Positions 1 to 62,293 of a stretch of DNA of 62,293 bases are shown here, piece after piece; position 1 is the stretch's first letter; each line of letters opens with the position of its first letter. Position numbers and translations under genes: made by a program. The DNA lies in IMG/VR virus record IMGVR_UViG_3300025687_000003, positions 1-62,293 of that record. One strand, 5' to 3'. Origin of the DNA: a virus. Below the pieces are notes generated by a model that was not told the DNA's origin, did no database searches, and worked only from the letters and a program-made list of their open reading frames with translations.

Positions 1-127
1 TGGATCGCCTTGGCGTAGCCGTCGGCGTCCGTCTTGCCGGGGCTGGTGAAGGCCGTGATGCCCCGCGCAGCCCGCGAGGGCCCCGCGATGACGTTGCCCA
101 CCGCGTTGGTGTGGATGCTGAGCACCA
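1..127. repeat. Left copy of the 127-bp contig-end repeat
   Basis: These bases are identical to 62167-62293. The amidase reading frame and its operon continue without interruption if the two copies are merged, so the molecule closes into a circle of 62,166 bp. Exactly 127 bp equals a common maximum assembly k-mer, so this is more likely an assembly overlap of a circular or circularly permuted genome than a biological terminal repeat. Confidence 0.93.
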
Positions 128-392
128 CGTCCAGCTTGATGCTGTTGGCGTAGTCCTTGCGCCGCTTCAAGCTGGTGTCTCCGTCCTCAAGCGCGTGGAC
201 CGTCCCGACCTTCTTGCGGGCGACCAGGTCGTAGACCACGGCCCCCGCCTCGAGCAGCTGGTCCAGGACCTCCAGGGCGACCAGGCGGTTGATCTCCCCC
301 TCGACGGCCTCGTACCCGTCCCCGTCGAAGCGGTAGCGCTTGGCCCCCTCGGGCAGCCGCAGGCCGTGCCCGTAGTCCAAGCCGACGATCAT
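1..392 (-). CDS. N-acetylmuramoyl-L-alanine amidase (endolysin), N-terminal part; continues at 61950-62293
   Basis: This is the first part of a 202-residue protein split by the contig ends. Such zinc amidases cleave the bond between MurNAc and L-alanine in peptidoglycan, releasing progeny at lysis. The start ATG is at 392. The Amidase_3 zinc and catalytic residues appear in order on the joined protein: His9 in DYGHG, Glu33 in EINR, His94 in LSIHTNA and Glu163 in LVEGGFF. No signal peptide is visible, so a holin-like partner is expected. The gene starts 4 bp inside the end of the upstream gene (stop at 389-391) and belongs to the leftward operon that begins at 2468. Confidence 0.9.
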   Translation of the reverse strand, partial: MIVGLDYGHGLRLPEGAKRYRFDGDGYEAVEGEINRLVALEVLDQLLEAGAVVYDLVARKKVGTVHALEDGDTSLKRRKDYANSIKLDVVLSIHTNAVGNVIAGPSRAARGITAFTSPGKTDADGYAKAI

Positions 393-1168
393 GCCGCCCC
401 CAGCCGCGCGCCGTGTAGGTGCGTCAGCGTGATGCCGCAGTCCGACGCTGCCGCCACGGTGGCGTAGTCGGTCTCCGCGTCGAAGCCTCCTGCGTCCACG
501 CGTAGGCGTGTCTGCTCGGCGGCGTCGTTCCGCGTCCAGGAGCTGAGGTCGTCCCAGGTAGGCGCCGAGCCCCCTGCGCTGGTGCTGTAGTAGCAGGCCG
601 TGTACCCCGTGCGCGTGTCGACGATCATCAACATGCGGCGGACGGTGCTCCCTTCGGCGACGGTGTCGTTGGTGGCAACGCCTCCGGTGATCGCCTGGGA
701 GTCCACATCTCCGTTGCCCCGCGCTCGGATCCGCACGCCCTCGGCGGCCGCGTCGGTCGGGTCCTGCTCGATCATCAGAACGTAGGCGTCCTGCGCCGTG
801 CTGTGGTCCACGGGGGTGACGAAGTCGGCGCACACGCCGATGATGTCTCCGTCTGAGACGCCGGGGATCACCTCCGTCAGCAGCATGCTCAGGCAGCCGG
901 TGTTGCGCGAGGTGGCGTTCCACGCCTGAACGCCGTCGGTGCGGAAGACGCACCCTGTGCCGTCCGGCCCGAGGGCGGAGTTGTTGCCCCCGTTCGTGAT
1001 CACGACGTCCGCGGAGCCGACGGTGTCGGCGCTCTCCCCGGTCCAGTCGTCTGCGGCCTCCGCTGTGAAGTCGTGGGTCGTGTTGATCCACTGCAGCGTG
1101 GCTGCGGCTGCGGGGGGCGTCGGTGTCACGACAGTGGCTGTGGTCACGACGGGGGCGACGGTCGCCAT
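389..1168 (-). CDS. Probable virion surface protein, unrecognised (259 aa)
   Basis: I do not recognise this family. The protein opens with a Thr/Pro/Val/Ala-rich stretch of about 25 residues. A body follows that is rich in Thr, Ser, Asp and Gly with alternating hydrophobics, which suggests a beta-sandwich. Several short Cys-containing segments are present (GTGCVF, NTGCLS, YTACYYS). The start ATG at 1168 shares one base with the upstream stop (TGATG). It lies between two virion-like genes and the amidase, so a receptor-binding or tail-decoration role is inferred from context only. Confidence 0.65.
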   Translation of the reverse strand: MATVAPVVTTATVVTPTPPAAAATLQWINTTHDFTAEAADDWTGESADTVGSADVVITNGGNNSALGPDGTGCVFRTDGVQAWNATSRNTGCLSMLLTEVIPGVSDGDIIGVCADFVTPVDHSTAQDAYVLMIEQDPTDAAAEGVRIRARGNGDVDSQAITGGVATNDTVAEGSTVRRMLMIVDTRTGYTACYYSTSAGGSAPTWDDLSSWTRNDAAEQTRLRVDAGGFDAETDYATVAAASDCGITLTHLHGARLGAA

Positions 1169-1626
1169 CAGTCGCAGTCCTCGGCGTAGAGCACCAGCCG
1201 GGCGGTGCCTCCGGTTGTGACGGTCGCCGGGGCCTTGATGCTGACGCCCACGGTCTCCGCTGCGGCATCGTCCGCCGGGTTGGAGCTGGCGTGGGCCGCG
1301 TACGTCGCCGGGGTGGCCCGCAGGTCGGTCTCGTCCGGCGCGGACGAGCTGGCGCCGGTGGCGTACACCACGCGACGGTGTACGTCCGTGACGATGGTGG
1401 CGATGTCCGCCGTCACCATGTTCGGCAGGTCGTAGGGGCCGTTGAACACGACGAAGTCGAAGGTGCCCGTGACGTTGCCGGTGAGCATCTCGAACACGGC
1501 ACGCACGATCTTGCCGCCCGTGCCGAGCTCCGCAGGGCGGAGAGGCACCAGCCAGTTGCCGGCGTCTCCCGTCGCGAATGTGAAGGTCAGCTCGGCGCGC
1601 TTGTTGCCTCGGCGGGCGCGGGCCAC
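1168..1626 (-). CDS. Probable virion protein, unrecognised (152 aa)
   Basis: The start chosen is the GTG at 1626, two bases after the stop of the upstream gene. The open frame extends further upstream, but that part is Arg/Pro-rich antisense-like sequence inside the neighbour. The protein is beta-rich by eye (RAELTFTFATGD, FDFVVFNGPYD) and ends in LYAEDCD. No known motif is seen. It sits second in the short leftward operon with other virion-like genes, and a structural or adhesin role is inferred. Confidence 0.6.
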   Translation of the reverse strand: MARARRGNKRAELTFTFATGDAGNWLVPLRPAELGTGGKIVRAVFEMLTGNVTGTFDFVVFNGPYDLPNMVTADIATIVTDVHRRVVYATGASSSAPDETDLRATPATYAAHASSNPADDAAAETVGVSIKAPATVTTGGTARLVLYAEDCD

Positions 1627-1628
1627 GC

Positions 1629-2468
1629 CTACACCAGGTCCGCGAGGGTGACGACGCGGTAGGCGATCATCAGCTCCAGGGTGCTGAGCGGGGCGCCGGT
1701 GTTGTGCCACTCGGTCCCGGCGATGGTCGCCACCACCTTCGTCGCGGCGCGGAGGATGTAGCTCGCGGGGTTGAGGCGCATCCACGCGTCGGCGGTCGCG
1801 TCGCCGAAGTCCCGCGGGTCCACGTCCTGCGTCAGGACGTCCTCTCCGTCGTACTGCAGCCGGAAGAAGTCGGTCGCTGCGACGGCGTTGAACGCCTCAT
1901 CGACGTAGTCCAGCTTGACGACGGCGTGGACCAGATCGATGGCGGTTCCTGCAGCGGGCGCTGCCAGGGCGTCCACGGGCGTGGCGTTGAGCGTCCGCAC
2001 CGCGGCGTTGGCGATGCTCAGCGGCATGTACAGGATGGTGCGGTCGAAGTCCTGCGGGTGGAGCTTCACCAGGTTGGTGCCGACGACGGTGCCGACGCGC
2101 GGACCGCCGTTCGCCGTGAGCACCAGCTCGCCGGCGTTGGCGCTGTCCAGGTACACGGGGTCCTGGTCGCTGAAGCCCGTGGTGTCGACCGTGACCAGCG
2201 CCTCGCGGGACATGCGGGGCTTCTGGTCGTCGTCCACGTCGAACTGCCCGTGGGTCACCCAGATGTCGCCCTTGCCCGTCGCCGTGGCGGGGATGACGCG
2301 CTTGGCGCTCTCCTGGGCGGTGGTCTCCTCGGCGAGGATGGCGTTGGCGCCAAACGCCGTGACGCAGATCGCCGTCCAGCGGTTGCGGTCGACCCGGATG
2401 TCCGGCTCCACGCTGCGCGCTGCGAGGTTGGAAGGACGGTCTGCGATGCGCGTGATGTCGAGGCCCAC
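1629..2468 (-). CDS. Probable virion/tail-associated protein, first gene of the leftward surface-lysis operon (279 aa)
   Basis: The GTG at 2468 is preferred because GGAG lies six bases before it. An upstream GTG at 2516 would add 16 residues without a good ribosome site. The protein contains GLDITRIADRPSN near its start and a mixed alpha/beta body, with no recognisable domain. It is the first gene after the 151-bp element at 2549-2699, and the following genes run to the amidase. A virion function is inferred from position and composition; the family is unknown to me. Confidence 0.62.
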   Translation of the reverse strand: MGLDITRIADRPSNLAARSVEPDIRVDRNRWTAICVTAFGANAILAEETTAQESAKRVIPATATGKGDIWVTHGQFDVDDDQKPRMSREALVTVDTTGFSDQDPVYLDSANAGELVLTANGGPRVGTVVGTNLVKLHPQDFDRTILYMPLSIANAAVRTLNATPVDALAAPAAGTAIDLVHAVVKLDYVDEAFNAVAATDFFRLQYDGEDVLTQDVDPRDFGDATADAWMRLNPASYILRAATKVVATIAGTEWHNTGAPLSTLELMIAYRVVTLADLV

Positions 2469-2548
2469 TTTCGTCTCCGCGTAGGGGTCAGGGAAAGTTC
2501 TTCGCTTGCGTAGCACGGCGAGGGGGCGGCGCGCAAGGAGTAGCGCGC

Positions 2549-2699
2549 TGGCACGGAACTTGAAACGCGGCTGCGCGTGCGCGCCCGCCCCCGATCAAGT
2601 CCTTTTTGACAGACTCAGCTTTAGATTTCAGGCCCCTTTAATTTTTTCGCCAACCCGAAAAACCAGTCGCGTGCGCGCGCCCGCGCCGCGCGCGTATAG
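2549..2699 (-). repeat. Copy A of the 151/153-bp inverted promoter-leader element
   Basis: This block is nearly identical to 40147-40299 in the opposite orientation. There are three substitutions and one 2-bp indel over about 150 bp. Read leftward it contains TTGGCG, 17 bases, then TGAAAT, which fits a weak sigma70-type promoter. A GC-rich leader follows in which GGACTTGA can pair with TCAAGTTCC (one bulge). It ends 80 bases upstream of the first gene of the lysis operon. A TATAGT hexamer at 2695-2700 on the plus strand could serve the opposite direction, but no matching -35 is evident. Confidence 0.9.
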
Positions 2700-2778
2700 T
2701 CGACCGAGGCGCTAAGCGCAAATCGCGATCGGACGATCGTCTGCGTGCGTAGCCCCCGTCGGGCTCATAGGGGAGGGC
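2700..2778 (+). promoter_or_regulatory. Leader of the rightward island
   Basis: This stretch separates copy A of the duplicated element from the start of the rightward island. It contains the small palindrome GCGCTAAGCGC and paired CGATCG motifs. A short hairpin (AGCCC/GGGCT) and a strong ribosome site GGGGAGGGC lie directly before the ATG at 2779. Confidence 0.5.
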
Positions 2779-3684
2779 ATGGCCACCTATCAACGCTCTG
2801 GCGCCGCCCTACGACAGCCTGGACTCGCGGCGGAGATCGCGCGGCGGCCCCACGTCCGCTTCCTTCAGCCGAGGGACGGCTGGACGCCGGACGACTTCGC
2901 TCAGACCATCGCGCTGCTCAGCGCTACGCAGGACGCACCCATGAAGGTCGTTGCTTTGGAGTCGCCGTTCGCGGGCGACGTCGCCCGAAATGTCGCCTAC
3001 GCGGAGGCCTGCGTTCGCGAGTGCGCGCTGCGCTACGGCGAGGCCGCCTTCGCCATGCACCTGTACTTCCCTCACGCGCTGCAGGACCTGGACGACGCCG
3101 AGCGCAGCGTCGGTATCGAAGCCGGCCTGGCGCTGGTCGGCGCACTCCAGGCGGAGGCCTCCGTGGTCTACGTCGACCTGGGGGTGTCCTCCGGCATGCG
3201 CCAAGGCATCAAGGACGCCTGGGCCAAGGGCCGGGCCGTCGTCTTGGCCCGCCTGGGCGCAGGCCGCCTGCCGATCGAGAAGGGCGCCTGGGCCATGGTC
3301 GACTTCTTCGCGGAGAGCGCCAGCGGCTGGACGCCCCCGGAGCGGCCCGCCGCGCCGGCGGAGGCCCCGACGCCGGCGAAGCCCGCCCCGGCCGGGGCGG
3401 AGCCGGACCCCGAGGCGCCCTTCGACGTCGAGAGCCTCCAGGAAGGCGACGTCGTCATGATCCTGCACACAGGCACCCAGGATCAGCGGGACTACCGCTA
3501 CGAAGAGAAGGGACCCGACGCCGACCCCGAGGCGTTCAAGAAGAGCCTGCGAGAGCTGGGCAACGGCTGGACGATCCAGCTGGTCATGCGCGGCCAGACC
3601 ACGCTGTGGCGCATGCCTGCCCCTCCGGAGGTCTTCCACGAAGACCCCCCGCCGTACGTCGCCCCCACGAAGGACGCATCATGA
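2779..3684 (+). CDS. DUF7768-like (deoxyribosyltransferase-like fold) protein with C-terminal extension (301 aa)
   Basis: Residues about 55-155 match what I recall of a phage and prokaryote domain called DUF7768, related to nucleoside deoxyribosyltransferase-like DUF4406. The matching features are VALESPFAGDVARNVAYAEA, then MHLYFPHAL with a DDAERSVGIEAGL segment, then SSGMRQGI. A Pro/Ala-rich linker (about 180-210) leads to a second, unrecognised domain of about 90 residues. The substrate is unknown. The gene leads a four-gene rightward island between two leftward late operons, has a strong GGGGAGG site and overlaps the next gene by ATGA. Family assignment is from memory. Confidence 0.8.
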   Translation: MATYQRSGAALRQPGLAAEIARRPHVRFLQPRDGWTPDDFAQTIALLSATQDAPMKVVALESPFAGDVARNVAYAEACVRECALRYGEAAFAMHLYFPHALQDLDDAERSVGIEAGLALVGALQAEASVVYVDLGVSSGMRQGIKDAWAKGRAVVLARLGAGRLPIEKGAWAMVDFFAESASGWTPPERPAAPAEAPTPAKPAPAGAEPDPEAPFDVESLQEGDVVMILHTGTQDQRDYRYEEKGPDADPEAFKKSLRELGNGWTIQLVMRGQTTLWRMPAPPEVFHEDPPPYVAPTKDAS

Positions 3685-3818
3685 GTCTCCTCGACTTCTT
3701 CCTGGCCGCGGTCGCCGTCTACGCAGGCTGGGCCTTCGCAGGCACAGGCTTCATCGTCGCCATCCTCCTGGTCGGAGGGGTCCTGTTCGTGCTGACATCC
3801 AGAATGGAGACCTCGTGA
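3681..3818 (+). CDS. Small membrane protein (45 aa)
   Basis: This ORF starts at the ATG of the ATGA overlap with the preceding gene. Nearly all of it is hydrophobic (LLDFFLAAVAVYAGWAF, then a TGFIVAILLVGGVLFVL stretch), giving one long or two short membrane segments. It ends in SRMETS. It may modify the host envelope or act in superinfection control, but no family is recognised. Its frame, GC-rich third positions and couplings on both sides support it as real. Confidence 0.7.
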   Translation: MSLLDFFLAAVAVYAGWAFAGTGFIVAILLVGGVLFVLTSRMETS

Positions 3819-4147
3819 GCGACCTGTCGCCGTGGCAGCCGCAGCACCGTTCGGTGTCGTCGATGGCGGAGAGCGGCACGGCCCAGATCCAACGCCTCTA
3901 CGAGATGGCCTTGAACGCAGAACCCTCGCGCATCCCCGACAGGGTCTACGTCATGTCGTTTGAAGACTGGCGCGGCGTGAGGGGGTACATGCTCCGAGGC
4001 CGCCTCAACCCGCCGATCCCCGTCCTTCGCCACTGGTGGACGGGTTGGCTCGGTCGGACGAACAAGAGCTTCAAGCGCACTCGGCTGGCGGACATCCGCC
4101 GCAAGTGGCGCAACGCCATCACCCCGCCGCCTGCGGAGAAGGCATGA
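3815..4147 (+). CDS. Unrecognised small protein (110 aa)
   Basis: The GTG start overlaps the previous stop (GTGA). The protein is basic near its end (KSFKRTRLADIRRKWRNA) and Trp-rich in the middle (HWWTGWLG). No domain is recognised. It is coupled to the small membrane protein before it and the last gene of the island after it. Confidence 0.65.
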   Translation: MSDLSPWQPQHRSVSSMAESGTAQIQRLYEMALNAEPSRIPDRVYVMSFEDWRGVRGYMLRGRLNPPIPVLRHWWTGWLGRTNKSFKRTRLADIRRKWRNAITPPPAEKA

Positions 4148-4365
4148 GCAAGAAGAAGGCCCTGATCTGCGCTCTCCGCCGAAGAGGCGTTCGGGTTCTG
4201 CTACCCTCTCCAGGAGACGCAGACACCCGAGCAGTGCTTCGCCTTGGTTCCCCGAGGCACCACATCAAGTACCGCCTGCACCTCGTCGCTGCTGCCGCAG
4301 GAGACGTAGAGAAGACCGCGGCCTGTGTGGCCGAAACCATGGCGCGCGCCGCGCTCTCTACTTGA
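4144..4365 (+). CDS. Small basic protein, doubtful frame in the 3' half (73 aa)
   Basis: It begins with the ATGA overlap and MSKKKALICALRRRG. Codon third positions are weaker than in neighbours. From about 4177 another forward frame (AEEAFGFCYPLQETQTPEQC) looks at least as protein-like, so a sequencing frameshift or decayed gene is possible. It ends 8 bp inside the convergent giant virion gene. No function can be assigned. Confidence 0.4.
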   Translation: MSKKKALICALRRRGVRVLLPSPGDADTRAVLRLGSPRHHIKYRLHLVAAAAGDVEKTAACVAETMARAALST

Positions 4366-7300
4366 TCTCGCGCAGTTCGTAGTCCGCGCCCAGCTGCTCG
4401 AGCGCCAGCTTCCCCGCGCCGCCCTGCACGGGCTTCGCCGGGGTGCCGAGCTCCAGGGCCCCGATCTCGCGCCAGACCTCCGGCTCCAGCGCCTGGGCGA
4501 AGAAGTCGTTGGCCTCGGTGCTGAGCGAGCGCCGGAGCACAGGCTCCAGGTCCCGCGCCACGCGGTTGACGCCCGGCATCAGGCGGGTGCCCCAGATGCG
4601 GCTGGCGGGCCCCCGGTAGCGGTAGCCGGTCTCCGACGCGGCGAACTTGTACTGCACGGGGATACCGACCATGCCCAGCAGCTTGGCCTCCGCCGGCGAC
4701 GCCGTCAGCTTCCCGTCGTAGCTCTCGTACGCCTTGTCCATGCCCAGCAGGCGCGCCGCCACCGGGTTCAGGAACGTCGCCGTGGTCGTCTTGAGGTGCT
4801 GCGCGTACTGCTCGGCCTCCAACCCGGTCGACCGGGTCCGGCCGGCGCCGTCGATGAACAGCGCCGTCTGCAGCGCCGTGTTGAACATCATCAGGCTCAG
4901 GTCGTGGGCCATGATGTTGGGCAGCGCCGTGGCCATGGTCGTGGTCGGCGCGCCCTTGTAGCGCACGCCCATCATGGCCTCCTCCTCGGTCGCCGGGCGT
5001 GTGATGAAGTGCTGCCCCGACGTCTGGCTCCACCACGGGAGCTCCCGCCGCAGCGACTCCATGTCGCCCTCGCCCTCCTCCGACAGCGCACGCGTGACGA
5101 TGTCTCCGGCCTTCCACAGGTCCATCATCCGCTTGGCCTTGGCGGGGTCCATGAGCGCCGCCACGGTGTGCCTGATGCCGTTCTCCCACATGGTCGGGAA
5201 CATCATCAGGGGGATGCCCGCACGCAGCTCCGTGATGGTGCCCGCGTGCGTGTAGCTCCAGTCGAAGTACGCTTCGCGGACCAGGGCGCCGGACTCCGCC
5301 GCGGTCGCTCCTTCCCTGATCCGGCGTTGCATGTACGCGGCGACCCGCTGCCCGGACTCCAGGTCGTCCATCCACCGGCTGTACCGAGTGGGGTTGGCCT
5401 TCAGCCCCTGCCACATGCGGTCGACCAACGACCCTCCGGGCATGCCGGTGGCCAGGGCCACGCCCGCGTCCTCCAGCAGCAGCGTGCTGGCCTTGGTGGA
5501 GTAGACCCCCTCCCGCGCCATCTCGCGGATCAGGTGCCCCTTCGTCAGCGACTCGCCGCGCTTGGTCACGAAGACGAAGTCGTCCGGCATGATGCGGCTG
5601 TCGAACATGCCGTTGACCCACATGTTCATGCGGCGGACCTGGAACGGCGGCAGGACGTTGTCGGTCTTGAACTTCTCGACGTTGTGCTTGATGATGCGGC
5701 TGAAGGCGTTGTCGATGGGCGCGTACCCGAAGTACACCGGGTCCGCCATCTGCCACGGCACCTGCCCCCGCGACGCGATCGTGTTCAGGACGGCGTCGAC
5801 GTGCCCGCGAGACGTCGAGACCTGGCCCATGACGCCGACCAGGTTCTTGTAGTAGTAGGAGGCCTTCGGGGCGATCAGCCCTGTCGTGAGGCCCCACCGC
5901 ATCAGCATCATGGCGCGCTGGGCGTTCGTCCCCAGCGTCTGCACGACGCTCGCCGTGGTGGCGGCCTTGACCGGGTCCGCCGCCTTCTCGAAGCGAGCGA
6001 GGCCCTCCTCCATCGCCCGCATGTACGACGTCGGGACCAGCGCCTTGATGGCGGCGTCCGCGTTCTCGACCCCGCGGAGGCCCTGCAGGTCCACGATCTG
6101 GCGCTGCTTCTGCGCCAGGCCGCGGGCGGTGCGCGGGGGCACGCCCAGCTTCTCCAGCACGGCCAGGCCCTGGGCCGCGTCGAGGACCTTCTCCTGGGAG
6201 CCGGCCAGGCCCTGGGCGCTTTGCAGCGCCCTGGCGTCGAAGCCCGCCACGCGAGCAGCCAGGGCGTCGAAGACGCGGTTCATGGACGCGGCGTTGACGA
6301 TGCCGGCCGCCATGAAGGTGTGGGAGCGCACGTCGTCGAACGCGGCTGCGCTCTCCCCGAAGGGCTTGCGCGACTGCGCTGCCAGGTCGTCGTACGTGAA
6401 GCGCGCGTACGACCCGTCCTTGCCCTTCTTGAACACCAGCTTGGCGAGGCTCTCGACGGCCGCGTCCGTGGCCTTGCCTGTGGACGTGCCGGTGCCGCCG
6501 AACGCCTTGGCGGCGACGTGGAAGGACTGCGCGTTCTTGGCCCCCTCCTCGCCGAGCTTGCGCCAGGCGGCGACCGCCTCCTCGAACGGCGTCGCAGCGC
6601 CTCCGCTTCGGAAGCGGGACGACCCGCCTGTCGGCAGAGGCTCCGTCAGGAAGCCCTTGATCTGCTTCACCGCGCTCTCTCGCACGGCCCACAGCTTCAG
6701 CACGTCCTTGCGCGGGAGCTTGGTCGCGGTCGGGTTCGCCTTGCGCCACGCCGCGGCCGCCTGCTCCAGGTCGACGCGCTTCATGACGTGCTTGTAGAAC
6801 ATCCCCATGGTGGCGCCCAGGTCGTCCAGACCCATCTGGCTGAAGCTCACGCCCATCCGAGCGATGTTCAGGGTCTCCTCGTTGCCGACCCCGAAGCGCT
6901 TGAGCAGCGGGCCGATCTTCAGGGTGCGGATCACGCCGTCGACGTGGGCGAACATCTGGTACGCCGCCGGGGCCCCGCGCAGACGCAGGTTCCCCAGCTT
7001 GGCCAGGTGGATGCCCATGGACCAGGCGCTGAACGGGTCCGCCGACGCCCGCGCGGCGAAGGTCCGGACCAGCTCGGAGAGCTCCACGTCCGTCGGCCGC
7101 ACGCCCTTCTCCAACGCCTGCAGCGTCTTGTCCCCGCGCAACGCCTCGAAGGCCTCCCCGCCGTACGTGCCGCGGAACTCCTTGAGCAGGTCCTCCGTCT
7201 TGGTGCCCTTGAAGCGGTAGAAGTCGTAGAGGCCGGCTTCTTCCGCCGTGCTGCCTCCGGCCCGGATCCGAGCCGCGGTCTTCTCCGAACTCTCCGCCAT

Positions 7301-9859
7301 GGCGCGAGCCAGGGAGCGCACGCCTCCGAAGCGCACGCCCGTCTGCAAGCCCTTCGCCTCCAGGATGGGGCGCTTGGCCCGGGACAGGCCCAGGTCCTTC
7401 GGCGAGCTCTTCAGCATCTCGTTCAGGTCCATCATGAAGCTGCGGTGAGCCACGCGCAGCTTCATGGCTCCAGGGGCTGCCGGCAACGCTCGCGTGGCCT
7501 CCACCAGCAAGGCCTCCAGGCCGTCCCCCGAGCTCTTCAGCGCCTCGCGCAAGGCGTAGATGGCCTTGTCGGCGACACCGCCGCTGGCCTGGATGTGGCG
7601 CTGCATCGCGTGCCGGTACCGCAGCTGCGCCTTGGCGAGCGCCTCGCGGGCCGCGTCGTCTCCCTTGGACGCCATTCGCGTCATGGCGTCGTCCAGTACG
7701 CGCGAGGCGGCCTTGAACTCCACCAGCGCAGGCAGGGCCCCCTCCGTTTTGGAGGCCCCGCGCACCAACGCACCCAGCTTCTCCAGGCGCTGGATGGACG
7801 TCGTCGCCAACGCCTCCTGCGCGCGCACGGCCGCCAGCTTGTACTGGAGCCCGACCATCTCCCGCTCGGCGACCTTCAGCACCGTCTCGGGGGGCAGGGT
7901 GTCGGGCAGGTGCTGGAAGCGCAGCGTGGGGGCCCAGCCGTCGACGACCTTGTCCGTGCCGAAGCTCTTGAAACGCGCGCGTCGCGGAGGCAGCGCGTCG
8001 GTCCCCGTCTTCTTGGGCAGGGAGGCCAGCAGCTCCTGGACGTTGCGCTCCGCCTTCTCCGCCGCCTTGGCGTGCTTCTGGATCCGGCCGGCGAAGTGCT
8101 GGGCCTGCGGACTGCCCCCCACGCCCTTGCGCACCTGCTCCAGCACGGCCTCTTTGGCCTGGGTGCCCAGGCGCTTGTCTGCGAGCAGCGCCTCGACCGC
8201 GCGCTCCTGCGTCGCCAGGTCCTCGCCCGCGGCACTCATCGACGCCTCGAAGTCTCGGAACGCCGCCAGCTCGCGCTCGGTCGCCCGAGCGTAGACCTCC
8301 AGCTTGGCGCCCTTGGCCACGCTGCGCGCCGTCTTCGCGGCGCCCAGGGCTCCGAACAGGATGTCCGGCGTCGACACGGCCACGGCCAGGGGGCCCAGCA
8401 CGCTGCGGGAGAACTCCTGCGCAGGCAGGGGCTCGACGCCCATCAGCGCCCCCAGGGGGCCCTGCACGGGCTGCATCTCCGTCATGGGTGTGCCGTCGCG
8501 GATCGCTCCGGGGAGCGCCGCCAAGCTGCGGCCCGGCCGGAGCAGGAACGCCTGGGCTGCGTCCTGGAAGTCCATCACGGCGTTGTCCGCCGGGTTGATG
8601 CCGACGATCTCCTCGACCGTGTCGAAGACGTTGCCGCCGGTCAATGCCTTCCAGCCCAGCCAGAAGCCCGACAGACTCATCGGGACCTGGTCCCGTTCGG
8701 CCATCTCGTAGCTGCTCTCGTTGTTGCGCACGCGGTCGATGACGTCAGGCGCCGCCAGGGCGCGGCTCACGGACTCGCTGTACGTCAGGCCGTCGTCGGC
8801 GTCGCGCAAGCCCTTGGCGTGCTCCTGCACCGCCAGCACGGGGAAGACGAAGTCCTGAGCGACCTTGTGGAGCAGGTTCCAGTCGCCTCGCCCGTAGCCG
8901 TGGTGCGGGTAGAGCATGGCCGCGGTCGCCCGCGCAGGCACAAGACCGATGCGTTCGGGGATCCGGCCGATGGCGCCGGCGTCGTCGATGAGGCCCGGGG
9001 CGACCCACTCGATCGGCGCCTTGCCGGTCGTGGCCTTGATCGCCGCGGCAGCAACGGGCCCCGGCAGGGGCATCGCCATCAGGTCGAACGCCAGTCGCGC
9101 GGGAGAGCCCTCCTCGAGCACGCCCTCGGTCATGTCCAGGACAGCGCGCTGCAGGTCGGCCGCGCGCCCGGCCAGGTTGCCTTCGACGCTGGCCGTCGGG
9201 AGCAGTCCTGCAGCCAGCGCCTCGTTGTCCTGGTCGGGCGTCAGCGCCCGGGTCGGGTCCATCGCCGGGGGCGTGGCGTCCCGATCTTCGATCAGCGCTG
9301 CGGTGTAGCGCACGGCTTCGTTTCGGAGCCGCGCTCGGGTCGCCGCCTTTTGCTCGTTCGTCAGCGGCTGCCCCAACGCGATGATCGACCGCGCCTCCTT
9401 CTCGATCAGCCGGGCGTGGACCTGGTACAGCGTGGACTCCGGGTCGTCGAAGCTCCCGAACTCCAGCCGGTCGATCATCACGCCCGTCTGAGGGTCGGCC
9501 TGCGGCACCGACCGGGTCGTGATGCCCGTGTAGTCGAAGTCCACGCCAGGAGGGGGCGCCGGCGCCGCCACCTGGAAGGGGTCGTCCGTGGTCAGGTCTG
9601 CCGCCCCTGAGTATCGCCGGGCGGTCCTGTCCGCGTGGTCCTTGCGATGCTCCTCGGCGCGGTAGTCCAGGTCGTCCGGCAGGGCGATAGGGCGCAGAGG
9701 CACCTTGATGCCTCCCGCAGCCTCGGGGATCGGACCAAGACCGAGGGGCACCTTGATGCCCTCCACAGCCTCGGGGATCGGGCCCAGGGCAGACGCCCCC
9801 TGCACATCGCTGTGGGGCTGCGGCGTCTGGAGCTCGGGAGGCAGGCGGATCGTGGACAT
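4358..9859 (-). CDS. Giant internal virion protein, probable DNA-ejection protein (1833 aa)
   Basis: This is the largest gene in the genome and the last of the leftward structural operon. It is placed like gp16 of T7 or other giant inner-core proteins of short-tailed phages. The N-terminus carries two near copies of LGPIPEAVEGIKVPL (about residues 26-55). The centre is long, helical and Lys/Glu/Ala-rich. The C-terminal third contains a SYYYKNLVGVMGQ segment and then FDWSYTHAGTITELRAGIPL followed by MMFPTMWENG. That arrangement resembles large capsid-borne proteins in which a segment before the end is followed by an Asn/Trp helix. I see no lysozyme, protease or T7-type RNA polymerase catalytic motifs. 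Confidence 0.8.
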   Translation of the reverse strand: MSTIRLPPELQTPQPHSDVQGASALGPIPEAVEGIKVPLGLGPIPEAAGGIKVPLRPIALPDDLDYRAEEHRKDHADRTARRYSGAADLTTDDPFQVAAPAPPPGVDFDYTGITTRSVPQADPQTGVMIDRLEFGSFDDPESTLYQVHARLIEKEARSIIALGQPLTNEQKAATRARLRNEAVRYTAALIEDRDATPPAMDPTRALTPDQDNEALAAGLLPTASVEGNLAGRAADLQRAVLDMTEGVLEEGSPARLAFDLMAMPLPGPVAAAAIKATTGKAPIEWVAPGLIDDAGAIGRIPERIGLVPARATAAMLYPHHGYGRGDWNLLHKVAQDFVFPVLAVQEHAKGLRDADDGLTYSESVSRALAAPDVIDRVRNNESSYEMAERDQVPMSLSGFWLGWKALTGGNVFDTVEEIVGINPADNAVMDFQDAAQAFLLRPGRSLAALPGAIRDGTPMTEMQPVQGPLGALMGVEPLPAQEFSRSVLGPLAVAVSTPDILFGALGAAKTARSVAKGAKLEVYARATERELAAFRDFEASMSAAGEDLATQERAVEALLADKRLGTQAKEAVLEQVRKGVGGSPQAQHFAGRIQKHAKAAEKAERNVQELLASLPKKTGTDALPPRRARFKSFGTDKVVDGWAPTLRFQHLPDTLPPETVLKVAEREMVGLQYKLAAVRAQEALATTSIQRLEKLGALVRGASKTEGALPALVEFKAASRVLDDAMTRMASKGDDAAREALAKAQLRYRHAMQRHIQASGGVADKAIYALREALKSSGDGLEALLVEATRALPAAPGAMKLRVAHRSFMMDLNEMLKSSPKDLGLSRAKRPILEAKGLQTGVRFGGVRSLARAMAESSEKTAARIRAGGSTAEEAGLYDFYRFKGTKTEDLLKEFRGTYGGEAFEALRGDKTLQALEKGVRPTDVELSELVRTFAARASADPFSAWSMGIHLAKLGNLRLRGAPAAYQMFAHVDGVIRTLKIGPLLKRFGVGNEETLNIARMGVSFSQMGLDDLGATMGMFYKHVMKRVDLEQAAAAWRKANPTATKLPRKDVLKLWAVRESAVKQIKGFLTEPLPTGGSSRFRSGGAATPFEEAVAAWRKLGEEGAKNAQSFHVAAKAFGGTGTSTGKATDAAVESLAKLVFKKGKDGSYARFTYDDLAAQSRKPFGESAAAFDDVRSHTFMAAGIVNAASMNRVFDALAARVAGFDARALQSAQGLAGSQEKVLDAAQGLAVLEKLGVPPRTARGLAQKQRQIVDLQGLRGVENADAAIKALVPTSYMRAMEEGLARFEKAADPVKAATTASVVQTLGTNAQRAMMLMRWGLTTGLIAPKASYYYKNLVGVMGQVSTSRGHVDAVLNTIASRGQVPWQMADPVYFGYAPIDNAFSRIIKHNVEKFKTDNVLPPFQVRRMNMWVNGMFDSRIMPDDFVFVTKRGESLTKGHLIREMAREGVYSTKASTLLLEDAGVALATGMPGGSLVDRMWQGLKANPTRYSRWMDDLESGQRVAAYMQRRIREGATAAESGALVREAYFDWSYTHAGTITELRAGIPLMMFPTMWENGIRHTVAALMDPAKAKRMMDLWKAGDIVTRALSEEGEGDMESLRRELPWWSQTSGQHFITRPATEEEAMMGVRYKGAPTTTMATALPNIMAHDLSLMMFNTALQTALFIDGAGRTRSTGLEAEQYAQHLKTTTATFLNPVAARLLGMDKAYESYDGKLTASPAEAKLLGMVGIPVQYKFAASETGYRYRGPASRIWGTRLMPGVNRVARDLEPVLRRSLSTEANDFFAQALEPEVWREIGALELGTPAKPVQGGAGKLALEQLGADYELREIK

Positions 9860-9891
9860 GCCCGGAGCCTAACACCCAGGACGGACGGGGA

Positions 9892-11307
9892 CTACGTGTC
9901 CTCGACGCTGCCGACCTCGGCGGTGTCTCGGGGCCCGGGGCGCTTGTGCTGCGCCCCGGCACCGGGAGCCAGCCCCGCCTTGATGTTCTGGCGCTTGCGC
10001 TCCCGGAAGTCCTGCCTGCGTCCGCGCTGCTGCTTCTTGGCGACGCGCGTGTATTCGCGCAGCACCTGACGGTCGTCCGCCCCCTCGTAGCCCATCTCCT
10101 TCTTGAAGGTGGTGTACGGGGACGACTCCAACAGGTACTGGCGGGCCTCGACCACAGGCGGGTGCTCCGGGTGTTCCTCGATGGCGTCCATGATCTGGAC
10201 GTAGCGGTCGAGCGCGTCCGACTCCGGCACGATCTCCAGGCCAGGCAGCAGCTGCTTCTGGGGGTCGTAGCCCTCGTAGTCGATGACGCCGTCACCGTCG
10301 GTGTCTTCGCCCTTCGGCAGGAAGGTCGGGGCCTGGGCCTGGATCTCCTCCCACGACGGGAGCTTGCCGGCGCCGAGGTATCCCAGCTTCTCGACCGTCT
10401 GCTGGTAGTCCGAGCCGACCTGCGCCTTGTGCTGGATGGCGGCGTTGCGCAGGAACTCGTAGTGGCCCGTCGCGACGCCTTTGACCGAGCCGTCAGCCAT
10501 GGTCTGGGCGCGCTCGGGGTTCAGACGGTCGACCTTGGCCAGCAGGTCCGGGACGTCCGTGCCTGTGACGGCGGCGACGGCCGCGATGTCGTTGAACACC
10601 GCCGCGGCTTCCTTCGGATCGAGCTGCGCCATGTCGCCGGCGCCGGACTCCAGCAGGCGGCGCGTGATGAACCGCGCGCCGTCGATCTTCAGGGACTCCG
10701 CCTCGGGTGTGCCCGGCTGGGGGAGCACCCCCGCCAGCTTGTCGTTGCCGACCATGGAGGGGTTCAGCGCCTCGCCGCCCAGGGCGGCGTACATCAGCAG
10801 CATGTTGGGGTCGATGCCCCCGGGGCCTGTCTGGGCCCCGCTGTTACGGATGATGCCCTGCAGGAAGGCCTCCCCCGGCTGGCTGAGCCCGGACAGCTCC
10901 TGCGTCATGCGCTCCAGGTGCGCGGCCTCGCGCTGCAGGCCGGCGGCGTGGACCTGGGCGGACACAGCCTTGAGGTGCGCGTCGTGCCCGAGCTTGGCCT
11001 GGAACAGACCCATCTCCGTCACGTACTGCTGCGTCAGCGCGTCGAGTCCGGCGGTGTAGTAGTTCTGTTGAAGCTGGCCGTACTCGGCGTTGACCTTCGC
11101 CAACTCCAGGCGCTTCTCCTCCGCCGTCATCAGGTTCGGGTAGGGGTCGCGTGCGGCGAAGGCAGCGGCACCGCCCTCCCGGCCGGACGCCACAGCGCCT
11201 GTGCCGGAGATGGCCTGGGCCGCCAGCCGCGCGCGATGCTGGCGTCTCTCCCGCACGTAGTTCATGGCGGTGTCGAGCTCGGCCTGGCTCATCTCGTACG
11301 CCGGCAT
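9892..11307 (-). CDS. Internal virion protein, probable ejectosome component (471 aa)
   Basis: The start is taken at the ATG overlapping the previous stop (TGATG); a GTG one codon earlier is possible. The N-terminal half is helical and Gln/Ala/Leu-rich with heptad character. Around residue 335 is DTDGDGVIDYEG, a calcium-binding DxDxDG loop. The C-terminus is basic (KKQQRGRRQDFRERKRQN), as expected for a protein that may contact DNA. Its place between a small Ala/Gln-rich protein and the giant protein parallels gp15 of T7-like phages. Confidence 0.7.
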   Translation of the reverse strand: MPAYEMSQAELDTAMNYVRERRQHRARLAAQAISGTGAVASGREGGAAAFAARDPYPNLMTAEEKRLELAKVNAEYGQLQQNYYTAGLDALTQQYVTEMGLFQAKLGHDAHLKAVSAQVHAAGLQREAAHLERMTQELSGLSQPGEAFLQGIIRNSGAQTGPGGIDPNMLLMYAALGGEALNPSMVGNDKLAGVLPQPGTPEAESLKIDGARFITRRLLESGAGDMAQLDPKEAAAVFNDIAAVAAVTGTDVPDLLAKVDRLNPERAQTMADGSVKGVATGHYEFLRNAAIQHKAQVGSDYQQTVEKLGYLGAGKLPSWEEIQAQAPTFLPKGEDTDGDGVIDYEGYDPQKQLLPGLEIVPESDALDRYVQIMDAIEEHPEHPPVVEARQYLLESSPYTTFKKEMGYEGADDRQVLREYTRVAKKQQRGRRQDFRERKRQNIKAGLAPGAGAQHKRPGPRDTAEVGSVEDT

Positions 11308-11753
11308 CACATCCCCCCAGCGCCCGGGATCATCCCGGCCATCGCCTGCCCGCCCGCGTCCATGGCGTCGAACGCGTACTTCATGGCGACCTGGCGCCGT
11401 CGTGCGTCTTCAGCGCGCTGGCTTTGCCCCAGCGTCAGGGCCTCAGCCCGGCGTGCCTGGGTCGCTGCTTCCTTGAACGCCCCGGCCTGGCCGCTGGCCT
11501 GGACAGCGGCGGTAGACGCCTGCTTCTGGGCCTGGTCGGCTGCGCCCTTGTACACGTCCTGCTGCACGGTGCCCTCGGCGGACGCCTGCGCCATCTCGTT
11601 GGCGGCGGACTGCTGGGAACGAAGCGCAGCTTCGGCCTGGTCCTGGGCCTGGTCCTGGAATTGCTGGGTCTCGCGATCTGACACCAGGTTGCCGCTCAGC
11701 GCCTTGCCGAGCTGCTGCTTGGTGTACTTGCGCATGGTCTGGTTCAAAGGCAC
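11307..11753 (-). CDS. Small Ala/Gln-rich internal virion protein (148 aa)
   Basis: The GTG at 11753 follows the upstream stop by four bases. The sequence is almost entirely helical and rich in Ala and Gln, with a small glycine- and methionine-rich tail (AMAGMIPGAGGM). Size, composition and position ahead of the 471-aa and 1833-aa proteins parallel gp14-type ejection proteins. The homology is inferred from context, not from a specific motif. Confidence 0.62.
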   Translation of the reverse strand: MPLNQTMRKYTKQQLGKALSGNLVSDRETQQFQDQAQDQAEAALRSQQSAANEMAQASAEGTVQQDVYKGAADQAQKQASTAAVQASGQAGAFKEAATQARRAEALTLGQSQRAEDARRRQVAMKYAFDAMDAGGQAMAGMIPGAGGM

Positions 11754-11757
11754 GGAC

Positions 11758-11949
11758 TCAGCCTCGCTTGACCCGGTAGCGCCGAAGCGCGCTCATGGAA
11801 GCCCCGGCGTTCTGCGCCGCCTGCTGGGACGCTGCGGCCTCCAGGGGTTCGCCGCGCTCGATCTTGTCGACCTCCTCCTCGGAGGTCTCCTTCATGTTGC
11901 CGGCCGCCTTCTGGACGGTCTGCATGATGGCTTTGATGGGCATGCTCAT
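11758..11949 (-). CDS. Small helical virion-cluster protein (63 aa)
   Basis: The start ATG overlaps the previous stop (ATGA); an ATG two codons later (11943) is an alternative. The sequence is acidic and helical in the middle (KETSEEEVDKIERGEP) and basic at the end (RRYRVKRG). No family is recognised. Its place in the run of internal virion genes suggests a minor capsid component or assembly factor. Confidence 0.6.
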   Translation of the reverse strand: MSMPIKAIMQTVQKAAGNMKETSEEEVDKIERGEPLEAAASQQAAQNAGASMSALRRYRVKRG

Positions 11950-13049
11950 ACGGCAGACTCCCCTTGCAGCTCGCCGGTGCGAAGGTACGCCTTCAGCTCG
12001 GCCATGTTCGCAGGCTTGCGCCCGTGTGCGCGCTCGAACTCGGCGATGATGGTCTCGCCCTCCGTCGGGGGCTCTTCCCCGCGCAGGGCCTTCCCCGCAG
12101 CGGCCCCGAGAGCAGCGCCGGGGGCGTTGACGGCGCGGGCGTTCTCCATACCCGCATCGACAGCAGACCCTGGAGGGGTGTCCAGCGCCGCGTCCCGAAG
12201 CGCGCCCCCGGCGGCAGCACCCAGGGCAGCGCCCGGGACGTTGACGGCGCGGGCTGCCTGTAGCCCCTTCTGCGCCGCTCGCGCCGCCTTCCCTGCCTGG
12301 GGGGTCGCCGCCTCGACGCGCTGCTGTCGCTCCAGGGCGTCCTGGCCCGGCACTCGCGCCATGTCGGAGCGGATGACGGTGGTGCCGGCGTCGAAGGTCG
12401 GGAGCACCTCCGGGCCCTCCGCGGACGCATCGACCACGTCTGCAGCAGTCCCCTTGAACTCGATGTCGTCGTGGGGGGAAGGCTCCACGGCCAGGCCGTC
12501 GCCAGATGCCGGGTCGCTGCCCAGGGGCGGAGACCCCGGCCCTGCGTCAGCTCCAGGCTTCGTCGCGGCGATGGCGTCGAACGCGGGGTCGCCGGGGCGG
12601 ACCTCGGCGCTGACGCCACGAGCCTTGTTCTCCGTCACGAAGTACACGTTGCCGGCGGCGTCGATGTACTCCGTGTAGGTCCAAGGGTCGCCGGGCTGCG
12701 TCCAGGACGTGGTCTCTCCGGCGGCCCGCGCCATGGCCTCGTTCCGGCGCTGGTCGCGCGGGATCTCGAAGTCCTCGGACCCCTCGTACTCCGGGGTGAA
12801 GAACTCCGGGTCGAAGTAGCTGTCGATGTTGGCCTTGGCGGCGTCGGCATCCATGACGCCCTGCTCCAGGGCACCCGCCACGGTGGCGACGCGGTCGGCC
12901 TCTCCGGAGACCTGGTGCGGCACGGCGACCTGTTCCGGGATGTCGGCGTCTTCCGCAGCCTCGTCCATGGCCTCGCGGATCGCGTCCTTGTCCTTGCCGT
13001 CATCGCCCTTCAGCAGGTCCGTGACTTTCTTGCGCAGCTGACGGGCCAT
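11946..13049 (-). CDS. Virion-cluster protein with internal Ala/Gly repeats (367 aa)
   Basis: A strong AGGAG site lies before the ATG at 13049. The N-terminal 100 residues are acidic and helical, a Pro/Gly/Asp-rich linker follows, and the C-terminal part carries two near-identical copies of ARAVNVPGAALGAAAG. The last 60 residues (GETIIAEFERAHGRKPANMAELKAYL) look like a separate helical unit. It lies between surface-type genes and ejection-protein candidates. The function is unknown; a capsid-internal role is inferred. Confidence 0.62.
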   Translation of the reverse strand: MARQLRKKVTDLLKGDDGKDKDAIREAMDEAAEDADIPEQVAVPHQVSGEADRVATVAGALEQGVMDADAAKANIDSYFDPEFFTPEYEGSEDFEIPRDQRRNEAMARAAGETTSWTQPGDPWTYTEYIDAAGNVYFVTENKARGVSAEVRPGDPAFDAIAATKPGADAGPGSPPLGSDPASGDGLAVEPSPHDDIEFKGTAADVVDASAEGPEVLPTFDAGTTVIRSDMARVPGQDALERQQRVEAATPQAGKAARAAQKGLQAARAVNVPGAALGAAAGGALRDAALDTPPGSAVDAGMENARAVNAPGAALGAAAGKALRGEEPPTEGETIIAEFERAHGRKPANMAELKAYLRTGELQGESAV

Positions 13050-13098
13050 GGAGGTCTCCTCATGTCCGGCCTATGCCGTGACCAGGCCTCCGTCAACC

Positions 13099-13971
13099 TC
13101 AGCGCTGAACGGTGACCTCGAAGTATCGGGTCTTGAAGCGCAGGATACGGTGCCTGCTGAACGCACGCAAGCTCGCTGTGTGGAAGCCTTGGCTCCGGGG
13201 GCTGACGCTCAGGGGGCCGCCCCAGGCGGTGATCGCGGCCGCGTCGATCATGGCGCTGAACTCCCACGTCTGGAAGTCCGAGTGCTTGATCAGGTTGTTC
13301 GCGGGGCTGTTCTGGTAGTCCGCCGCAGGGACCGTCGTCGACCGCCCTTCCGGAATGCGCTTCAGCAGGTACGGGTGCGGCACGCCGTTGACGAACAGCC
13401 GGAGCACTCCTGCGTCCTTTCCGCGCTTGAACTCCGTGGTCTCCATCGTCTTGGCGGAGCCTCCGTAGCGGTCCTCCGTGTCCTTCGCCCCGTACTTGGA
13501 GAGGGACCCGCGCTGGTACAGACCAGGGCCCGTGACGTAGCTCACACGCCAGGTGATGCGCACCCACGATGCCCCGTCGTACGGCACGTGGATCGGCGCG
13601 CTCATGCCGGGGATGGTGATGTACGGCAGCTCGTCGGCGCCGAACACGACCTGGTCCTGCGCGCTGTAGACGTTGGTCGTGACGCGGGCGTCGGTGTAGT
13701 CCTTGCCGAAGTTGGGGAAGAGGAAGTCCCCGACGAAGTCCACGTTCGCTGTGGCACCGAACTGCGCACCGCGCGACCAGGCCCCGCGCTGGACGTGCCT
13801 CCGCTGGAACTTCATGGCCGCGTGCGTGTTGTCGTAGTTCAGGTGTCCGTTGGACTCCCCGAGTTCGGATCCGTCGCCCTTCGGGAAGTAGACCTTGCGG
13901 TTGAGGTCGTGGGCGGTCGGGACGTCGTCTGTGACGAGCGCGGTCGGGTCGTTGTCTGCAATGTCGGCCAT
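13099..13971 (-). CDS. Probable tail/virion surface protein (290 aa)
   Basis: The ATG at 13971 directly abuts the end of the upstream gene's coding sequence on the same strand. The protein is beta-rich with many aromatic residues (SYVTGPGLYQRGSL, FEFSAMI-like segments) and ends in FKTRYFEVTVQR. It is the third of three adjacent genes of similar size and composition after the nozzle gene, which suggests short tail spikes or receptor-binding subunits. No catalytic or carbohydrate-binding motif is recognised. Confidence 0.6.
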   Translation of the reverse strand: MADIADNDPTALVTDDVPTAHDLNRKVYFPKGDGSELGESNGHLNYDNTHAAMKFQRRHVQRGAWSRGAQFGATANVDFVGDFLFPNFGKDYTDARVTTNVYSAQDQVVFGADELPYITIPGMSAPIHVPYDGASWVRITWRVSYVTGPGLYQRGSLSKYGAKDTEDRYGGSAKTMETTEFKRGKDAGVLRLFVNGVPHPYLLKRIPEGRSTTVPAADYQNSPANNLIKHSDFQTWEFSAMIDAAAITAWGGPLSVSPRSQGFHTASLRAFSRHRILRFKTRYFEVTVQR

Positions 13972-14835
13972 CTACAGGTCCTCCCGCAACAGCGGCTCGA
14001 GCGTCAGCCCCCACTGCCCCAGCCACCAAGAGTCCTCCGTCATCGTGGTGCTGCCGAACGCTTGGTCCTGGCGGATGCAGACGCATAGCCCGATGTTCGT
14101 GATCTGCGCGCCGGCGCCGATAAAGCCGCCGGGGTCCAGGTCGTTGATCGTGGACGAGCGGATCACGGCCCTCGTGTGCATGTCGTCCTTGTTCAGCACG
14201 GACGGGTACATCCGCATGCTCCGAGGGATGACGATCTTGCGAGGGCTCCCTGCGTAGTCGTCGATCTCTACGAAGATCCCGACCATGGGGCTGATCAGCG
14301 TCGGTTCGTAGCCGAGGGCAATGAGCGCGGCACGCACGGTCTCGTCCACGTACTCGACGGTGACGAAGCCGTCGACCTTGACCTCCCAGGCGCCTGTCGA
14401 GAACAGCCCGGTGTCAAGGGGGATAGCGCACGCCACCTCGGCGGAGTCCGTGGTGCTGTTGTTGCGGGCGACCACGCACCAGCCGGGGTTCGTGTCGGCG
14501 CCGTAGGGGGCGTTCGCCCCCGCCGTCCTGAAGGCGCTGGCGGTGTAGTAGTCGGGGTACGCCATGGTCGGGGTGCCGTACGCCAGCTGGTTGATGTGGC
14601 TCTCGTACCGCTCCGCTCCCAGGGGGTCCGTGTCGTCGTGGCCGCCGTACGCGCTGAGTTCCCCGAAGGGCGTCGCGAAGACGCCGCCCGTCGGCCCCGC
14701 CTTCGGCAGATGCGGCCACCCGAGCGCGGCCCGGTCGACGTCCTGGACCTGCAGGTCGTTGTACAGCCCGTACAGGTCCGTGATGCGGTCGTTGAGCGAC
14801 GCCTGGTTGAACGGGTCCTGGTCACGAACGGTCAT
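13972..14835 (-). CDS. Probable tail/virion surface protein (287 aa)
   Basis: The start is the ATG at 14835, which overlaps the previous stop (ATGA); in-frame sequence upstream is not supported. The protein begins MTVRDQDPFNQASLNDRITD, with a short helical segment that could anchor or trimerise. It continues as a Gly/Thr/Tyr-rich beta body (VEVACAIPLDTG-like, VKVDGFVTVEYVDE). It is flanked by two comparable genes downstream of the nozzle, which supports a receptor-binding or tail-fibre role by context only. Confidence 0.62.
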   Translation of the reverse strand: MTVRDQDPFNQASLNDRITDLYGLYNDLQVQDVDRAALGWPHLPKAGPTGGVFATPFGELSAYGGHDDTDPLGAERYESHINQLAYGTPTMAYPDYYTASAFRTAGANAPYGADTNPGWCVVARNNSTTDSAEVACAIPLDTGLFSTGAWEVKVDGFVTVEYVDETVRAALIALGYEPTLISPMVGIFVEIDDYAGSPRKIVIPRSMRMYPSVLNKDDMHTRAVIRSSTINDLDPGGFIGAGAQITNIGLCVCIRQDQAFGSTTMTEDSWWLGQWGLTLEPLLREDL

Positions 14836-15548
14836 CGCGCACGCTCCGTGATGTGGCACTCGGCCCAAAAGATCCAGGCCCCAAGAGCGTCAGACGTGGC
14901 AGTCAGGTTCTCCCCCGGCTGCGGCTGGACCCAGATGGCGGCGTGCACGGTGTGCCTCCCACGAGGCACGGGCACGGTGACCTCCATGTCGAACGGCAGC
15001 GTCACCCAGCCCACGCCCTGGTCCATGTTGGGCATCTCGGAACCCTCGTCCAGGCCCCCGATCACGGACTCGGAGATCAGCGCGCCGTTCAGGAACACAC
15101 CGAACTTGTAGCACCGGACGTTGTTCTCCCACTTGTAGCCGGCGCCCTGCCCTCCGACCTGGATGCACAGGCGGCACGAGTCCATGTCTTTGGTCAGGGA
15201 CGTGCCGGCGATGGTGATCCAGGTCTGCGTCTCCGTCACCAGCTGCGCGTTGTTGATCGCGAAGACCTCGATCGCCGACGACGTGTTGGCGAGCCACGGC
15301 CCGTTGTAGCCCAGGGCGAGGGCTCCAGGGACGTCAGCAGAGAACCCGGAGTCCGTGTACGCCGTGCGCACCAGCGCCCCCGCGTCGAAGTCGCCGTCGA
15401 GCTCGGTGTTCTTCAGCGCGCCTGCGTCGAAGTCGTGCTCGTTGACAGCGCCCAGCCTCTCCTCGAACGGCCGAACGGCCTCCTCGTAGTCCTCGGGAGA
15501 CAGCGAGCCGGTGACCAGGATCCTGCGCTTGGGGTGCGTGTGCGCCAT
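14832..15548 (-). CDS. Probable tail/virion surface protein (238 aa)
   Basis: The ATG shares one base with the nozzle stop (TGATG). The N-terminal 60 residues contain two DFDAGAL repeats separated by 10 residues, and a beta-rich body follows with Cys pairs (SCRLCIQVGG, NNVRCYKF). The C-terminal half (VTVPVPRGRHTVHAAIWVQP) reads as a jelly-roll-like sandwich. It is directly coupled to the nozzle gene, consistent with attachment at the tail. Confidence 0.62.
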   Translation of the reverse strand: MAHTHPKRRILVTGSLSPEDYEEAVRPFEERLGAVNEHDFDAGALKNTELDGDFDAGALVRTAYTDSGFSADVPGALALGYNGPWLANTSSAIEVFAINNAQLVTETQTWITIAGTSLTKDMDSCRLCIQVGGQGAGYKWENNVRCYKFGVFLNGALISESVIGGLDEGSEMPNMDQGVGWVTLPFDMEVTVPVPRGRHTVHAAIWVQPQPGENLTATSDALGAWIFWAECHITERAR

Positions 15549-17908
15549 CAGCTGCCGCTCCTTCCGCCTTCAAGTGCTCCGCCGCCGATGTCTGCGGCGG
15601 AGCTGGCCTCCAGGTACTGGATGCCGACGAACTCCGCGTCGCCGGTGAACGTCAGCTTCACGCGGAAGCTCGACGCCTTCGGGATGAAGTCATCGAGCTT
15701 CTGCCAGAACGGCCGGCGGGTCTCCCAGCGCACCAGGTCCTTGCCCCGGGGGTTGAGCGCGGAGTGCAGCTTGCGGTGGGGCGCGGAGCCTCCGACGATG
15801 CTGGCGCCCCAGAACCCAGGGGCGTCCGCGTCGGGGTAGTTGCGAGGCGCCTTGGCGGACGTGGCCTCGAGCGTGGACGTGGCCCGCCGGCGGAAGTCCC
15901 GGAAGCTCTCGAACTTGATGCGGGTGTTCCCTGTCTCGACGAGCCACAGCAGGAAGCGCGGGACGGTCACCGCCATCTGGCTGGTGGTGCGCCGTAGCCA
16001 GGAGGTCTCGATCCACGCCTCGCGGGTCTCGGCGGTGCTGCGATGCACTCCGTCCCCGTCGTGGTCCAGCACGTAGACGGAGGACACCACGGCGTTGGCG
16101 CGGGCGCCGTGTTGGTCGAGCACGGACATCGTGGCGTCGCCAGCAGCCAGTAGGTACTGCCGCTCGTCGTTCGTGGCACAGACGGCCTGCACCTGGACGT
16201 CGTCCCGCGTGCTCCAGCCGGAGCTGTTGAACACGAACGTCAGGTTGTTCTCCGCGGAGCCGTCCACGGGCACGGAGCACCGGTACTCGCCGCGGACGGG
16301 GTCCACTGCAGCGCACGCGCGCAGGGCCCAGTTGGGGTTGATGCGCCGGACGTTGCGGCGCAGGTCTGCGCTGATGGGCACCGGGGCCTCGGCGCCGGCC
16401 GCCCAGGCGAAGAACCCCTCGCGCGCCAGCCACACGACGGTGCCATCGAACAGCGTCTTCACGGTGTCCGGGCTCACGCACCCCACGCGCGTGCTGATGG
16501 AGGCCACGCGGAAGCCCTCGCCGAAGTCGTTGTTCGTCACGAGGAAGACGGAGCTCTCCGTGAACGCCAGCAGGCCTCCAGGCACGGCGTGCAGGGCCGT
16601 GACCTCGCCGCGGACGTCGGGGTAGATGCGCTGCCCTGCTTCGAAGGTGCCGTACACGCCGGGCAGCGAGGGCATGATCCGCCCGGGGTCGCCGCGGCAG
16701 TTGCCGATCCACAGCCGGCCCAGGGCCAGCGTGGCTACCTTGAACTCCGGCACGGGCTCCAGCTCCCGCGCGGGGCGCACCAGCCAGCTGTCCGGGATGT
16801 TGTCAGGGTACACGGTGCTGGTGCTGCCGGGCAGGGTCACGACAGCCAGCTGCCCCGCGGTGGCGTAGTCCAGCAGCTGGTAGAACGAGGCGTCGCCGGA
16901 GTTGACCAGGTCCTTCGTGCGGTACAGATTCGTGCCCAGGACGGGGCTGCGCACGTCGGACGTGTCGAGGTCCCACCGGACCTGGACCTTCAGCCGGTCC
17001 ACGCTCTGCTGCACGGTCTTCCGGCGGCGGTCGACGGTGACGTTCTCCTCCTGGGCGCACGTCACGGCGCCGCTGGCTGCGCTCAGGGGGCTGCGGTTGC
17101 CCCAGATGTCCACCAGCTGCGAGCGGCACCGCCACTCCCCTCGGTGAAGCTCGCCGCCGTTGGGGTTGGTCTTGGCGCCGGCCGTGCCGAACGTGGTCGC
17201 GTTCGGCGTGACCGTACCGATGCGGTGGGGCCCAAACACAGGGGGGATCGCGCGCATGTCGGCGGCGATGCCTGTGGCGATGCCATCGGCAGGGTAGTCC
17301 GACGTGGTGCGGTAGCCACCCATGTTGGCGCCGTCGTCGTACTCGGTGTCGCTGGTCGACGAGTAGATCGCCGACTGCGGTCCGAACCCCTGCGGCGGAG
17401 CGGGGGCGGCGTCGAAGCCCAGGGGGCCCACAAGGCTCCCGTCGTAGAACAGCGCCCTGGCGTAGTCGCCGCCGCCCTGGGGGATGACGATGACGCCCAG
17501 GGGCGTGGACACGAACTGCGTCAGGAAGCACCGCGCGCGGGCCGACTCCAGACTCCAGGTCCAGTCGGCCCCAGAACCCGACACCAACGAGGCCCAGCGG
17601 CTGCCGTGCGTCGCCCAGCCCCTGTGCTCGTACAGGGTGCCTCCGGCGTGCACCAGCAGGATGTCCCGGCCCCCCTCCAGCTTGTGGTGGTGGATGCCGT
17701 GGACGGTGCCGGAGATGTTGTCCGACGTCCCCCCGCCCTCCAGCTGGATCGGCTGGTAGAGCACGGGGCCGTGCACCGCCCGAAGGGTGCCCTCCTCCGT
17801 CTCCCGGAAGTTGTGCACAGCCGCGCCGGCCCGCTCCTCGGAGAGCAGGTCGTCGTTGATGCCCCGGATGTCCAGGACGTCGCTGCGGCGGCTGTGGTGG
17901 GAGAACAC
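15548..17908 (-). CDS. Tail nozzle (tail tubular B / gp12-like) protein (786 aa)
   Basis: Length and architecture fit podovirus nozzle or stabilisation proteins, which close the tail tip around the DNA channel. The central region shows the propeller-like pattern LHAVPGGLLAFTESSVFLV, then VGCVSPDTVKTLFDGTVVWL followed by AREGFFAW. This series recurs in such proteins. The start is the GTG at 17908. A DHDGDGVH loop occurs near residue 625. It follows the adaptor candidate and a 96-aa protein and precedes the surface protein cluster. The call is by recalled family pattern and gene order. Confidence 0.78.
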   Translation of the reverse strand: MFSHHSRRSDVLDIRGINDDLLSEERAGAAVHNFRETEEGTLRAVHGPVLYQPIQLEGGGTSDNISGTVHGIHHHKLEGGRDILLVHAGGTLYEHRGWATHGSRWASLVSGSGADWTWSLESARARCFLTQFVSTPLGVIVIPQGGGDYARALFYDGSLVGPLGFDAAPAPPQGFGPQSAIYSSTSDTEYDDGANMGGYRTTSDYPADGIATGIAADMRAIPPVFGPHRIGTVTPNATTFGTAGAKTNPNGGELHRGEWRCRSQLVDIWGNRSPLSAASGAVTCAQEENVTVDRRRKTVQQSVDRLKVQVRWDLDTSDVRSPVLGTNLYRTKDLVNSGDASFYQLLDYATAGQLAVVTLPGSTSTVYPDNIPDSWLVRPARELEPVPEFKVATLALGRLWIGNCRGDPGRIMPSLPGVYGTFEAGQRIYPDVRGEVTALHAVPGGLLAFTESSVFLVTNNDFGEGFRVASISTRVGCVSPDTVKTLFDGTVVWLAREGFFAWAAGAEAPVPISADLRRNVRRINPNWALRACAAVDPVRGEYRCSVPVDGSAENNLTFVFNSSGWSTRDDVQVQAVCATNDERQYLLAAGDATMSVLDQHGARANAVVSSVYVLDHDGDGVHRSTAETREAWIETSWLRRTTSQMAVTVPRFLLWLVETGNTRIKFESFRDFRRRATSTLEATSAKAPRNYPDADAPGFWGASIVGGSAPHRKLHSALNPRGKDLVRWETRRPFWQKLDDFIPKASSFRVKLTFTGDAEFVGIQYLEASSAADIGGGALEGGRSGS

Positions 17909-17914
17909 GGAGGG

Positions 17915-18205
17915 CTACTCCTTCGGCTGGGGCCCGGCGTAGAAGGTGCCGTAGACCGGCTTGGCCGTCTTGGTGCCGGGCCAGGGCTTGGCGATCAGGG
18001 CCAGCCGCGCCATGCGGTGACTGCCGGCGTCGAACGAGATGGTGCCGCCCAGCTCGGGGATGAAGGCGTAGCCGCGCGCGACCTTGCCCGGGTCCTGGAC
18101 CACGGTGACCATGACGAACTGGATGTCCTGCTTGGTCTCCGGGTCGACGCTGCGGTACAGGCCGCCGGCGACCAAGGGAGGGGCGACGACTTTGGGATCT
18201 GCCAT
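17915..18205 (-). CDS. Small tail-region protein (96 aa)
   Basis: The protein is compact and beta-rich (LYRSVDPETKQDIQFVMVTVV, YAFIPELGGTISF) and ends GTFYAGPQPKE. No domain is recognised. It lies between the adaptor and nozzle candidates, ten bases after the former, so it may be a tail accessory or assembly factor. Confidence 0.62.
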   Translation of the reverse strand: MADPKVVAPPLVAGGLYRSVDPETKQDIQFVMVTVVQDPGKVARGYAFIPELGGTISFDAGSHRMARLALIAKPWPGTKTAKPVYGTFYAGPQPKE

Positions 18206-18215
18206 GGAGAGGCTC

Positions 18216-19730
18216 CTACGGGTACGATGACTGGTCGGTGTCCCCAGGGCGCAGGTTGCGCAACTCGGAACGGGAGACGTGGCCCTTGCGACGGCCGGGG
18301 AGTCCGGTGTGCACGGGCTGAGACGCGGGGATGCCAGTGCCCTGGCGCCGCTTGTGGCGGGCGAGGCGCATCCGGTAGTCCTTCATGGCCAGGCCCTCCC
18401 CCGCGTAGTTGCCGTTCGCGCGGTGGACCTTGGCCTTCACCAGGTCGATGATGCACGCGGCACCGATCTTGGTCACGTTCAGGACCTGCGTCATCGTCTC
18501 GATGCGGTGGCTGCGCCATCCGGCGACCAGCACCATCTCGTAGCGCTTGTCGGGCAACGGCCAGAAGTCGAGGGCGTGGTACGCGCCGGGGTACGGCGCC
18601 GGGGTGTTCCGGTCGGGCGTGATGGAGCCGTCGTCCGTCCACGTCGTGACGTGCCCGTCGAGCTCGGTCATCAGGTACGCGCGCTGGTCGAAGTCGGTCA
18701 GGGCGTTGCCGGCGCTGTCCGTGATGCGCTTGCGGTAGATCCGCGTCTTCCAGCCCGACTTCTGGTAGCGGAGCACGGCCGCGTCGTGGAACCCCGCGGT
18801 GAAGTCCATGTTGGGGAACGTGACGTCGACGCCCTTGGTCGTGACGACGATCGTGTCCGAGCCGCGGCTCAGCGCGGACTCCTGCCATGGCTTGTAGCGG
18901 GTGGTGCTCGCCGAGGTCGCGCTTTGGGTGTGCGGGTTGCCGTGGTTGACCCAGATTTCCTGCTTCCCCCAGACGAGGCTGCGGAAGTACTGGAACTCGC
19001 CGGCCGGCTCCGGACCGACCCAGTTGTCCTCCGACTCCGCCACGGTCGGGCGGAGGTGGGGACCTTCGATCGGCTCCATGTGGGTGCGCCAGAACGACGT
19101 CGGGACGCCCTCGGCGCGGGCGCCGTCGCTCTCCCTGTTCCTCAGCCAGGCCACGGCCTGCTCGGGGAGCACGCCCTCCAGCGGCGCGTACTGCTGGTCC
19201 TTGACGTAGAGGTACTTGACCTCCATCACCTCCGGAGGGAGCACCACGGCCTTGGTCTGGATGATCCACTCGAGCACGGACGACGCTGTGTTGCCCCAGG
19301 GCGCGGACAGCGAGACGTAGGTGTAGCCCCCGGCGCTCCAGACCTCGCGGATCTGGAAGTCGTGGTACTGCTTGGGGTGCCCCGACACGGCCTCCGCGGG
19401 GTCGTGCACCATCAGCTTGCGTCCGGTCCACTCCCGGTAGGTCTCCCACGCGACGATGTCGGCGTGGGCGTCGGCCAGGACGCGCTTCAGCACGTAGGGG
19501 TCGGCCGTGGTCTCCAGCAGGTCTGTCGTCGGGGACGTCGGCCGCGTGTCGGGCTCTACGCGGAAGTGGACCTCGCGCTCGTTGAAGAAGAACGGCGCGT
19601 CCTCGGCGAGGGTCTCTTGGGCCTTCTGGATGTGCCGGATCAGCCGACGCTCCCACTCCGCGGAGCCTTGGGGGGAGTGGTCGACCTCGGCGATGACCTC
19701 TTCGAGGATCTCGTGGACAGGAAGGGCCAT
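18216..19730 (-). CDS. Head-tail adaptor / tail tubular A-like protein (504 aa)
   Basis: The protein starts with a helical segment (EILEEVIAEVDHSP, then WERRLIRHIQKAQETL), typical of adaptor proteins that dock on the portal. It continues as a mixed body containing VHFRVEPDTRP and ADAHADIVAWETYREW. The position between capsid and nozzle genes matches gp11-like or gp4-like adaptors of short-tailed phages. Its length is greater than T7 gp11, so the C-terminal 150 basic residues (RHKRRQGTG, GRRKGHVSRS) may be an extra domain. The assignment is mainly from gene order. Confidence 0.6.
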   Translation of the reverse strand: MALPVHEILEEVIAEVDHSPQGSAEWERRLIRHIQKAQETLAEDAPFFFNEREVHFRVEPDTRPTSPTTDLLETTADPYVLKRVLADAHADIVAWETYREWTGRKLMVHDPAEAVSGHPKQYHDFQIREVWSAGGYTYVSLSAPWGNTASSVLEWIIQTKAVVLPPEVMEVKYLYVKDQQYAPLEGVLPEQAVAWLRNRESDGARAEGVPTSFWRTHMEPIEGPHLRPTVAESEDNWVGPEPAGEFQYFRSLVWGKQEIWVNHGNPHTQSATSASTTRYKPWQESALSRGSDTIVVTTKGVDVTFPNMDFTAGFHDAAVLRYQKSGWKTRIYRKRITDSAGNALTDFDQRAYLMTELDGHVTTWTDDGSITPDRNTPAPYPGAYHALDFWPLPDKRYEMVLVAGWRSHRIETMTQVLNVTKIGAACIIDLVKAKVHRANGNYAGEGLAMKDYRMRLARHKRRQGTGIPASQPVHTGLPGRRKGHVSRSELRNLRPGDTDQSSYP

Positions 19731-19770
19731 GTCTACGCCTACCTCGCGCGAGGGGTGCCTGTCAAACGAC

Positions 19771-19813
19771 GAAGGCCGGGCACAGGGCCCGGCCTTCGCG
19801 TAGCGCTGCTACG
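19771..19813 (-). terminator. Hairpins between decoration and adaptor genes
   Basis: A stem with 11-bp perfect arms (19771-19781 and 19787-19797, loop of 5) follows the leftward decoration gene. A smaller hairpin CGTAGC/GCTACG (19799-19813) precedes it on that strand. The leftward transcript then reads GTCGTTTGAC, a weak T-run. It probably limits read-through from the highly expressed capsid genes into the tail genes. Confidence 0.65.
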
Positions 19814-19816
19814 GCA

Positions 19817-20467
19817 TCAGCCGCGGCAGTCGAGCCACGCCAGGGTCAAGCCGGCGGACCCGTTGTCCTCCAGGAAGTACCCGAAGGTCGCGTCGGTCAC
19901 GGCCGCGGCGTCTCCCGCCTCGTGGTCCGTGACCGAGACGATGGCGCCCACGCCCGCGGTCACACCAGCGGCGAGCGTGTAGACCTTGCCCTTGCCCTTG
20001 CGCAGGATCCAGCCGTAGGTGTTGATGGCGATGTTGTGCTGGGCGACGCCCACCACCTGTCCGGGCGCCTTGCCGGCGTTCGCCATCTCCACCAGCTTGT
20101 CGCCGACAGCGAAGCCGGTCGGAGGGCTGGTCAGGTCGATGGAGCAGGGGCGGCCCGCGGAGATCGCCTCGGTCGCGTAGACCAGGATCCACTCGGACTG
20201 CCCTGCGTTGCCGTACTGGAAGACCTCGACGTCCGTGGCGCCGGCGGAGTAGGGCTTGCCCTGCACCTTGGATGCCTGGATGACGTCGCCGGAGCTGTCG
20301 ACGGCGTAGAGGCGCTTGTCGACCTGGACTTCCTCGCTCGGGACGACGGCACCCAGCACGTACGGGGTGCCGTCCGACGCCACGATGAAGCCGTTGAGGC
20401 CGTCGGTCAGGCTCGCAGCGGTGTAGGTCTCAGCGAAGTTGGTCGAGAAGGGACGGGGCATGCTCAT
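19817..20467 (-). CDS. Probable capsid decoration or minor head protein (216 aa)
   Basis: The protein is small, beta-rich and Gly/Ala/Val-rich (GFIVASDGTPYVLGAVVP, ISAGRPCSIDLTSPPTGF), and has no catalytic motif. It starts ten bases after the major capsid gene and is followed by a strong hairpin. It is therefore likely expressed at high level with the capsid protein. A decoration or cement function is the best inference; some phages have a minor capsid protein here. Confidence 0.6.
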   Translation of the reverse strand: MSMPRPFSTNFAETYTAASLTDGLNGFIVASDGTPYVLGAVVPSEEVQVDKRLYAVDSSGDVIQASKVQGKPYSAGATDVEVFQYGNAGQSEWILVYATEAISAGRPCSIDLTSPPTGFAVGDKLVEMANAGKAPGQVVGVAQHNIAINTYGWILRKGKGKVYTLAAGVTAGVGAIVSVTDHEAGDAAAVTDATFGYFLEDNGSAGLTLAWLDCRG

Positions 20468-20476
20468 GGCTGGGGC

Positions 20477-21565
20477 CTACTGGATGGCGGTGCCCGCGAG
20501 GGCACCCTGGTTGCGGAGCTGCTTCACCAGCATGCCCAGGCTCAGACGCATCTCCTGGCGGTGCATCTGGTAGCCGGGCAGGCGGCCGATGTCGTTGAAG
20601 GTGATCAGCGGGCACTCGGTGGCCTTGCCGTCCATCTCCGGGGTGCCGCGCTCGGTCACGAACTCGATGCCGCTGGTGTTCAGGTGGTACTGGATGCCCT
20701 GGCGGACCTTGGTCCCAGCGGTGAACTGGGTCAGGTCGATGGCCGGCTCGTACCACAGCTTGCCGCCGAACTTCAGCGGGATGGCGACCCGGACGTCGTC
20801 GTCGCCCAGGACGTGCGCCGCCGCGGAGCCCTTCTTGTCGTTGACGATGACGTAGCCGTCGTTGACGTCGCAGAAGTTCAGGAAGGACACGCCGTCGGTC
20901 AGAACGCAGTCGATCTTGCCCATCGACACGCGGCCCTGCTTGCTGCAGTCCTGCTGCAGGCCCAGCATCTGGCGCATGCCGTCGGCGGAGAAGGAGCTGA
21001 CCTCCCGGTACTGGTTGAACCAGCCAGGGATGCTGTTCCGCGCGCGCTGGAACACGGTGCCGGTCTGCAACGGAGGAGCCGCGAACTCGATCAGCCCCTG
21101 GTTGGTGATCACGTGTCCGGTGTAGGACTGCTGCCCGTTCAGGGTCGGCATGTGCCCCAGGTCGGGGTGGTTGCCCATCACGAACTGGTAGGCCAAGGCC
21201 TCGATGATCTCGGACACGCCCAGCTCGGGGTAGTTCTGGATCAGCTTGGCCATGTTGAGCTTCGACTTCTCGCTGAGTCGGAGCTCCCGCATGGGGATGT
21301 CGTACGTGTAGAGGTACTCGGTGGCCTCCGTCACGGCCCGACGGCTGTCCTGAACCCGGCCGCCCATGATGGGCTCGGTGCCCGTCCGCATGTGGGTGAA
21401 ACGGCCCGGACCGTTCGGGGTCAGGGTCCACTCTTTGGTGGCGGACTCCAACGGCTCAAGGCCGTTCTTCTCCAGGACGGCCTTCATGACCGGGTGCGCT
21501 TCGGAGAAGGTGTCGTTGTAGCCGGGCATGAGCTCGGTGACGGACTGTACAAAGAGGTCGGACAC
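20477..21565 (-). CDS. Major capsid protein (362 aa)
   Basis: Position directly after the scaffold and portal genes, and size, support this call. The motif VRVAIPLKFGGKLWYEPAID near residue 265 is of a kind I associate with capsid proteins of short-tailed phages. The start is a GTG with GGAG nine bases upstream. An HK97 fold is expected but cannot be shown by eye. An 80-bp gap separates it from the scaffold gene, leaving room for its own promoter. Confidence 0.8.
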   Translation of the reverse strand: MSDLFVQSVTELMPGYNDTFSEAHPVMKAVLEKNGLEPLESATKEWTLTPNGPGRFTHMRTGTEPIMGGRVQDSRRAVTEATEYLYTYDIPMRELRLSEKSKLNMAKLIQNYPELGVSEIIEALAYQFVMGNHPDLGHMPTLNGQQSYTGHVITNQGLIEFAAPPLQTGTVFQRARNSIPGWFNQYREVSSFSADGMRQMLGLQQDCSKQGRVSMGKIDCVLTDGVSFLNFCDVNDGYVIVNDKKGSAAAHVLGDDDVRVAIPLKFGGKLWYEPAIDLTQFTAGTKVRQGIQYHLNTSGIEFVTERGTPEMDGKATECPLITFNDIGRLPGYQMHRQEMRLSLGMLVKQLRNQGALAGTAIQ

Positions 21566-21645
21566 TTGAGCCGCTCCGTTGAGTGAACGAAGCCACCCTA
21601 AACTGAGCCTCTTCTAAAGACCATCGCGTAGACCTGTATGTTCGG
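21566..21645 (-). promoter_or_regulatory. Scaffold-capsid intergenic gap
   Basis: This 80-bp gap is longer than most in the operon and is comparatively AT-rich on both strands. It contains a TCTTTAGAA segment read leftward. A capsid-specific promoter is plausible, but I see no convincing -35/-10 pair. Confidence 0.3.
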
Positions 21646-22608
21646 CTACTTACGACGAGACGCAGCCCGCTGCACCGCGGCGTAGGTCGACCGCAACCGG
21701 GCGGGGACGTGCGCGGGGATGCCTCCCTGCCCGCCGCCTGCGGGCAGGTCGCGGGTCAGGGTCTCCGTGCCGTCGGCGCCCGCCATGGCGTCCGCTGTCG
21801 GCGCGGGCTTCGGGCGGGGCGGCGACGCGGCCGCAGCGGGAGCGGTGTCCCCTCCGCGCTTCATGGCCAGGTAGTCGACGGCCACATCGTAGGGGATGCC
21901 CCGCTCCGCCAAGGCCTTGAGCTGGTCCCCCTGTCCCGCCACGGCGATCTGCATGGCGTCGACCATGTCTCCCTCGAAGTAGAGCCGCCCGTCAGGGGTC
22001 TCCAGGTCGCACGTGATCTCGGTGAACGCGGCAACGGCGGCCTCTCCGGCCTTGCGGAGGGTGTCGCCGTGCTCGACCACGAACGCGTTGATCTTGCGAT
22101 CGACGTCCGCCTCCTGGCGCTTGATGTCTCCCGCCCGGTACGCGTCGAACTCCGCCTGGAGCTCCTGGTACTTGGTCGTGTGGCTGTCTCTCTCGGCCTG
22201 CAGCGCCTCCATCTCCTGCCGCATCTTGGCGAAGGCGGGGAGGTGCGACGGGTCCTGGCCGCTGACCATGCTGTTGTACATGTCGCGGTCGAAGGCGGAC
22301 GCCTCCTCCTGCGCGACCAGGTCGGCGAGCATGCGCTCGTGGATGCCCTGGACCCAGGGGCGGGCGGACTCCGGGAACACGTCGTAGTTGCGCTGTCGGT
22401 AGTCGTAGGCCTTGAAGTCGAAGTCGGCCGCGCTCGGCTCGGCGACAGGGGGCGCTGCCTCCGGCTCGACGACGGGCTCGGCCGCCGGGGCGGCGACAGG
22501 CTCGGCGGCAGGGGCCGTGGGCTCGGTCGTTGCCGCCGCGTCAGGGGCTGCGGCCTCGGTCGCAGGGGCGGCGACAGGTTCAGTGGCGGTGGTGTCAGGC
22601 GTAGTCAT
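21646..22608 (-). CDS. Capsid scaffolding protein (320 aa)
   Basis: The N-terminal 60 residues are a low-complexity Ala/Pro/Glu/Thr tract. The middle (about 105-190) is a charged coiled-coil-like helix (KMRQEMEALQAERDSHTTKY, then QELQAEFDAYRAGD). The C-terminus is short and basic (RLRSTYAAVQRAASRRK), the typical site that contacts the capsid protein. The gene lies between portal and capsid genes, the usual place for scaffolds. It overlaps the preceding gene by ATGA. Confidence 0.82.
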   Translation of the reverse strand: MTTPDTTATEPVAAPATEAAAPDAAATTEPTAPAAEPVAAPAAEPVVEPEAAPPVAEPSAADFDFKAYDYRQRNYDVFPESARPWVQGIHERMLADLVAQEEASAFDRDMYNSMVSGQDPSHLPAFAKMRQEMEALQAERDSHTTKYQELQAEFDAYRAGDIKRQEADVDRKINAFVVEHGDTLRKAGEAAVAAFTEITCDLETPDGRLYFEGDMVDAMQIAVAGQGDQLKALAERGIPYDVAVDYLAMKRGGDTAPAAAASPPRPKPAPTADAMAGADGTETLTRDLPAGGGQGGIPAHVPARLRSTYAAVQRAASRRK

Positions 22609-23054
22609 GCCGGGCTCCCGGTGGGCTTGGTCAGTCGGGGGATGTTCGACTCGAACTCCCCGTGCATGTGTTCACGGGTCCGGGCCTTGGCCTGGAACTC
22701 TCCGGCGTCGGAGTACCCGAAGCCGGCCGCGGTCTTCGCGGCGTTGCCTTCGATGCGCTCGCGCAGCCGCTTGCCCTCGAAGGAGTCCATCGACACCGCG
22801 CGCTTGCCTTCCGACGCGAGCTTCTGCTCGAACGCCTCCCGCGTCGCGAACTCCCCTTCCTGCTGCGCGTGGCTGTAGCCCCCGGACGCGCCGGGGCCGG
22901 GCGTGCTGAAGGTGCTGTAGCGCAGATTCGGGGCAGAGATGATCTTGGGCGTGGTCGCGCCACAGTCCTCACACTCGACGGTGAGGGCGTCGGTGGGGCG
23001 CGGGGTCCATGTCTCGTCCGCGCCACAGGCGCAGGCGATGCGGTAGCAGGGCAA
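22605..23054 (-). CDS. FmdB-like zinc-ribbon protein (149 aa)
   Basis: The first 45 residues carry CxC...CxxC (CACG, then CEDCG) and the PKIISAP signature seen in FmdB-type regulatory zinc ribbons. The rest is helical and charged. The start is an uncommon TTG at 23054, chosen because AGGAGAACCC precedes it. It is located between portal and scaffold, as small zinc-ribbon proteins sometimes are in phage head modules. The exact role is unknown. Confidence 0.72.
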   Translation of the reverse strand: MPCYRIACACGADETWTPRPTDALTVECEDCGATTPKIISAPNLRYSTFSTPGPGASGGYSHAQQEGEFATREAFEQKLASEGKRAVSMDSFEGKRLRERIEGNAAKTAAGFGYSDAGEFQAKARTREHMHGEFESNIPRLTKPTGSPA

Positions 23055-23062
23055 GGGTTCTC

Positions 23063-24865
23063 CTATCCGAGGGCGGGGGCGGCGCCCCCGGAGGCTTCAG
23101 GCAGCGGCGGGGCGAGCTCTTCGCCTCCAGCGCCGACGCCGCCGCCCTGGAGGATCGGCTGCATCTCGTCCGGCACGCCGGGGGCGGAGGCGTCCAGGGG
23201 CGAGGCCGGGGCGTTGCCCGGCATCCCCGGGCCCATGCCTGGGCCCATGCCTGGGGGCGGCGGTGGCTTGGACTCCTGGAACACGTGGCTCCAGTTCAGC
23301 GCGCGCAGCAGCTCCTTGACGACGAGCTCCTGGTCCACGTTCGGGTTGCCCCCGAACAGCAGGTCGGCGAAGGCCTCGATCTTCTTCAGCTGGACGGTGG
23401 AGTTGTCCTCCGCCGCGTTGTACGGGTGGGCGCTGTAGTCGAAGTCCCATGCGCCGTCCTTGGTCTCCAAGCCGAGCGTCTTGAGCGTGGCGACCTTCTC
23501 TCCGCCCTTGTCCATCTTCAGGTAGATCGCCTCTTCGTCCTTCTCGGAGAGGTACAGGCCGAAGAGGCGGATGGTCGACTGCGCCGCCCACTCGATGGCG
23601 TCGTAGATCTCCTTCTGGCGCCGAGCGTTCCGCGTCTTCTGGGCGGTGTCCACGAGCGCGAGCTCGGTGGCCACGTCCGCGCGCCCGACCTGGCCCCGGC
23701 TGTACGCCGGCAGCGCGAGGATGAACTCCAGCAGCTGCTGCATGGCGTCCATGCGGTTCACGAAGTCGATGGGCAGGGGGTTGCCCTGGCTCCACTGGAT
23801 GACGTCGTTGATGTTGTACTTGCTGGAGCTGATCTTGGCTTGGATCAGCTCGCTGGGGCCTCTCCACTTCGACCACGCGGAGAGCAGCTCGTCGGGGTTG
23901 TCCACGCGGTCGAGCACGGCGACGGGTCGCGGCATCGCCGCCATGACGTGCTCGTGGCTCATGGTCGACAGCTGGTTCAGCCGCGCGAGGGGCTCGCGCA
24001 CCATGGAGGCGTCGCTGAAGCTCAGCAGCCCGAAGAGGCCGTCGTTGAAGCTGATGCGCCAGTACGGGTTCTCCTGCGTCGGGAACGGCAGGGCTCCGTC
24101 GAGGAGGGGCTCGTCGTAGCCCTCCATCAGATGGTAGAACTTCTTGGCGACGAAGTCGTAGACCTCGTAGACGACGGCGTAGGTGTAGGACTTCCGGGAC
24201 GTCTCGATGTCCGTGTCCTCCCCCTTGGTGTCTGTCTCGAGCCACGAGGGGTACGCCTTGAAGAGGTTGGCCGTCTCCTCGCGGTGCTTCATGTCGTACT
24301 TGGCCTTGGCGTCCTTGCCGCGGCCCTTGGACTTGCACCGGCTCAGGAACTCCGCGCGCGTGAGAGGCACCGCCTCGATCAGGTAGCGGATGTCGTCCCA
24401 CTCCTCGGCGTTCTTGTCGTACCAGATTCGCGTGGGCGGCACGACGCGGAAGCGCGGGCGCTGGCGCTTCTTCGAGTAGACGATCTTGAGGAAGCTCTCC
24501 CGCAGCAGGCTGGTCTGAGCGGCGGCCCGCCACAGCTTGGACGTCAGGCGGTCCTTCTCGAAGACGTCGCGCACCAGGTGGCTGCGGACCTCGGCGGTGG
24601 CGGACAGCGCCTGGCGCCGGGCCCGGATGTCGCACGCGGGGTTAGGAGGCACGATGTTGCTGACGAGGACGTCGACGAACGCGTACATGTACGGCCACTG
24701 GACCGTGGCTTCGGTCTCGTCGTCGGTGTTCTCCCCCCAGAAGTCGCCGCGGTACGCGGCAATGTCCTTGTTCCATCCGGCCAGGTTGGCCTTGTGTTGG
24801 GCCTTGTGGTGCTTGATCACCGACTGGAAGTGGGCGACTGTGCCGGAGGTCTGGGGAGTAGACAT
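23063..24865 (-). CDS. Portal protein (600 aa)
   Basis: The portal forms the dodecameric ring through which DNA enters and leaves the capsid. Supporting features are length, the position between terminase and scaffold, and a helical N-terminus (ENTDDETEATVQWPYMYAFV, DVLVSNIVPP). A RESFLKIVY / RFRVVPPTRIWYDKNAEEWDD segment typical of portals of this class is also present. The C-terminal 60 residues are Pro/Gly-rich (PPPPPGMGPGMGPGMPG). The start is the ATG at 24865. Confidence 0.85.
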   Translation of the reverse strand: MSTPQTSGTVAHFQSVIKHHKAQHKANLAGWNKDIAAYRGDFWGENTDDETEATVQWPYMYAFVDVLVSNIVPPNPACDIRARRQALSATAEVRSHLVRDVFEKDRLTSKLWRAAAQTSLLRESFLKIVYSKKRQRPRFRVVPPTRIWYDKNAEEWDDIRYLIEAVPLTRAEFLSRCKSKGRGKDAKAKYDMKHREETANLFKAYPSWLETDTKGEDTDIETSRKSYTYAVVYEVYDFVAKKFYHLMEGYDEPLLDGALPFPTQENPYWRISFNDGLFGLLSFSDASMVREPLARLNQLSTMSHEHVMAAMPRPVAVLDRVDNPDELLSAWSKWRGPSELIQAKISSSKYNINDVIQWSQGNPLPIDFVNRMDAMQQLLEFILALPAYSRGQVGRADVATELALVDTAQKTRNARRQKEIYDAIEWAAQSTIRLFGLYLSEKDEEAIYLKMDKGGEKVATLKTLGLETKDGAWDFDYSAHPYNAAEDNSTVQLKKIEAFADLLFGGNPNVDQELVVKELLRALNWSHVFQESKPPPPPGMGPGMGPGMPGNAPASPLDASAPGVPDEMQPILQGGGVGAGGEELAPPLPEASGGAAPALG

Positions 24866-24892
24866 AGACGTGGTCCTAACCGTGGTGCCGGG

Positions 24893-25321
24893 TTAGGGCA
24901 AAGGATCGGCGAAGGGGAGGCTGAGCTGCGCTGCCTGGTCAAGCGTCTCCGGCATCTCCGGGTACAGACGGAGCAGACGCTTGACGACGCCCGGGGCTAC
25001 AGGCGTCGCGGGGGCTGGCGGAGCTTCTTCGAGGTAGACCGCGCTTCGTGCCTCCATACACAGCACGACCGCGACCCGGCGCCCGTCGGCACGGACTATG
25101 TCGCTGCGCTTCAGCTGATCGACGCTGGTCACCCCGACGGTGTACTCCCCGTCGACGAGCACCCGCACGTGTAGCGGCGCCTTCGACAGCAACAGGCCCA
25201 TGTCGGACTCAGGGACGTGGGGCCCGTCGGCCGTGGCCAGGTGCAGCGTGATGTCGCCCGTGCCGAGATCGGCGGGGGGCTGCAGCCAGGGAGCTCGCGG
25301 GAGACGGATGCGCACAGCCAT
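24893..25321 (-). CDS. Unrecognised packaging-region protein (142 aa)
   Basis: AAGGAG lies before the ATG at 25321. The protein is beta-rich in its first 90 residues and then becomes helical (VKRLLRLYPEMPETLDQAAQ). No motif is identified. It sits between the large terminase and portal genes, so a head-completion or packaging accessory role is possible. Confidence 0.62.
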   Translation of the reverse strand: MAVRIRLPRAPWLQPPADLGTGDITLHLATADGPHVPESDMGLLLSKAPLHVRVLVDGEYTVGVTSVDQLKRSDIVRADGRRVAVVLCMEARSAVYLEEAPPAPATPVAPGVVKRLLRLYPEMPETLDQAAQLSLPFADPLP

Positions 25322-25363
25322 TGAGGCTCCTTGTGTTCCAAGTACCGAGGTGATCGCGCAGGG

Positions 25364-27157
25364 TCAACGCTTCTTGTTGAGGCGTTTGTATTCTCGCATG
25401 AAGTCGCGGGTGTGCTCGTGGAGTCCGGGCATGACCGAGGGCGTGAGGTCTGTGCGGGGCCGGTCTCGGAGCGGCTGGAACTGCACGCCGTAGCACGCCC
25501 ACAAGAAGGCGCTGACGCGGTCCCAGTGATGCTTCTGCCGGCGATGCGCGCCAGGCTCGTCCGGCACCAGGATGGCGGCCGTCTTCGACTTCTCCACGCT
25601 CTTGTCGTGGCGGTACGTCGACAGCTGCGCGTGGAGGTTGTGACTGCGGATCTCCAGCACGCCGCGCCCTCCCTGGGCCTTGTCCAACGCCATGTCGATC
25701 AGCAGCCCGAGCGCCTCCTCGTGGCGAGGCTTCGACATCGGCACGCCAGGGGTCCCTCGCTTGTAGTAGTGCAGGTTGCGCAGGTTCCCCTTGTCCTGCT
25801 CGACCTCCAGGATCGTGACGGTGCCGGCGCCCACGCCATTGTTCTCGCAGAAGACCTCCGCGTTGTGGTAGCGCGCGGCCGCGGCGACGATCGCCATCGC
25901 GAACTGGTGCGGGTCGACGGTGTTGCTGCTGAACTCCGCCACCTGCACGATCGCGTCGGCCCAGACCTCCAGCACCTGGAAGGACGAGGGGTCGCCGCTG
26001 CCCCACCCGGCGGGGTCGGCGCCGATGACGTAGCGGGCCCCGGCCTGGGGCGGGTGGTACTCCTGGTAGCAGCCGTCCTGCGGCCGCCACTCGACCAGGT
26101 TCTCCGGGCCTCCCGAGCGTCGAAGCATCGCCTCCATGGCGTGGCCGGGCATCGTCGAGTTGCCGCTGATGTGCCAGCAGCTGATGTCGTCCTTTGGGTA
26201 GAACACCCACAGCAACTCGGGGTTGCGCCGCACCTTGGGGTCCATGGTCCGGACCTCCCGCAGGAAGGCCAGGTTCTCCAGCGTCAGGAAGCGCACGTCC
26301 TTCGGGCGGCTGATCGGGCCGCCGTCCTTCGGGCCGTGCAGCGTCATCAGCGCGATCTCGTCGTTCGACAGGCGCCAGTCGGGGCGCCACGGGCGCTCGT
26401 TGAGGATGGAGGTCCACATCGGCGCGAAGACGTACAGCCAGCGCCCCAGCCCCTGCTTGGCCTCCATCATCAGGTCGCGGTACGCGGCGGACGACGGCTC
26501 GGTCATGGCGCCGGGCGTCGACTCCACGACGACCGCGGCGTTCTTCCGGTTGGCCACGGCGGGGTAGTACTTGTTCCAGAACCCCCCGAAATCCTTGTGG
26601 AAAGGGCCTTCGGAGATGTGCGTGAAGGCGATGCCTCGACCCAGTCCGGTGTTGCCCCGGAAGCCGGACGTGAAGGTGGAGTAGCTGCCGCCGTGGACGA
26701 AGTTCAGAACGCGGCTGGCGCGGGTGTTCCGTGTCGGGAAACGCAGGCCCCTCGGGGTGTTGTTGTACGTCAGCATCACGTGCTCGAACAGCGCGTCGGC
26801 GCGGGCCTCCTCGTCCGCGATCGTCGCGGCCTTCGTGGCCGGCGTGTACTGGACGCGCGACAGCAGGCAGTTGGCCGTGGTCGCCGACTTGGTGGTCTGC
26901 CGCGCGCCGACGAGCGCCAGGAACTTGGTGTGCCCGGAGGCCTGCCGCGGCGGGCTGGAGACGTACGCGAGGATGCTGTGCTGGACCGCCGGGCAGATGT
27001 CGTGCCTGAAGCGGATGATCATGTCCGTGGCCTGGTCCAGGACGTGGCCGTGGTTCGGCAGGTAGAAGTCCGGCCGGGCGAGCTCCGCGAGGCGATCGGG
27101 GTCCTTGAGCTCGCGGGGCACGCGCTTGTCGAGCTGCCAGGCGTGTTGCTCCGTCAC
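25364..27157 (-). CDS. terL: Terminase large subunit (597 aa)
   Basis: This is the motor that packages DNA into the prohead and cuts the concatemer. The ATPase half shows a Walker A-like GARQTTKS (84-91), a Walker B-type FTHISE ending in the catalytic Glu183, and the coupling motif VESTPG (211-216). The nuclease half has GADPAGWGSGD with Asp381, ENNGVGAGT near 440, and a C-terminal HHWDRVSAF. The GTG at 27157 is chosen because it overlaps the previous stop (GTGA) and gives a normal family length. Packaging mode (pac or cos) cannot be told. Confidence 0.93.
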   Translation of the reverse strand: MTEQHAWQLDKRVPRELKDPDRLAELARPDFYLPNHGHVLDQATDMIIRFRHDICPAVQHSILAYVSSPPRQASGHTKFLALVGARQTTKSATTANCLLSRVQYTPATKAATIADEEARADALFEHVMLTYNNTPRGLRFPTRNTRASRVLNFVHGGSYSTFTSGFRGNTGLGRGIAFTHISEGPFHKDFGGFWNKYYPAVANRKNAAVVVESTPGAMTEPSSAAYRDLMMEAKQGLGRWLYVFAPMWTSILNERPWRPDWRLSNDEIALMTLHGPKDGGPISRPKDVRFLTLENLAFLREVRTMDPKVRRNPELLWVFYPKDDISCWHISGNSTMPGHAMEAMLRRSGGPENLVEWRPQDGCYQEYHPPQAGARYVIGADPAGWGSGDPSSFQVLEVWADAIVQVAEFSSNTVDPHQFAMAIVAAAARYHNAEVFCENNGVGAGTVTILEVEQDKGNLRNLHYYKRGTPGVPMSKPRHEEALGLLIDMALDKAQGGRGVLEIRSHNLHAQLSTYRHDKSVEKSKTAAILVPDEPGAHRRQKHHWDRVSAFLWACYGVQFQPLRDRPRTDLTPSVMPGLHEHTRDFMREYKRLNKKR

Positions 27158-27465
27158 GGCTGGCTCCAGATGAACGCCTGCCACTGCTCGCCCGTGCGGG
27201 TCTCCTCCACGACGTGCGCGGGAAGCAGGGTCTCCGCCAGGTCGCGGATCTGCTCCCATGCCGGCGCGGGGTCCAGAGGCCCCAGCCGAAGGGTCGCCGG
27301 GGGCGTCGAGTCGTGGAAGAGGTACAGCGTGCGGGACGAATCGACGGGGTTCCGCTGCACCCCTGCACGCCAGCGCCCCCCGAAGATGGACTCCAAGGAG
27401 AAGCAGGCCCCCGCCAGAAGCGCGTCAGTCCTCTCCATCGGCGTTGTCGCGAGGAGGGGGCTCAC
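27154..27465 (-). CDS. Unrecognised small packaging-region protein (103 aa)
   Basis: The GTG at 27465 overlaps the preceding stop (GTGA); upstream in-frame sequence is Arg-rich shadow. The protein includes CFSLESIFGGRWRAGVQRN and ends QWQAFIWSQP. No motif is recognised. It is translationally coupled to the large terminase and may be a packaging accessory. Confidence 0.62.
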   Translation of the reverse strand: MSPLLATTPMERTDALLAGACFSLESIFGGRWRAGVQRNPVDSSRTLYLFHDSTPPATLRLGPLDPAPAWEQIRDLAETLLPAHVVEETRTGEQWQAFIWSQP

Positions 27466-27674
27466 GCGAGCTTCCCGTCGTCGACGAGGAGCAACGCGAC
27501 CGGCCAGTACTTCTCCGACCGGCGCAGGTCGAGGACGGTCTCCGCGCCGAAGAACACCTCCCCAAGAGACCACGCCATCTGCAGCGCGGGGATCTCCTCG
27601 GTCTTGATGGCGACGGTGCGCTTGAGCGCCTCGTCGACGCCGGCCTCGCCGTAGATGTACAGGTACTCGCGCAT
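27462..27674 (-). CDS. Unrecognised small protein (70 aa)
   Basis: The start ATG shares one base with the upstream stop (TGATG). The sequence MREYLYIYGEAGVDEALKR suggests a compact alpha/beta fold. No family is recognised. It lies in the coupled run that leads to the large terminase. Confidence 0.62.
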   Translation of the reverse strand: MREYLYIYGEAGVDEALKRTVAIKTEEIPALQMAWSLGEVFFGAETVLDLRRSEKYWPVALLLVDDGKLA

Positions 27675-28054
27675 CAGGCACCATCCTCGTCCGCGGACAC
27701 AGCCACGGCGCTCGGGTTGGGGAACTGGGTCCAGGAGCCCTCGAACACCGGAGGTTTGGGCAGCCTCTTGGGCTCCGGCTCGTTGCCGCCCTTCGCCTTG
27801 CTGTCCTGCAGCCGGCGCTGGAGCGCCTGGGAGTCCTCGAACACGAGGCTCTTGAAGATGTTGTTGGCCATCTCGGTGACGGCCTCGCCGGCCTCGACGG
27901 TGATCTTCCCGACCGCGACGTAGACGCCGACCTTCTTCAGGAACAGCCGATAGGACGCCTGGTCCTCGATGTCCGGCAGACCCATGAGCGCGTCTTCGAT
28001 CTGCTTCCGCACCTCGGGGGTGTGGTTCAGCATGTAGGAGCCGTAGTCAGACAT
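27674..28054 (-). CDS. Small terminase candidate or packaging accessory (126 aa)
   Basis: The ATG at 28054 has GAGG nine bases upstream; an ATG at 28063 is an alternative. The first 85 residues are helical (LNHTPEVRKQIEDALMGL, FLKKVGVYVAVGKITVEAGEA), and a Pro/Lys-rich tail follows. Small size, helical content and position two genes before the large terminase would fit a small terminase. No clear helix-turn-helix is seen, so this is a weak inference. Confidence 0.55.
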   Translation of the reverse strand: MSDYGSYMLNHTPEVRKQIEDALMGLPDIEDQASYRLFLKKVGVYVAVGKITVEAGEAVTEMANNIFKSLVFEDSQALQRRLQDSKAKGGNEPEPKRLPKPPVFEGSWTQFPNPSAVAVSADEDGA

Positions 28055-29126
28055 TCGCTTCATCCTCGGGAGACCAGACCTGGTCGGTGACAGCGTACTT
28101 CCTGTGCCAGTGCGACTTGAAGCTGGTGGCTCGGGTGAACCCAGAGCCCTTGAAGTACATGGGGTTGAGGCCAAGCGCCATCTCCGGCGTCTGGCCCCGC
28201 TTCAGCCGCGACTTGAACGTCTCGTAGGGGATGCGGAAGTAGAGCGAGGCGTGGTACACCGACCGGAAGTACACGTCCGCGACCTTGAACTCGGTCCTGT
28301 GCCCCTTGGGCTCCAGGTACGGCGTCGCCTCCTGCCAGGTCTTCAGCTTCTTGGGGCTGCGGGCGTAGACCGCCAGGCTCCATCTCGTGAGCGGCGACGG
28401 CAACAGCATGGCCCAGGGCTTGGCGTTGCTGAACGGCGTGCTCGGGACGGCGAAGCGAGGCAGGGCGTCGGCGTCGAAGCTCTGGTCGGGGCGCAGGTAG
28501 GTCTTGCACTCCCGGCGCTGCAGGGCGGGGTCCCGGAGCGGTGCGTCCAGGAACTCGAAGCGGAGCTCCATGGCGGCGTGCGCGTCCACGCCCCGGGGGA
28601 GGGGCGCCGGCAGGATGTTGATGCGCTCGACCCAGGTCCGGAAGCCAGGCATCGTCATGGCGATGTCGAGCTGCCGGCGTGCGCGGTCGACGTCGACCGT
28701 GTCCGTGAGGTTGAGCGCCCAGGCGGTGAGCTCGTCCAGGCCCCGGAAGTTGAGCAGAGGGCACTGGGTCGGGACCTCGGGCAGGTAGCTGCCGGCCCAG
28801 ACGAAGGGCGAGGTCAGATCCAGGGCGGGGTGCTGGAGCGGCCAGGGGTCGTCCCGGGCGATGAAGGCGTCGGGTCGGGCGATGGTGTCCTGGAGCACCG
28901 AGCTGCGCTCGAGCAGGAAGAGCCACTGGCTCGTCCTCGCCTGGTGGTTGTTGACCAGGTGGATGCCCCGGGCGGCGTGCAGGCCGTTCATCGAGCCGAA
29001 GGCAGGCATGCCGATGGGCAGGGCCTCCGCGCACTGACGGACGAGCCACCGGACCTCGGGCGCAGTCCGGTAGTTGAACATGGAGTCGACGGACTGCAGC
29101 AGGTGCTGCTGCGGGCGGTTGCTCAC
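28047..29126 (-). CDS. Unrecognised protein with a homing-endonuclease-like HTH near its end (359 aa)
   Basis: The GTG at 29126 overlaps the previous stop (GTGA). The first 280 residues are unrecognised. Near residues 305-330, IPYETFKSRLKRGQTPEMAL resembles the DNA-binding repeat found in homing endonucleases and phage HTH proteins, where an Arg-Leu-x-Arg-Gly turn precedes a helix. A DNA-binding role is therefore plausible, for example in packaging-site recognition or transcription control. It lies in the first part of the late operon ahead of the terminase. Confidence 0.62.
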   Translation of the reverse strand: MSNRPQQHLLQSVDSMFNYRTAPEVRWLVRQCAEALPIGMPAFGSMNGLHAARGIHLVNNHQARTSQWLFLLERSSVLQDTIARPDAFIARDDPWPLQHPALDLTSPFVWAGSYLPEVPTQCPLLNFRGLDELTAWALNLTDTVDVDRARRQLDIAMTMPGFRTWVERINILPAPLPRGVDAHAAMELRFEFLDAPLRDPALQRRECKTYLRPDQSFDADALPRFAVPSTPFSNAKPWAMLLPSPLTRWSLAVYARSPKKLKTWQEATPYLEPKGHRTEFKVADVYFRSVYHASLYFRIPYETFKSRLKRGQTPEMALGLNPMYFKGSGFTRATSFKSHWHRKYAVTDQVWSPEDEANV

Positions 29127-30007
29127 GAAACGCCCGACGTTGCGCGGAGGTAGAGCAGGCACAGCCGGGCGGCGTGGTCGGCGGCTCCCGGGTGCGAGAG
29201 GTCGACGTCGTCGAGGCCCACGATCTGGTACGTGGCGCCGGCGTCGCCGACCAGACCGAAGTCCACGTGCGTGAGCATGGACGGCTGGGCGCCCGGCAGC
29301 GTGCACAGGAACCAGCGGTTTACGCCCGGCACGTGATAGAAGCTGGCGGCCTCGACCTGGTCCATGCCGGCGGCCGCGGCGAGATCCCGGGCAGCGTCCG
29401 GGAGCCGGGCGGGGGCGGGGGGCTCGGTCTTGGCGAGGTGGGCCAGGATCAGCGTGGCCGCAGCTTCGTAGTCGACTTCCGGGCGCAAGGGGCGTTGCTC
29501 CCGGACGGACGCCAGGGTCGGGACGACGTGGTAGCGGCTCGGGGCCGTGGGCCCCTCCAAGGGAGACGAGAAGAAGTAGACGCTGCTGCTGTCTCCGTCG
29601 TCGAAGACCCAGCCGTGGTTCGACCCCCGCGTCCGACGCAGCTCCCCGCCTGGCAGGCCCAGGGCCTCGGCGAGCGCCACGTTGTACGGCGCGGGCGTGT
29701 CCTCGGGCGGGGTACATTCCGCGAGCAGGGCGTCGATGCGCTCGATCTCGGCGGCGTGCTTGGCGCGGGCTTCCAGGGCGCGGGCGACGTCGCGGTACAA
29801 GCACAGGTGGAGGTCGTAGATCGGGGGGCCGGGGCAGACGACGCGGTGCCCCAGCAGGGCGATCCCTGACCACTCAAGGCGCCCGACGAGGGCACCGCAG
29901 TGGTGTAGGTCTCCGTCGGCCATGACGGTGAAATCGGAGTGCCCCGTGACGAGGAAGCTCCAGTCGCTGATGGGTCCGGTGACGGGGATGCGGGTTTGTT
30001 CGGGCAC
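29123..30007 (-). CDS. Unrecognised late-operon protein (294 aa)
   Basis: The GTG at 30007 has GGAG six bases before it and is preferred to a longer upstream extension. The protein contains a His/Cys segment (GDLHHCGALVG) and a charged helix (RAKHAAEIERIDALLAECTP). The C-terminal half (FLCTLPGAQPSMLTHVDFGL, then VGLDDVDLSHP) looks alpha/beta. No domain is recognised. It is the second gene downstream of the leftward late promoter. Confidence 0.6.
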   Translation of the reverse strand: MPEQTRIPVTGPISDWSFLVTGHSDFTVMADGDLHHCGALVGRLEWSGIALLGHRVVCPGPPIYDLHLCLYRDVARALEARAKHAAEIERIDALLAECTPPEDTPAPYNVALAEALGLPGGELRRTRGSNHGWVFDDGDSSSVYFFSSPLEGPTAPSRYHVVPTLASVREQRPLRPEVDYEAAATLILAHLAKTEPPAPARLPDAARDLAAAAGMDQVEAASFYHVPGVNRWFLCTLPGAQPSMLTHVDFGLVGDAGATYQIVGLDDVDLSHPGAADHAARLCLLYLRATSGVS

Positions 30008-30030
30008 GGGAAGCTCCAGGGTGTGGACGT

Positions 30031-30150
30031 CTACAGGCGAGGCCGGATCACGCGCTCCAAGACGGTGAGGCAGACAAGGTTCCACCACGCGTAGACGCCG
30101 GTCCAGATGCCGAACGTCCACGACAAGGTCTCGGCTGTTTCGGGTTGCAT
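30031..30150 (-). CDS. Micro membrane protein at the head of the late operon (39 aa)
   Basis: The peptide begins MQPETAETLSWTFGIWTGVY and continues through a hydrophobic, Trp-rich helix to ERVIRPRL. One membrane span with a basic C-terminus is predicted. Codon third positions are strongly GC, like real genes here. It starts about 29 bases after the inferred transcription start of the promoter at 30186-30214 and ends 24 bases before the next gene's start. The ribosome site is weak (GGAA). Confidence 0.6.
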   Translation of the reverse strand: MQPETAETLSWTFGIWTGVYAWWNLVCLTVLERVIRPRL

Positions 30151-30185
30151 GGGCGGTTCCGGGCGTTTGCGGTTCGTGCACCCTA

Positions 30186-30214
30186 CTTGTAGTACGCCGC
30201 GAGAAGGAGCTCAA
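30186..30214 (-). promoter_or_regulatory. Leftward late promoter
   Basis: Read leftward, TTGAGC (30214-30209) and TACAAG (30191-30186) are separated by 17 bases, which is a good sigma70-type arrangement. Transcription would start near 30179 and run into the structural operon. Two long palindromes lie 54 and 181 bases upstream of the -35 box. Confidence 0.62.
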
Positions 30215-30267
30215 ATTCTCTCCCGAAACGATCGTCTACGCGAGGCGTGGGAGCGGGGAACTGGCGT

Positions 30268-30295
30268 CCGTTTCAAACCGTCAGGTTTGAAACGG
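30268..30295. promoter_or_regulatory. Operator-like palindrome 1
   Basis: Two perfect 12-bp arms (CCGTTTCAAACC and its complement) are separated by GTCA. AT-rich inner arms and a short spacer suit a dimeric regulator. The site is 54 bases upstream of the late -35 box. No T-run follows on either strand, so a terminator is less likely. Confidence 0.62.
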
Positions 30296-30394
30296 AAGGA
30301 CGGTAGGGCGGAAGGGCCGGCTGTATCTCGGTCCTCCTGCTGGGGCGTGGCGGCGGAGGCGTGGCGGCGGAGGCGTGGCTGGAGGCCAAGCAAG

Positions 30395-30417
30395 TTTCAA
30401 ACCGTTCCGGTTTGAAA
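30395..30417. promoter_or_regulatory. Operator-like palindrome 2
   Basis: Arms TTTCAAACCG and CGGTTTGAAA (10 bp, perfect) are separated by three bases. The core is the same as in the palindrome at 30268-30295, and the two centres are about 124 bp apart, close to twelve helical turns. Cooperative binding with looping is conceivable. Confidence 0.62.
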
Positions 30418-30499
30418 GGCCCTGTCTTGGGAGGAGCGAGGGGCTCCATCCAGGCCGGGCCTGGCGCGGGCCGAGCCCGGACAGGGCCCGGACAAAGGC

Positions 30500-30523
30500 T
30501 TGACATCTTGTTGACGTTTGACA
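30500..30523 (+). promoter_or_regulatory. Three TTGAC boxes in tandem
   Basis: TTGACA (30500), TTGACG (30511) and TTGACA (30518) occur within 24 bases. Each could be a rightward -35 box, but the bases 17 downstream (for example CTACGG at 30541) are poor -10 sites. No rightward gene follows for 1.4 kb. It may drive a non-coding RNA, need an activator, or be unrelated to transcription. Confidence 0.35.
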
Positions 30524-30540
30524 CCCGCAAAAGCCGTTAC

Positions 30541-30840
30541 CTACGGAGGGACGACGGGCGACGTTTCCAACTTACCGTCCAGCCCCGTACGGCTTACGTC
30601 CAGAAATCCTAAGCCTTACAGGTCTTACGCTCCCCGCTACAGGGCTCCAATTAGCCTCCCGCAGCGCTTACAGCCCTCTTAGGTCTTACGGTGAAGCAGG
30701 GACTCGGGGGGACTCTAAGCCCCTGCCCCCGCCCTAAGGAAGGATAGGGGGTCCTAAAGCCCAGTGATTCCAGGCACTTAGCTTACGCTAAGTCTTAGCC
30801 TGGACTGGGCGCCCCCCTACGCTACCGGGCCCCTTAGGCC
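30541..30840. other. Gene-free stretch rich in CTTAC/CTTAG motifs
   Basis: No convincing ORF is present here. CTTAC, CTTAG and their complements recur a dozen or more times, far above what is seen in coding DNA of this genome. One 11-mer, CTAAGCCTTAC (30609-30619), is shared with the 40-bp palindrome at 40067. A perfect inverted repeat ACTTAGC-TTAC-GCTAAGT is at 30777-30794. The stretch 30759-30810 forms a longer imperfect hairpin that includes one copy of the GTGATTCC motif described at 31201. Confidence 0.55.
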
Positions 30841-31143
30841 CTACGCAGCCCCCTTGTAAGGCGACCCGACCCGCACGGGCTGGGATCCCATGAAGTAGAA
30901 GCTCGATTGCCCGTGCTCCACGACCGTCGACCAGAACGGCGGACCCCAGCCCGTGCGCCGTCGTAGCTCTCCCGACAACGCTGTCAGCGCCCGCGCGCCT
31001 TGTGCGAGCGTAAGCCACGCCCCTCCCCAGTACAGGACGGCGTCATACGCATCGCAGTAGGGGCGGGCCTTCCGAGCGCTGGCGTGTGCCCGTCGAAGGG
31101 AGTCAAACGCCGTGAACAGGGTTTGTGTGTCGGTGTGTTCCAT
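30841..31143 (-). CDS. Isolated leftward protein in the control region (100 aa)
   Basis: The ATG at 31143 opens a 100-residue frame with good codon bias. It is helical and Ala/Arg-rich at first (FTAFDSLRRAHASARKARPY), followed by YWGGAWLTLAQGARALTALS and a C-terminal FYFMGSQPVRVGSPYKG. No family is recognised. It is flanked on both sides by repeat motifs, has no partner genes and points away from the early region. It could be a regulator or an initiator-type protein acting on the surrounding repeats, which is speculation. Confidence 0.6.
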   Translation of the reverse strand: MEHTDTQTLFTAFDSLRRAHASARKARPYCDAYDAVLYWGGAWLTLAQGARALTALSGELRRRTGWGPPFWSTVVEHGQSSFYFMGSQPVRVGSPYKGAA

Positions 31144-31200
31144 GCCCTAAAGGTACTCCGGCGCTACCGGGGTTGCAAAGGAATCGAGGGACCTGTTGCG

Positions 31201-31301
31201 AAAGCGTAGTGATCCCGGGCACTTGCGAAGCGATCGCCCGCGCCCCGAAGACGATCGCCCGGCACGTCGCGCCCCGTAAGTGCCCGGAATCACTGCGCTT
31301 T
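31201..31301. repeat. Inverted pair of GTGATTCCGGGCACTT motifs, pair 1
   Basis: Arms at 31201-31224 and 31278-31301 are 24 bp each and match at 22 positions, facing each other across 53 bp. The core is AGTGATTCCGGGCACTT. The same core recurs singly at 30763-30782 and 31684-31709 and as a second inverted pair at 31401-31495. The arrangement resembles paired extragenic palindromes or iterons. Two GCGATCGCCCG-like boxes lie in the spacer. Confidence 0.72.
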
Positions 31302-31400
31302 CTGCGCCCCGCCGTGGTTTGGGCGGCCTTTGCGATAAACCTTGTCCCGCCCGCGCCCGCGCCCGCGCGTTTCAAATCCCGTGCCAGCCGTAGATGTCGC

Positions 31401-31495
31401 GGTCGGGCGTCGTGATTCCACGCACTTAGCGCTCCCTACCCCGGACCCCGGCGTGGATGTCGCGGTCTATGTGCCTGAAATCACGACGCCCGGCC
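31401..31495. repeat. Inverted pair of GTGATTCC motifs, pair 2
   Basis: Arms at 31401-31429 and 31467-31495 face each other across 37 bp and match at about 25 of 29 positions. The core is GGGCGTCGTGATTYCANGCAC. A direct repeat GATGTCGCGGTC lies just outside one arm and inside the other (31394 and 31456). This is the second of two such pairs in the interval. Confidence 0.7.
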
Positions 31496-31497
31496 CG

Positions 31498-31523
31498 GAT
31501 CCACGACATCGATGTCGTGGATC
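31498..31523. repeat. Perfect 26-bp palindrome
   Basis: The sequence GATCCACGACATC is followed immediately by its exact complement, with no spacer. It begins two bases after inverted pair 2. It could be a regulator site or a cruciform-prone origin element. Confidence 0.75.
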
Positions 31524-31648
31524 TGGCCTTGCATAGCCCCGATCCGGGGGTTGGCACGGGCTCCCGCGAGGCTCGATCCGCCGTGGTGGCGGGTTCACAG
31601 CCGCTGGCACGGGGGCTGCAATAGTGGTTGGCGTCCACGGGGCACACC

Positions 31649-31679
31649 GCCCCTCAGGACAGCCCCACAAGGGGCAACG
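31649..31679 (+). repeat. 31-bp direct repeat, copy 1
   Basis: This 31-bp block is identical to 31792-31822, with the starts 143 bp apart. Each copy contains the hairpin GCCCC-ACAA-GGGGC. An extra upstream GCCCCT could pair with the same GGGGC, which gives two mutually exclusive structures as in attenuators. Confidence 0.72.
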
Positions 31680-31683
31680 ACCG

Positions 31684-31709
31684 AAAGCGCAGCGATTCCA
31701 AGGGCTTAG
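31684..31709 (+). repeat. Single copy of the GTGATTCC motif
   Basis: AAAGCGCAGCGATTCC (31684-31699) matches the first arm of the pair at 31201 and then diverges before CTTAG. It sits between copy 1 of the 31-bp repeat and the promoter at 31739. An imperfect inverted repeat CAAACGATC/GATCATTTG follows at 31715-31739. Confidence 0.55.
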
Positions 31710-31738
31710 CCCACAAACGATCTTTCTCGGATCATTTG

Positions 31739-31767
31739 TTGGCACTCCCCGAATCAAGCGCCTAAAT
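31739..31767 (+). promoter_or_regulatory. Rightward early promoter
   Basis: TTGGCA (31739-31744), a 17-bp spacer and CTAAAT (31762-31767) form a good sigma70-type promoter. The inferred start near 31774 would give a leader of about 140 bases containing copy 2 of the 31-bp hairpin repeat. Early genes from 31913 lie downstream. Confidence 0.6.
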
Positions 31768-31791
31768 GGTTTGTGTCTCCGGGGTTGCAAA

Positions 31792-31822
31792 GCCCCTCAG
31801 GACAGCCCCACAAGGGGCAACG
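31792..31822 (+). repeat. 31-bp direct repeat, copy 2
   Basis: Identical to 31649-31679. It falls in the inferred leader RNA of the rightward early operon. The flanking CCGGGGTTGCAAAG (31779-31792) also occurs at 31167-31180. Confidence 0.72.
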
Positions 31823-31912
31823 CTCTCACTACAAAGCGAACGCCAGCCCGCAAAGGGGATCCGTCTGGATCGTGGCGTCCTTACAAACCAAACTCCAGAT
31901 AGGAGGGACGAT

Positions 31913-32293
31913 ATGGGCATCCGCCTTATCCGTCCACGGTACGCGGACCCCGACCGTGTACGCCATGGAACCATGGTTAGAGAGCCCACCCCGACAGCGG
32001 GTTGGGCATATGGCACGGGTGAAACCGTCGCCGAACGCAAGTCGGCACAAAGGCGCGGTACGCGCTGGGCTGCAGGCAAGGCCGCAGAGGCCCGTTTCTG
32101 GCGGGCGATGGAACACGGTCCGCGTCTCAACATGGCGCACCTGCAGGACCTGAGGCACGCGCGCCCATGCGGCAGCGAACCCGTGCACCTGCCCGCCATG
32201 GACGAATTCTGGGACCGCGATCGGTGGACGCTCGCGGGTCCCGATCGCGCGGCCAAGCGCCGCAAGAAAAAGCGCGGCGGCAAGCGCTACTAA
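31913..32293 (+). CDS. Small basic early protein (126 aa)
   Basis: A near-perfect ribosome site (AGGAGG) precedes the ATG at 31913. The protein has a helical middle (AAGKAAEARFWRAMEHG) and a very basic end (RAAKRRKKKRGGKRY), suggesting nucleic acid binding. No family is recognised. It is the first gene of the rightward early region and is followed by a strong hairpin, so it may be made early and abundantly. Confidence 0.7.
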   Translation: MGIRLIRPRYADPDRVRHGTMVREPTPTAGWAYGTGETVAERKSAQRRGTRWAAGKAAEARFWRAMEHGPRLNMAHLQDLRHARPCGSEPVHLPAMDEFWDRDRWTLAGPDRAAKRRKKKRGGKRY

Positions 32294-32304
32294 CGCACCT
32301 GAGA

Positions 32305-32329
32305 GCCCCGGCGGAACCCCCGCCGGGGC
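32305..32329 (+). terminator. Hairpin after the first early gene
   Basis: Arms GCCCCGGCGG and CCGCCGGGGC (10 bp) surround a five-base loop, 12 bases after the stop. No T-run follows, so termination may be partial or factor-dependent. Confidence 0.55.
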
Positions 32330-32384
32330 ACCTCGCGTTGGGGTGCATGCACCCGCCAACACCCGTCCGCCCTCCCCCGCTCGA

Positions 32385-32435
32385 GATCCGCGCATGGCAC
32401 ACGGCTGCCGGGGATCCGCGCATGGCACACGGCTG
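32385..32435 (+). repeat. 23-bp tandem direct repeat
   Basis: The segment GATCCGCGCATGGCACACGG plus CTG occurs at 32385-32407 and 32413-32435. It lies in a 277-bp gene-free gap and no ORF explains it. Confidence 0.65.
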
Positions 32436-32476
32436 ACGTCCCCTGAAACCGGAGGTTGCTCTATACCCTAAGCATC

Positions 32477-32505
32477 GCGTAGCCCTACGTTAGGTAGGGC
32501 TACGC
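32477..32505. promoter_or_regulatory. Perfect 12-bp-arm hairpin or operator
   Basis: GCGTAGCCCTAC and its exact complement flank the loop GTTAG. The block lies in the gap between the first early gene and the next ones. It could be a terminator or operator for the downstream micro-peptide cluster. Confidence 0.6.
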
Positions 32506-32521
32506 CCTCTCCGGATACCCC

Positions 32522-32550
32522 CACCCCGCCCGGCTTGCCGGCGCGGGGTG
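32522..32550 (+). terminator. Hairpin with short T-rich tail
   Basis: CACCCCGC pairs with GCGGGGTG around an inner CCGGC-TT-GCCGG stem, with one bulged base. It is followed by CCCTTGTTTCT. This is the most terminator-like structure of the early region and stands just before the GTG at 32571. Confidence 0.6.
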
Positions 32551-32570
32551 CCCTTGTTTCTGGAGGCTCT

Positions 32571-32738
32571 GTGCCGATCAACAGACGACGGCGTCCGTCG
32601 AAGCCGACGACGCCCGCCACCACCGCACGCCCCGTCCGCACGGGCCACGGGTCCATCGCGGACCTGCTGTTCATCCGTGAGACGTGCAACGGCACGTCCA
32701 CGTGCCCGTGCTTCGCGTGCTTGCGGCGGCGCAAGTGA
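32571..32738 (+). CDS. Small Cys-rich basic protein (55 aa)
   Basis: GGAGG precedes the GTG at 32571. The protein begins with a basic stretch (VPINRRRRPSKP) and ends with CNGTSTCPCFACLRRRK, whose four cysteines could bind zinc. It opens a chain of GTGA-coupled mini-genes. Confidence 0.6.
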   Translation: MPINRRRRPSKPTTPATTARPVRTGHGSIADLLFIRETCNGTSTCPCFACLRRRK

Positions 32739-32836
32739 GCCGCGCTTTGTGGCGGCTCGCCCTTGCGGCTGCCCAACTCACGACCGTCGCATGGCTCGCG
32801 GGCGTGCGCCCGTCGCACGTGCTGGCCCTGCTGTGA
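32735..32836 (+). CDS. Micro membrane peptide (33 aa)
   Basis: The GTG overlaps the previous stop (GTGA). The product MSRALWRLALAAAQLTTVAW continues to HVLALL, giving one membrane helix after a short basic start. Coupling on both sides and suitable codon use support translation. A role in host membrane modification is speculative. Confidence 0.5.
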   Translation: MSRALWRLALAAAQLTTVAWLAGVRPSHVLALL

Positions 32837-32910
32837 ACGGCTGGACCGGCCTTGTCTGGCTGCTGTCGCTCACGGCCATGTGCCACGTGCTGGCGGCAGC
32901 GCTGTCCTGA
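32833..32910 (+). CDS. Micro membrane peptide (25 aa)
   Basis: This frame starts at the next GTGA overlap. It is entirely hydrophobic (NGWTGLVWLLSLTAMCHVL, then AAALS). It is the third member of the coupled chain; the next gene follows 18 bases later with its own GGAGG site. Confidence 0.45.
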   Translation: MNGWTGLVWLLSLTAMCHVLAAALS

Positions 32911-32928
32911 ACCCCTGGAGGTGCCCCT

Positions 32929-33249
32929 ATGCCTGAAGGCTACACAGTCGGTCTGAACCTGGACCGCGTGAACGTCGCACGATTGCATGCGATCATCCAG
33001 GACCTGAGCCCAAACGGGCGTTGGTACTGCGGCACGATCGGCAGCTACAAGCGCGCGGCCCAGCTTGGGGTCCGGCGCTCGGCGTTGGCTCCGACTATCG
33101 CGTACTGCTGGAACCGGATCGCTTACCTGTCCTGCAAGGAACGCGGGGACAAGGCGGGCATGAAGGTCTACCGCCACAGCATGGACCTCTGTCTGGACAG
33201 CATGGCAAAAGCGGACACATCTGTGTGCTGGGAGGTGCCCCTCGCGTAG
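32929..33249 (+). CDS. Unrecognised early protein (106 aa)
   Basis: GGAGG lies before the ATG at 32929. The protein has a compact helical look (LHAIIQDLSPNGRWYCGTIG, APTIAYCWNRIAYLSCKERG) with five cysteines. No family is known to me. It precedes a hairpin and the RadC-like gene. Confidence 0.65.
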   Translation: MPEGYTVGLNLDRVNVARLHAIIQDLSPNGRWYCGTIGSYKRAAQLGVRRSALAPTIAYCWNRIAYLSCKERGDKAGMKVYRHSMDLCLDSMAKADTSVCWEVPLA

Positions 33250-33290
33250 ACCCACAAACCCCTGACCCGGAGTTCTTTCTGGTTGAACGT

Positions 33291-33318
33291 GGGCGCACGG
33301 CTGCAAGGTCGTGCGCCC
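33291..33318 (+). terminator. Hairpin before the RadC-like gene
   Basis: GGGCGCACG and CGTGCGCCC (9 bp) surround a 10-base loop. TCTCCAACCTGGAGG, which includes the next ribosome site, follows. It may terminate transcription partly or control access to the ribosome site. A similar arrangement is at 34720-34738. Confidence 0.5.
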
Positions 33319-33337
33319 TCTCCAACCTGGAGGCCCT

Positions 33338-33775
33338 GTGCCTGTTACCTCAGACGAGGACGCCGTGCGCGTCCTACGTCCCTTGGTCTGTAAGGACCGC
33401 GAAGCTGAGCGGCTCGCCGTGCTGTGCATCGGTGCACGTGGCGGCGTCGTGGATGCTGCCGTGCTGACGGTCGGCAACGACAAGTTCTGCATCGTCTGCC
33501 CGAAGCAGATCTTGCGCTACGCCCTGACGCGTAGTCGGCCCGTGGCCGGCATCGTGTTGGCGCACAACCACCCGAGCAACGACCCGACGCCCAGCCGGCA
33601 GGACATCGACTGCACCCAGCGTGTGCAGGCGGCTGCCGAGGCCGTGGGGCTGCGCCTCCTGGACCACGTCGTGATCTGCGACGACAGCCACAAGTCTCTG
33701 GCCCGCATGGGCCACATCGACGGGGGCGTGGCCCCCATGCTTCTCGCCTACGAGCCCGGAGTCCGTGGTGTCTGA
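33338..33775 (+). CDS. RadC-like JAB/MPN domain protein (145 aa)
   Basis: The JAMM zinc motif is intact: His76-x-His78 in LAHNHPS, seven residues, then Ser86 and Asp89 in PTPSRQD. The surrounding VAGIVLAHNHPS and GLRLLDHVVI match the RadC core domain. Bacterial RadC proteins carry an extra N-terminal helix-hairpin-helix part that is missing here. Related genes are common on mobile elements, and their function is unsettled despite the historical DNA-repair name. GTG at 33338 has a GGAGG site. Confidence 0.88.
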   Translation: MPVTSDEDAVRVLRPLVCKDREAERLAVLCIGARGGVVDAAVLTVGNDKFCIVCPKQILRYALTRSRPVAGIVLAHNHPSNDPTPSRQDIDCTQRVQAAAEAVGLRLLDHVVICDDSHKSLARMGHIDGGVAPMLLAYEPGVRGV

Positions 33776-34433
33776 CCTGTTCAAAGGCGTGCGCCGAACG
33801 CACGCCGTCAAGCGCGGCAGCGCCCTTGCGAAAGACCTGGGAATCTCCGCAGGGGGCTCGGTCTCCGTCAAGGCAGGGCTCTCCTTTTTGCGAGGAAACA
33901 AAGCCCCATACCTGTCGGTGACGGCCGAAGTGCGAAACGTCCGGGGTCGTGTCATGAGCGCCGGCCAGCAGCACGACCTCGTGCTGCGCTTGTGGCCGGA
34001 CCTCGAAGACCTGTGCGCGATGCACTTGTGGACCGTGGGCGAAGGGCCCCTGCACTACGAGGCGAACGCCCTCTACTGGTGGGAGATGCACCACGGGTGG
34101 GGCAAGTGGAAGCCCCGCGAGGGACAGGACCCTGCTGCTTTCTTTCGGCGACACACCCGCTGGGGGCTGCGCTACCCGCACGACCAGGACGAAGACCCTC
34201 TGACGTGGTCCCTGTCCGACGCCGGCGAGCCCGACCCCTCCGACGGGTGGCTCGCTGTCGGCGGGGTGTGGACCCGCAACGGAGAGGCGTGGCGGGAGCA
34301 CGCGATCTCTGTGCTCCGAGACAAGCTGCGGTTCATCCTACGCAGCCGCCAACCGACGCTGCAAGGCGCGTTGGTTCACGCACTGATGGACCACGGCATC
34401 GACCCTGACTGGAACCCCGGGAGGTCTGCATGA
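33768..34433 (+). CDS. Phage protein of unknown function, HL..GPLHY..N..YW family (221 aa)
   Basis: I recall a family widespread in phages with the order seen here. APYLSVTAEVRN is followed by QQHDLVLRLWPDLEDL, then MHLWTVGEGPLHYEANALYW. Its function is unknown. The central part carries the conserved His and Asn residues, and the C-terminal 70 residues are extra and helical. GTG at 33768 is favoured over 33765 by spacing to GGAG. It overlaps the RadC-like gene and is coupled by ATGA to the next. Confidence 0.75.
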   Translation: MSDLFKGVRRTHAVKRGSALAKDLGISAGGSVSVKAGLSFLRGNKAPYLSVTAEVRNVRGRVMSAGQQHDLVLRLWPDLEDLCAMHLWTVGEGPLHYEANALYWWEMHHGWGKWKPREGQDPAAFFRRHTRWGLRYPHDQDEDPLTWSLSDAGEPDPSDGWLAVGGVWTRNGEAWREHAISVLRDKLRFILRSRQPTLQGALVHALMDHGIDPDWNPGRSA

Positions 34434-34684
34434 CCCGTAACAACAGCTACGTCAGCGCAGCCAGCCGTGAGGCTGAGTTGCTTGCCATCATCGCCGAAGA
34501 CGAGGGCTACGAGTCCATCGACCAGCTGGTCGAAGACCAGGCCCTGCGCTCTGTGCAGTACGGCGTGTGCGCCTCGTGCGAGGCCACGACCTCCCGCGTG
34601 GAGCCTGACCAAGACGCCGGGTGGTGCCACGCGTGCGAGGCGCGCAAGGTCAAGTCCATCGGCATCCTGTCGGGGCTGTGCTGA
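34430..34684 (+). CDS. Small zinc-ribbon protein (84 aa)
   Basis: Two Cys pairs (CASC and CHAC) 20 residues apart form a likely zinc ribbon in the C-terminal half, and the N-terminal half is acidic and helical. Similar small proteins occur beside the preceding family in many phages, as far as I recall. ATGA overlap with the previous gene. Confidence 0.7.
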   Translation: MTRNNSYVSAASREAELLAIIAEDEGYESIDQLVEDQALRSVQYGVCASCEATTSRVEPDQDAGWCHACEARKVKSIGILSGLC

Positions 34685-34693
34685 CACCCAACG

Positions 34694-34738
34694 CCCTGGA
34701 AACAGGGGGTTGAGCAAGGCCCACGGCGGAGCCGTGGG
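34694..34738 (+). terminator. Two consecutive hairpins
   Basis: CCCTG-GAAA-CAGGG (34694-34707) has a GNRA tetraloop. It is followed by CCCACGGC-GGA-GCCGTGGG (34720-34738). The region then reads TCCTGTCCAACCTGGAG into the next ribosome site, like the hairpin at 33291. They probably act as partial terminators or mRNA stabilisers. Confidence 0.5.
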
Positions 34739-34763
34739 TCCTGTCCAACCTGGAGCACAAAGC

Positions 34764-34961
34764 ATGAAATTCTACGTGTACGCAGGGCACGCCCCGCTGG
34801 GCCAAGAGCCTTTGGGGACGGCAGACCGCTGCATCTGGACAGACCTCAAAACGCCAGCCGGCGCACGGCGTCGAGCGTCGCGCCTTTTCCCGCAAGGCTT
34901 CAGCCTGTACAGATTCACGAACTTCTACAACAACGCCACGTTCGTGAAGGTGGGGCCATGA
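34764..34961 (+). CDS. Small conserved phage protein (65 aa)
   Basis: The pattern LGTADRCIWTDLKTPAGARR, then ASRLFP and FSLYRFTNFYNNATFVKV, resembles a short family I recall from diverse phages (GARRRA...YRFTNFYD..TF). Function is unknown. The ATG at 34764 follows GGAG. ATGA coupling to the next gene. Confidence 0.72.
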   Translation: MKFYVYAGHAPLGQEPLGTADRCIWTDLKTPAGARRRASRLFPQGFSLYRFTNFYNNATFVKVGP

Positions 34962-35701
34962 CCCCCAAAGGCATCGTCGTCTACGAGGACCCAAGCGCCC
35001 TGAACGGCGACCCGATCGTGGCCATCGCCACGAATCTGAAGGTCCCGAGCAGGAACGCCAAGACCGGCAAGGTGGTCCAGGTCTGGATCCTGCCCGCTGT
35101 CGAGCGTCCGCACGAGGCTGTGAGGTCCGGCGCGGACGCCAGCGTGTGCGGGGACTGCAAGCATCGGCCCTCGTTGGAGGGCACGTGCTACGTGCCGACG
35201 TTCCGTGCGCCGGGTGCCGTGCACGCTGCCTTCCTTCGAGGGTCGTACGCCAGGCCCTCGCCGACCGAGGCTCGAGCTCTGCTGGCAGGGCGCGTGGTCC
35301 GTCTCGGGGCGTGGGGCGACCCCGTCGCCGTGCCGCTGGTCGTGTGGCGCGCGCTGCTGCGCGACGTCAAGGGCTGGACCGGGTACACGCACCAATGGCG
35401 GCTGCCCACGGCCCGGCCCTACCAGGCGCTGCTCATGGCGTCGGTCGACAGCCGCGCAGAGTACGACGCCGCGCGGGCTGACGGGTGGCGCTGCTTCGGG
35501 GTGCACGCACAGACGGAGCCCCGGCCCGAGATGCCCGGCCTCCGGCTGTGCCCGGCGTCGGACGAAGCGCCGACCAAAGACTCCGTCACCTGCGCCACGT
35601 GCAGGCTGTGCGACGGCAACGACCGAGGGGCACGCCGCCCGTCGGTGATCATCGCTGTGCACGGGGCGAAGTCCCGTCGCATGGCCCCATCTTGGAGGTG
35701 A
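34958..35701 (+). CDS. DUF7227-like phage protein (247 aa)
   Basis: Hallmarks are the order NAKTGKVVQVWIL, SVCGDCKHRP, RLGAWGDPVAVPLVVW, WTGYTHQW, then MASVDSRAEYDAARADGWRC and a Cys cluster with CPAS and CATCRLCDG. This matches a large phage family of unknown function that I recall as DUF7227. Six or more conserved cysteines suggest metal or iron-sulfur binding. The name is from memory; the pattern match is strong. Confidence 0.82.
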   Translation: MTPKGIVVYEDPSALNGDPIVAIATNLKVPSRNAKTGKVVQVWILPAVERPHEAVRSGADASVCGDCKHRPSLEGTCYVPTFRAPGAVHAAFLRGSYARPSPTEARALLAGRVVRLGAWGDPVAVPLVVWRALLRDVKGWTGYTHQWRLPTARPYQALLMASVDSRAEYDAARADGWRCFGVHAQTEPRPEMPGLRLCPASDEAPTKDSVTCATCRLCDGNDRGARRPSVIIAVHGAKSRRMAPSWR

Positions 35702-35703
35702 CC

Positions 35704-36048
35704 GTGGCATCCCACGAACACACCACATTCGCCCAAGCCTGCGAACGGCTGGACATCCAAGGCACGTTGGAGCGTATCCCCGGCACAGCGTTGGCGGACA
35801 CCGCTTCCACTTCGGACCCCGACAGCCCTGCCTACGACGGCGAGACCCTCGTGTGGTGGGACGGACAGCGCACCATCACAGACGGGCGCGGACGACCGGT
35901 CTACGTGGACCGGGACGGGTGCGAGCACGTCTGGGACGGCTCGGGCTTCGTGGGTGTCGTCGCGACCACGCACCACGCCGTGGTCCCCGTCGGCGTGCGC
36001 TTCCCCCGCATCTGGCAGGCGATCGCCTTGCTTCGGAGTCTCCGGTGA
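35704..36048 (+). CDS. Unrecognised early protein (114 aa)
   Basis: GGAGG precedes the GTG at 35704. The central part VWWDGQRTITDGRGRPVYVD looks beta-hairpin-like. No domain is recognised. GTGA overlap with the next gene. Confidence 0.62.
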   Translation: MASHEHTTFAQACERLDIQGTLERIPGTALADTASTSDPDSPAYDGETLVWWDGQRTITDGRGRPVYVDRDGCEHVWDGSGFVGVVATTHHAVVPVGVRFPRIWQAIALLRSLR

Positions 36049-36320
36049 AACACGCTTACGCGTACTGCCCTCCGAAGGTTGGGCGCAAGATCAACCCCTT
36101 GTTGAAGGGGCTGGACGACGCGCAGATTTCCTTCCTCCGACACCGCCTCGCAGGGGCGATGCTCGCCTTCCACCGCGCAGAAGAAGCAGCGGCGGCAGAG
36201 GCGGCGACGCAGGGCTGGATCCTGTTCCAGCACTCGGCCCACGACGAATTCGTCGCGGCGAAAGCCGCCCTCCGAGACGCCCGCATGCGCGTTGCCTTCG
36301 CGGAGGCGTTCCGTGCCTGA
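36045..36320 (+). CDS. Helical early protein (91 aa)
   Basis: The protein is mostly helical and Ala-rich (FHRAEEAAAAEAATQGW, FVAAKAALRDARMRVAFAEA). No family is recognised. GTGA overlap upstream. Its last codons contain the ribosome site of the membrane peptide that follows. Confidence 0.62.
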   Translation: MKHAYAYCPPKVGRKINPLLKGLDDAQISFLRHRLAGAMLAFHRAEEAAAAEAATQGWILFQHSAHDEFVAAKAALRDARMRVAFAEAFRA

Positions 36321-36402
36321 GACCGCAGCCCACATCGCCATCATCACTGCCCTGCACATGGTCGGCTTCGCGCTGTCCCTCTGGATGCTGCGCGATGTCT
36401 GA
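36313..36402 (+). CDS. Micro membrane peptide (29 aa)
   Basis: GGAGGCGTTCC lies directly before the GTG. The product MPETAAHIAIITALHMVGFA continues LSLWMLRDV, one membrane helix. It overlaps both neighbours. Similar micro peptides occur at 32735 and 32833. Confidence 0.55.
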   Translation: MPETAAHIAIITALHMVGFALSLWMLRDV

Positions 36403-36418
36403 CCCCAAGGAGACACCG

Positions 36419-36724
36419 ATGGAACCCACCCCCCAGCGCCACCTGTTCGTGGTGACGCACGCTCGTGGCTTCGAGCCCGGAGACCCCGACGCGGCCGTGA
36501 AGCTCGACAAGCCCAAGCTCTTTGGCAAAGGCCACGGCACCGACCAGCCCGGCGTGCCCTTCCGGCTGTACGACGACGACGACATCCTCTACTACGAGGG
36601 GTTCCTGTTCGACCGAGGGCACGCCGACGCCATGGCGAGCTTCGCCCCGCTGGACTGGGCCATGGCCGACTCCGGCTGCACCCGCCTGGACCTGTTCGAG
36701 CGCGGCGAGTGGGGGCGGCTGTGA
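36419..36724 (+). CDS. Unrecognised early protein (101 aa)
   Basis: CAAGGAGACACCG precedes the ATG at 36419; an in-frame ATG at 36395 is less likely. The protein contains KPKLFGKGHGTDQPGVPFRL and an acidic YDDDDILYYEG segment, with an alpha/beta look. The same ribosome-site sequence is repeated before the next gene. Confidence 0.64.
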   Translation: MEPTPQRHLFVVTHARGFEPGDPDAAVKLDKPKLFGKGHGTDQPGVPFRLYDDDDILYYEGFLFDRGHADAMASFAPLDWAMADSGCTRLDLFERGEWGRL

Positions 36725-36754
36725 GCAAGACCCCGCGAACCCAAGGAGACACCG

Positions 36755-36769
36755 ATGGAGGCCTTGTGA
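36755..36769 (+). other. Four-codon mini-ORF (Met-Glu-Ala-Leu)
   Basis: The AAGGAGACACCGATGGA start region of the preceding gene is repeated here. It leads into ATG GAG GCC TTG TGA, whose stop shares one base with the ATG of the next gene (TGATG). This looks like a ribosome-loading leader for the gene at 36769. Alternatively that gene starts at the GTG at 36721 and the mini-ORF is accidental. Confidence 0.4.
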
Positions 36770-37218
36770 TGAAAGACGCTTTGACTGTGCTGCGCCGCAT
36801 CCACAAGCGCGCCCAAGACGTGGGGCTGCGCGATGTCGACGCCGACCTGTCCGCCGAGGCCGGCATGGACGGCAGCTACGCCCGCCTGTTGCAGGCGGCC
36901 CGGGACCTGGAGACCCTGCGCGTGGTCAACGCCATGGGTCGGCCCTTCAACGTCCGCATTGTGAGACAGGGCGGAGGGTACGGCGCGGACGACTGCCTGA
37001 CCCACGACAACGCCGACCCGCTCGTGGAGTTCTACGACGCAGCAGCAGACCCCGCCAAGTTCGGGCCTCGGGGGCAGTTCGTCAGCCGCTACTTCCTCTC
37101 CACGCTGGAGGGGAGGTCTGTCCCTGCCGGCCTCAACCTGCACGGCGGTGTGAGCGTGTGGCGTGTCAGCGCTGCCAACGTGGCGGCTGCCATCGCCTAC
37201 GCCCGGAGCCGTCCATGA
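36769..37218 (+). CDS. Unrecognised early protein (149 aa)
   Basis: The ATG at 36769 has GGAGG nearby; an in-frame GTG at 36721 (GTGA overlap) would add 16 residues. The N-terminal half is helical (ALTVLRRIHKRAQDVGL, ARLLQAARDLETLRVV) and could hold a winged-helix fold. The C-terminal half is mixed. It is coupled to the clear winged-helix gene that follows. Confidence 0.62.
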   Translation: MKDALTVLRRIHKRAQDVGLRDVDADLSAEAGMDGSYARLLQAARDLETLRVVNAMGRPFNVRIVRQGGGYGADDCLTHDNADPLVEFYDAAADPAKFGPRGQFVSRYFLSTLEGRSVPAGLNLHGGVSVWRVSAANVAAAIAYARSRP

Positions 37219-37427
37219 AGCCCCGCATCCACAACCCCACAGCGTGGGTCATCCGTCGCTTGGACGAGGGCGATGCCAGCGCCAAGACGTTGGCCGCCGA
37301 GGTCGGCGTGTCTCCGGACACAGCCCGCCGCTGGGTCAAAGCGCTCGTCAGCGAGGGCATCGTCGAGGCCAAACGGAAGGAGAGGGGCAGCGACGGCAGA
37401 CCCGCCACGATCTGGGGGCTGGCGTGA
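37215..37427 (+). CDS. Winged-helix DNA-binding protein (70 aa)
   Basis: The sequence SAKTLAAEVGVSPDTARRWV then KALVSEGIVEAKRKERGSDG and RPATIWGLA is a textbook winged helix-turn-helix. It has a recognition helix around residues 30-42 and a basic wing. It is a good candidate regulator for the palindromes upstream of the late promoter or the repeats at 30.8-31.7 kb, though no link can be shown. ATGA and GTGA overlaps on both sides. Confidence 0.78.
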   Translation: MKPRIHNPTAWVIRRLDEGDASAKTLAAEVGVSPDTARRWVKALVSEGIVEAKRKERGSDGRPATIWGLA

Positions 37428-37729
37428 GCCGACACCAACAGCGCCACCGCGTCGTGGCCCTGACCCAAGAGCAGGCGTCGACCCTGGCGTCTGCCTTCCG
37501 CGCTGCGCACTTCAAAGCCCGCGTCTTCACCGACGCCCCGGCCGAAGTGGTGCGCCACAAGCAGCCGCCCCTGAGCCTCGGCGATGCCATCGGCTACGAG
37601 CTTGTGGCGTGGGGCGTGGGCGACCTGGCCCACATCCGCACGGAGACAGACGGCGTGCCTCTCGTGGTGCGCTGCAAGCTGTGGCGCGTCGTCGCCACCC
37701 GACCCCGACCGCAGAAGGAGGCGTCGTGA
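37424..37729 (+). CDS. Unrecognised early protein (101 aa)
   Basis: The GTG overlaps the winged-helix stop (GTGA). The protein has a helical N-terminus (LTQEQASTLASAFRAAHF) and a beta-rich end. No domain is recognised. It is coupled to the pentapeptide-repeat gene by GTGA. Confidence 0.62.
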   Translation: MSRHQQRHRVVALTQEQASTLASAFRAAHFKARVFTDAPAEVVRHKQPPLSLGDAIGYELVAWGVGDLAHIRTETDGVPLVVRCKLWRVVATRPRPQKEAS

Positions 37730-38397
37730 ACGTCACAACCGAAACCTTGCTCGGCAGGAGCGCCTGCGCCCCCGGCATCGCCTGGTTCGAGGCCGCGTTC
37801 CCTGACGGCTTCGCCGGGGAGTGGACGGCAGACCACCAGAGATGGCTGATCGCCAGCGGCGGGGCCCGGTGGCTGGGCTGGGCCTGGGCCGAGGACCTGG
37901 TCCCGGCCTGGTCCATGGCGGGGCAGGACTGGTCCCGCGCCGACCTGCTCGGGGCCGACCTGCGCTGGGCCGACCTGCGCTGGGCCGACCTGTCCCGGGC
38001 CGACCTGTCCGGGGCAGACCTGTCCCGGGCCAACCTGACCGGGGCCAGCCTGTCTGGGGCCAACCTGACCGGGGCCAACCTGTCCCGGGCCAACCTGTCC
38101 CGGGCCAACCTGTCCCGGGCCAACCTGTCCGGAGCCAACCTGCTCGGAGCCAACCTGCTCGGGGCCAACCTGCGCGGGGCCAACCTGCGCGGGGCCAACC
38201 TGCGCGGGGCCCACCTGTCCGGGGCCTGCCTGACCGGGGCCAACCTGCGCTGGGCCAACCTGCGCTGGGCCAACCTGCGCGGGGCCCACCTGTCCGGGGC
38301 CTGCCTGACCGGGGCCAACCTGCGCTGGGCCAACCTGCGCTGGGCCAACCTGCGCCAGGCCGACCTGCTCGGGGCCCGGGGGCTGCCCCCGAGCTGA
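37726..38397 (+). CDS. Pentapeptide-repeat protein (223 aa)
   Basis: After an unrecognised 70-residue N-terminal domain (about residues 1-70, Trp-rich), some 30 pentapeptides of the form A(D/N)LxG follow. They predict a right-handed quadrilateral beta-helix. Some family members (Qnr, MfpA) mimic DNA and protect or inhibit gyrase. Whether this one does is unknown. A perfect 75-bp tandem duplication (38200-38274 and 38275-38349) lies within the repeats, so copy number probably varies. The GTG at 37726 overlaps the previous stop. Confidence 0.9.
   Translation: MNVTTETLLGRSACAPGIAWFEAAFPDGFAGEWTADHQRWLIASGGARWLGWAWAEDLVPAWSMAGQDWSRADLLGADLRWADLRWADLSRADLSGADLSRANLTGASLSGANLTGANLSRANLSRANLSRANLSGANLLGANLLGANLRGANLRGANLRGAHLSGACLTGANLRWANLRWANLRGAHLSGACLTGANLRWANLRWANLRQADLLGARGLPPS
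38200..38349 (+). repeat. Perfect 75-bp tandem duplication
   Basis: Bases 38200-38274 and 38275-38349 are identical. Each unit encodes five pentapeptides. It stays in frame and is evidence of recent expansion. Confidence 0.9.
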
Positions 38398-38465
38398 CGC
38401 CACGCCACGTGCGAGGCCGCCCGCACCCCACCCCACCCCTCCCCTCCCCTCGCCATGGAGCCCTC

Positions 38466-38633
38466 GTGCCCAAGCAAGTGATCCGCTGGTACTTCGCCCT
38501 CCTCCTCGCCGTCGTCGTCGGCCTCGGGGCCACGCTGTGGAGCGTGGTTCGAGCCCCGTCTGTCGACGCGCCGGCCTCGGCTGCGGTGCCATTCCCCGAC
38601 CCCTGCACCCTGAACGCCGTGGAGTGCCTGTGA
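38466..38633 (+). CDS. Small membrane-anchored protein (55 aa)
   Basis: GGAGCCCTC precedes the GTG. A short basic start (VPKQVIRW) is followed by a strong membrane helix (YFALLLAVVVGLGATLW). A 25-residue Pro/Ala-rich tail with two cysteines would lie outside the membrane. No family is known. Confidence 0.65.
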   Translation: MPKQVIRWYFALLLAVVVGLGATLWSVVRAPSVDAPASAAVPFPDPCTLNAVECL

Positions 38634-39115
38634 CCCCCGCCGCCGCCCTGCGCGCCATCATCCGAGCCCGCGACCACCACGCGGAGCACGCCGAGTACCC
38701 GCCCGACACCGTCCGCACGGACCAAGGCTTCGACGACTGGGCTGCCGACCTGGCAGCCCAGGCGCTGAAAGGCGCGGGCACCGGTCACCGCCTGAAGCTG
38801 GCGGCCCACGCCGCCCTCGACGCCCGCGCCTCGCGCGTGCTGGACTGCGAGGTCCTGAACGTGCACTCCGTGCTGCGCCGCATCGACGGCGATGACGTGC
38901 GCTACTACGACGCGGCCCTGGTCTGGCGTCGGCCTCGCCTCCGGGGGGTGGAGCACGGCACGCACCGAGCAGAGGTCGCGCTGCTGCCCGACGGCTCGGT
39001 GCTCGGCAAGCCGACCCTGTACGGGGGTCACTACGGCTTGCCGCTGGAGCGCGTGCTGCTGGACTACGCCAACCGCTGCAAGGACGTCGACGTCCTGCGC
39101 CCGGCGGACGGATGA
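38630..39115 (+). CDS. Unrecognised early protein (161 aa)
   Basis: The protein starts at a GTGA overlap. It is helical in the first 90 residues (LRAIIRARDHHAEHAE, LAAQALKGAGTGHRL) and mixed after that. It ends coupled by ATGA to the methyltransferase gene. No domain is recognised. Confidence 0.62.
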   Translation: MTPAAALRAIIRARDHHAEHAEYPPDTVRTDQGFDDWAADLAAQALKGAGTGHRLKLAAHAALDARASRVLDCEVLNVHSVLRRIDGDDVRYYDAALVWRRPRLRGVEHGTHRAEVALLPDGSVLGKPTLYGGHYGLPLERVLLDYANRCKDVDVLRPADG

Positions 39116-40065
39116 CCAACCCCATCGCAACCAGCGTCGACGGCTTCTCCGGGCTGGGCGGCACCGCCGTCGGTCTCCGGGCTGCAGGCGTGGACGTCTT
39201 GCTCGCAGCCAACCACTGGCGGTGGGCGGTGGACGCCCACCGGCTGAACCACCCCGACACCAGGCACGTGTGCCAGGACCTGCGCCAGGCCGACTTCAGC
39301 ACGTGGCCGAAGGCCGACCTTGGGGTGTTCACCCCTGCCTGTCAGGGCCACGCTGCCTCCGCCAAGCCTGCGCGCAAGCGCTCAGCGAGCGTGCGGCGAA
39401 CGCACGACGCTCTGCGGGGCAGCGCCTGGGCCGTGCCGGAGTACGCCGAGGTCCAACGCCCTCGCTTCCTGGTCGTGGAGAACGTCTCGAAGGATGGAGG
39501 CTTCCGCAACTGGGCGCTGTACAAGCACTGGTGCGGCGCGCTTCGGACGCTGGGCTACCGGCTCACGGAGAACGTGCTGATGGCGAGCCGCTGGGGCGTG
39601 CCACAGCGCCGCGAGCGCCTGATCATCGTCGGGTGCCTGGACCAGGAGATCGAGCTCCGGGATCCCGACGTGCCCGAGCCTGCGTTCGGGCCGTGCATCG
39701 AATGGGGCCAAGGGCGTTGGCGCCCCGTCGACGACAAGCTGCCCGCCGGGCCCCGCCGCCGCATCGCCAGGGCTCGAGCCAAGGGTCTCGGAGACCGCTT
39801 CCTGATCCAGAACGTGACGGGACACAGCGGCGTCTCTCTCGACGAACCCATCCGCACCATCACCACCGCCGATCAGTGGGCAGTGGTGGACGGGGACAGG
39901 TATCGCACGCTCACGTTGCGGGAGAACCTCCGGGCGCAGGGCTTCCCCGAGAGCTACCGCCTGCCCGGAGGGCGACGCAAGGACTGCATCAGGGGAATCG
40001 GCAACGCGGTACCTCCGCCCTTAGCTACGGGGATCGTAAGCGCCCTCCGCCGGGCCGTAGCGTAG
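39112..40065 (+). CDS. C5-cytosine DNA methyltransferase (317 aa)
   Basis: The enzyme transfers methyl groups from S-adenosylmethionine to cytosine C5, probably to protect phage DNA from host restriction. Motif I is DGFSGLGG (10-17) and motif IV is FTPACQGHA with catalytic Cys77, where Ala replaces the second Pro of the usual PPCQ. Motif VI is VVENV (121-125), motif VIII is QRRER (165-169), and the end has motif X (GIGNAVPPPLA). The target-recognition region is short. No restriction partner is nearby. Confidence 0.93.
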   Translation: MTNPIATSVDGFSGLGGTAVGLRAAGVDVLLAANHWRWAVDAHRLNHPDTRHVCQDLRQADFSTWPKADLGVFTPACQGHAASAKPARKRSASVRRTHDALRGSAWAVPEYAEVQRPRFLVVENVSKDGGFRNWALYKHWCGALRTLGYRLTENVLMASRWGVPQRRERLIIVGCLDQEIELRDPDVPEPAFGPCIEWGQGRWRPVDDKLPAGPRRRIARARAKGLGDRFLIQNVTGHSGVSLDEPIRTITTADQWAVVDGDRYRTLTLRENLRAQGFPESYRLPGGRRKDCIRGIGNAVPPPLATGIVSALRRAVA

Positions 40066-40066
40066 G

Positions 40067-40126
40067 CTAAGCCTTACGGCCCTTAGCTAAGGGCCGTAAG
40101 GCTTAGAGAAACCCGTAACTTTCTCT
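40067..40126 (+). terminator. Perfect 40-bp palindrome plus second stem after the methyltransferase
   Basis: Bases 40067-40086 (starting CTAAGCCTTACGGCCC) are followed immediately by their exact complement (40087-40106). The palindrome starts one base after the stop codon. An adjacent stem AGAGAAA/TTTCTCT (40105-40111 and 40120-40126) overlaps its end. It probably ends the first early operon, but a spacer-free 40-bp palindrome could also be a protein site or cruciform. It shares CTAAGCCTTAC with 30609-30619. Confidence 0.75.
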
Positions 40127-40146
40127 CCCGGTCCCTTCGTGCTGTG

Positions 40147-40299
40147 CTATACGCGCGCGCGGCGCGGGCGCGCGCACGCGACTGGTTTTTCAGGTTGGCG
40201 AAAAAATTAAAGAGGCCTGAAATCTAAAGTTGAGTCTGTCAAAAAGGACTTGATCGGGGGCGGGCGCGCACGCGCAGCCGCGTTTCAAGTTCCGTGCCA
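40147..40299 (+). repeat. Copy B of the 151/153-bp inverted promoter-leader element
   Basis: This is the opposite-orientation partner of 2549-2699. It contains TTGGCG (40195-40200), 17 bases and TGAAAT (40218-40223), then the structured GC-rich leader. It ends just before AAGGAGG and the first gene of the replication operon. The AT-rich core (AAAAAATTAAAG) between GC-rich alternating CG tracts is the least GC part of the region, so a melting or origin role is also possible. Confidence 0.9.
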
Positions 40300-40309
40300 A
40301 GGAGGCCGC

Positions 40310-40477
40310 ATGCCCGAAGAACCCACCCGCTCCGGCAGACCGCTCAAGGTCGTGCCCCCCGGAGACAGACGCCGTCTGTCGGACGGACGCAACGCATGGC
40401 GGAAGATGACCCCAGAACAACGCCGCGTCTTCCTCGCCTGGATCGATGCGGCGGCCCTGCCTGTCTCTCCGCCTTAA
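40310..40477 (+). CDS. Small basic protein, first gene of the replication operon (55 aa)
   Basis: AAGGAGG precedes the ATG at 40310. The sequence RNAWRKMTPEQRRVFLAWID forms one amphipathic helix after a basic, Pro-rich start. No family is recognised. Its position directly behind the duplicated promoter element suggests an early regulator or host-takeover function, inferred only. Confidence 0.64.
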   Translation: MPEEPTRSGRPLKVVPPGDRRRLSDGRNAWRKMTPEQRRVFLAWIDAAALPVSPP

Positions 40478-40488
40478 GGAGGCCTCCT

Positions 40489-40680
40489 GTGGCCATCGAG
40501 ATCGTCAAAGCCCCGCGCCCCGACCGCCACGTGATCCAGGGCCTGTCCCGGAGCGAGGGCATCGCCGTCGCTGCCGGCTTCATCGACGCCGGGTTCGACG
40601 TGGCCCGCGTCCGTTCCGGGATCCGCCCGGCAACCTACACCGTCACAGCAACGAGGCCCCCATGCCCACCCACATCCTGA
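40489..40680 (+). CDS. Small protein (63 aa)
   Basis: AAGGAGG lies before the GTG at 40489. The protein starts AIEIVKAPRPDRHVIQGLSR and contains an EGIAVAAGFIDAGFDVARV helix-like segment. It overlaps the next gene by 19 bp. No family is recognised. Confidence 0.58.
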   Translation: MAIEIVKAPRPDRHVIQGLSRSEGIAVAAGFIDAGFDVARVRSGIRPATYTVTATRPPCPPTS

Positions 40681-41099
40681 GAGACGCCAACGGCAACGAG
40701 GCCGGGCGCATCCACTTCAACATCGATCTGAGCGGGGAGGCCCGGGTCAGCACCGAGGTCGAGGGCGTCGGCACCGTCCGCGTCTGGGTCCCCGCCCAGG
40801 CCCTCGTCGACTTCCGGGGCTGCGCCCCCGAGCCCGAGCCCGAGCCCGAGCCCGTGTGGCTGTGGGCCACGCTCCAGACGCCGCAGGGCCGGGTCGTCGC
40901 CAAGGTCGAGACGCTCGACGGCTTCCCCCGGCAGCGAGACGGCGTCTACCGCATCCGCCACGGTCTCGACTCCTCCGTCCTGGCGGGGCAAAGCCCGGCC
41001 CTTTTGTTCCCGGCCGCCGTCACGGCGGCCGACCTCGTCGAGATCGTCCCGGCCTGGCGCGCCAAGGCGCTGGACGAAGTCCTCGCGGGTCTCGGATGA
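40662..41099 (+). CDS. Unrecognised protein with PEPEPE linker (145 aa)
   Basis: GAGG precedes the ATG at 40662. Two beta-rich halves are joined by a (PE)n linker near residue 55. The second half ends in a helix (LVEIVPAWRAKALDEVLAGL). No domain is recognised. ATGA coupling to the next gene. Confidence 0.64.
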   Translation: MPTHILRDANGNEAGRIHFNIDLSGEARVSTEVEGVGTVRVWVPAQALVDFRGCAPEPEPEPEPVWLWATLQTPQGRVVAKVETLDGFPRQRDGVYRIRHGLDSSVLAGQSPALLFPAAVTAADLVEIVPAWRAKALDEVLAGLG

Positions 41100-41413
41100 A
41101 AGCAGTCACCGTCGGCCGCGCCGGCACAGAGACCGCCACCGTCGTGAAGCGCGGCGTCAAGCTCCACTTCCCCGTGTGGGCAGCCAAGCTCTACGAGCTG
41201 CGTCAGCGCAGGAGCGACGGCAAGAAGTCCTGGCGCTACGTCGCCCGGGTCGACGAGCTCGACACCGTCACGGGCCCCGAGGCCCCCGCGGTCCTGGTCC
41301 AAGCGGCCCAGGACTACGCCCGGCGCAACGGCATGGAGTACCTGCCGGACATCGTGCAGGGCGCCACCACCACAGACCGCGCCGGCATCCGCTGGCGCAA
41401 GGAGAACCGATGA
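41096..41413 (+). CDS. Unrecognised protein (105 aa)
   Basis: The protein is basic and compact (KLYELRQRRSDGKKSWRYVA). It starts at the ATGA overlap and ends coupled to an eight-codon mini-ORF. No family is recognised. Confidence 0.62.
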   Translation: MKAVTVGRAGTETATVVKRGVKLHFPVWAAKLYELRQRRSDGKKSWRYVARVDELDTVTGPEAPAVLVQAAQDYARRNGMEYLPDIVQGATTTDRAGIRWRKENR

Positions 41414-41436
41414 AGCACACCCCGGAGGAGCCGTGA
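41410..41436 (+). other. Eight-codon mini-ORF (MKHTPEEP)
   Basis: The ATG lies in the ATGA overlap with the preceding gene and the stop lies in the GTGA overlap with the next. The interior encodes the GGAGGAG ribosome site of that next gene. It probably hands ribosomes on rather than making a functional peptide. Confidence 0.45.
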
Positions 41437-41750
41437 TCGTCTGCGTCCGAATCGAAGGCCAGGTCCTGGAAGGCAGGGACGACATCGCCTTCGTCGACAC
41501 CGTCTCCGACACCTTCGTCGAGATCAACGGCTCGCAGTTCTGGGACGACCCTGACGACCTGCGCGCCGACCTCCGTCTCGACGCGTCGACCGCGGACGAC
41601 ATCGGACGCTTCACATCCCTGGTGCCCGAGACCTGGCCCCGCAAGTGCAGCTACTGCGGGAGGTCCGGCGACGTCCACGACTACGAAGGCCCCGGCTACT
41701 TCCACCCCAGCTGCGTCGTTCTCGCGATCGACGAGCTCAACCAACGCTGA
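41433..41750 (+). CDS. Small protein with C-terminal zinc-finger-like motif (105 aa)
   Basis: The N-terminal 70 residues are acidic alpha/beta (EGRDDIAFVDTVSDTFVEIN). The end has CSYCGRSGDVHDYEG then HPSC, a CxxC...HxxC pattern suited to zinc. Function is unknown. GTG start with GGAGGAG upstream. Confidence 0.68.
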   Translation: MIVCVRIEGQVLEGRDDIAFVDTVSDTFVEINGSQFWDDPDDLRADLRLDASTADDIGRFTSLVPETWPRKCSYCGRSGDVHDYEGPGYFHPSCVVLAIDELNQR

Positions 41751-41765
41751 ACCCCAAGAGGACCA

Positions 41766-43766
41766 ATGCCGTTTCAAGACTTCGCTGCTCGGATGCACGA
41801 GCACTTCACCCAGATGACCGCAGCCGGCGAGCTGTTCCACGCCAACGTCTCGCGCGACCAGCTGTGGGACACCTACCTGGGCGCGTTCCCGCCCGGCACC
41901 AACCCCGTCTTCCGACAGCGCACGGAGCACGACTGCTCCTGCTGCAGGCAGTTCGTCAAGGGCGTCGGGGGCATGGTCTCCATCGCCCCCGACGGCAGCC
42001 TGCGCACCATCTGGGACGTCGACATGCCCGGCCACTACGGCGTGGTCGCTGCCCGCATGGCTGCGCTCGTCCGGGGTGCCGGCATCGACCGCGTCTACCG
42101 CAGCAAGGAGCCCGGCTACGGTACGGAGTCCAACGTCGAGACGGTCGAGGGCGGCCACGACATCACGTGGCACCACTTCCACTGCAAGCTGCCGTCGCGC
42201 GTGGTCGTGCCGAACGTCGGCACCGTCGTCGGCACCCACGCCGCCGCCTTCCAGGTCCTGCGCCGTGGGCTCCAGGATCTGACCGTCGAGGCCCTCGACA
42301 CCGTCGAAGACCTGATCGCCAGCAACTCCCTGTACCGGGGCGAGGAGCACCTCGCTGTCGTGCAGCGCTTCGCCTCCGTCAAGCGCGCCTACGACGCGGC
42401 CGCGCACAAGGACACCTTCGTCTGGGGCCACGTCTCCACGAGCGCCGCTCGGTTCCGCAACACCGCCATCGGCACCCTGGTCCAGGACCTGTCCGGAGGC
42501 ATGGGCATCGAGCAGGCCGTTCGCCGCTTCGAGGTCAAGGTCGCTCCGCAGAACTACCAGCGCACCAGCTCCCCCATCACCAAGGGCATGGTCGACAACG
42601 CGCTCAAGACGCTGCGTGGGCTGGGCCTCGAGGGTGCGGTGCACCGCCGGCTCGCCACCATCGGCGACGTGAGCCCGGCCGACGTGCTGTTCGTCGACCG
42701 CAGCGTGCAGCCCTTGATGAAGGACGGCCTGGCCGACCTGCTGATGGAGGAGGTCAAGCCCCAGACGCGCTCGATGAAGGGCGCGGTCGACATCACGGCC
42801 GACGCCTTCTTCGCCGACGTCTTGCCCGGTGCCGAGGGCGTCGAGATGCAGCTGGCCCGGGAGCACCTGGGCAACTTCGTGACGCTGACCGCGCCGAAGG
42901 AGCCCAGCACTGGACGCCTGTTCAAGTGGGACAACGACTTCGCCTGGGTGTACGACGGCAACGTCACCGACTCCATCAAGGACCGGGTCAAGGCCGCCGG
43001 CGGTCGGGTCGTGGCGCTGATGCGTGTGTCGCTGTCTTGGTACAACGGCGACGACCTGGACATCCACGCCCGAGACCCCAAGCACGGACACATCCACTAC
43101 GCGCGCCGGTGCGGCGTGCTCGACGTCGACATGAACGCCGCCCCGAGCGGCACCCTGTTCTCCCGCAACGCCGTGGAGAACCTCGCCTGGCAGTCGCTGG
43201 TCGACGGGCAGTACGAGGTCTGGGTGCACCAGTACGCAAAGCGAGAGTCCGTCGACGTCGGCTTCGAGATCGAGTACGCCTACGGCCACGACGTGCGCCA
43301 GGCCACCTACCCCAAGGCGGTGCAGCAGGGCGCCAACATCCCGGTGTGCACCATCACGGTGCAGGGCGGCAAGGTCGCTGCCCTGACCTGGGCCCCCGGC
43401 ATGGTCGGGGGCGAGGCATCGACGGAGAAGTGGGGCGTGCCTACCGGACAGATGGTGCCGGTCGACAGCATCATGCTCTCGCCCAACCACTGGGGCCCCG
43501 AGGATCGGCGCACCGGCAACCGGCACCACATCTTCGTGCTGCGCGGCTGCAAGACCCCCGACCGCGTGCGCGGCTTCTTCAACGAGTACCTGCGCTCGGA
43601 CCTCCACGGGCAGCGCAAGGTGTTCGAGGTCCTGGCAGGCAAGCTCAAGTGCGAGACCTCGGGAGACCAGCTCTCCGGGGTCGGCTTCTCCTCCACTCGA
43701 CGCGCAAGCGTCATCATCGCTGTCCGGAAGGACGGCACCACCCGGACGTACAACGTCCAGTTCTGA
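41766..43766 (+). CDS. Large unknown phage protein with a DUF2135/YfaP-like end (666 aa)
   Basis: The N-terminal 120 residues carry DCSCCRQFVKGVGGM and a WDVDMPG segment; the middle is helical. Residues about 415-505 contain VSLSWYNGDDLDIHARDPK, then CGVLDVDMNA, NAVENLAWQSL and DGQYEVWVHQY. That series resembles DUF2135 (YfaP), a beta-sandwich seen in many proteins. I recall similar large proteins in other phage genomes, with unknown function. It lies early in the replication operon and is followed directly by its usual small partner. Confidence 0.75.
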   Translation: MPFQDFAARMHEHFTQMTAAGELFHANVSRDQLWDTYLGAFPPGTNPVFRQRTEHDCSCCRQFVKGVGGMVSIAPDGSLRTIWDVDMPGHYGVVAARMAALVRGAGIDRVYRSKEPGYGTESNVETVEGGHDITWHHFHCKLPSRVVVPNVGTVVGTHAAAFQVLRRGLQDLTVEALDTVEDLIASNSLYRGEEHLAVVQRFASVKRAYDAAAHKDTFVWGHVSTSAARFRNTAIGTLVQDLSGGMGIEQAVRRFEVKVAPQNYQRTSSPITKGMVDNALKTLRGLGLEGAVHRRLATIGDVSPADVLFVDRSVQPLMKDGLADLLMEEVKPQTRSMKGAVDITADAFFADVLPGAEGVEMQLAREHLGNFVTLTAPKEPSTGRLFKWDNDFAWVYDGNVTDSIKDRVKAAGGRVVALMRVSLSWYNGDDLDIHARDPKHGHIHYARRCGVLDVDMNAAPSGTLFSRNAVENLAWQSLVDGQYEVWVHQYAKRESVDVGFEIEYAYGHDVRQATYPKAVQQGANIPVCTITVQGGKVAALTWAPGMVGGEASTEKWGVPTGQMVPVDSIMLSPNHWGPEDRRTGNRHHIFVLRGCKTPDRVRGFFNEYLRSDLHGQRKVFEVLAGKLKCETSGDQLSGVGFSSTRRASVIIAVRKDGTTRTYNVQF

Positions 43767-43774
43767 GAGACACC

Positions 43775-44182
43775 ATGGCAGACGACATCTTCATGCAGGC
43801 GACGCGCTGTCGCCTGCGCTTCCCCAGCCCCATCGGCTACCTGCGCACCGAGGACCTGTGGTCCATCGCCCTGACCTCGGAGGCGAGCACCAACGGCGCC
43901 TCCGTCGAGGGCGTGGGCGCGGCCTTGCTCGCCCGCCAGCAGCAGCGGCAGGACCAGAGCGTGCTGCGCAGCAGCAGCTCGCGCAGCGAGGACCAGGTCG
44001 AGCTCGACCTGCAGGTCGCGATCATCCGCAAGGTGGCCGAGATCCGAGAGGACGAGGCCGAGGCCAAGACGCTGGCCGCGTCGAAGGCGTCCGAGCGCCG
44101 CCGCCTGGAGCGCCTCCTGGCGCAGAAGGAGGAGCAGGAGCTCACCGCGGAGCAGATCCAGGCTCGCCTCGACAGCCTGTAG
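43775..44182 (+). CDS. Conserved phage protein of unknown function (135 aa)
   Basis: The opening FMQATRCRLRFPSPIGYLRT-EDLW, the central helix and the C-terminal charged helix (RRRLERLLAQKEEQEL, AEQIQARL) match a family I recall from several phage groups. There it sits next to the large protein encoded just upstream. It is likely a coiled-coil partner. A strong hairpin follows the stop. Confidence 0.75.
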   Translation: MADDIFMQATRCRLRFPSPIGYLRTEDLWSIALTSEASTNGASVEGVGAALLARQQQRQDQSVLRSSSSRSEDQVELDLQVAIIRKVAEIREDEAEAKTLAASKASERRRLERLLAQKEEQELTAEQIQARLDSL

Positions 44183-44187
44183 CGGCC

Positions 44188-44211
44188 GGAGGCCGGGGAG
44201 ACCCGGCCTCC
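44188..44211 (+). terminator. Perfect 10-bp hairpin
   Basis: GGAGGCCGGG-GAGA-CCCGGCCTCC begins five bases after the stop codon. No T-run follows. It probably reduces read-through or protects the 3' end. Confidence 0.6.
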
Positions 44212-44243
44212 CCGAAGAAACATCCACCACAGGACCCCACCCC

Positions 44244-44453
44244 ATGCTCTTCCTGATCTCCCTGCTCTTCGCCTGCGCCTCCGAACCGTACGCCCTTGGC
44301 TACGAAGACGGCTGTGCGTGGGGCCAAGCCGACGCCACGTCCTGCGCTGCCTTCGACGACAGCTTCGACGTCCGCGGCTCCGACTACGCCCGAGGCGTCT
44401 CCGCCGGCTACGCCGAGTGCTACGACGCCTGGGTCGAGGCCGGGGGCTGCTGA
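44244..44453 (+). CDS. Small lipoprotein or secreted protein (69 aa)
   Basis: The start MLFLISLLFACASEP has a short hydrophobic segment ending in a lipobox-like LLFAC, so Cys11 could be lipid-modified. The mature part is acidic, with Gly/Tyr repeats and further cysteines. Phage lipoproteins often block superinfection; that is only a suggestion here. The ribosome site is weak. Confidence 0.6.
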   Translation: MLFLISLLFACASEPYALGYEDGCAWGQADATSCAAFDDSFDVRGSDYARGVSAGYAECYDAWVEAGGC

Positions 44454-44647
44454 TGCCCGAGCCCAAAGACCCAGGGCGCGTCGTCCTGGTGGTCGACGGG
44501 CACCCCGCCTTTCGTTTCGAGCGCCTCTTGGAGCAGACCGCAGCACGCTGCGCTGCCGAGGCGGAGCAGCATCTGCCCTCGCTGGAAGCGCCCCGGCCCA
44601 ACAGAAAGCAGCGGCGCGCCGCTCTTCGGCGGAAGCGCCTCACATGA
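44453..44647 (+). CDS. Small basic protein (64 aa)
   Basis: TGATG overlap with the lipoprotein gene. The end is strongly basic (RPNRKQRRAALRRKRLT), suggesting nucleic acid contact. No family is recognised. Confidence 0.6.
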   Translation: MPEPKDPGRVVLVVDGHPAFRFERLLEQTAARCAAEAEQHLPSLEAPRPNRKQRRAALRRKRLT

Positions 44648-44673
44648 TCGTCTTCTGGCTCTGCGTCGCGTAG
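44644..44673 (+). other. Nine-codon mini-ORF (MIVFWLCVA)
   Basis: It begins at an ATGA overlap and encodes a tiny hydrophobic peptide, ending 32 bases before the primase-helicase start. It may be a leader or simply a chance frame. Confidence 0.3.
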
Positions 44674-44705
44674 CGGCGTACGTTGCATACCCCCAAGGAG
44701 GGGCC

Positions 44706-47372
44706 GTGGAAGCACTATGCTTCAAGAACAAGTACGTGGCCAGCCTGGACCCGGACAAGCCCACGGCGTCCCGCGCTGGGGACGTCCTCCCCCTCGCCGA
44801 GGCATGGGCCCCGCACTCCACAGACGCCCATGCCGTGGGCTACCTCCCGCCCGTCGGCGAGGTCCAGGGCTACCGCCTGTCCAAGGACCAGGCCGAGCTC
44901 GCCGATCAGCGCGGCATCAAGCAGCACTGGCTGTGCTTCGACATCGACCGCCCGGGACACGAAGCCTGGCCCGACCAGGCCCAGGCCCAGGACGCCCTGT
45001 ACGAGGCCATCGAGCAGCTGCCCGAGCAGCTCCAGGACTACGCCGGCGGCTACACCACGCGCGCCGGACTCCGCATCGTCTTCCATCTCGGCCTCCCGGT
45101 CGCCGTGCGCTACGTCAACCACCTGCTGCGGGTGCTGGGCGAGCGTCTGCACGACGCCGGGTTGCTCGTCGACCCCGCCTGCTACCAGTGGACCCGCCTG
45201 TTCCGTCTGCCCCGCGTTCGGCGCGAGCGTCACGGCCGGCTCGAGTCCTTCACGGAGAACCCCACGACCGTCCCCAGCAGCATCCACGCGCTGCTCGGGC
45301 TGGAGCCAACCGTCGAAAGCACGGCCGCGGTGACCGCCGAAGACATGCCGTCAGCTGCCCAGGAAACGCCTGGCTGGCTCCTGAAGCGCGTCACGGGTGT
45401 GTGCCCGGAGTTCCGGGACGGGAGCCCTGTGGACGTCCTGGACGACATGGACGGAGGCTCGTCCATGTTCCGCGCCATCCGCACCGTGCTCGCCCGCGCC
45501 TGCCGAGCAGGCGCCGTCACCGAGCCTTCCGTTCTGATCTCCCTGGCGTGGGCCTCCATCGTGGCCAGCGGCCGCGAGCCCGAGGAGTTCTGGAAGTTCG
45601 CCTGCTGGGTCTGCGCGCAGCAGGCGGAGACCGAGGCCCAGGCCCAGGCGACGCCCGACTACGGAGACACCCCGCCGTCCGACGTCGTGGTCGCCCCGGA
45701 GTCCTGGTGGAACGCCGTCACCGCTCGCGCCGCCAAGGCGAAGGCTCGGTACATCCCGGACGTGGTCCGGCGCATGCGCGAGGGCATGGACGTGACGCCG
45801 TCGCGCGGGATCAAGGACGTCCCGCAGGCCTTCGGCGTGCTCCTCGACCTGGTCGCCGGCACGCCCCTGGCGGAGGACCCAGCGGTCTTGGTCGCCGCCA
45901 TCCGCGACTCGTGGAAGCACACCCCCAAGAAGGCCTCGACCGTCGAGGACCTGTGGCGCATGGCCAAGGCCGCGTCCGAGGCGTGGCACGAGCTCAAGGC
46001 GGAGCGACTGCGCCAAGAGAAGGACGCGCTGCAGTCGCAGGACATCCTCGAGCGCTGGCCGCTGTGCCTCGCCACGGGCAACCAGTACTTCGTGCTCGTC
46101 GCCCGGGACGAGCCCGGCACGTGGACCTACGTCCCGGTCAAAGAGGGGCAGCTGGTGCCCCTGATGCGGAAGCTCCAGACCCGCCTGCCTATCGACGTGC
46201 GCCTGATCACCACCAAGGACCGAGGCGGCATGGTCTCCGCCATCGAGGCGCTCGACCGCTTCGGCCGCTTCGTCGACGACGTCCAGTACGTCAGCGCCGC
46301 CAAGGGCGCCCGATTCGTCGAGGGCGGCCGCGTCGCCCTGCTGCCCTGCCACCGCCGCAGCGACGTCGAGCCGCGCCACGACGCCCAGGTCGAGGAGTGG
46401 CTCCGTCTGCTGTCCGGCGATGCGCACGAGAGGTTGCTCCGCTGGATCGCTGCAGCACCCCGCACCGCCGACGGCCCGCTCGCCGCCCTCTACCTGCAGG
46501 GGCCCGCCGGCAGCGGCAAGACCCTGCTGTGCAAAGGGCTGTCCAGCCTCTACAGCGCGGGCCACGTCGACTACAACCGCATCACGGGCAGCGAGTTCAA
46601 CGGGGAGATCGTCGATAGCCCCATCCTATTCGCCGACGAGGGCATCAGCCCGCCCCTCGGCAAGGGGGCGGGCAGCCCCAGCATCGTGTTCCGCTCCTAC
46701 GTGAGCAACGGGGACCACGTCGTCCGGCAGCTGTACACCGCCCCCGTCCCCCTGCGTGGCTACCTGCGCGTCCTGGTCACGGCGAACGACGCCGAGGGCA
46801 TCCCCTTCAGCGAGACGCTGGGGAAGGACGGCATCGGGGCGATCGTCGAGCGCGTGTTCCACGTCATGTGCCAGCCCGAGGCTCGGGCGTTCCTACAGAA
46901 CGACGTGGGCGCCGCGACGATCCGCGAGTCCTGGCTCCAGGGTCGGGTTCTTGCGGCCCACCTCGCGTGGCTGGCGCAGCGCCCGGTGGAGCCCGAGGGG
47001 CGCTACCTGGTGTGCGGGCAGGAGACTGTGTGGCACAGACGGTTCGTGTCCAACCAGGGGCTGAAGCCGGAGTTGTTCAGTGTTCTCGGGGACATCGCCG
47101 AGCGAGCCGTGGCGAGCCGCTTCGACGGTGCCTTCATCGACGGCGACACGCTGTACGTCCACAAGAAGCTGGTGGAACGCACGTGGCCGGACGTGGTCGG
47201 CGGGTCCATGCCTCGGTTGCGTGTGATTACGCGTACACTGGCGGCAGTTTCGCAGGGTCCGCAAAGCCGCCCCAGGCGCGACGAAAACGACGAGCGGTGG
47301 TACTACGCCATCGCGTGGAAAGACCTGGAAGAAGCCGACGTTCTGTCGGCGAAGGCAAGGAGCCGCAAGTGA
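44706..47372 (+). CDS. Primase-polymerase / SF3 helicase fusion (888 aa)
   Basis: The N-terminal 200 residues look like an archaeo-eukaryotic primase-polymerase. FDID (78-81) provides the metal-binding acidic pair, and WTRLFRLPRV near 162-171 fits the third motif. The C-terminal half is a superfamily 3 (D5/VirE-like) helicase with Walker A GPAGSGKT (599-606), Walker B ILFADEG near 640 and motif C VLVTAND near 690. It likely primes and unwinds DNA at the replication fork. The GTG at 44706 has AAGGAGG before it. Confidence 0.85.
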   Translation: MEALCFKNKYVASLDPDKPTASRAGDVLPLAEAWAPHSTDAHAVGYLPPVGEVQGYRLSKDQAELADQRGIKQHWLCFDIDRPGHEAWPDQAQAQDALYEAIEQLPEQLQDYAGGYTTRAGLRIVFHLGLPVAVRYVNHLLRVLGERLHDAGLLVDPACYQWTRLFRLPRVRRERHGRLESFTENPTTVPSSIHALLGLEPTVESTAAVTAEDMPSAAQETPGWLLKRVTGVCPEFRDGSPVDVLDDMDGGSSMFRAIRTVLARACRAGAVTEPSVLISLAWASIVASGREPEEFWKFACWVCAQQAETEAQAQATPDYGDTPPSDVVVAPESWWNAVTARAAKAKARYIPDVVRRMREGMDVTPSRGIKDVPQAFGVLLDLVAGTPLAEDPAVLVAAIRDSWKHTPKKASTVEDLWRMAKAASEAWHELKAERLRQEKDALQSQDILERWPLCLATGNQYFVLVARDEPGTWTYVPVKEGQLVPLMRKLQTRLPIDVRLITTKDRGGMVSAIEALDRFGRFVDDVQYVSAAKGARFVEGGRVALLPCHRRSDVEPRHDAQVEEWLRLLSGDAHERLLRWIAAAPRTADGPLAALYLQGPAGSGKTLLCKGLSSLYSAGHVDYNRITGSEFNGEIVDSPILFADEGISPPLGKGAGSPSIVFRSYVSNGDHVVRQLYTAPVPLRGYLRVLVTANDAEGIPFSETLGKDGIGAIVERVFHVMCQPEARAFLQNDVGAATIRESWLQGRVLAAHLAWLAQRPVEPEGRYLVCGQETVWHRRFVSNQGLKPELFSVLGDIAERAVASRFDGAFIDGDTLYVHKKLVERTWPDVVGGSMPRLRVITRTLAAVSQGPQSRPRRDENDERWYYAIAWKDLEEADVLSAKARSRK

Positions 47373-47954
47373 GCACGATCACCATCCGAGACCCCGGCGT
47401 GCGCGCATTGCACAGACCTTGGATCCCTCGCAGCTCGGCGTGTTTTCGCGCGCGGCGCCCTTGGTGCAGCACCCCCATCCGATACACAGGCTGGGATCGC
47501 TGCTGGCTCGGCGTCGACCCCGCATCCTCGGGGTACGTCGTGCTCTCGAAGGTCCGGGCCGGGTCGAAGTCGGTGCACGTCACGAACGTCGTGCACGACG
47601 AAGTGACCGTCTGCGTCCCCGAGACAGCGACCGAGCTCGCGCTCTTGGACGTCCCGCGCTACAGCTTCCGCACGATCCCCCCGGAGGTCTACGACGCCAT
47701 AGCCCGCTGGCAGCGGAACGTGCGCCTCTACGCCAAGACCGCAACCTTCGGGGTGCCGTACTACGCCCCGCCCCGGCGCTACCCGATCGACATCAGCCAC
47801 GCGACAGTCGACGGCTCGTTCCCCGTCTGGGCCCGCATCTTCTGCGTCGGTCTCGCCATTCTACGTCTGGCCCTGCGCCACGACATGCTCGACGTAGCCG
47901 AGGCCCGGTTGCCGGACCTGATGAGCCGCGCTGTGTTCTGGATGGGGAGGCTTC

Positions 47955-47962
<8 letters not shown>
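47369..47962 (+). CDS. Unrecognised replication-module protein (197 aa)
   Basis: The GTG overlaps the primase-helicase stop (GTGA). The protein contains WLGVDPASSGYVVL, which recalls the first beta-strand of RNase H-like folds, but no further catalytic acids can be placed. The C-terminal part is helical (ARIFCVGLAILRLALRHDML). It overlaps the nuclease gene by 8 bp. Confidence 0.6.
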
Positions 47963-49703
<1,741 letters not shown>

Positions 49704-49714
49704 ACAACCTTTCA

Positions 49715-49772
49715 GCAGGCGCGAGGCCCCTCGGGGCGCTTCCAGGTCTACCTGGGGAGCCTCGCGTCCTGC
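49715..49772 (+). ncRNA. Possible three-way-junction RNA in the leader of the next gene
   Basis: A 13-bp closing stem (49715-49727 with 49759-49772, one bulge) encloses two small hairpins. These are CCC-TCG-GGG (49728-49736) and CCAGG-TCTA-CCTGG (49742-49755). TTTGGAGGCACA and the start codon follow directly. It may be a terminator, an mRNA end protector or a regulatory leader. Confidence 0.45.
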
Positions 49773-49784
49773 TTTGGAGGCACA

Positions 49785-50495
49785 ATGTCTGAACGGATCC
49801 AAAGCGAAGGCCGCGTCGGCATGTCCCCGAGCAACACGTTTCCAGCCACCGATGCGCCGGGGCTCCTGCGTGAGGGGTGCGCGTGCCTCGGGCCGGAAGG
49901 GCGCCAGTTCGTTTTGTTGGGCTCCCACGGGGAGGGGTGGACTGTCGCCGACCAGTTTGGCAGCGCCTGGTGGTTCACCAATGCCCGGGTCACCATCGAC
50001 TGCGACCGCCCCGCTGCCCGCGACGTGACCGTGCGGTGGTTCGCTGAGCAGGGCCTCGACTACGGGTGGGCTCGGGACATCCCTGGTGCTCTGGTGGAGG
50101 GTGTGCGTCGGCTCAAGGCGGGGGAAGAGCCCTTGCTTGGGGTACTGGAGGGGCCGCTTGGGTGGAAGACAGATCCCCACGGCATCCACCGTCTTTCCTT
50201 TTTCGATCAAGGCAAGGCGGTCTGGATGGGCCTTGCTTTAGGGCGGCGAGACGAGCGCCAGAGCCAGTTGGGGTGGAGGGTCTACCTCTTTGTCCACCAA
50301 GAGGGCCCCGAGACCGGCGAAGAGGGCAAGCGCCTCGCTGAAGCCGCTGTGCGCCGCCGCTACTGGGTGACCGAGCCCGCGCGCTGCCTCAAGCCCATCC
50401 ACCACACGCACCACGGAGAGGTTCTGGCCAGCACCCTGTGCGTGCGCGAAGAGGAGCACGAGGGCGACTGCCTCGATGCGTTGGCGGCGCCATGA
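49785..50495 (+). CDS. Unrecognised protein (236 aa)
   Basis: TTTGGAGG lies before the ATG at 49785. The protein includes WTVADQFGSAWWFTNARVTI, a Trp-rich segment and, near the end, HHTHHGEVLASTLCVREEEH with clustered histidines. A metal site is possible. No family is recognised. ATGA coupling to the next gene. Confidence 0.63.
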   Translation: MSERIQSEGRVGMSPSNTFPATDAPGLLREGCACLGPEGRQFVLLGSHGEGWTVADQFGSAWWFTNARVTIDCDRPAARDVTVRWFAEQGLDYGWARDIPGALVEGVRRLKAGEEPLLGVLEGPLGWKTDPHGIHRLSFFDQGKAVWMGLALGRRDERQSQLGWRVYLFVHQEGPETGEEGKRLAEAAVRRRYWVTEPARCLKPIHHTHHGEVLASTLCVREEEHEGDCLDALAAP

Positions 50496-50866
50496 GCACC
50501 ATCAGCGACAGCATTCGCACCGTCCGCGTCGGCCGGCGCGTGTTCCACAACGTCACGCTGACCTCCGAGCCGCCGCTGTTCCTGCGCATCGAGGGCACCG
50601 AGACCTACACGGAGACGTGCGCTCGAAGCCACCTCAACCCCTACGACATCAGCGACTACACCCCCGACACCGTGCCCGAGGGCTGGCCTCGCGAGGCCCT
50701 CCCACGTTGGAATTGGCGGCGTCTGTTCGGCGCCGAGACCCGACCCGAGGCGCGCCGTAGCGTCACCCGCGAGGTCTCGCTGATCGTCAACTACCACACG
50801 TGCAACGTCCGCTTCAGCGACGGCTCGGCGTGGGCCCCACCCAAAGCCCTGGACCTGCGTTCATGA
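50492..50866 (+). CDS. Unrecognised protein (124 aa)
   Basis: ATGA overlap start. Beta-rich opening (VRVGRRVFHNVTLTSEPPLF) and a Tyr/Pro/Asp-rich middle. No domain is recognised. Confidence 0.62.
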   Translation: MSTISDSIRTVRVGRRVFHNVTLTSEPPLFLRIEGTETYTETCARSHLNPYDISDYTPDTVPEGWPREALPRWNWRRLFGAETRPEARRSVTREVSLIVNYHTCNVRFSDGSAWAPPKALDLRS

Positions 50867-51144
50867 ACACCGCCCAAGACCAAGCCGCTGAGTACGCTCG
50901 CATCGAAGCCTCGGGGGGCCACGTGCTCCCCGTCGGGGCCGTGAGCCGTCTGGTAGGCGCCTTCGAAAGCATCCGCCCCGCGTGGGAGTGTCGTGGGTGC
51001 AACACACGGAGCGTAGGCTCCCGCACACCCGACACTGTAGAGAGATGGGACCCCCCTCCGGGGTGGTTCCGGGTGTGGCGGGGTTTCGCCGGCTGGTGCT
51101 GGTCCTGCCCTGACTGCAATCTGCCAGGACGCGAGGTCTTGTGA
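50863..51144 (+). CDS. Small zinc-ribbon protein (93 aa)
   Basis: Two Cys pairs, CRGC near residue 43 and CPDC near residue 82, could bind one zinc. Trp-rich sequence between them (GWFRVWRGFAGWCW). It is coupled by GTGA to the helicase gene, so an accessory role in DNA metabolism is possible. Confidence 0.66.
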   Translation: MNTAQDQAAEYARIEASGGHVLPVGAVSRLVGAFESIRPAWECRGCNTRSVGSRTPDTVERWDPPPGWFRVWRGFAGWCWSCPDCNLPGREVL

Positions 51145-52874
51145 ACCAGCACATGAACTTCGTCCTTCAGGGGGCGGAGGGCGATGGCTCCCATGCCATC
51201 GACGCCCAGGACAAGGACGGCAGTCTCCGCGAAAAGTGGAACAACGTCTTCTGCAAGTCGGGGCTCTACGGGCTGCGGCCGTCCCAGGCTGCAGCGCTCG
51301 AGGCGGCGAGCCTGATCTCCGAGTTTGACGGCACGGGCCTCTTCACCTCCATGGCCGTGGGCGACGGCAAGACGCTCCTGCTCCTGCTGATCACCCAGCT
51401 CTACCCCGACGTGGAGCGCGCGCTGCTGCTGCTCGACCCCAAGCTGGTCGCCGAGTTCGAGGAAGAGAACGCGAAGTGGCGCCCGCACTTCCACCTTCTG
51501 ACACCGCAGCTGATGACCTACAGCCGCTTCTCCCACAAGGAGAGCACGGCCGCGCTGCGCGACTACGCCCCCGACCTGATCATGGCCGACGAGTGCCAGG
51601 CGTTGAAGAACGCCAAGAGCGCCCGCGGACTGCGCTTCTTCCGCTACATGAAGGAGAACCCCAACACGCGCTTCATCGCCACGACCGGCACGATCGAGGA
51701 CAAGTGCATCAGCGAGTACACGCACCTGCTGCGCTTGAGCCTGGGCCCGCTGAACTGGCTGCCCCGCCACAAGGCGGAGATGAACCGCTGGGTCTCCGTC
51801 CTGTCCAACGACGGTGAGCCTGCGAAGGAAGACGTCGCGATCTGGCGGCCCTTGGCCAAGCACTACGGCATGTCCTGGCCCCGCACGGAGGACCAACAGC
51901 GAGACGTCGCCCGACGCGCGTATCGCGAGCGCCTGAGCGCCTGCCCCGGCGTCCTGATGACGGAGGAGAGCAGCTGCACGGAGCCCCTGCGCATCCACCT
52001 GGTCAGGGACCCGGTGCCCCAGCCGCTGCACGACACCATCGTCAAGATGATGAAGGACTACGAGCTCCCCAACGGCGACGCGATCGTCGACGCCGCCGAG
52101 ATGACCCGCCACCGGCGCACCCTGGCGGTCGGGTTCTACAACCGCTGGGACTGGGACGCCGTCGACGCCGATGACGAGTGGCTCGTGGCCCGCAACGAGT
52201 GGTCCAAGGCCGTGCGAGGCTACCTGAGCTCCCACGCCCGGGAGGGGTGCGACAGCCCCGCCCTGGTCGAGGCATGGGTCGAGCGCGTGCAGCCCCGCAA
52301 CGGCCTGACCGACGCGCTCAAGGCGTGGAACGCCGTGCGCCACCTCAAGAAGCCTCCGACGATCCCCGTCTGGGTCAACTATTCGGTGCTCCAGAACCCC
52401 GTCCGATGGCTCCACGGGGAGGGCAAACGGACCCGCATCCTTTGGTACTACTCGCCGGCTGTCGGCGACGCCTTGGAGATGCTGGGCTGCACCGTCGTGC
52501 GCAAGCTGCCCAAGCCGTCGGCCCGGCGCCAGCCGCGCGTGTGCCTGCCGTTCACAGCCTTCCATCGAGGGCAGAACCTCCAGGACTACGACGAGCACAG
52601 GCTGATCGAGCCCACACCCAACGGAGCCCGCCTGGAGCAGTGGGGCGGCCGAGGCCACCGCGGGGGCAGGGACGGGGACATCGACCTGCTCCTCGACGCC
52701 CGCACCCAGAAGCAGCTGGAGACTGTCGAGACGGCGGTCGAGCGCAGCTGGGGCGCCGCCAACAGGAACCGACAGAAGCGCAAGATGTTCCTGGGGTGCA
52801 CCACCTGGACCAACCCGACGCCCTTCATCCGCGACATCATCCGACGCAGCCCTGCGTCCATCCTGGAGCCCTGA
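51141..52874 (+). CDS. SF2 helicase, SNF2-like (577 aa)
   Basis: Motif I is AVGDGKTLL (GDGKT at 74-78), motif II is DECQ (150-153) in LIMADECQALKN, and motif III is TTGT (181-184). Near residue 510 QWGGRGHRGGR fits motif VI. A Q-motif-like LRPSQAAALE precedes motif I. It may remodel forks or branches in the replication module. Overlaps: GTGA upstream and TGATG downstream. Confidence 0.85.
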   Translation: MNQHMNFVLQGAEGDGSHAIDAQDKDGSLREKWNNVFCKSGLYGLRPSQAAALEAASLISEFDGTGLFTSMAVGDGKTLLLLLITQLYPDVERALLLLDPKLVAEFEEENAKWRPHFHLLTPQLMTYSRFSHKESTAALRDYAPDLIMADECQALKNAKSARGLRFFRYMKENPNTRFIATTGTIEDKCISEYTHLLRLSLGPLNWLPRHKAEMNRWVSVLSNDGEPAKEDVAIWRPLAKHYGMSWPRTEDQQRDVARRAYRERLSACPGVLMTEESSCTEPLRIHLVRDPVPQPLHDTIVKMMKDYELPNGDAIVDAAEMTRHRRTLAVGFYNRWDWDAVDADDEWLVARNEWSKAVRGYLSSHAREGCDSPALVEAWVERVQPRNGLTDALKAWNAVRHLKKPPTIPVWVNYSVLQNPVRWLHGEGKRTRILWYYSPAVGDALEMLGCTVVRKLPKPSARRQPRVCLPFTAFHRGQNLQDYDEHRLIEPTPNGARLEQWGGRGHRGGRDGDIDLLLDARTQKQLETVETAVERSWGAANRNRQKRKMFLGCTTWTNPTPFIRDIIRRSPASILEP

Positions 52875-53278
52875 TGCCCTTTCTCTCCGCCGAGAGCCTG
52901 CCCGAGGCCTTGACCTGGGTCCGCCTGACCGAACACAACGAGCTCGCCGAGGAGTCCTGGCATCGCTGGATGCTCCTGACGGACGACGAGATCAACCGGC
53001 TCGCCGACCACTTCACGGACAACGAGCCCTGGCTCGACCCCTTCGACATGGAGCGCTTCGACAGCATGACCCGCGCCGACGTCGAGGACCTGGTCGTTTC
53101 GGCCAAGGCGGACTTCAACTCCGACCGGCCGCGCCACACCGTCGACCGCGTCGAGCACGCCATCGTCGAGAACGCGGACGTCTCGGGGCTGTGCCAGGAG
53201 CACAAGGGTGCGCTGGAAGCAGCGCTCTACCGCGACGGCATCATGGACTTCGCCCGCGAAGCATCGGAGGCAGCGTGA
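52874..53278 (+). CDS. Unrecognised acidic protein (134 aa)
   Basis: The ATG shares one base with the helicase stop. The protein is acidic and helical (LTDDEINRLADHFTDNEPWL, then DMERFDSMTRADVEDL). No family is recognised. GTGA overlap with the next gene. Confidence 0.63.
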   Translation: MPFLSAESLPEALTWVRLTEHNELAEESWHRWMLLTDDEINRLADHFTDNEPWLDPFDMERFDSMTRADVEDLVVSAKADFNSDRPRHTVDRVEHAIVENADVSGLCQEHKGALEAALYRDGIMDFAREASEAA

Positions 53279-53775
53279 AGCAAGACGAGATCGACCTGGC
53301 CAAGGCCTTGCTCTCGCACCCCGGCTACCCGTCGGTGCACCGACAGCCGGGGGAGCGGCCGTTCGTTTGCCCCTCCATGGCCCGGGGCGACATGCACGAG
53401 AAGCGCTGCGAGAGCATCTCCGAGAAGTGGGAGGACCGAGGCTGGCTCGACGGCGTCGGCAACCGCGGCGAGCTCTCCGGCCTGACTGACAAGGGGCGGG
53501 CCGAGATGCCTGCCGCCATCATCGAGGCCGAGCGGATCTTGGCGCGGGGGCAGCTGCGCGACGCCGTTGACGCCCTGACGAAGACTCCCGCCGGCAAGGC
53601 GCTGCTCTACAACCTGCCGGCGGTGCTGCAGGCGCTCCACGAAGACGTGGCCCAGGCCCACGCCGACGGCCTCAACGCCACGTGCCTGCGTGCGGACTTC
53701 GACGCTACGAACACCTTGGTCCGGGACACCGTCGTCCCCGCCATCGACGCCCTGGTCGCTGCGGAGGACGCATGA
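53275..53775 (+). CDS. Unrecognised protein, possible winged-helix start (166 aa)
   Basis: The first 80 residues (DEIDLAKALLSHPGYPSVH, then WEDRGWLDGVGNRGELSGLT-DKG) could form a small winged-helix fold. The rest is long helices. No family is recognised. Coupled on both sides. Confidence 0.62.
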   Translation: MKQDEIDLAKALLSHPGYPSVHRQPGERPFVCPSMARGDMHEKRCESISEKWEDRGWLDGVGNRGELSGLTDKGRAEMPAAIIEAERILARGQLRDAVDALTKTPAGKALLYNLPAVLQALHEDVAQAHADGLNATCLRADFDATNTLVRDTVVPAIDALVAAEDA

Positions 53776-54509
53776 TCGTCGCCGTCACCGCCGTCGGCGG
53801 GGCCTCCGTCAACGTCCGCCTGGCCCTGTTCCCCGGCACCTACGAAGTCGTCGCCGTCAACGACAAGGCCGCGGTCCTGACCTCCGCGGGCGCGGGCGCG
53901 CCGAGCTACGCCGCGGCCGCAGGAGTCGCAGTCCCCCTCGCCGCCATCGAGAAGGCCCTGCGCGCCGCGCTCCGCAACGACTGGATGACCCCCGCGGGGG
54001 TCCTCGCCGGCGCCCTGGACTTCCTGGGCATCGAGCGCTTCGACCTGGACTTGGCTGGGCCTGCCGAGCCGGGGCCCGGCTACTGCGTCCCGTGCGACCA
54101 CATCATCGACGAGGACATCGACGCCCTGTCGTTCGACTGGCCCGCGGGCAAGCACTGGCAGAACTTCCCCTTCGGAGGGGAGCGAGGCCACAAGGACCGC
54201 TGGGCCGACTACGCCATCGCCCAGGTGGAGAAGAACCCCGCCCTGGTCGTGGCGTTCTACGGCCCGTACTACGGCGATGCCTGGTGCGGCCGCCTGGACG
54301 CTGCGTCCCGCGGCCTGAGCTGGGGGAACTTCCCCCGAGTCCATCACCTGCCCCCGCTGGGGCTGAAGGCCTCGAGCCCCCAGCAGCACGCCCACAAGAC
54401 GTGGATCCTGGCCGGCGCCGCCGCCCGGGAGCGCCTACCGAAGACCGTCCCCGGAGCCTGGGACTGGCGCGAGCAGGCATGGATCACCCCACCAACGGAG
54501 TCCCCGTGA
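53772..54509 (+). CDS. Unrecognised protein (245 aa)
   Basis: An Ala/Val-rich beta start (VAVTAVGGASVNVRLALFPG) is followed by a His/Asp-rich middle (CVPCDHIIDEDIDALSFDWP) and a Trp-rich end. The CxxC-DH cluster could bind metal. No domain is recognised. ATGA upstream, GTGA downstream. Confidence 0.62.
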   Translation: MIVAVTAVGGASVNVRLALFPGTYEVVAVNDKAAVLTSAGAGAPSYAAAAGVAVPLAAIEKALRAALRNDWMTPAGVLAGALDFLGIERFDLDLAGPAEPGPGYCVPCDHIIDEDIDALSFDWPAGKHWQNFPFGGERGHKDRWADYAIAQVEKNPALVVAFYGPYYGDAWCGRLDAASRGLSWGNFPRVHHLPPLGLKASSPQQHAHKTWILAGAAARERLPKTVPGAWDWREQAWITPPTESP

Positions 54510-55018
54510 CTGAGACCCTCGACAAGCTGTACCTGGAGATCGCCCCCATCACCCAAGCCCGCTCGCAGCGGGATCTCGAGCTCTTCCACGCCATGGACGC
54601 GGCGCTGCACACGTGGGAGGAGGGCGGCGACATGCACACCGCCATGGACAACCTGCGAGACGTCCTCCACCGCCACGCCATCCCCGTCGCCGGGAACCTG
54701 CTGACGTCGCCGGAGCCGCCCGCCCCCGCGTCGGCCCAGCTGCCGTTGGGCCTGCCCCCCGCGGAGGGGTCGGGCCCAGGCCTGGACTTCGAGCGGGGCC
54801 CCCGCCAGGGCCACGCGAAGGACCTCTACGGAGACTCCTTCGCCCTCGTCGAGGGCTCCGAGAACACCGAAGACGGCGGCCCCACGCTGTGGCTGGGTGC
54901 ACACCGCCCCGGAGACCCTCGCGTGGCGAAGTCCTTGTTCTCTCGTAGGCAGGTCGGCGACCTCGTCCGAGAGCTCCAGGGGTGGCTGCAGACCGGCCGG
55001 CTCCCGGAGGGCGCATGA
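54506..55018 (+). CDS. Unrecognised protein (170 aa)
   Basis: A helical first half (LDKLYLEIAPITQARSQRDL, then FHAMDAALHTWEEGGD) is joined by a Pro/Gly-rich linker to a mixed C-terminal part ending VGDLVRELQGWLQTGRLPEG. No family is recognised. Confidence 0.62.
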   Translation: MTETLDKLYLEIAPITQARSQRDLELFHAMDAALHTWEEGGDMHTAMDNLRDVLHRHAIPVAGNLLTSPEPPAPASAQLPLGLPPAEGSGPGLDFERGPRQGHAKDLYGDSFALVEGSENTEDGGPTLWLGAHRPGDPRVAKSLFSRRQVGDLVRELQGWLQTGRLPEGA

Positions 55019-55296
55019 CTGCCGGCGAACGCCTGTACCAGGTCTACGCCAGGGACCTCCCCGAGCTCCCCTTGTGGCTCTCCGTCCCGTTCGTGGAGCG
55101 CCAGCGCTGGGAGCGTGTGGCCGTCGAGGCCGGCATGCTCGCCGAGCGTGAGCGCGTCGAGGCGTTCGACGCAGGCGTGCGCGAGGGCTTCGATGACGCC
55201 GCCTCCGCCCTCGACGACTTCGTCGAGTACAACCCCGAGGGGTCCATCGTGGCCGACGCCCTGCGCGCGGCGCGACCGGCCCCTCTCGCGATCTGA
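55015..55296 (+). CDS. Helical protein (93 aa)
   Basis: ATGA overlap start. Mostly one or two long charged helices (RWERVAVEAGMLAERERVEA). No family is recognised. It ends a coupled run of nine genes that starts at 49785; a 93-base gap follows. Confidence 0.62.
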   Translation: MTAGERLYQVYARDLPELPLWLSVPFVERQRWERVAVEAGMLAERERVEAFDAGVREGFDDAASALDDFVEYNPEGSIVADALRAARPAPLAI

Positions 55297-55389
55297 TCGT
55301 CTCCTTGCACGGCCCGGCCTCTCCGGGGTACGTGTTTCACGCCGCAAGGCATTCCAACGACCCAAAGAACCAAGACATAGGAGGAGCCC

Positions 55390-55917
55390 ATGGGACTCCG
55401 TGACACCCTGAAGAACAACCAAGGCAAGGCCGGAGCCGACGAGCAGGACTACCTGGAGCACCTGCGCCTGGGCAAGTACCGCTTGGAGCTGCAGACCGTC
55501 GTCGACGGCGAGTACGGCGACCACAAGGGCGCCAAGGCTGGCATGGCCTACAACATCACCGAGTGGAAGGTCATCGAAGTCCTCCGCAAGGACTCCGGCG
55601 ACGAGCACTGGCAGACGGGCGAGCCCTGGGAGAGCAACGAGGCCGGCACGCTGGCCAAGGTGTTCATCGAGCTGCAGACCAACGCCAAGGGCTACACCAC
55701 CCGCGGCAAGAACGACCTCAAGCGCCTGAAGCGCGTCGGCGCCGCCGTCATGTCCAGCGACCTGGGCGAGCCCATCGCCCCGCAGGACCTGGACGACGAC
55801 CAGATCGCCGACTGGGCCGAGAGCGGTGACGAGTACGGCGGCACGCAGGTCATCTTGGACCTCACGCAGGGCAAGAACTACACCGAGATCCGCGCCTTCG
55901 CGGTCTCCTCGGACTGA
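55390..55917 (+). CDS. Candidate single-stranded DNA-binding protein (175 aa)
   Basis: AGGAGGAG before the ATG predicts strong translation. The protein is a mixed alpha/beta fold (KYRLELQTVVDGEYGDHKG, TEWKVIEVLRKDSG) with an acidic, aromatic-containing end. Position directly ahead of the DNA polymerase and likely high expression suggest a ssDNA-binding protein. No sequence family is recognised, so this is contextual. A strong hairpin follows. Confidence 0.55.
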   Translation: MGLRDTLKNNQGKAGADEQDYLEHLRLGKYRLELQTVVDGEYGDHKGAKAGMAYNITEWKVIEVLRKDSGDEHWQTGEPWESNEAGTLAKVFIELQTNAKGYTTRGKNDLKRLKRVGAAVMSSDLGEPIAPQDLDDDQIADWAESGDEYGGTQVILDLTQGKNYTEIRAFAVSSD

Positions 55918-55925
55918 TCTTCATC

Positions 55926-55950
55926 GGAGCCCGGCCTTGCGCCGGGCTCC
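55926..55950 (+). terminator. Perfect hairpin between ssDNA-binding candidate and polymerase
   Basis: GGAGCCCGGC-CTTGC-GCCGGGCTCC begins eight bases after the stop. It probably lowers polymerase expression relative to the preceding gene. No T-run follows. Confidence 0.6.
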
Positions 55951-55966
55951 ACAGCCCGGAGGCACT

Positions 55967-58258
55967 GTGCCCCTTCTGCCCATGCCCCTCATCGTGGGCA
56001 AGGACTACGAGACGTTCCTGATCCGCCCGGACTTGCAAAGGCCTCCCCCGGTCTGCGTGAGCTACGCCGGCTCCGACAAGGAGCTGCACATCCTGAAGCG
56101 CCTGGAGTCCGTCGCCGGCGCCCTCCCCCTCGGCTTTCGAACCGAGCGCTTCGACCGCCTGCCGGTGCCGGGAGGCACCCGGCGCATGAGCCACGGCACG
56201 TCCTGGAAGATCGTCGCCGACCCGCGCACCGCCCACATCTGGATCGACGACCCCGAGTTCCGCGCCAGCGCGGTGTGGGTCGCGCACAACCTGCCGTACG
56301 AGGTCGGCGTCCTCCTCGAAGACGCGGGACGCTGGGACCTGCTGGCCGAGCTGATGGAGCCCGGCAACCTGCGGTGCACCGGCATCCGCGAGATGCTGAT
56401 CGCCATCGCCAACGACTTCCACTACTACGACCCGCGCCTCAAGAGGAAGGGCCACGGCAGCTACAGCCTGGCAGACATCGTCAAGCTGCGCTTCGGCGTC
56501 GACCTGTCCGCCGACAAGAAGAACCCGGACAGCTGGCGCCTGCGCTACTCCGAGTTGCACAACGTCCCGATCCAGGACTACCCGGACGAGGCCTACCACT
56601 ACAGCGCGGACGACAGCGTCTGGGCGCGCGAGGCCGCCATCGACCAGGCCCGCGACACCTACCGCCTGCAGACCAACGCCGGGTCGATGCTGGCGGACCC
56701 CGACAAGGATCCCTTCACCTTCGCCAACGAGTACCTGCAGCTGCTGGCAGACCAGGGCCTGGCGCGCTGCCAAATCGACGCCCCGACCGTCGACCCGGAG
56801 CAGGTCGACCGCTACGAGGACAGCATCCGCGACGACGCCATGCGCTGCATCGAGGCGTCCCGTCGGGGCGGCTGGAGCAAGCACGGCAACTGCCGAACCT
56901 GCGAGGGGTCTGGGGCCATCTGGGAGGAGGGCACGCCCATCGCCGACATGCGTGCCTGCGAGCTGTGCCACGGCACCGGCGAGAACGCCGCCGATCGCCC
57001 GCGGCCGAAGTCCTGGTCGCAGACCATCAAGAAGCGCAAGGTCGCGCGCATCACCGAGGCGTACGAGGGCGCCCCTCCGACCACGGACAGGGGCAACGTC
57101 CGCGAGACCGTCGAGATTTGCGAGGCCAGCGGCGACCCCGTGCTCGTGGAGTGGGCGGCCGGCGCCAAGGCGAAGAAGCAGCTCGAGCGGCAGATCCCCC
57201 TGCTCCGCGAGGGCATCGCCAACGGGGGGCGCGTGGTCTCTCGCTTCCCTGTGCTCGGGGCGCGGACCGGGCGCCCTACGTCGAAGGGCCCGAACATGTA
57301 CAACCCCGACCGCAAGGGCCTCTTCAGGAGCTGCTTCGTGGCGCGGCCGGGCAACGTCATCGGCTCCGTCGACTGGACCACCCTGGAGCTCTACCCCTGG
57401 GCCCAGGTCTGCATGGACTGGTTCGGGTACTCCACGACCGCGGACCGCCTGAACGCCGGCATCGACCTGCACAGCCGCATGGGCGTCAGCGTCCTCGACC
57501 GCTTCTGGGGTCGCTCCGTCACGTACGACCAGTTCATGGAGCTGCGCGCGGCAGGAGACAAGGACGTCAAGAACGCCCGGCAGATGGCCAAGGTCCCGAA
57601 CTTCGGCTGCCCCGGAGGAATGAGCAACCCGGTCACGCTGAAGGAGTACGCCTGGCAGAACTATCGCCTGGAGCTCACCGTCATGCAGTGCTCCGGTCTG
57701 ATCGAGCTGTGGCAGTCCGAGCTCGCCGAGGCGAAGCCCTGGCTCAAGCGCATCGGCCAGATGCAGCGCGCGGAGGGCGGCAACGGCTTCACCGTCCGCC
57801 TGCCGTCCGGCCGGATCCGCGGCGGCTGCCGCTTCACCAGCGGCGCCAACACCCTGTTCCAGGGCCCGGCCAGTGACTTCGCCAAGACCACGCTGTGGGA
57901 GCTGGTGAAGGCCATGCTGTGCGACCCGACGTCGCCCCTGTTCGGGGTCAAGGTGTGGCTCTTCGTCTACGACGAGTTCCTGTTCGAGGGCCCAGCCGAG
58001 ACGGTGGACCAGTGGATCCCGGCGGCCCAGGAGTTGATGCTCAAGTGGGCGAAGTTCTACTTCCCGGACGTGCACAGCTCGCTGACCACCGAGGCCGGCG
58101 TCAGCGTGCGCTGGGACAAAGAGGCCGAGCGTCTGCTCGACGCCAACGGGCGGCTGATCCCCACCGAGTTCCAGGACGTGGAGCGCGTGGCCCAGCTGCC
58201 GAAGGCATGGCTCGACGCCATGCCCGACCACTACCTGGACTACCTGGAGGTCTCGTGA
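55967..58258 (+). CDS. Family A DNA polymerase with zinc-finger-like insertion (763 aa)
   Basis: This is the replicative polymerase. The 3'-5' exonuclease shows DYET (13-16), HNLPYE (107-112, variant of N..FD) and YSADD (212-216). The polymerase domain has motif A VDWTTLELYPWAQ (Asp469, Glu474), motif B RQMAKVPNFG (538-547) and motif C VYDE (667-670, Tyr in place of the usual His). Between the domains, CRTCEGSG (309-316) and CELCHGTG (331-338) form a DnaJ-type double CxxCxGxG. No 5'-3' exonuclease. GTG at 55967 follows GGAGG; an ATG is at 55982. Confidence 0.93.
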   Translation: MPLLPMPLIVGKDYETFLIRPDLQRPPPVCVSYAGSDKELHILKRLESVAGALPLGFRTERFDRLPVPGGTRRMSHGTSWKIVADPRTAHIWIDDPEFRASAVWVAHNLPYEVGVLLEDAGRWDLLAELMEPGNLRCTGIREMLIAIANDFHYYDPRLKRKGHGSYSLADIVKLRFGVDLSADKKNPDSWRLRYSELHNVPIQDYPDEAYHYSADDSVWAREAAIDQARDTYRLQTNAGSMLADPDKDPFTFANEYLQLLADQGLARCQIDAPTVDPEQVDRYEDSIRDDAMRCIEASRRGGWSKHGNCRTCEGSGAIWEEGTPIADMRACELCHGTGENAADRPRPKSWSQTIKKRKVARITEAYEGAPPTTDRGNVRETVEICEASGDPVLVEWAAGAKAKKQLERQIPLLREGIANGGRVVSRFPVLGARTGRPTSKGPNMYNPDRKGLFRSCFVARPGNVIGSVDWTTLELYPWAQVCMDWFGYSTTADRLNAGIDLHSRMGVSVLDRFWGRSVTYDQFMELRAAGDKDVKNARQMAKVPNFGCPGGMSNPVTLKEYAWQNYRLELTVMQCSGLIELWQSELAEAKPWLKRIGQMQRAEGGNGFTVRLPSGRIRGGCRFTSGANTLFQGPASDFAKTTLWELVKAMLCDPTSPLFGVKVWLFVYDEFLFEGPAETVDQWIPAAQELMLKWAKFYFPDVHSSLTTEAGVSVRWDKEAERLLDANGRLIPTEFQDVERVAQLPKAWLDAMPDHYLDYLEVS

Positions 58259-58542
58259 ACAGAAGGAGGCGCGCCTTCGTCATCATTGGCGACGCCATGC
58301 TCCCGACCCGCGTGGTCTGGGTCCAGCCCACGTCGGGATCCTTCGTCCCCGTGCCTTGCGACCCGAGCCCCCAGCCGCCGGCCCTGGCCGAGGCACAGGG
58401 CCGCGTCCTCGCGCTCGAGGACGCGGTCGAGGGCCTGCACAAGAAGCTCAAGCTGGAGGCCGACCGGCGTCTGGAGAACGAGGCGCTGATCGCCACGCTC
58501 CGCCGCCGCAATCGCATCCTGCGCAACGAAGAGAGGGACTGA
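58255..58542 (+). CDS. Coiled-coil protein (95 aa)
   Basis: GTGA overlap with the polymerase. The last 45 residues are a clear heptad helix (LALEDAVEGLHKKLKLEADR, then LENEALIATLRRRNRIL). The start is beta-like. It could be a polymerase accessory or oligomeric regulator. Confidence 0.64.
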   Translation: MNRRRRAFVIIGDAMLPTRVVWVQPTSGSFVPVPCDPSPQPPALAEAQGRVLALEDAVEGLHKKLKLEADRRLENEALIATLRRRNRILRNEERD

Positions 58543-58748
58543 TGCCTGCCAAGACGAAGACAACGCAGCATCGCGCTCGGCTGCGGCACACGTGCTCTCT
58601 GTGCGACTTCCCCATCCGCCTCGGCAGGTTCTACGTCCGCTGGCGGTGGTTCGGGCCAGACGGCCCTGTCACGGTCAAGGCGCACCCCTACTGCGACGAC
58701 AGGGCCCGAGAGAAGGACTGGCACTACGACACCGAGGGGCCGTTCTGA
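58542..58748 (+). CDS. Small zinc-finger-like protein (68 aa)
   Basis: TGATG overlap start. CSLCDFPIRLGRFYVRW and HPYCDD give a CxxC...HxxC pattern, likely binding zinc. Basic N-terminus. No family assigned. Confidence 0.68.
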   Translation: MPAKTKTTQHRARLRHTCSLCDFPIRLGRFYVRWRWFGPDGPVTVKAHPYCDDRAREKDWHYDTEGPF

Positions 58749-59008
58749 TGGGCCTCCGCAAGTCGCTGAAGCAGACCCCGCGCACCGCAGAGGACGACGT
58801 TCGGGAGATCGTGACGAAGCACCCCGGACGCTGTCAGTGCAACAGCCAGTTCGGCGTCGGGTCGACCGTGCGTTGGTCCCCCCAGCGCGGCGTGGTCGGC
58901 TGCGCCAGCTGCGGGGGCGTGACGTGGGAGGACATCGGCGAACGTCCGGACGACCCCTGGGGCCTCTCCGACATGTCCTACTACTCCTTCCACAACGAGT
59001 TCGACTGA
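58748..59008 (+). CDS. Small zinc-ribbon-like protein (86 aa)
   Basis: Cysteines in CQCN and CASCGG suit a zinc ribbon. The N-terminal MGLRKSLKQ echoes the MGLRDTLKN start of the ssDNA-binding candidate at 55390, possibly by chance. TGATG overlaps on both sides. Confidence 0.66.
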   Translation: MGLRKSLKQTPRTAEDDVREIVTKHPGRCQCNSQFGVGSTVRWSPQRGVVGCASCGGVTWEDIGERPDDPWGLSDMSYYSFHNEFD

Positions 59009-59511
59009 TGCCCTCCATCAAGCCCCCGACGCCCAAGGCCCCGTCCGGACTCCTGGCCATGGACCCCGGCGCCAAGAAGGTCGGCATCGCCATCTTCCAG
59101 GACGCCCTCCTGATCGACGCAGGCACGGTCACCGCCGGCTCCGACGCTGCCACGGAGCGCGCTGTTCGCACGTGGCTCAAGGCCCGGGGCTACAGCTGGG
59201 GCAGCTTCACGACCACGGTCTGCGAGCGCATGCACCTGCGCCCCGGCAAGACCAAGTACGACGCCGACCTCAAGCGCGTGGAGCGCACCAGGCGCAGGTT
59301 CAAGTGGACCCGCACCTACAACCCCACGCAGTGGAAGGGCAGCCTCAACAAGACGGTGCACCACCGCCGCTGCCGCGACGTCCTGACGCCGGCCGAGCGC
59401 CTGCTGTGGGACACCTTGAGCCACGACGCCCGCGATGCTGTGGGCATCGGGCTCTTCGACCTGAAGCGCATCAAGCGCGGCGGCCTGCCGGGCCGGAGGA
59501 GTGTTCTGTGA
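59008..59511 (+). CDS. RuvC-like Holliday junction resolvase (167 aa)
   Basis: The RNase H-type motifs are present: Asp19 in AMDPGAKKVGIAI, Glu73 in VCERM, and Asp140 and Asp143 in SHDARDAVGIG. These are arranged as in RuvC-type endonucleases, which resolve branched DNA before packaging. The length fits. It belongs to the tail of the replication operon, in the TGATG/GTGA-coupled run. Confidence 0.85.
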   Translation: MPSIKPPTPKAPSGLLAMDPGAKKVGIAIFQDALLIDAGTVTAGSDAATERAVRTWLKARGYSWGSFTTTVCERMHLRPGKTKYDADLKRVERTRRRFKWTRTYNPTQWKGSLNKTVHHRRCRDVLTPAERLLWDTLSHDARDAVGIGLFDLKRIKRGGLPGRRSVL

Positions 59512-59924
59512 TCGACGAAGCGAAGGCGAGAGAGTTGGGACTGCGGGCGATGGCCTGCAAGGGCTGGACGTGGACGATGCCGTGGTGCAGCCTGCCCGAC
59601 AAGCACGGCCGGGTGTGGCGCCGGAACTGGTGCCCGCAGGATTCGGGCTTCGGCTGGACGCAACTGCGCGGGCGCAGGCTTCGAGAGCCTCGCGACTCAG
59701 AGAACTGCTGCCCCGACTTCCGCGACCCCGCATCCTTGGGCTGCCTGTTGGCGCTGGTGCTGGAAGCCCACCCGGGATGCCGCATCACGCTGGGCCATGA
59801 GGTGGAGTCGATGCGAGGGCAGGGCAGCGTCTGCTACGAGGGAGTCGATGGGCGCTGGCACCGCACCAAGCCGGGGCTGTCCCTTGTTGAGGCCCTGGTC
59901 GCCGCGCTCGAGCAGGCGCCGTGA
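59508..59924 (+). CDS. Conserved-looking phage protein (138 aa)
   Basis: The segment CCPDFRDPASLGCLLALVLE followed by a helix-rich end (SLVEALVAALEQAP) recalls a family found in many phages with no known function. Trp-rich N-terminal half (WTWTMPWCSLPD). GTGA coupling on both sides. Confidence 0.68.
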   Translation: MIDEAKARELGLRAMACKGWTWTMPWCSLPDKHGRVWRRNWCPQDSGFGWTQLRGRRLREPRDSENCCPDFRDPASLGCLLALVLEAHPGCRITLGHEVESMRGQGSVCYEGVDGRWHRTKPGLSLVEALVAALEQAP

Positions 59925-60196
59925 GGTGCTCCAGCGGCAAGGCCGGGTTCTCCAGCAGACGCAAGGCCCGGCACGCCGGTCGCCTGGTACGCGAGGGGGG
60001 CGTGTTCCTGAAGGCGTACCCCTGCGGCGAGTGCGGCCGCTGGCACCTCGCCACCGTCAAAGGCGGCGCCGTCCCCCGGGCGTCGACCGCGCGACCGACC
60101 CCGCACCCCCGACACCTGTCGATGGAGGGCCTCGAAGAGCTCGCCGCCCGGATGCGCGCCGAGCGGTGCCCTCCCCCAGAAACGGAGACCTCATGA
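59921..60196 (+). CDS. Small basic Cys-containing protein (91 aa)
   Basis: A basic, Ser-rich start is followed by AYPCGECGRWHLATVK, a zinc-finger-like CxxC with nearby His, and a helical end. No family is recognised. Confidence 0.62.
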   Translation: MRCSSGKAGFSSRRKARHAGRLVREGGVFLKAYPCGECGRWHLATVKGGAVPRASTARPTPHPRHLSMEGLEELAARMRAERCPPPETETS

Positions 60197-60456
60197 CCCT
60201 CGCCGACAAGATCGACGCCTACCAGAAGCGCATGCGGGAGATCGGCCGCATGACGCCGGAGGAGGCCGCCGCAGCGAAGCGGGAAGTCTTCCGTACGGAC
60301 CCCTTCGTTGGCGGAGCCCACCGCGCTGGAGCCACGGACGACCAGCTGATTCTGCTGCTCGTCGAGGAGATGCGCCTGTCCAGGGCTGCGGCCGAAGCAC
60401 TCGCCGAATCGAACGTGAGGGACATCGTCCTTCCTGCGAGCCAGGCGGAGGCGTAG
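60193..60456 (+). CDS. Helical protein (87 aa)
   Basis: ATGA overlap start. Almost entirely helical and charged (KIDAYQKRMREIGRMTPEEA, LLLVEEMRLSRAAAEAL). It is the last gene of the long rightward replication operon. Confidence 0.62.
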   Translation: MTLADKIDAYQKRMREIGRMTPEEAAAAKREVFRTDPFVGGAHRAGATDDQLILLLVEEMRLSRAAAEALAESNVRDIVLPASQAEA

Positions 60457-60465
60457 CCGCCCTCG

Positions 60466-60501
60466 TTGACGCCCGCCCCCAAGGCGAGCTATGTCTGGGT
60501 C
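60466..60501 (+). promoter_or_regulatory. Promoter directly before the winged-helix gene
   Basis: TTGACG (60466-60471), 18 bases, then TATGTC (60490-60495) form a plausible sigma70 promoter. The inferred start is at about 60502, the first base of the GTG codon. This predicts a leaderless mRNA, as for lambda cI from PRM. Confidence 0.5.
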
Positions 60502-60753
60502 GTGACAAAGCCCGAAGAACGCCTGCCCTGGTGGTCCTTCCCTCGACTGGGAGAGGCTGGCGTCCGCATCTGCTCCGCCTTGGACGGGTCCCCCGGGATG
60601 ACCACGGCCGAGATCGTGGACCACCCCCTGCTCTTCCCGAGCAACGACCGCACGGTCCAGACAGCGCTCACGCAGCTCCACAAGAGGGGCATCGTCGAGG
60701 GCGCCCGGGACCCCAACCAACGCCGCCGCTTCATCTGGAAGCTGTTGCAGTAG
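60502..60753 (+). CDS. Winged-helix regulator, possibly leaderless (83 aa)
   Basis: Residues about 25-80 (PGMTTAEIVDHPLLFPSND, then RTVQTALTQLHKRGIVEGAR, QRRRFIWKLL) read as a winged helix-turn-helix with a basic wing. No ribosome site precedes the GTG, in line with the promoter placement. Three GTTGCAC-type boxes follow the gene and may be its targets. It is separate from the replication operon and could control the lysis or late genes. Confidence 0.7.
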   Translation: MTKPEERLPWWSFPRLGEAGVRICSALDGSPGMTTAEIVDHPLLFPSNDRTVQTALTQLHKRGIVEGARDPNQRRRFIWKLLQ

Positions 60754-60760
60754 CGCGACC

Positions 60761-60835
60761 GTTGCACGCCGAATTGCGCGTGTGCAACGCACGCCACGGG
60801 CGCACCCGGCATATCGCTGGCACGCTGCGTGCAAC
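60761..60835. promoter_or_regulatory. Three GTTGCAC/GTGCAAC boxes
   Basis: GTTGCAC at 60761-60767 and GTGCAAC at 60782-60788 and 60829-60835 lie in the gap after the winged-helix gene. The first two form an inverted repeat with a 14-base spacer. They may be operators. Confidence 0.5.
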
Positions 60836-60846
60836 GCCCCCGCCGC

Positions 60847-61077
60847 ATGACCGACCAGCTGCGCGAAGTCCTCGAAGAACGCCGTCGGCGTCGCGACCGC
60901 CACCACCGCTGGTGGGCGGTCGCGTTAGCCCTGATCCTCCTGCTCTTGGCTGTTCAGGGCTGGCTCTGCGTGGATGCTGGTGTCTCCCTGGGTGGCGGTG
61001 AACGTCACCCCGACCATGCCTCCCATGATCACGACGACGACGAGCATGATGACGCTCATAGTCATGAAGCGCTTTGA
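60847..61077 (+). CDS. Putative small membrane protein with His/Asp-rich tail (76 aa)
   Basis: After a basic helix (LEERRRRRDRHHRW) comes a membrane segment (WAVALALILLLLAVQGW) and a tail rich in His and Asp (HDHDDDEHDDAHSHE). Its 3' two-thirds overlap the convergent holin-like gene by 153 bp, and GC-rich third positions fade in the overlap. The first half looks coded; the tail may not be selected. No ribosome site is seen. Confidence 0.4.
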   Translation: MTDQLREVLEERRRRRDRHHRWWAVALALILLLLAVQGWLCVDAGVSLGGGERHPDHASHDHDDDEHDDAHSHEAL

Positions 61078-61308
61078 GTCGTGCTGCCGTAGCGCCGTGA
61101 GTTCCTCGCGGATGGCGTTGGTCATCTGCTCCATGGCCTGGGCCTGGCGGTGCAGGCTCGATGACAGGATGCCCATGACCGGGTCGTCCTCCAGCGCGCG
61201 GAACGCCGTGCGCACCACAGCCACGTGCTGTCGGTTGTCTTCGCCCTGTGCCGCCAAAGTGGTCAGCGCTTGGTCCACCTGGTCTTTGTCGTAGCGGTCA
61301 CTGCTCAT
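60925..61308 (-). CDS. One-helix membrane protein of the lysis cassette, holin/spanin-like (127 aa)
   Basis: ATGA overlap start at 61308. A soluble helical N-terminal part (VVRTAFRALEDDPVMGILS, RQAQAMEQMTNAIREEL) is followed by one membrane helix near residues 82-105 (MTMSVIMLVVVVIMGGMVG) and a short polar tail. Position after the amidase in the same operon suggests holin or other lysis function. Holins often have more than one helix, so this is uncertain. Confidence 0.6.
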   Translation of the reverse strand: MSSDRYDKDQVDQALTTLAAQGEDNRQHVAVVRTAFRALEDDPVMGILSSSLHRQAQAMEQMTNAIREELTALRQHDSKRFMTMSVIMLVVVVIMGGMVGVTFTATQGDTSIHAEPALNSQEQEDQG

Positions 61309-61721
61309 CGTCGCTCCTGGCCAGCATGGCTGCCGCGCTCTTGGTTAACGCGGCGCTCGCTCGACAGGCACCCAGGGCCTGTTCGAGGCTTGTACCACGC
61401 CGGTTCGGTGCGCGCCGGAGCTTCGCTATGGCGTGAAGCTCTCCCTCGTGCGTGAACGCGCGCCACCGCATCTCGACCCACCCGGTTGGGGGTCTTGTAG
61501 CGGTTGACGAAGCCCACGACGACGGAGGCGTCCTTCAGCAGCCCGGCGGCCGCCTTCTGCGACGGGGCCAGGTCGTCTGGGTGAACGAAGCGCTCCAGCC
61601 ACACGGACAGGAGCATGCCCTCCAGATCACGCAGGGGCACGCCCAGAAGGTCCTCCCACCCCGTGGGCAGGCCGACGACGATGAAGTCCTGCCCCGAGCG
61701 GCGAAGCGTCAGCGAGAGCAC
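61305..61721 (-). CDS. Unrecognised lysis-operon protein (138 aa)
   Basis: The GTG at 61721 opens the frame. The protein starts LSLTLRRSGQDFIVVGLPTG and contains VHPDDLAPSQKAAAGLLKDA. The last 50 residues are Arg/Pro/Ser-rich and low in structure. No family is recognised. It lies 10 bases after the preceding gene and overlaps the membrane protein by ATGA. Confidence 0.58.
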   Translation of the reverse strand: MLSLTLRRSGQDFIVVGLPTGWEDLLGVPLRDLEGMLLSVWLERFVHPDDLAPSQKAAAGLLKDASVVVGFVNRYKTPNRVGRDAVARVHARGRASRHSEAPARTEPAWYKPRTGPGCLSSERRVNQERGSHAGQERR

Positions 61722-61731
61722 GGCTCAGCCC

Positions 61732-61953
61732 TCAGTCAGCACGCGCGTCGCGCAGGGCGTCCATGAAGGCGCTGATCTTGTTCGTCACCCGACCGAGCTC
61801 CCGGAAGGTGACCCGGCCGTCCTCGACCACGTCCACGCACACCTCGACCACGTCGAAGGCCTTGTCCACCAGCGCGGGGACCTCGTCGGGCTTGACGTTG
61901 CTGTCGGCCAGCTTCTGGGCCAGGCGCTCAGCGCGCTCACGGATCTCGGTCAT
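61732..61953 (-). CDS. Small helical lysis-operon protein (73 aa)
   Basis: The ATG at 61953 overlaps the amidase stop (ATGA); sequence further upstream in frame is not supported. The protein is fully helical (RERAERLAQKLADSN, LVDKAFDVVEVCVDVVEDG) and soluble. It could be an antiholin-like or accessory factor, by position only. Confidence 0.6.
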   Translation of the reverse strand: MTEIRERAERLAQKLADSNVKPDEVPALVDKAFDVVEVCVDVVEDGRVTFRELGRVTNKISAFMDALRDARAD

Positions 61954-62293
61954 CTGGTCCTCTCGGTGTGGTGGATCAGCAGCCCCTGCACGTAGCACGC
62001 TGCGAGCTTCCGCCTGTAGCCGCGATCGCGGAGCAGCGCCACGTCCTCCGCCGACGTGAAGAACCCGCCCTCCACCAACACGGCGGGGGCGCGGGTCTCG
62101 CGGAGCATGTAGAAGTTGGCCTCGCGGGGGTGTCGCGCGCGGAGACCGTTCGCCACGACCTGCTGGTGGATCGCCTTGGCGTAGCCGTCGGCGTCCGTCT
62201 TGCCGGGGCTGGTGAAGGCCGTGATGCCCCGCGCAGCCCGCGAGGGCCCCGCGATGACGTTGCCCACCGCGTTGGTGTGGATGCTGAGCACCA
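61950..62293 (-). CDS. N-acetylmuramoyl-L-alanine amidase (endolysin), C-terminal part; begins at 392
   Basis: This is the remainder of the gene that starts at 392, with 127 bp shared through the contig-end repeat. It carries His94 (LSIHTNA) and the catalytic Glu163 (LVEGGFF) of the Amidase_3 fold, then a short helical end (RRKLAACYVQGLLIHH). The joined protein is 202 residues, a normal single-domain endolysin without a cell-wall binding module. Its stop overlaps the start of the 73-aa gene. Confidence 0.9.
   Translation of the reverse strand, partial: VLSIHTNAVGNVIAGPSRAARGITAFTSPGKTDADGYAKAIHQQVVANGLRARHPREANFYMLRETRAPAVLVEGGFFTSAEDVALLRDRGYRRKLAACYVQGLLIHHTERTR
62167..62293. repeat. Right copy of the 127-bp contig-end repeat
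   Basis: Identical to 1-127; see that entry. One of the copies should be removed when the genome is circularised. Confidence 0.93.

Follow-up and report, generated by a model that had tools for sequence, protein, structure and literature searches.

What is a pair of DnaJ-type CxxCxGxG motifs doing between the exonuclease and polymerase domains of a phage DNA polymerase? The question is raised by a tailed-phage contig of 62,293 nucleotides (the whole stretch analysed, hereafter the window), in which terminase, portal and endolysin genes are matched by general PHROGs, the replication region extends over approximately 44–60 kb, and bases 1–25000 have no DNA similarity to known phages in the phage collection. 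To our knowledge, most phage replicative polymerases of family A need a means to stay on DNA, and outside the T7-like phages these means are largely unknown. If a finger standing at the T7 clamp site alone raised processivity, one such means would be explained.

The gene product (features in Table 1) matches Pfam DNA_pol_A (PF00476) above the curated cut-off (E 1.9e-12; 47.3 bits vs. 34.3), and a Foldseek search of the PDB with its model returned Pol I structures (E 3e-19, TM normalised to target 0.74). Both the Pol I fold and catalytic motifs A, B and C (D464, R533/K537, D664/E665) are present, and the DEDDy exonuclease residues D8, E10, Y207 and D211 are in place, with the Exo II Asp replaced by Glu. 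Unless stated otherwise, polymerase residues are counted from the ATG at 55982. The GTG-based numbering is possibly the true one, because GGAGG stands at 55958–55962, 4 bases upstream of the GTG; the sequence-only reading had put the motifs at residues 309–338, which agrees with a start at this GTG. The interval that separates the polymerase start from the preceding gene contains, at 55926–55949, a perfect 9-bp inverted repeat, GAGCCCGGC-n5-GCCGGGCTC, without a T run, and directly 3' of the polymerase are two small cysteine-rich ORFs (58419–58748 and 58745–59008) without Pfam matches. Motif B of this polymerase clade (57578–57619 in the window) reads NFG[FLC]PGG, and 57 of 58 relatives have Gly at the position of Klenow Tyr766.

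Table 1. Features of the polymerase gene, in window coordinates, with residues counted from the ATG.
Feature	Position	Strand	Details
Family A DNA polymerase gene	55967..58258	+	Length with stop: 763 aa (GTG 55967) or 758 aa (ATG 55982)
3'-5' exonuclease domain, ~residues 1–232	55982..56677	+	Exo I D8/E10, Exo II E107, Exo III Y207/D211
Predicted thumb helix H, residues 272–295	56795..56866	+	AlphaFold2 model
DnaJ-like zinc finger (putative) CRTCEGSG-x14-CELCHGTG, residues 304–333	56891..56980	+	Motif and profile search, L103 alignment
Predicted thumb helix H1, residues 343–360	57008..57061	+	AlphaFold2 model; preceded by basic linker
Predicted helix I, residues 386–413	57137..57220	+	AlphaFold2 model
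Polymerase catalytic core	57371..57976	+	Motif A D464 57371–57373; motif B R533–G546 57578–57619; motif C Y663-D664-E665 57968–57976

Two positions that are invariant in all 58 aligned relatives are substituted in the window: Exo II Asp by Glu107 (56300–56302) and motif C His by Tyr663 (57968–57970). Together with the long branch of this polymerase, they speak for a decaying or chimeric gene in which the finger would be an accident of assembly. The frame of 758–763 codons is, however, intact and rich in GC at third codon positions, as real genes of this contig are, the remaining catalytic residues are all kept, and the finger is common to the relative L103; we therefore regard such an accident as exceedingly improbable.

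The two motifs, CRTCEGSG (56891–56914, residues 304–311) and CELCHGTG (56957–56980, residues 326–333), are in frame within one ORF, and the window has no further CxxCxGxG in any of its six frames. This uniqueness, and the occurrence of the paired-motif DNA pattern once in the window vs. 0 times in 100 shuffles, rule out a chance origin of the pair. The full central domain of DnaJ (PF00684) comprises four CxxCxGxG motifs and two zinc sites. Residues 302–337 gave a weak match to this profile, DnaJ_CXXCXGXG, which remained below the curated cut-off (E 0.008; 16.9 bits vs. 32.7) and spanned profile positions 16–55 of 65, corresponding to the middle pair of motifs. The distance from first Cys to first Cys is 22 residues, which we take to equal that between C161 and C183 of E. 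coli DnaJ, i.e. zinc site II. The polymerase and DnaJ thus share the CxxCxGxG pair and the spacing of zinc site II, but DnaJ has four motifs and a J domain, whereas the polymerase has two motifs and a sub-cut-off score, and Pfam gives for it, besides DNA_pol_A, nothing but the partial match to DnaJ, with no J domain found. What has been inserted corresponds to one half of a DnaJ cysteine-rich domain, with one putative tetracysteine zinc site whose spacing is like that of DnaJ's second site. The double motif within a family A polymerase, as originally read from the letters, was confirmed by motif scan, Pfam and Foldseek, and its assignment to the DnaJ type is supported by the two motifs and the weak profile match. 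Oxidoreductase activity has been reported for the zinc region of DnaJ, which would suit a thumb whose cysteine pairs switch with redox state or form a disulfide hinge; given the reducing bacterial cytoplasm, and conserved glycines that suit zinc knuckles, we consider this highly improbable.

The AlphaFold2 model (overall pLDDT 84, with residues 301–340 low at 44–50) and an alignment of 55 sequences locate the finger within the thumb, with helix H preceding and H1 following it, and thereby bear out the proposal that the insertion lies at the thumb or the exonuclease–polymerase junction. In fingerless relatives, helix H1 leads directly into a 'TPxTxxG' strand, and both landmarks align. Relative to them, the finger stands before H1 in the window and in L103, and after H1 in the other relatives with a thumb finger; in the AlphaFold2 model of one of these, L111 (pLDDT 93), H occupies residues 230–253, H1 residues 265–275, and the finger comes next. 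A two-row MAFFT alignment had indicated a single insertion site common to the window and L001. This reading was dropped once fingerless relatives and helix H1 were added and the models placed H1 on opposite sides of the finger, behind it in the window and ahead of it in L111.

With a net charge of −3, the window finger is the only acidic thumb finger, the eleven others ranging from +2 to +4, and its basic residues are confined to the linker behind it (net +6 over the 25 residues after the finger). The acidity makes it less likely that the finger itself touches DNA and is compatible with docking of a partner. The cysteine-rich region of DnaJ is known to bind clients and DnaK, and in T7 polymerase the site between H and H1 binds host thioredoxin. 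Considering that an acidic finger suits protein contact more than DNA contact, it may be a docking site for the host chaperone (DnaK/DnaJ system), for a thioredoxin-like protein or for a phage replisome protein, without touching DNA; the part of DnaJ in lambda replication was raised by the authors of PMC9038755. We nevertheless judge pure docking unlikely, since, of the two zinc sites of DnaJ, one alone is present, without a J domain, and no partner is identifiable beside the polymerase gene.

With the window polymerase alone as query, no matches were obtained in viral or genome contig collections, and relatives were recovered only by motif patterns and multi-sequence alignment searches (~110 in IMG/VR); the alignment consists of 55 non-redundant members of the polymerase's own clade. 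Most of these carry no finger at all, and a thumb finger is present in 9 of the 55 (the window, L103, L111, L153, L162, L165, L166, L170 and L172). L001 and L183, which are not in this alignment, are also thumb-finger carriers, the latter with a degenerate second motif; L001 belongs with L111 and others to a second subclade, in which the finger follows H1. Manatee Spring phage (MW202816), the one annotated phage that matches the polymerase over its full length (27%), has two CxxCxGxG motifs. It belongs, with L111, L153, L162, L165, L166, L170 and L172, to the same polymerase family as the window and has the double CxxCxGxG thumb finger, but in this group the finger follows H1 and immediately precedes the TPxTxxG strand, and several members have an additional CxxC hairpin placed after motif B and before motif C. 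The nearest relative found, L103 (IMGVR_UViG_3300025108_000091; 34–38% identity), has retained all four cysteines in a finger that likewise stands at the pre-H1 position, and differs in its x10 spacing, a degenerate second motif (CASCRGMP) and a basic finger (+3). Only these two proteins, the window polymerase and L103, use the pre-H1 site; further matches around L103 (L185, L186, L188–L191) contained no additional fingers. The sequence-only reading had named as grounds against itself an insertion common to most related polymerases with known function, or cysteines that are not conserved. Neither was found outright: most relatives have no insertion, and the four cysteines are conserved in the nearest of them.

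Cysteine-rich and other insertions were also seen elsewhere in these polymerases. A DnaJ-like double CxxC (CEVCGGSG...CGPCEGFG) lies inside the exonuclease domain of L163 (4469–6928, polymerase residues 193–236). L166 (5785–8418, on a contig shared with L093) has an extended DnaJ-like thumb insert with three CxxC and CDGTG, and more CxxC pairs elsewhere, while L183 (243–3527, Gammaproteobacteria bin) combines its thumb finger with a motif B that is interrupted by an intein-like insert (AKPC|FHPDTEIL...VVVGQ|CNFG). In L098, L111, L125, L153 and L170 the stretch from motif B to motif C holds a second cysteine hairpin (CG..K....CxxC), in some cases together with CxxCxGxG; the window has none.

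In stricter trees, built with the finger columns excluded, the window pairs with L103 (100/97), L163 joins the two (99/85), and the post-H1 fingers form a separate clade (100/99–100) with one inferred loss within it. A looser, less filtered tree sets the window and L103 apart. Constraining the window and post-H1 groups into one clade was rejected (p 0.0002), but holding both finger groups inside a wider clade gave a borderline result that was not clearly rejected (p 0.05), and the window polymerase sits on a long branch. Because of this, separate acquisition of the finger by the window lineage, the second subclade and the HMO-2011-type phages is, judged from the alignments and trees, likely but short of proof.

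The same distribution bears on whether the finger matters at all. It may be a structural staple that caps a tolerated insertion in a thumb loop, with no special role in holding DNA and with near-neutral gain and loss. That most relatives are fingerless is consistent with this, as are loss of the finger within the post-H1 subclade (L156, L141, L117 and L147), a length varying from x10 to x21 and the use of more than one site, that in the exonuclease domain of L163 among them. A dispensable cap, however, fits poorly with four cysteines conserved between the window and L103 despite 34–38% overall identity, with Cys pairs intact in every finger except the degenerate one of L183, and with retention of the finger by HMO-2011-type phages in thousands of sequences (PMC9038755). 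We thus consider the staple rather unlikely; if it were correct, the finger would be a curiosity of polymerase evolution.

The closest published counterparts are the HMO-2011-type marine phages, whose definition includes a "partial DnaJ domain with two CXXCXGXG" situated between the exonuclease and polymerase domains (PMC9038755, PMC6918029). This hallmark has been followed through seven new isolates, 207 metagenomic genomes and 2433 DNAP sequences, with no function shown (PMC9038755, PMC6918029, PMC8528129). The module is annotated in HMO-2011 gp12, which, like the polymerases of roseophages CRP-1/2/3, shares with the window its nature and its place between the two domains (PMC6918029, PMC9038755). 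Hence, the view that such an insertion is not a standard part of family A polymerases stands insofar as most relatives lack it, but the insertion is not without precedent, being published for HMO-2011-type phages (PMC9038755, PMC6918029). The two fingers differ in position and spacing: the HMO-2011-type finger follows the SPxQ helix (H1) in 31 of 31 cases checked and has x17 spacing, whereas the window finger precedes H1 and has x14; the difference in placement had escaped the sequence-only reading. Membership of the HMO-2011 type also calls for a DNAP homologous to that of HMO-2011 (at least 25% identity over 80%), but HMO-2011 was not among the full-length polymerase matches (tblastn, E 1e-5) and appeared only when a 65-aa finger piece served as query (E 0.1). 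By sequence comparison, the window polymerase belongs to another clade, with that of HMO-2011 falling far outside. What is new here is the finger in a distant polymerase clade, its placement in the window and L103 at another point of the thumb, and the evidence for repeated acquisition.

Since the H–H1 interval is the site of the T7 thioredoxin-binding domain, the finger should, by analogy, either lengthen the thumb across the duplex or serve to bind a partner. The putative zinc site would fold a rigid knob in the thumb between H and H1, and this knob would extend the thumb over newly made duplex or dock a replisome partner. Dissociation of the polymerase would thereby be lowered and processivity raised, which is the job of the T7 domain at the same site. 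As a whole, the best explanation in our assessment, to which we give an even chance, is a zinc knob resembling DnaJ site II that was separately acquired and that makes the enzyme more processive by touching either the product duplex or a partner in the replisome. Counting against it are the low pLDDT (44–50) at residues 301–340, the acidic finger and the fact that most relatives replicate fingerless; the papers found contained no biochemistry on any of these DnaJ-like polymerase fingers. If true, the explanation would supply a testable function for the published but unexplained HMO-2011 DnaJ domain and a compact module for engineered polymerases. A broader proposal, which we offer as doubtful, is that DnaJ-type half fingers are mobile modules put into family A polymerases several times (in the thumb between H and H1, after H1, in the exonuclease and in the fingers) and that at H–H1 they would act as a built-in, partner-free substitute for the T7 thioredoxin clamp.

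The T7 insert differs from the window finger in that it is longer, has no zinc finger and binds host thioredoxin. The likeness lies in the site, both being thumb insertions between helix H and the NPSS helix H1 (T7 site: PMC6486907). The T7 thioredoxin-binding domain and its role as a clamp have been treated in a simulation study (PMC5984650), and when the domain was moved to the corresponding place in Pol I of S. aureus, which the primers locate immediately ahead of the NPSSPKQL helix, processivity increased twofold with thioredoxin present (PMC6486907).
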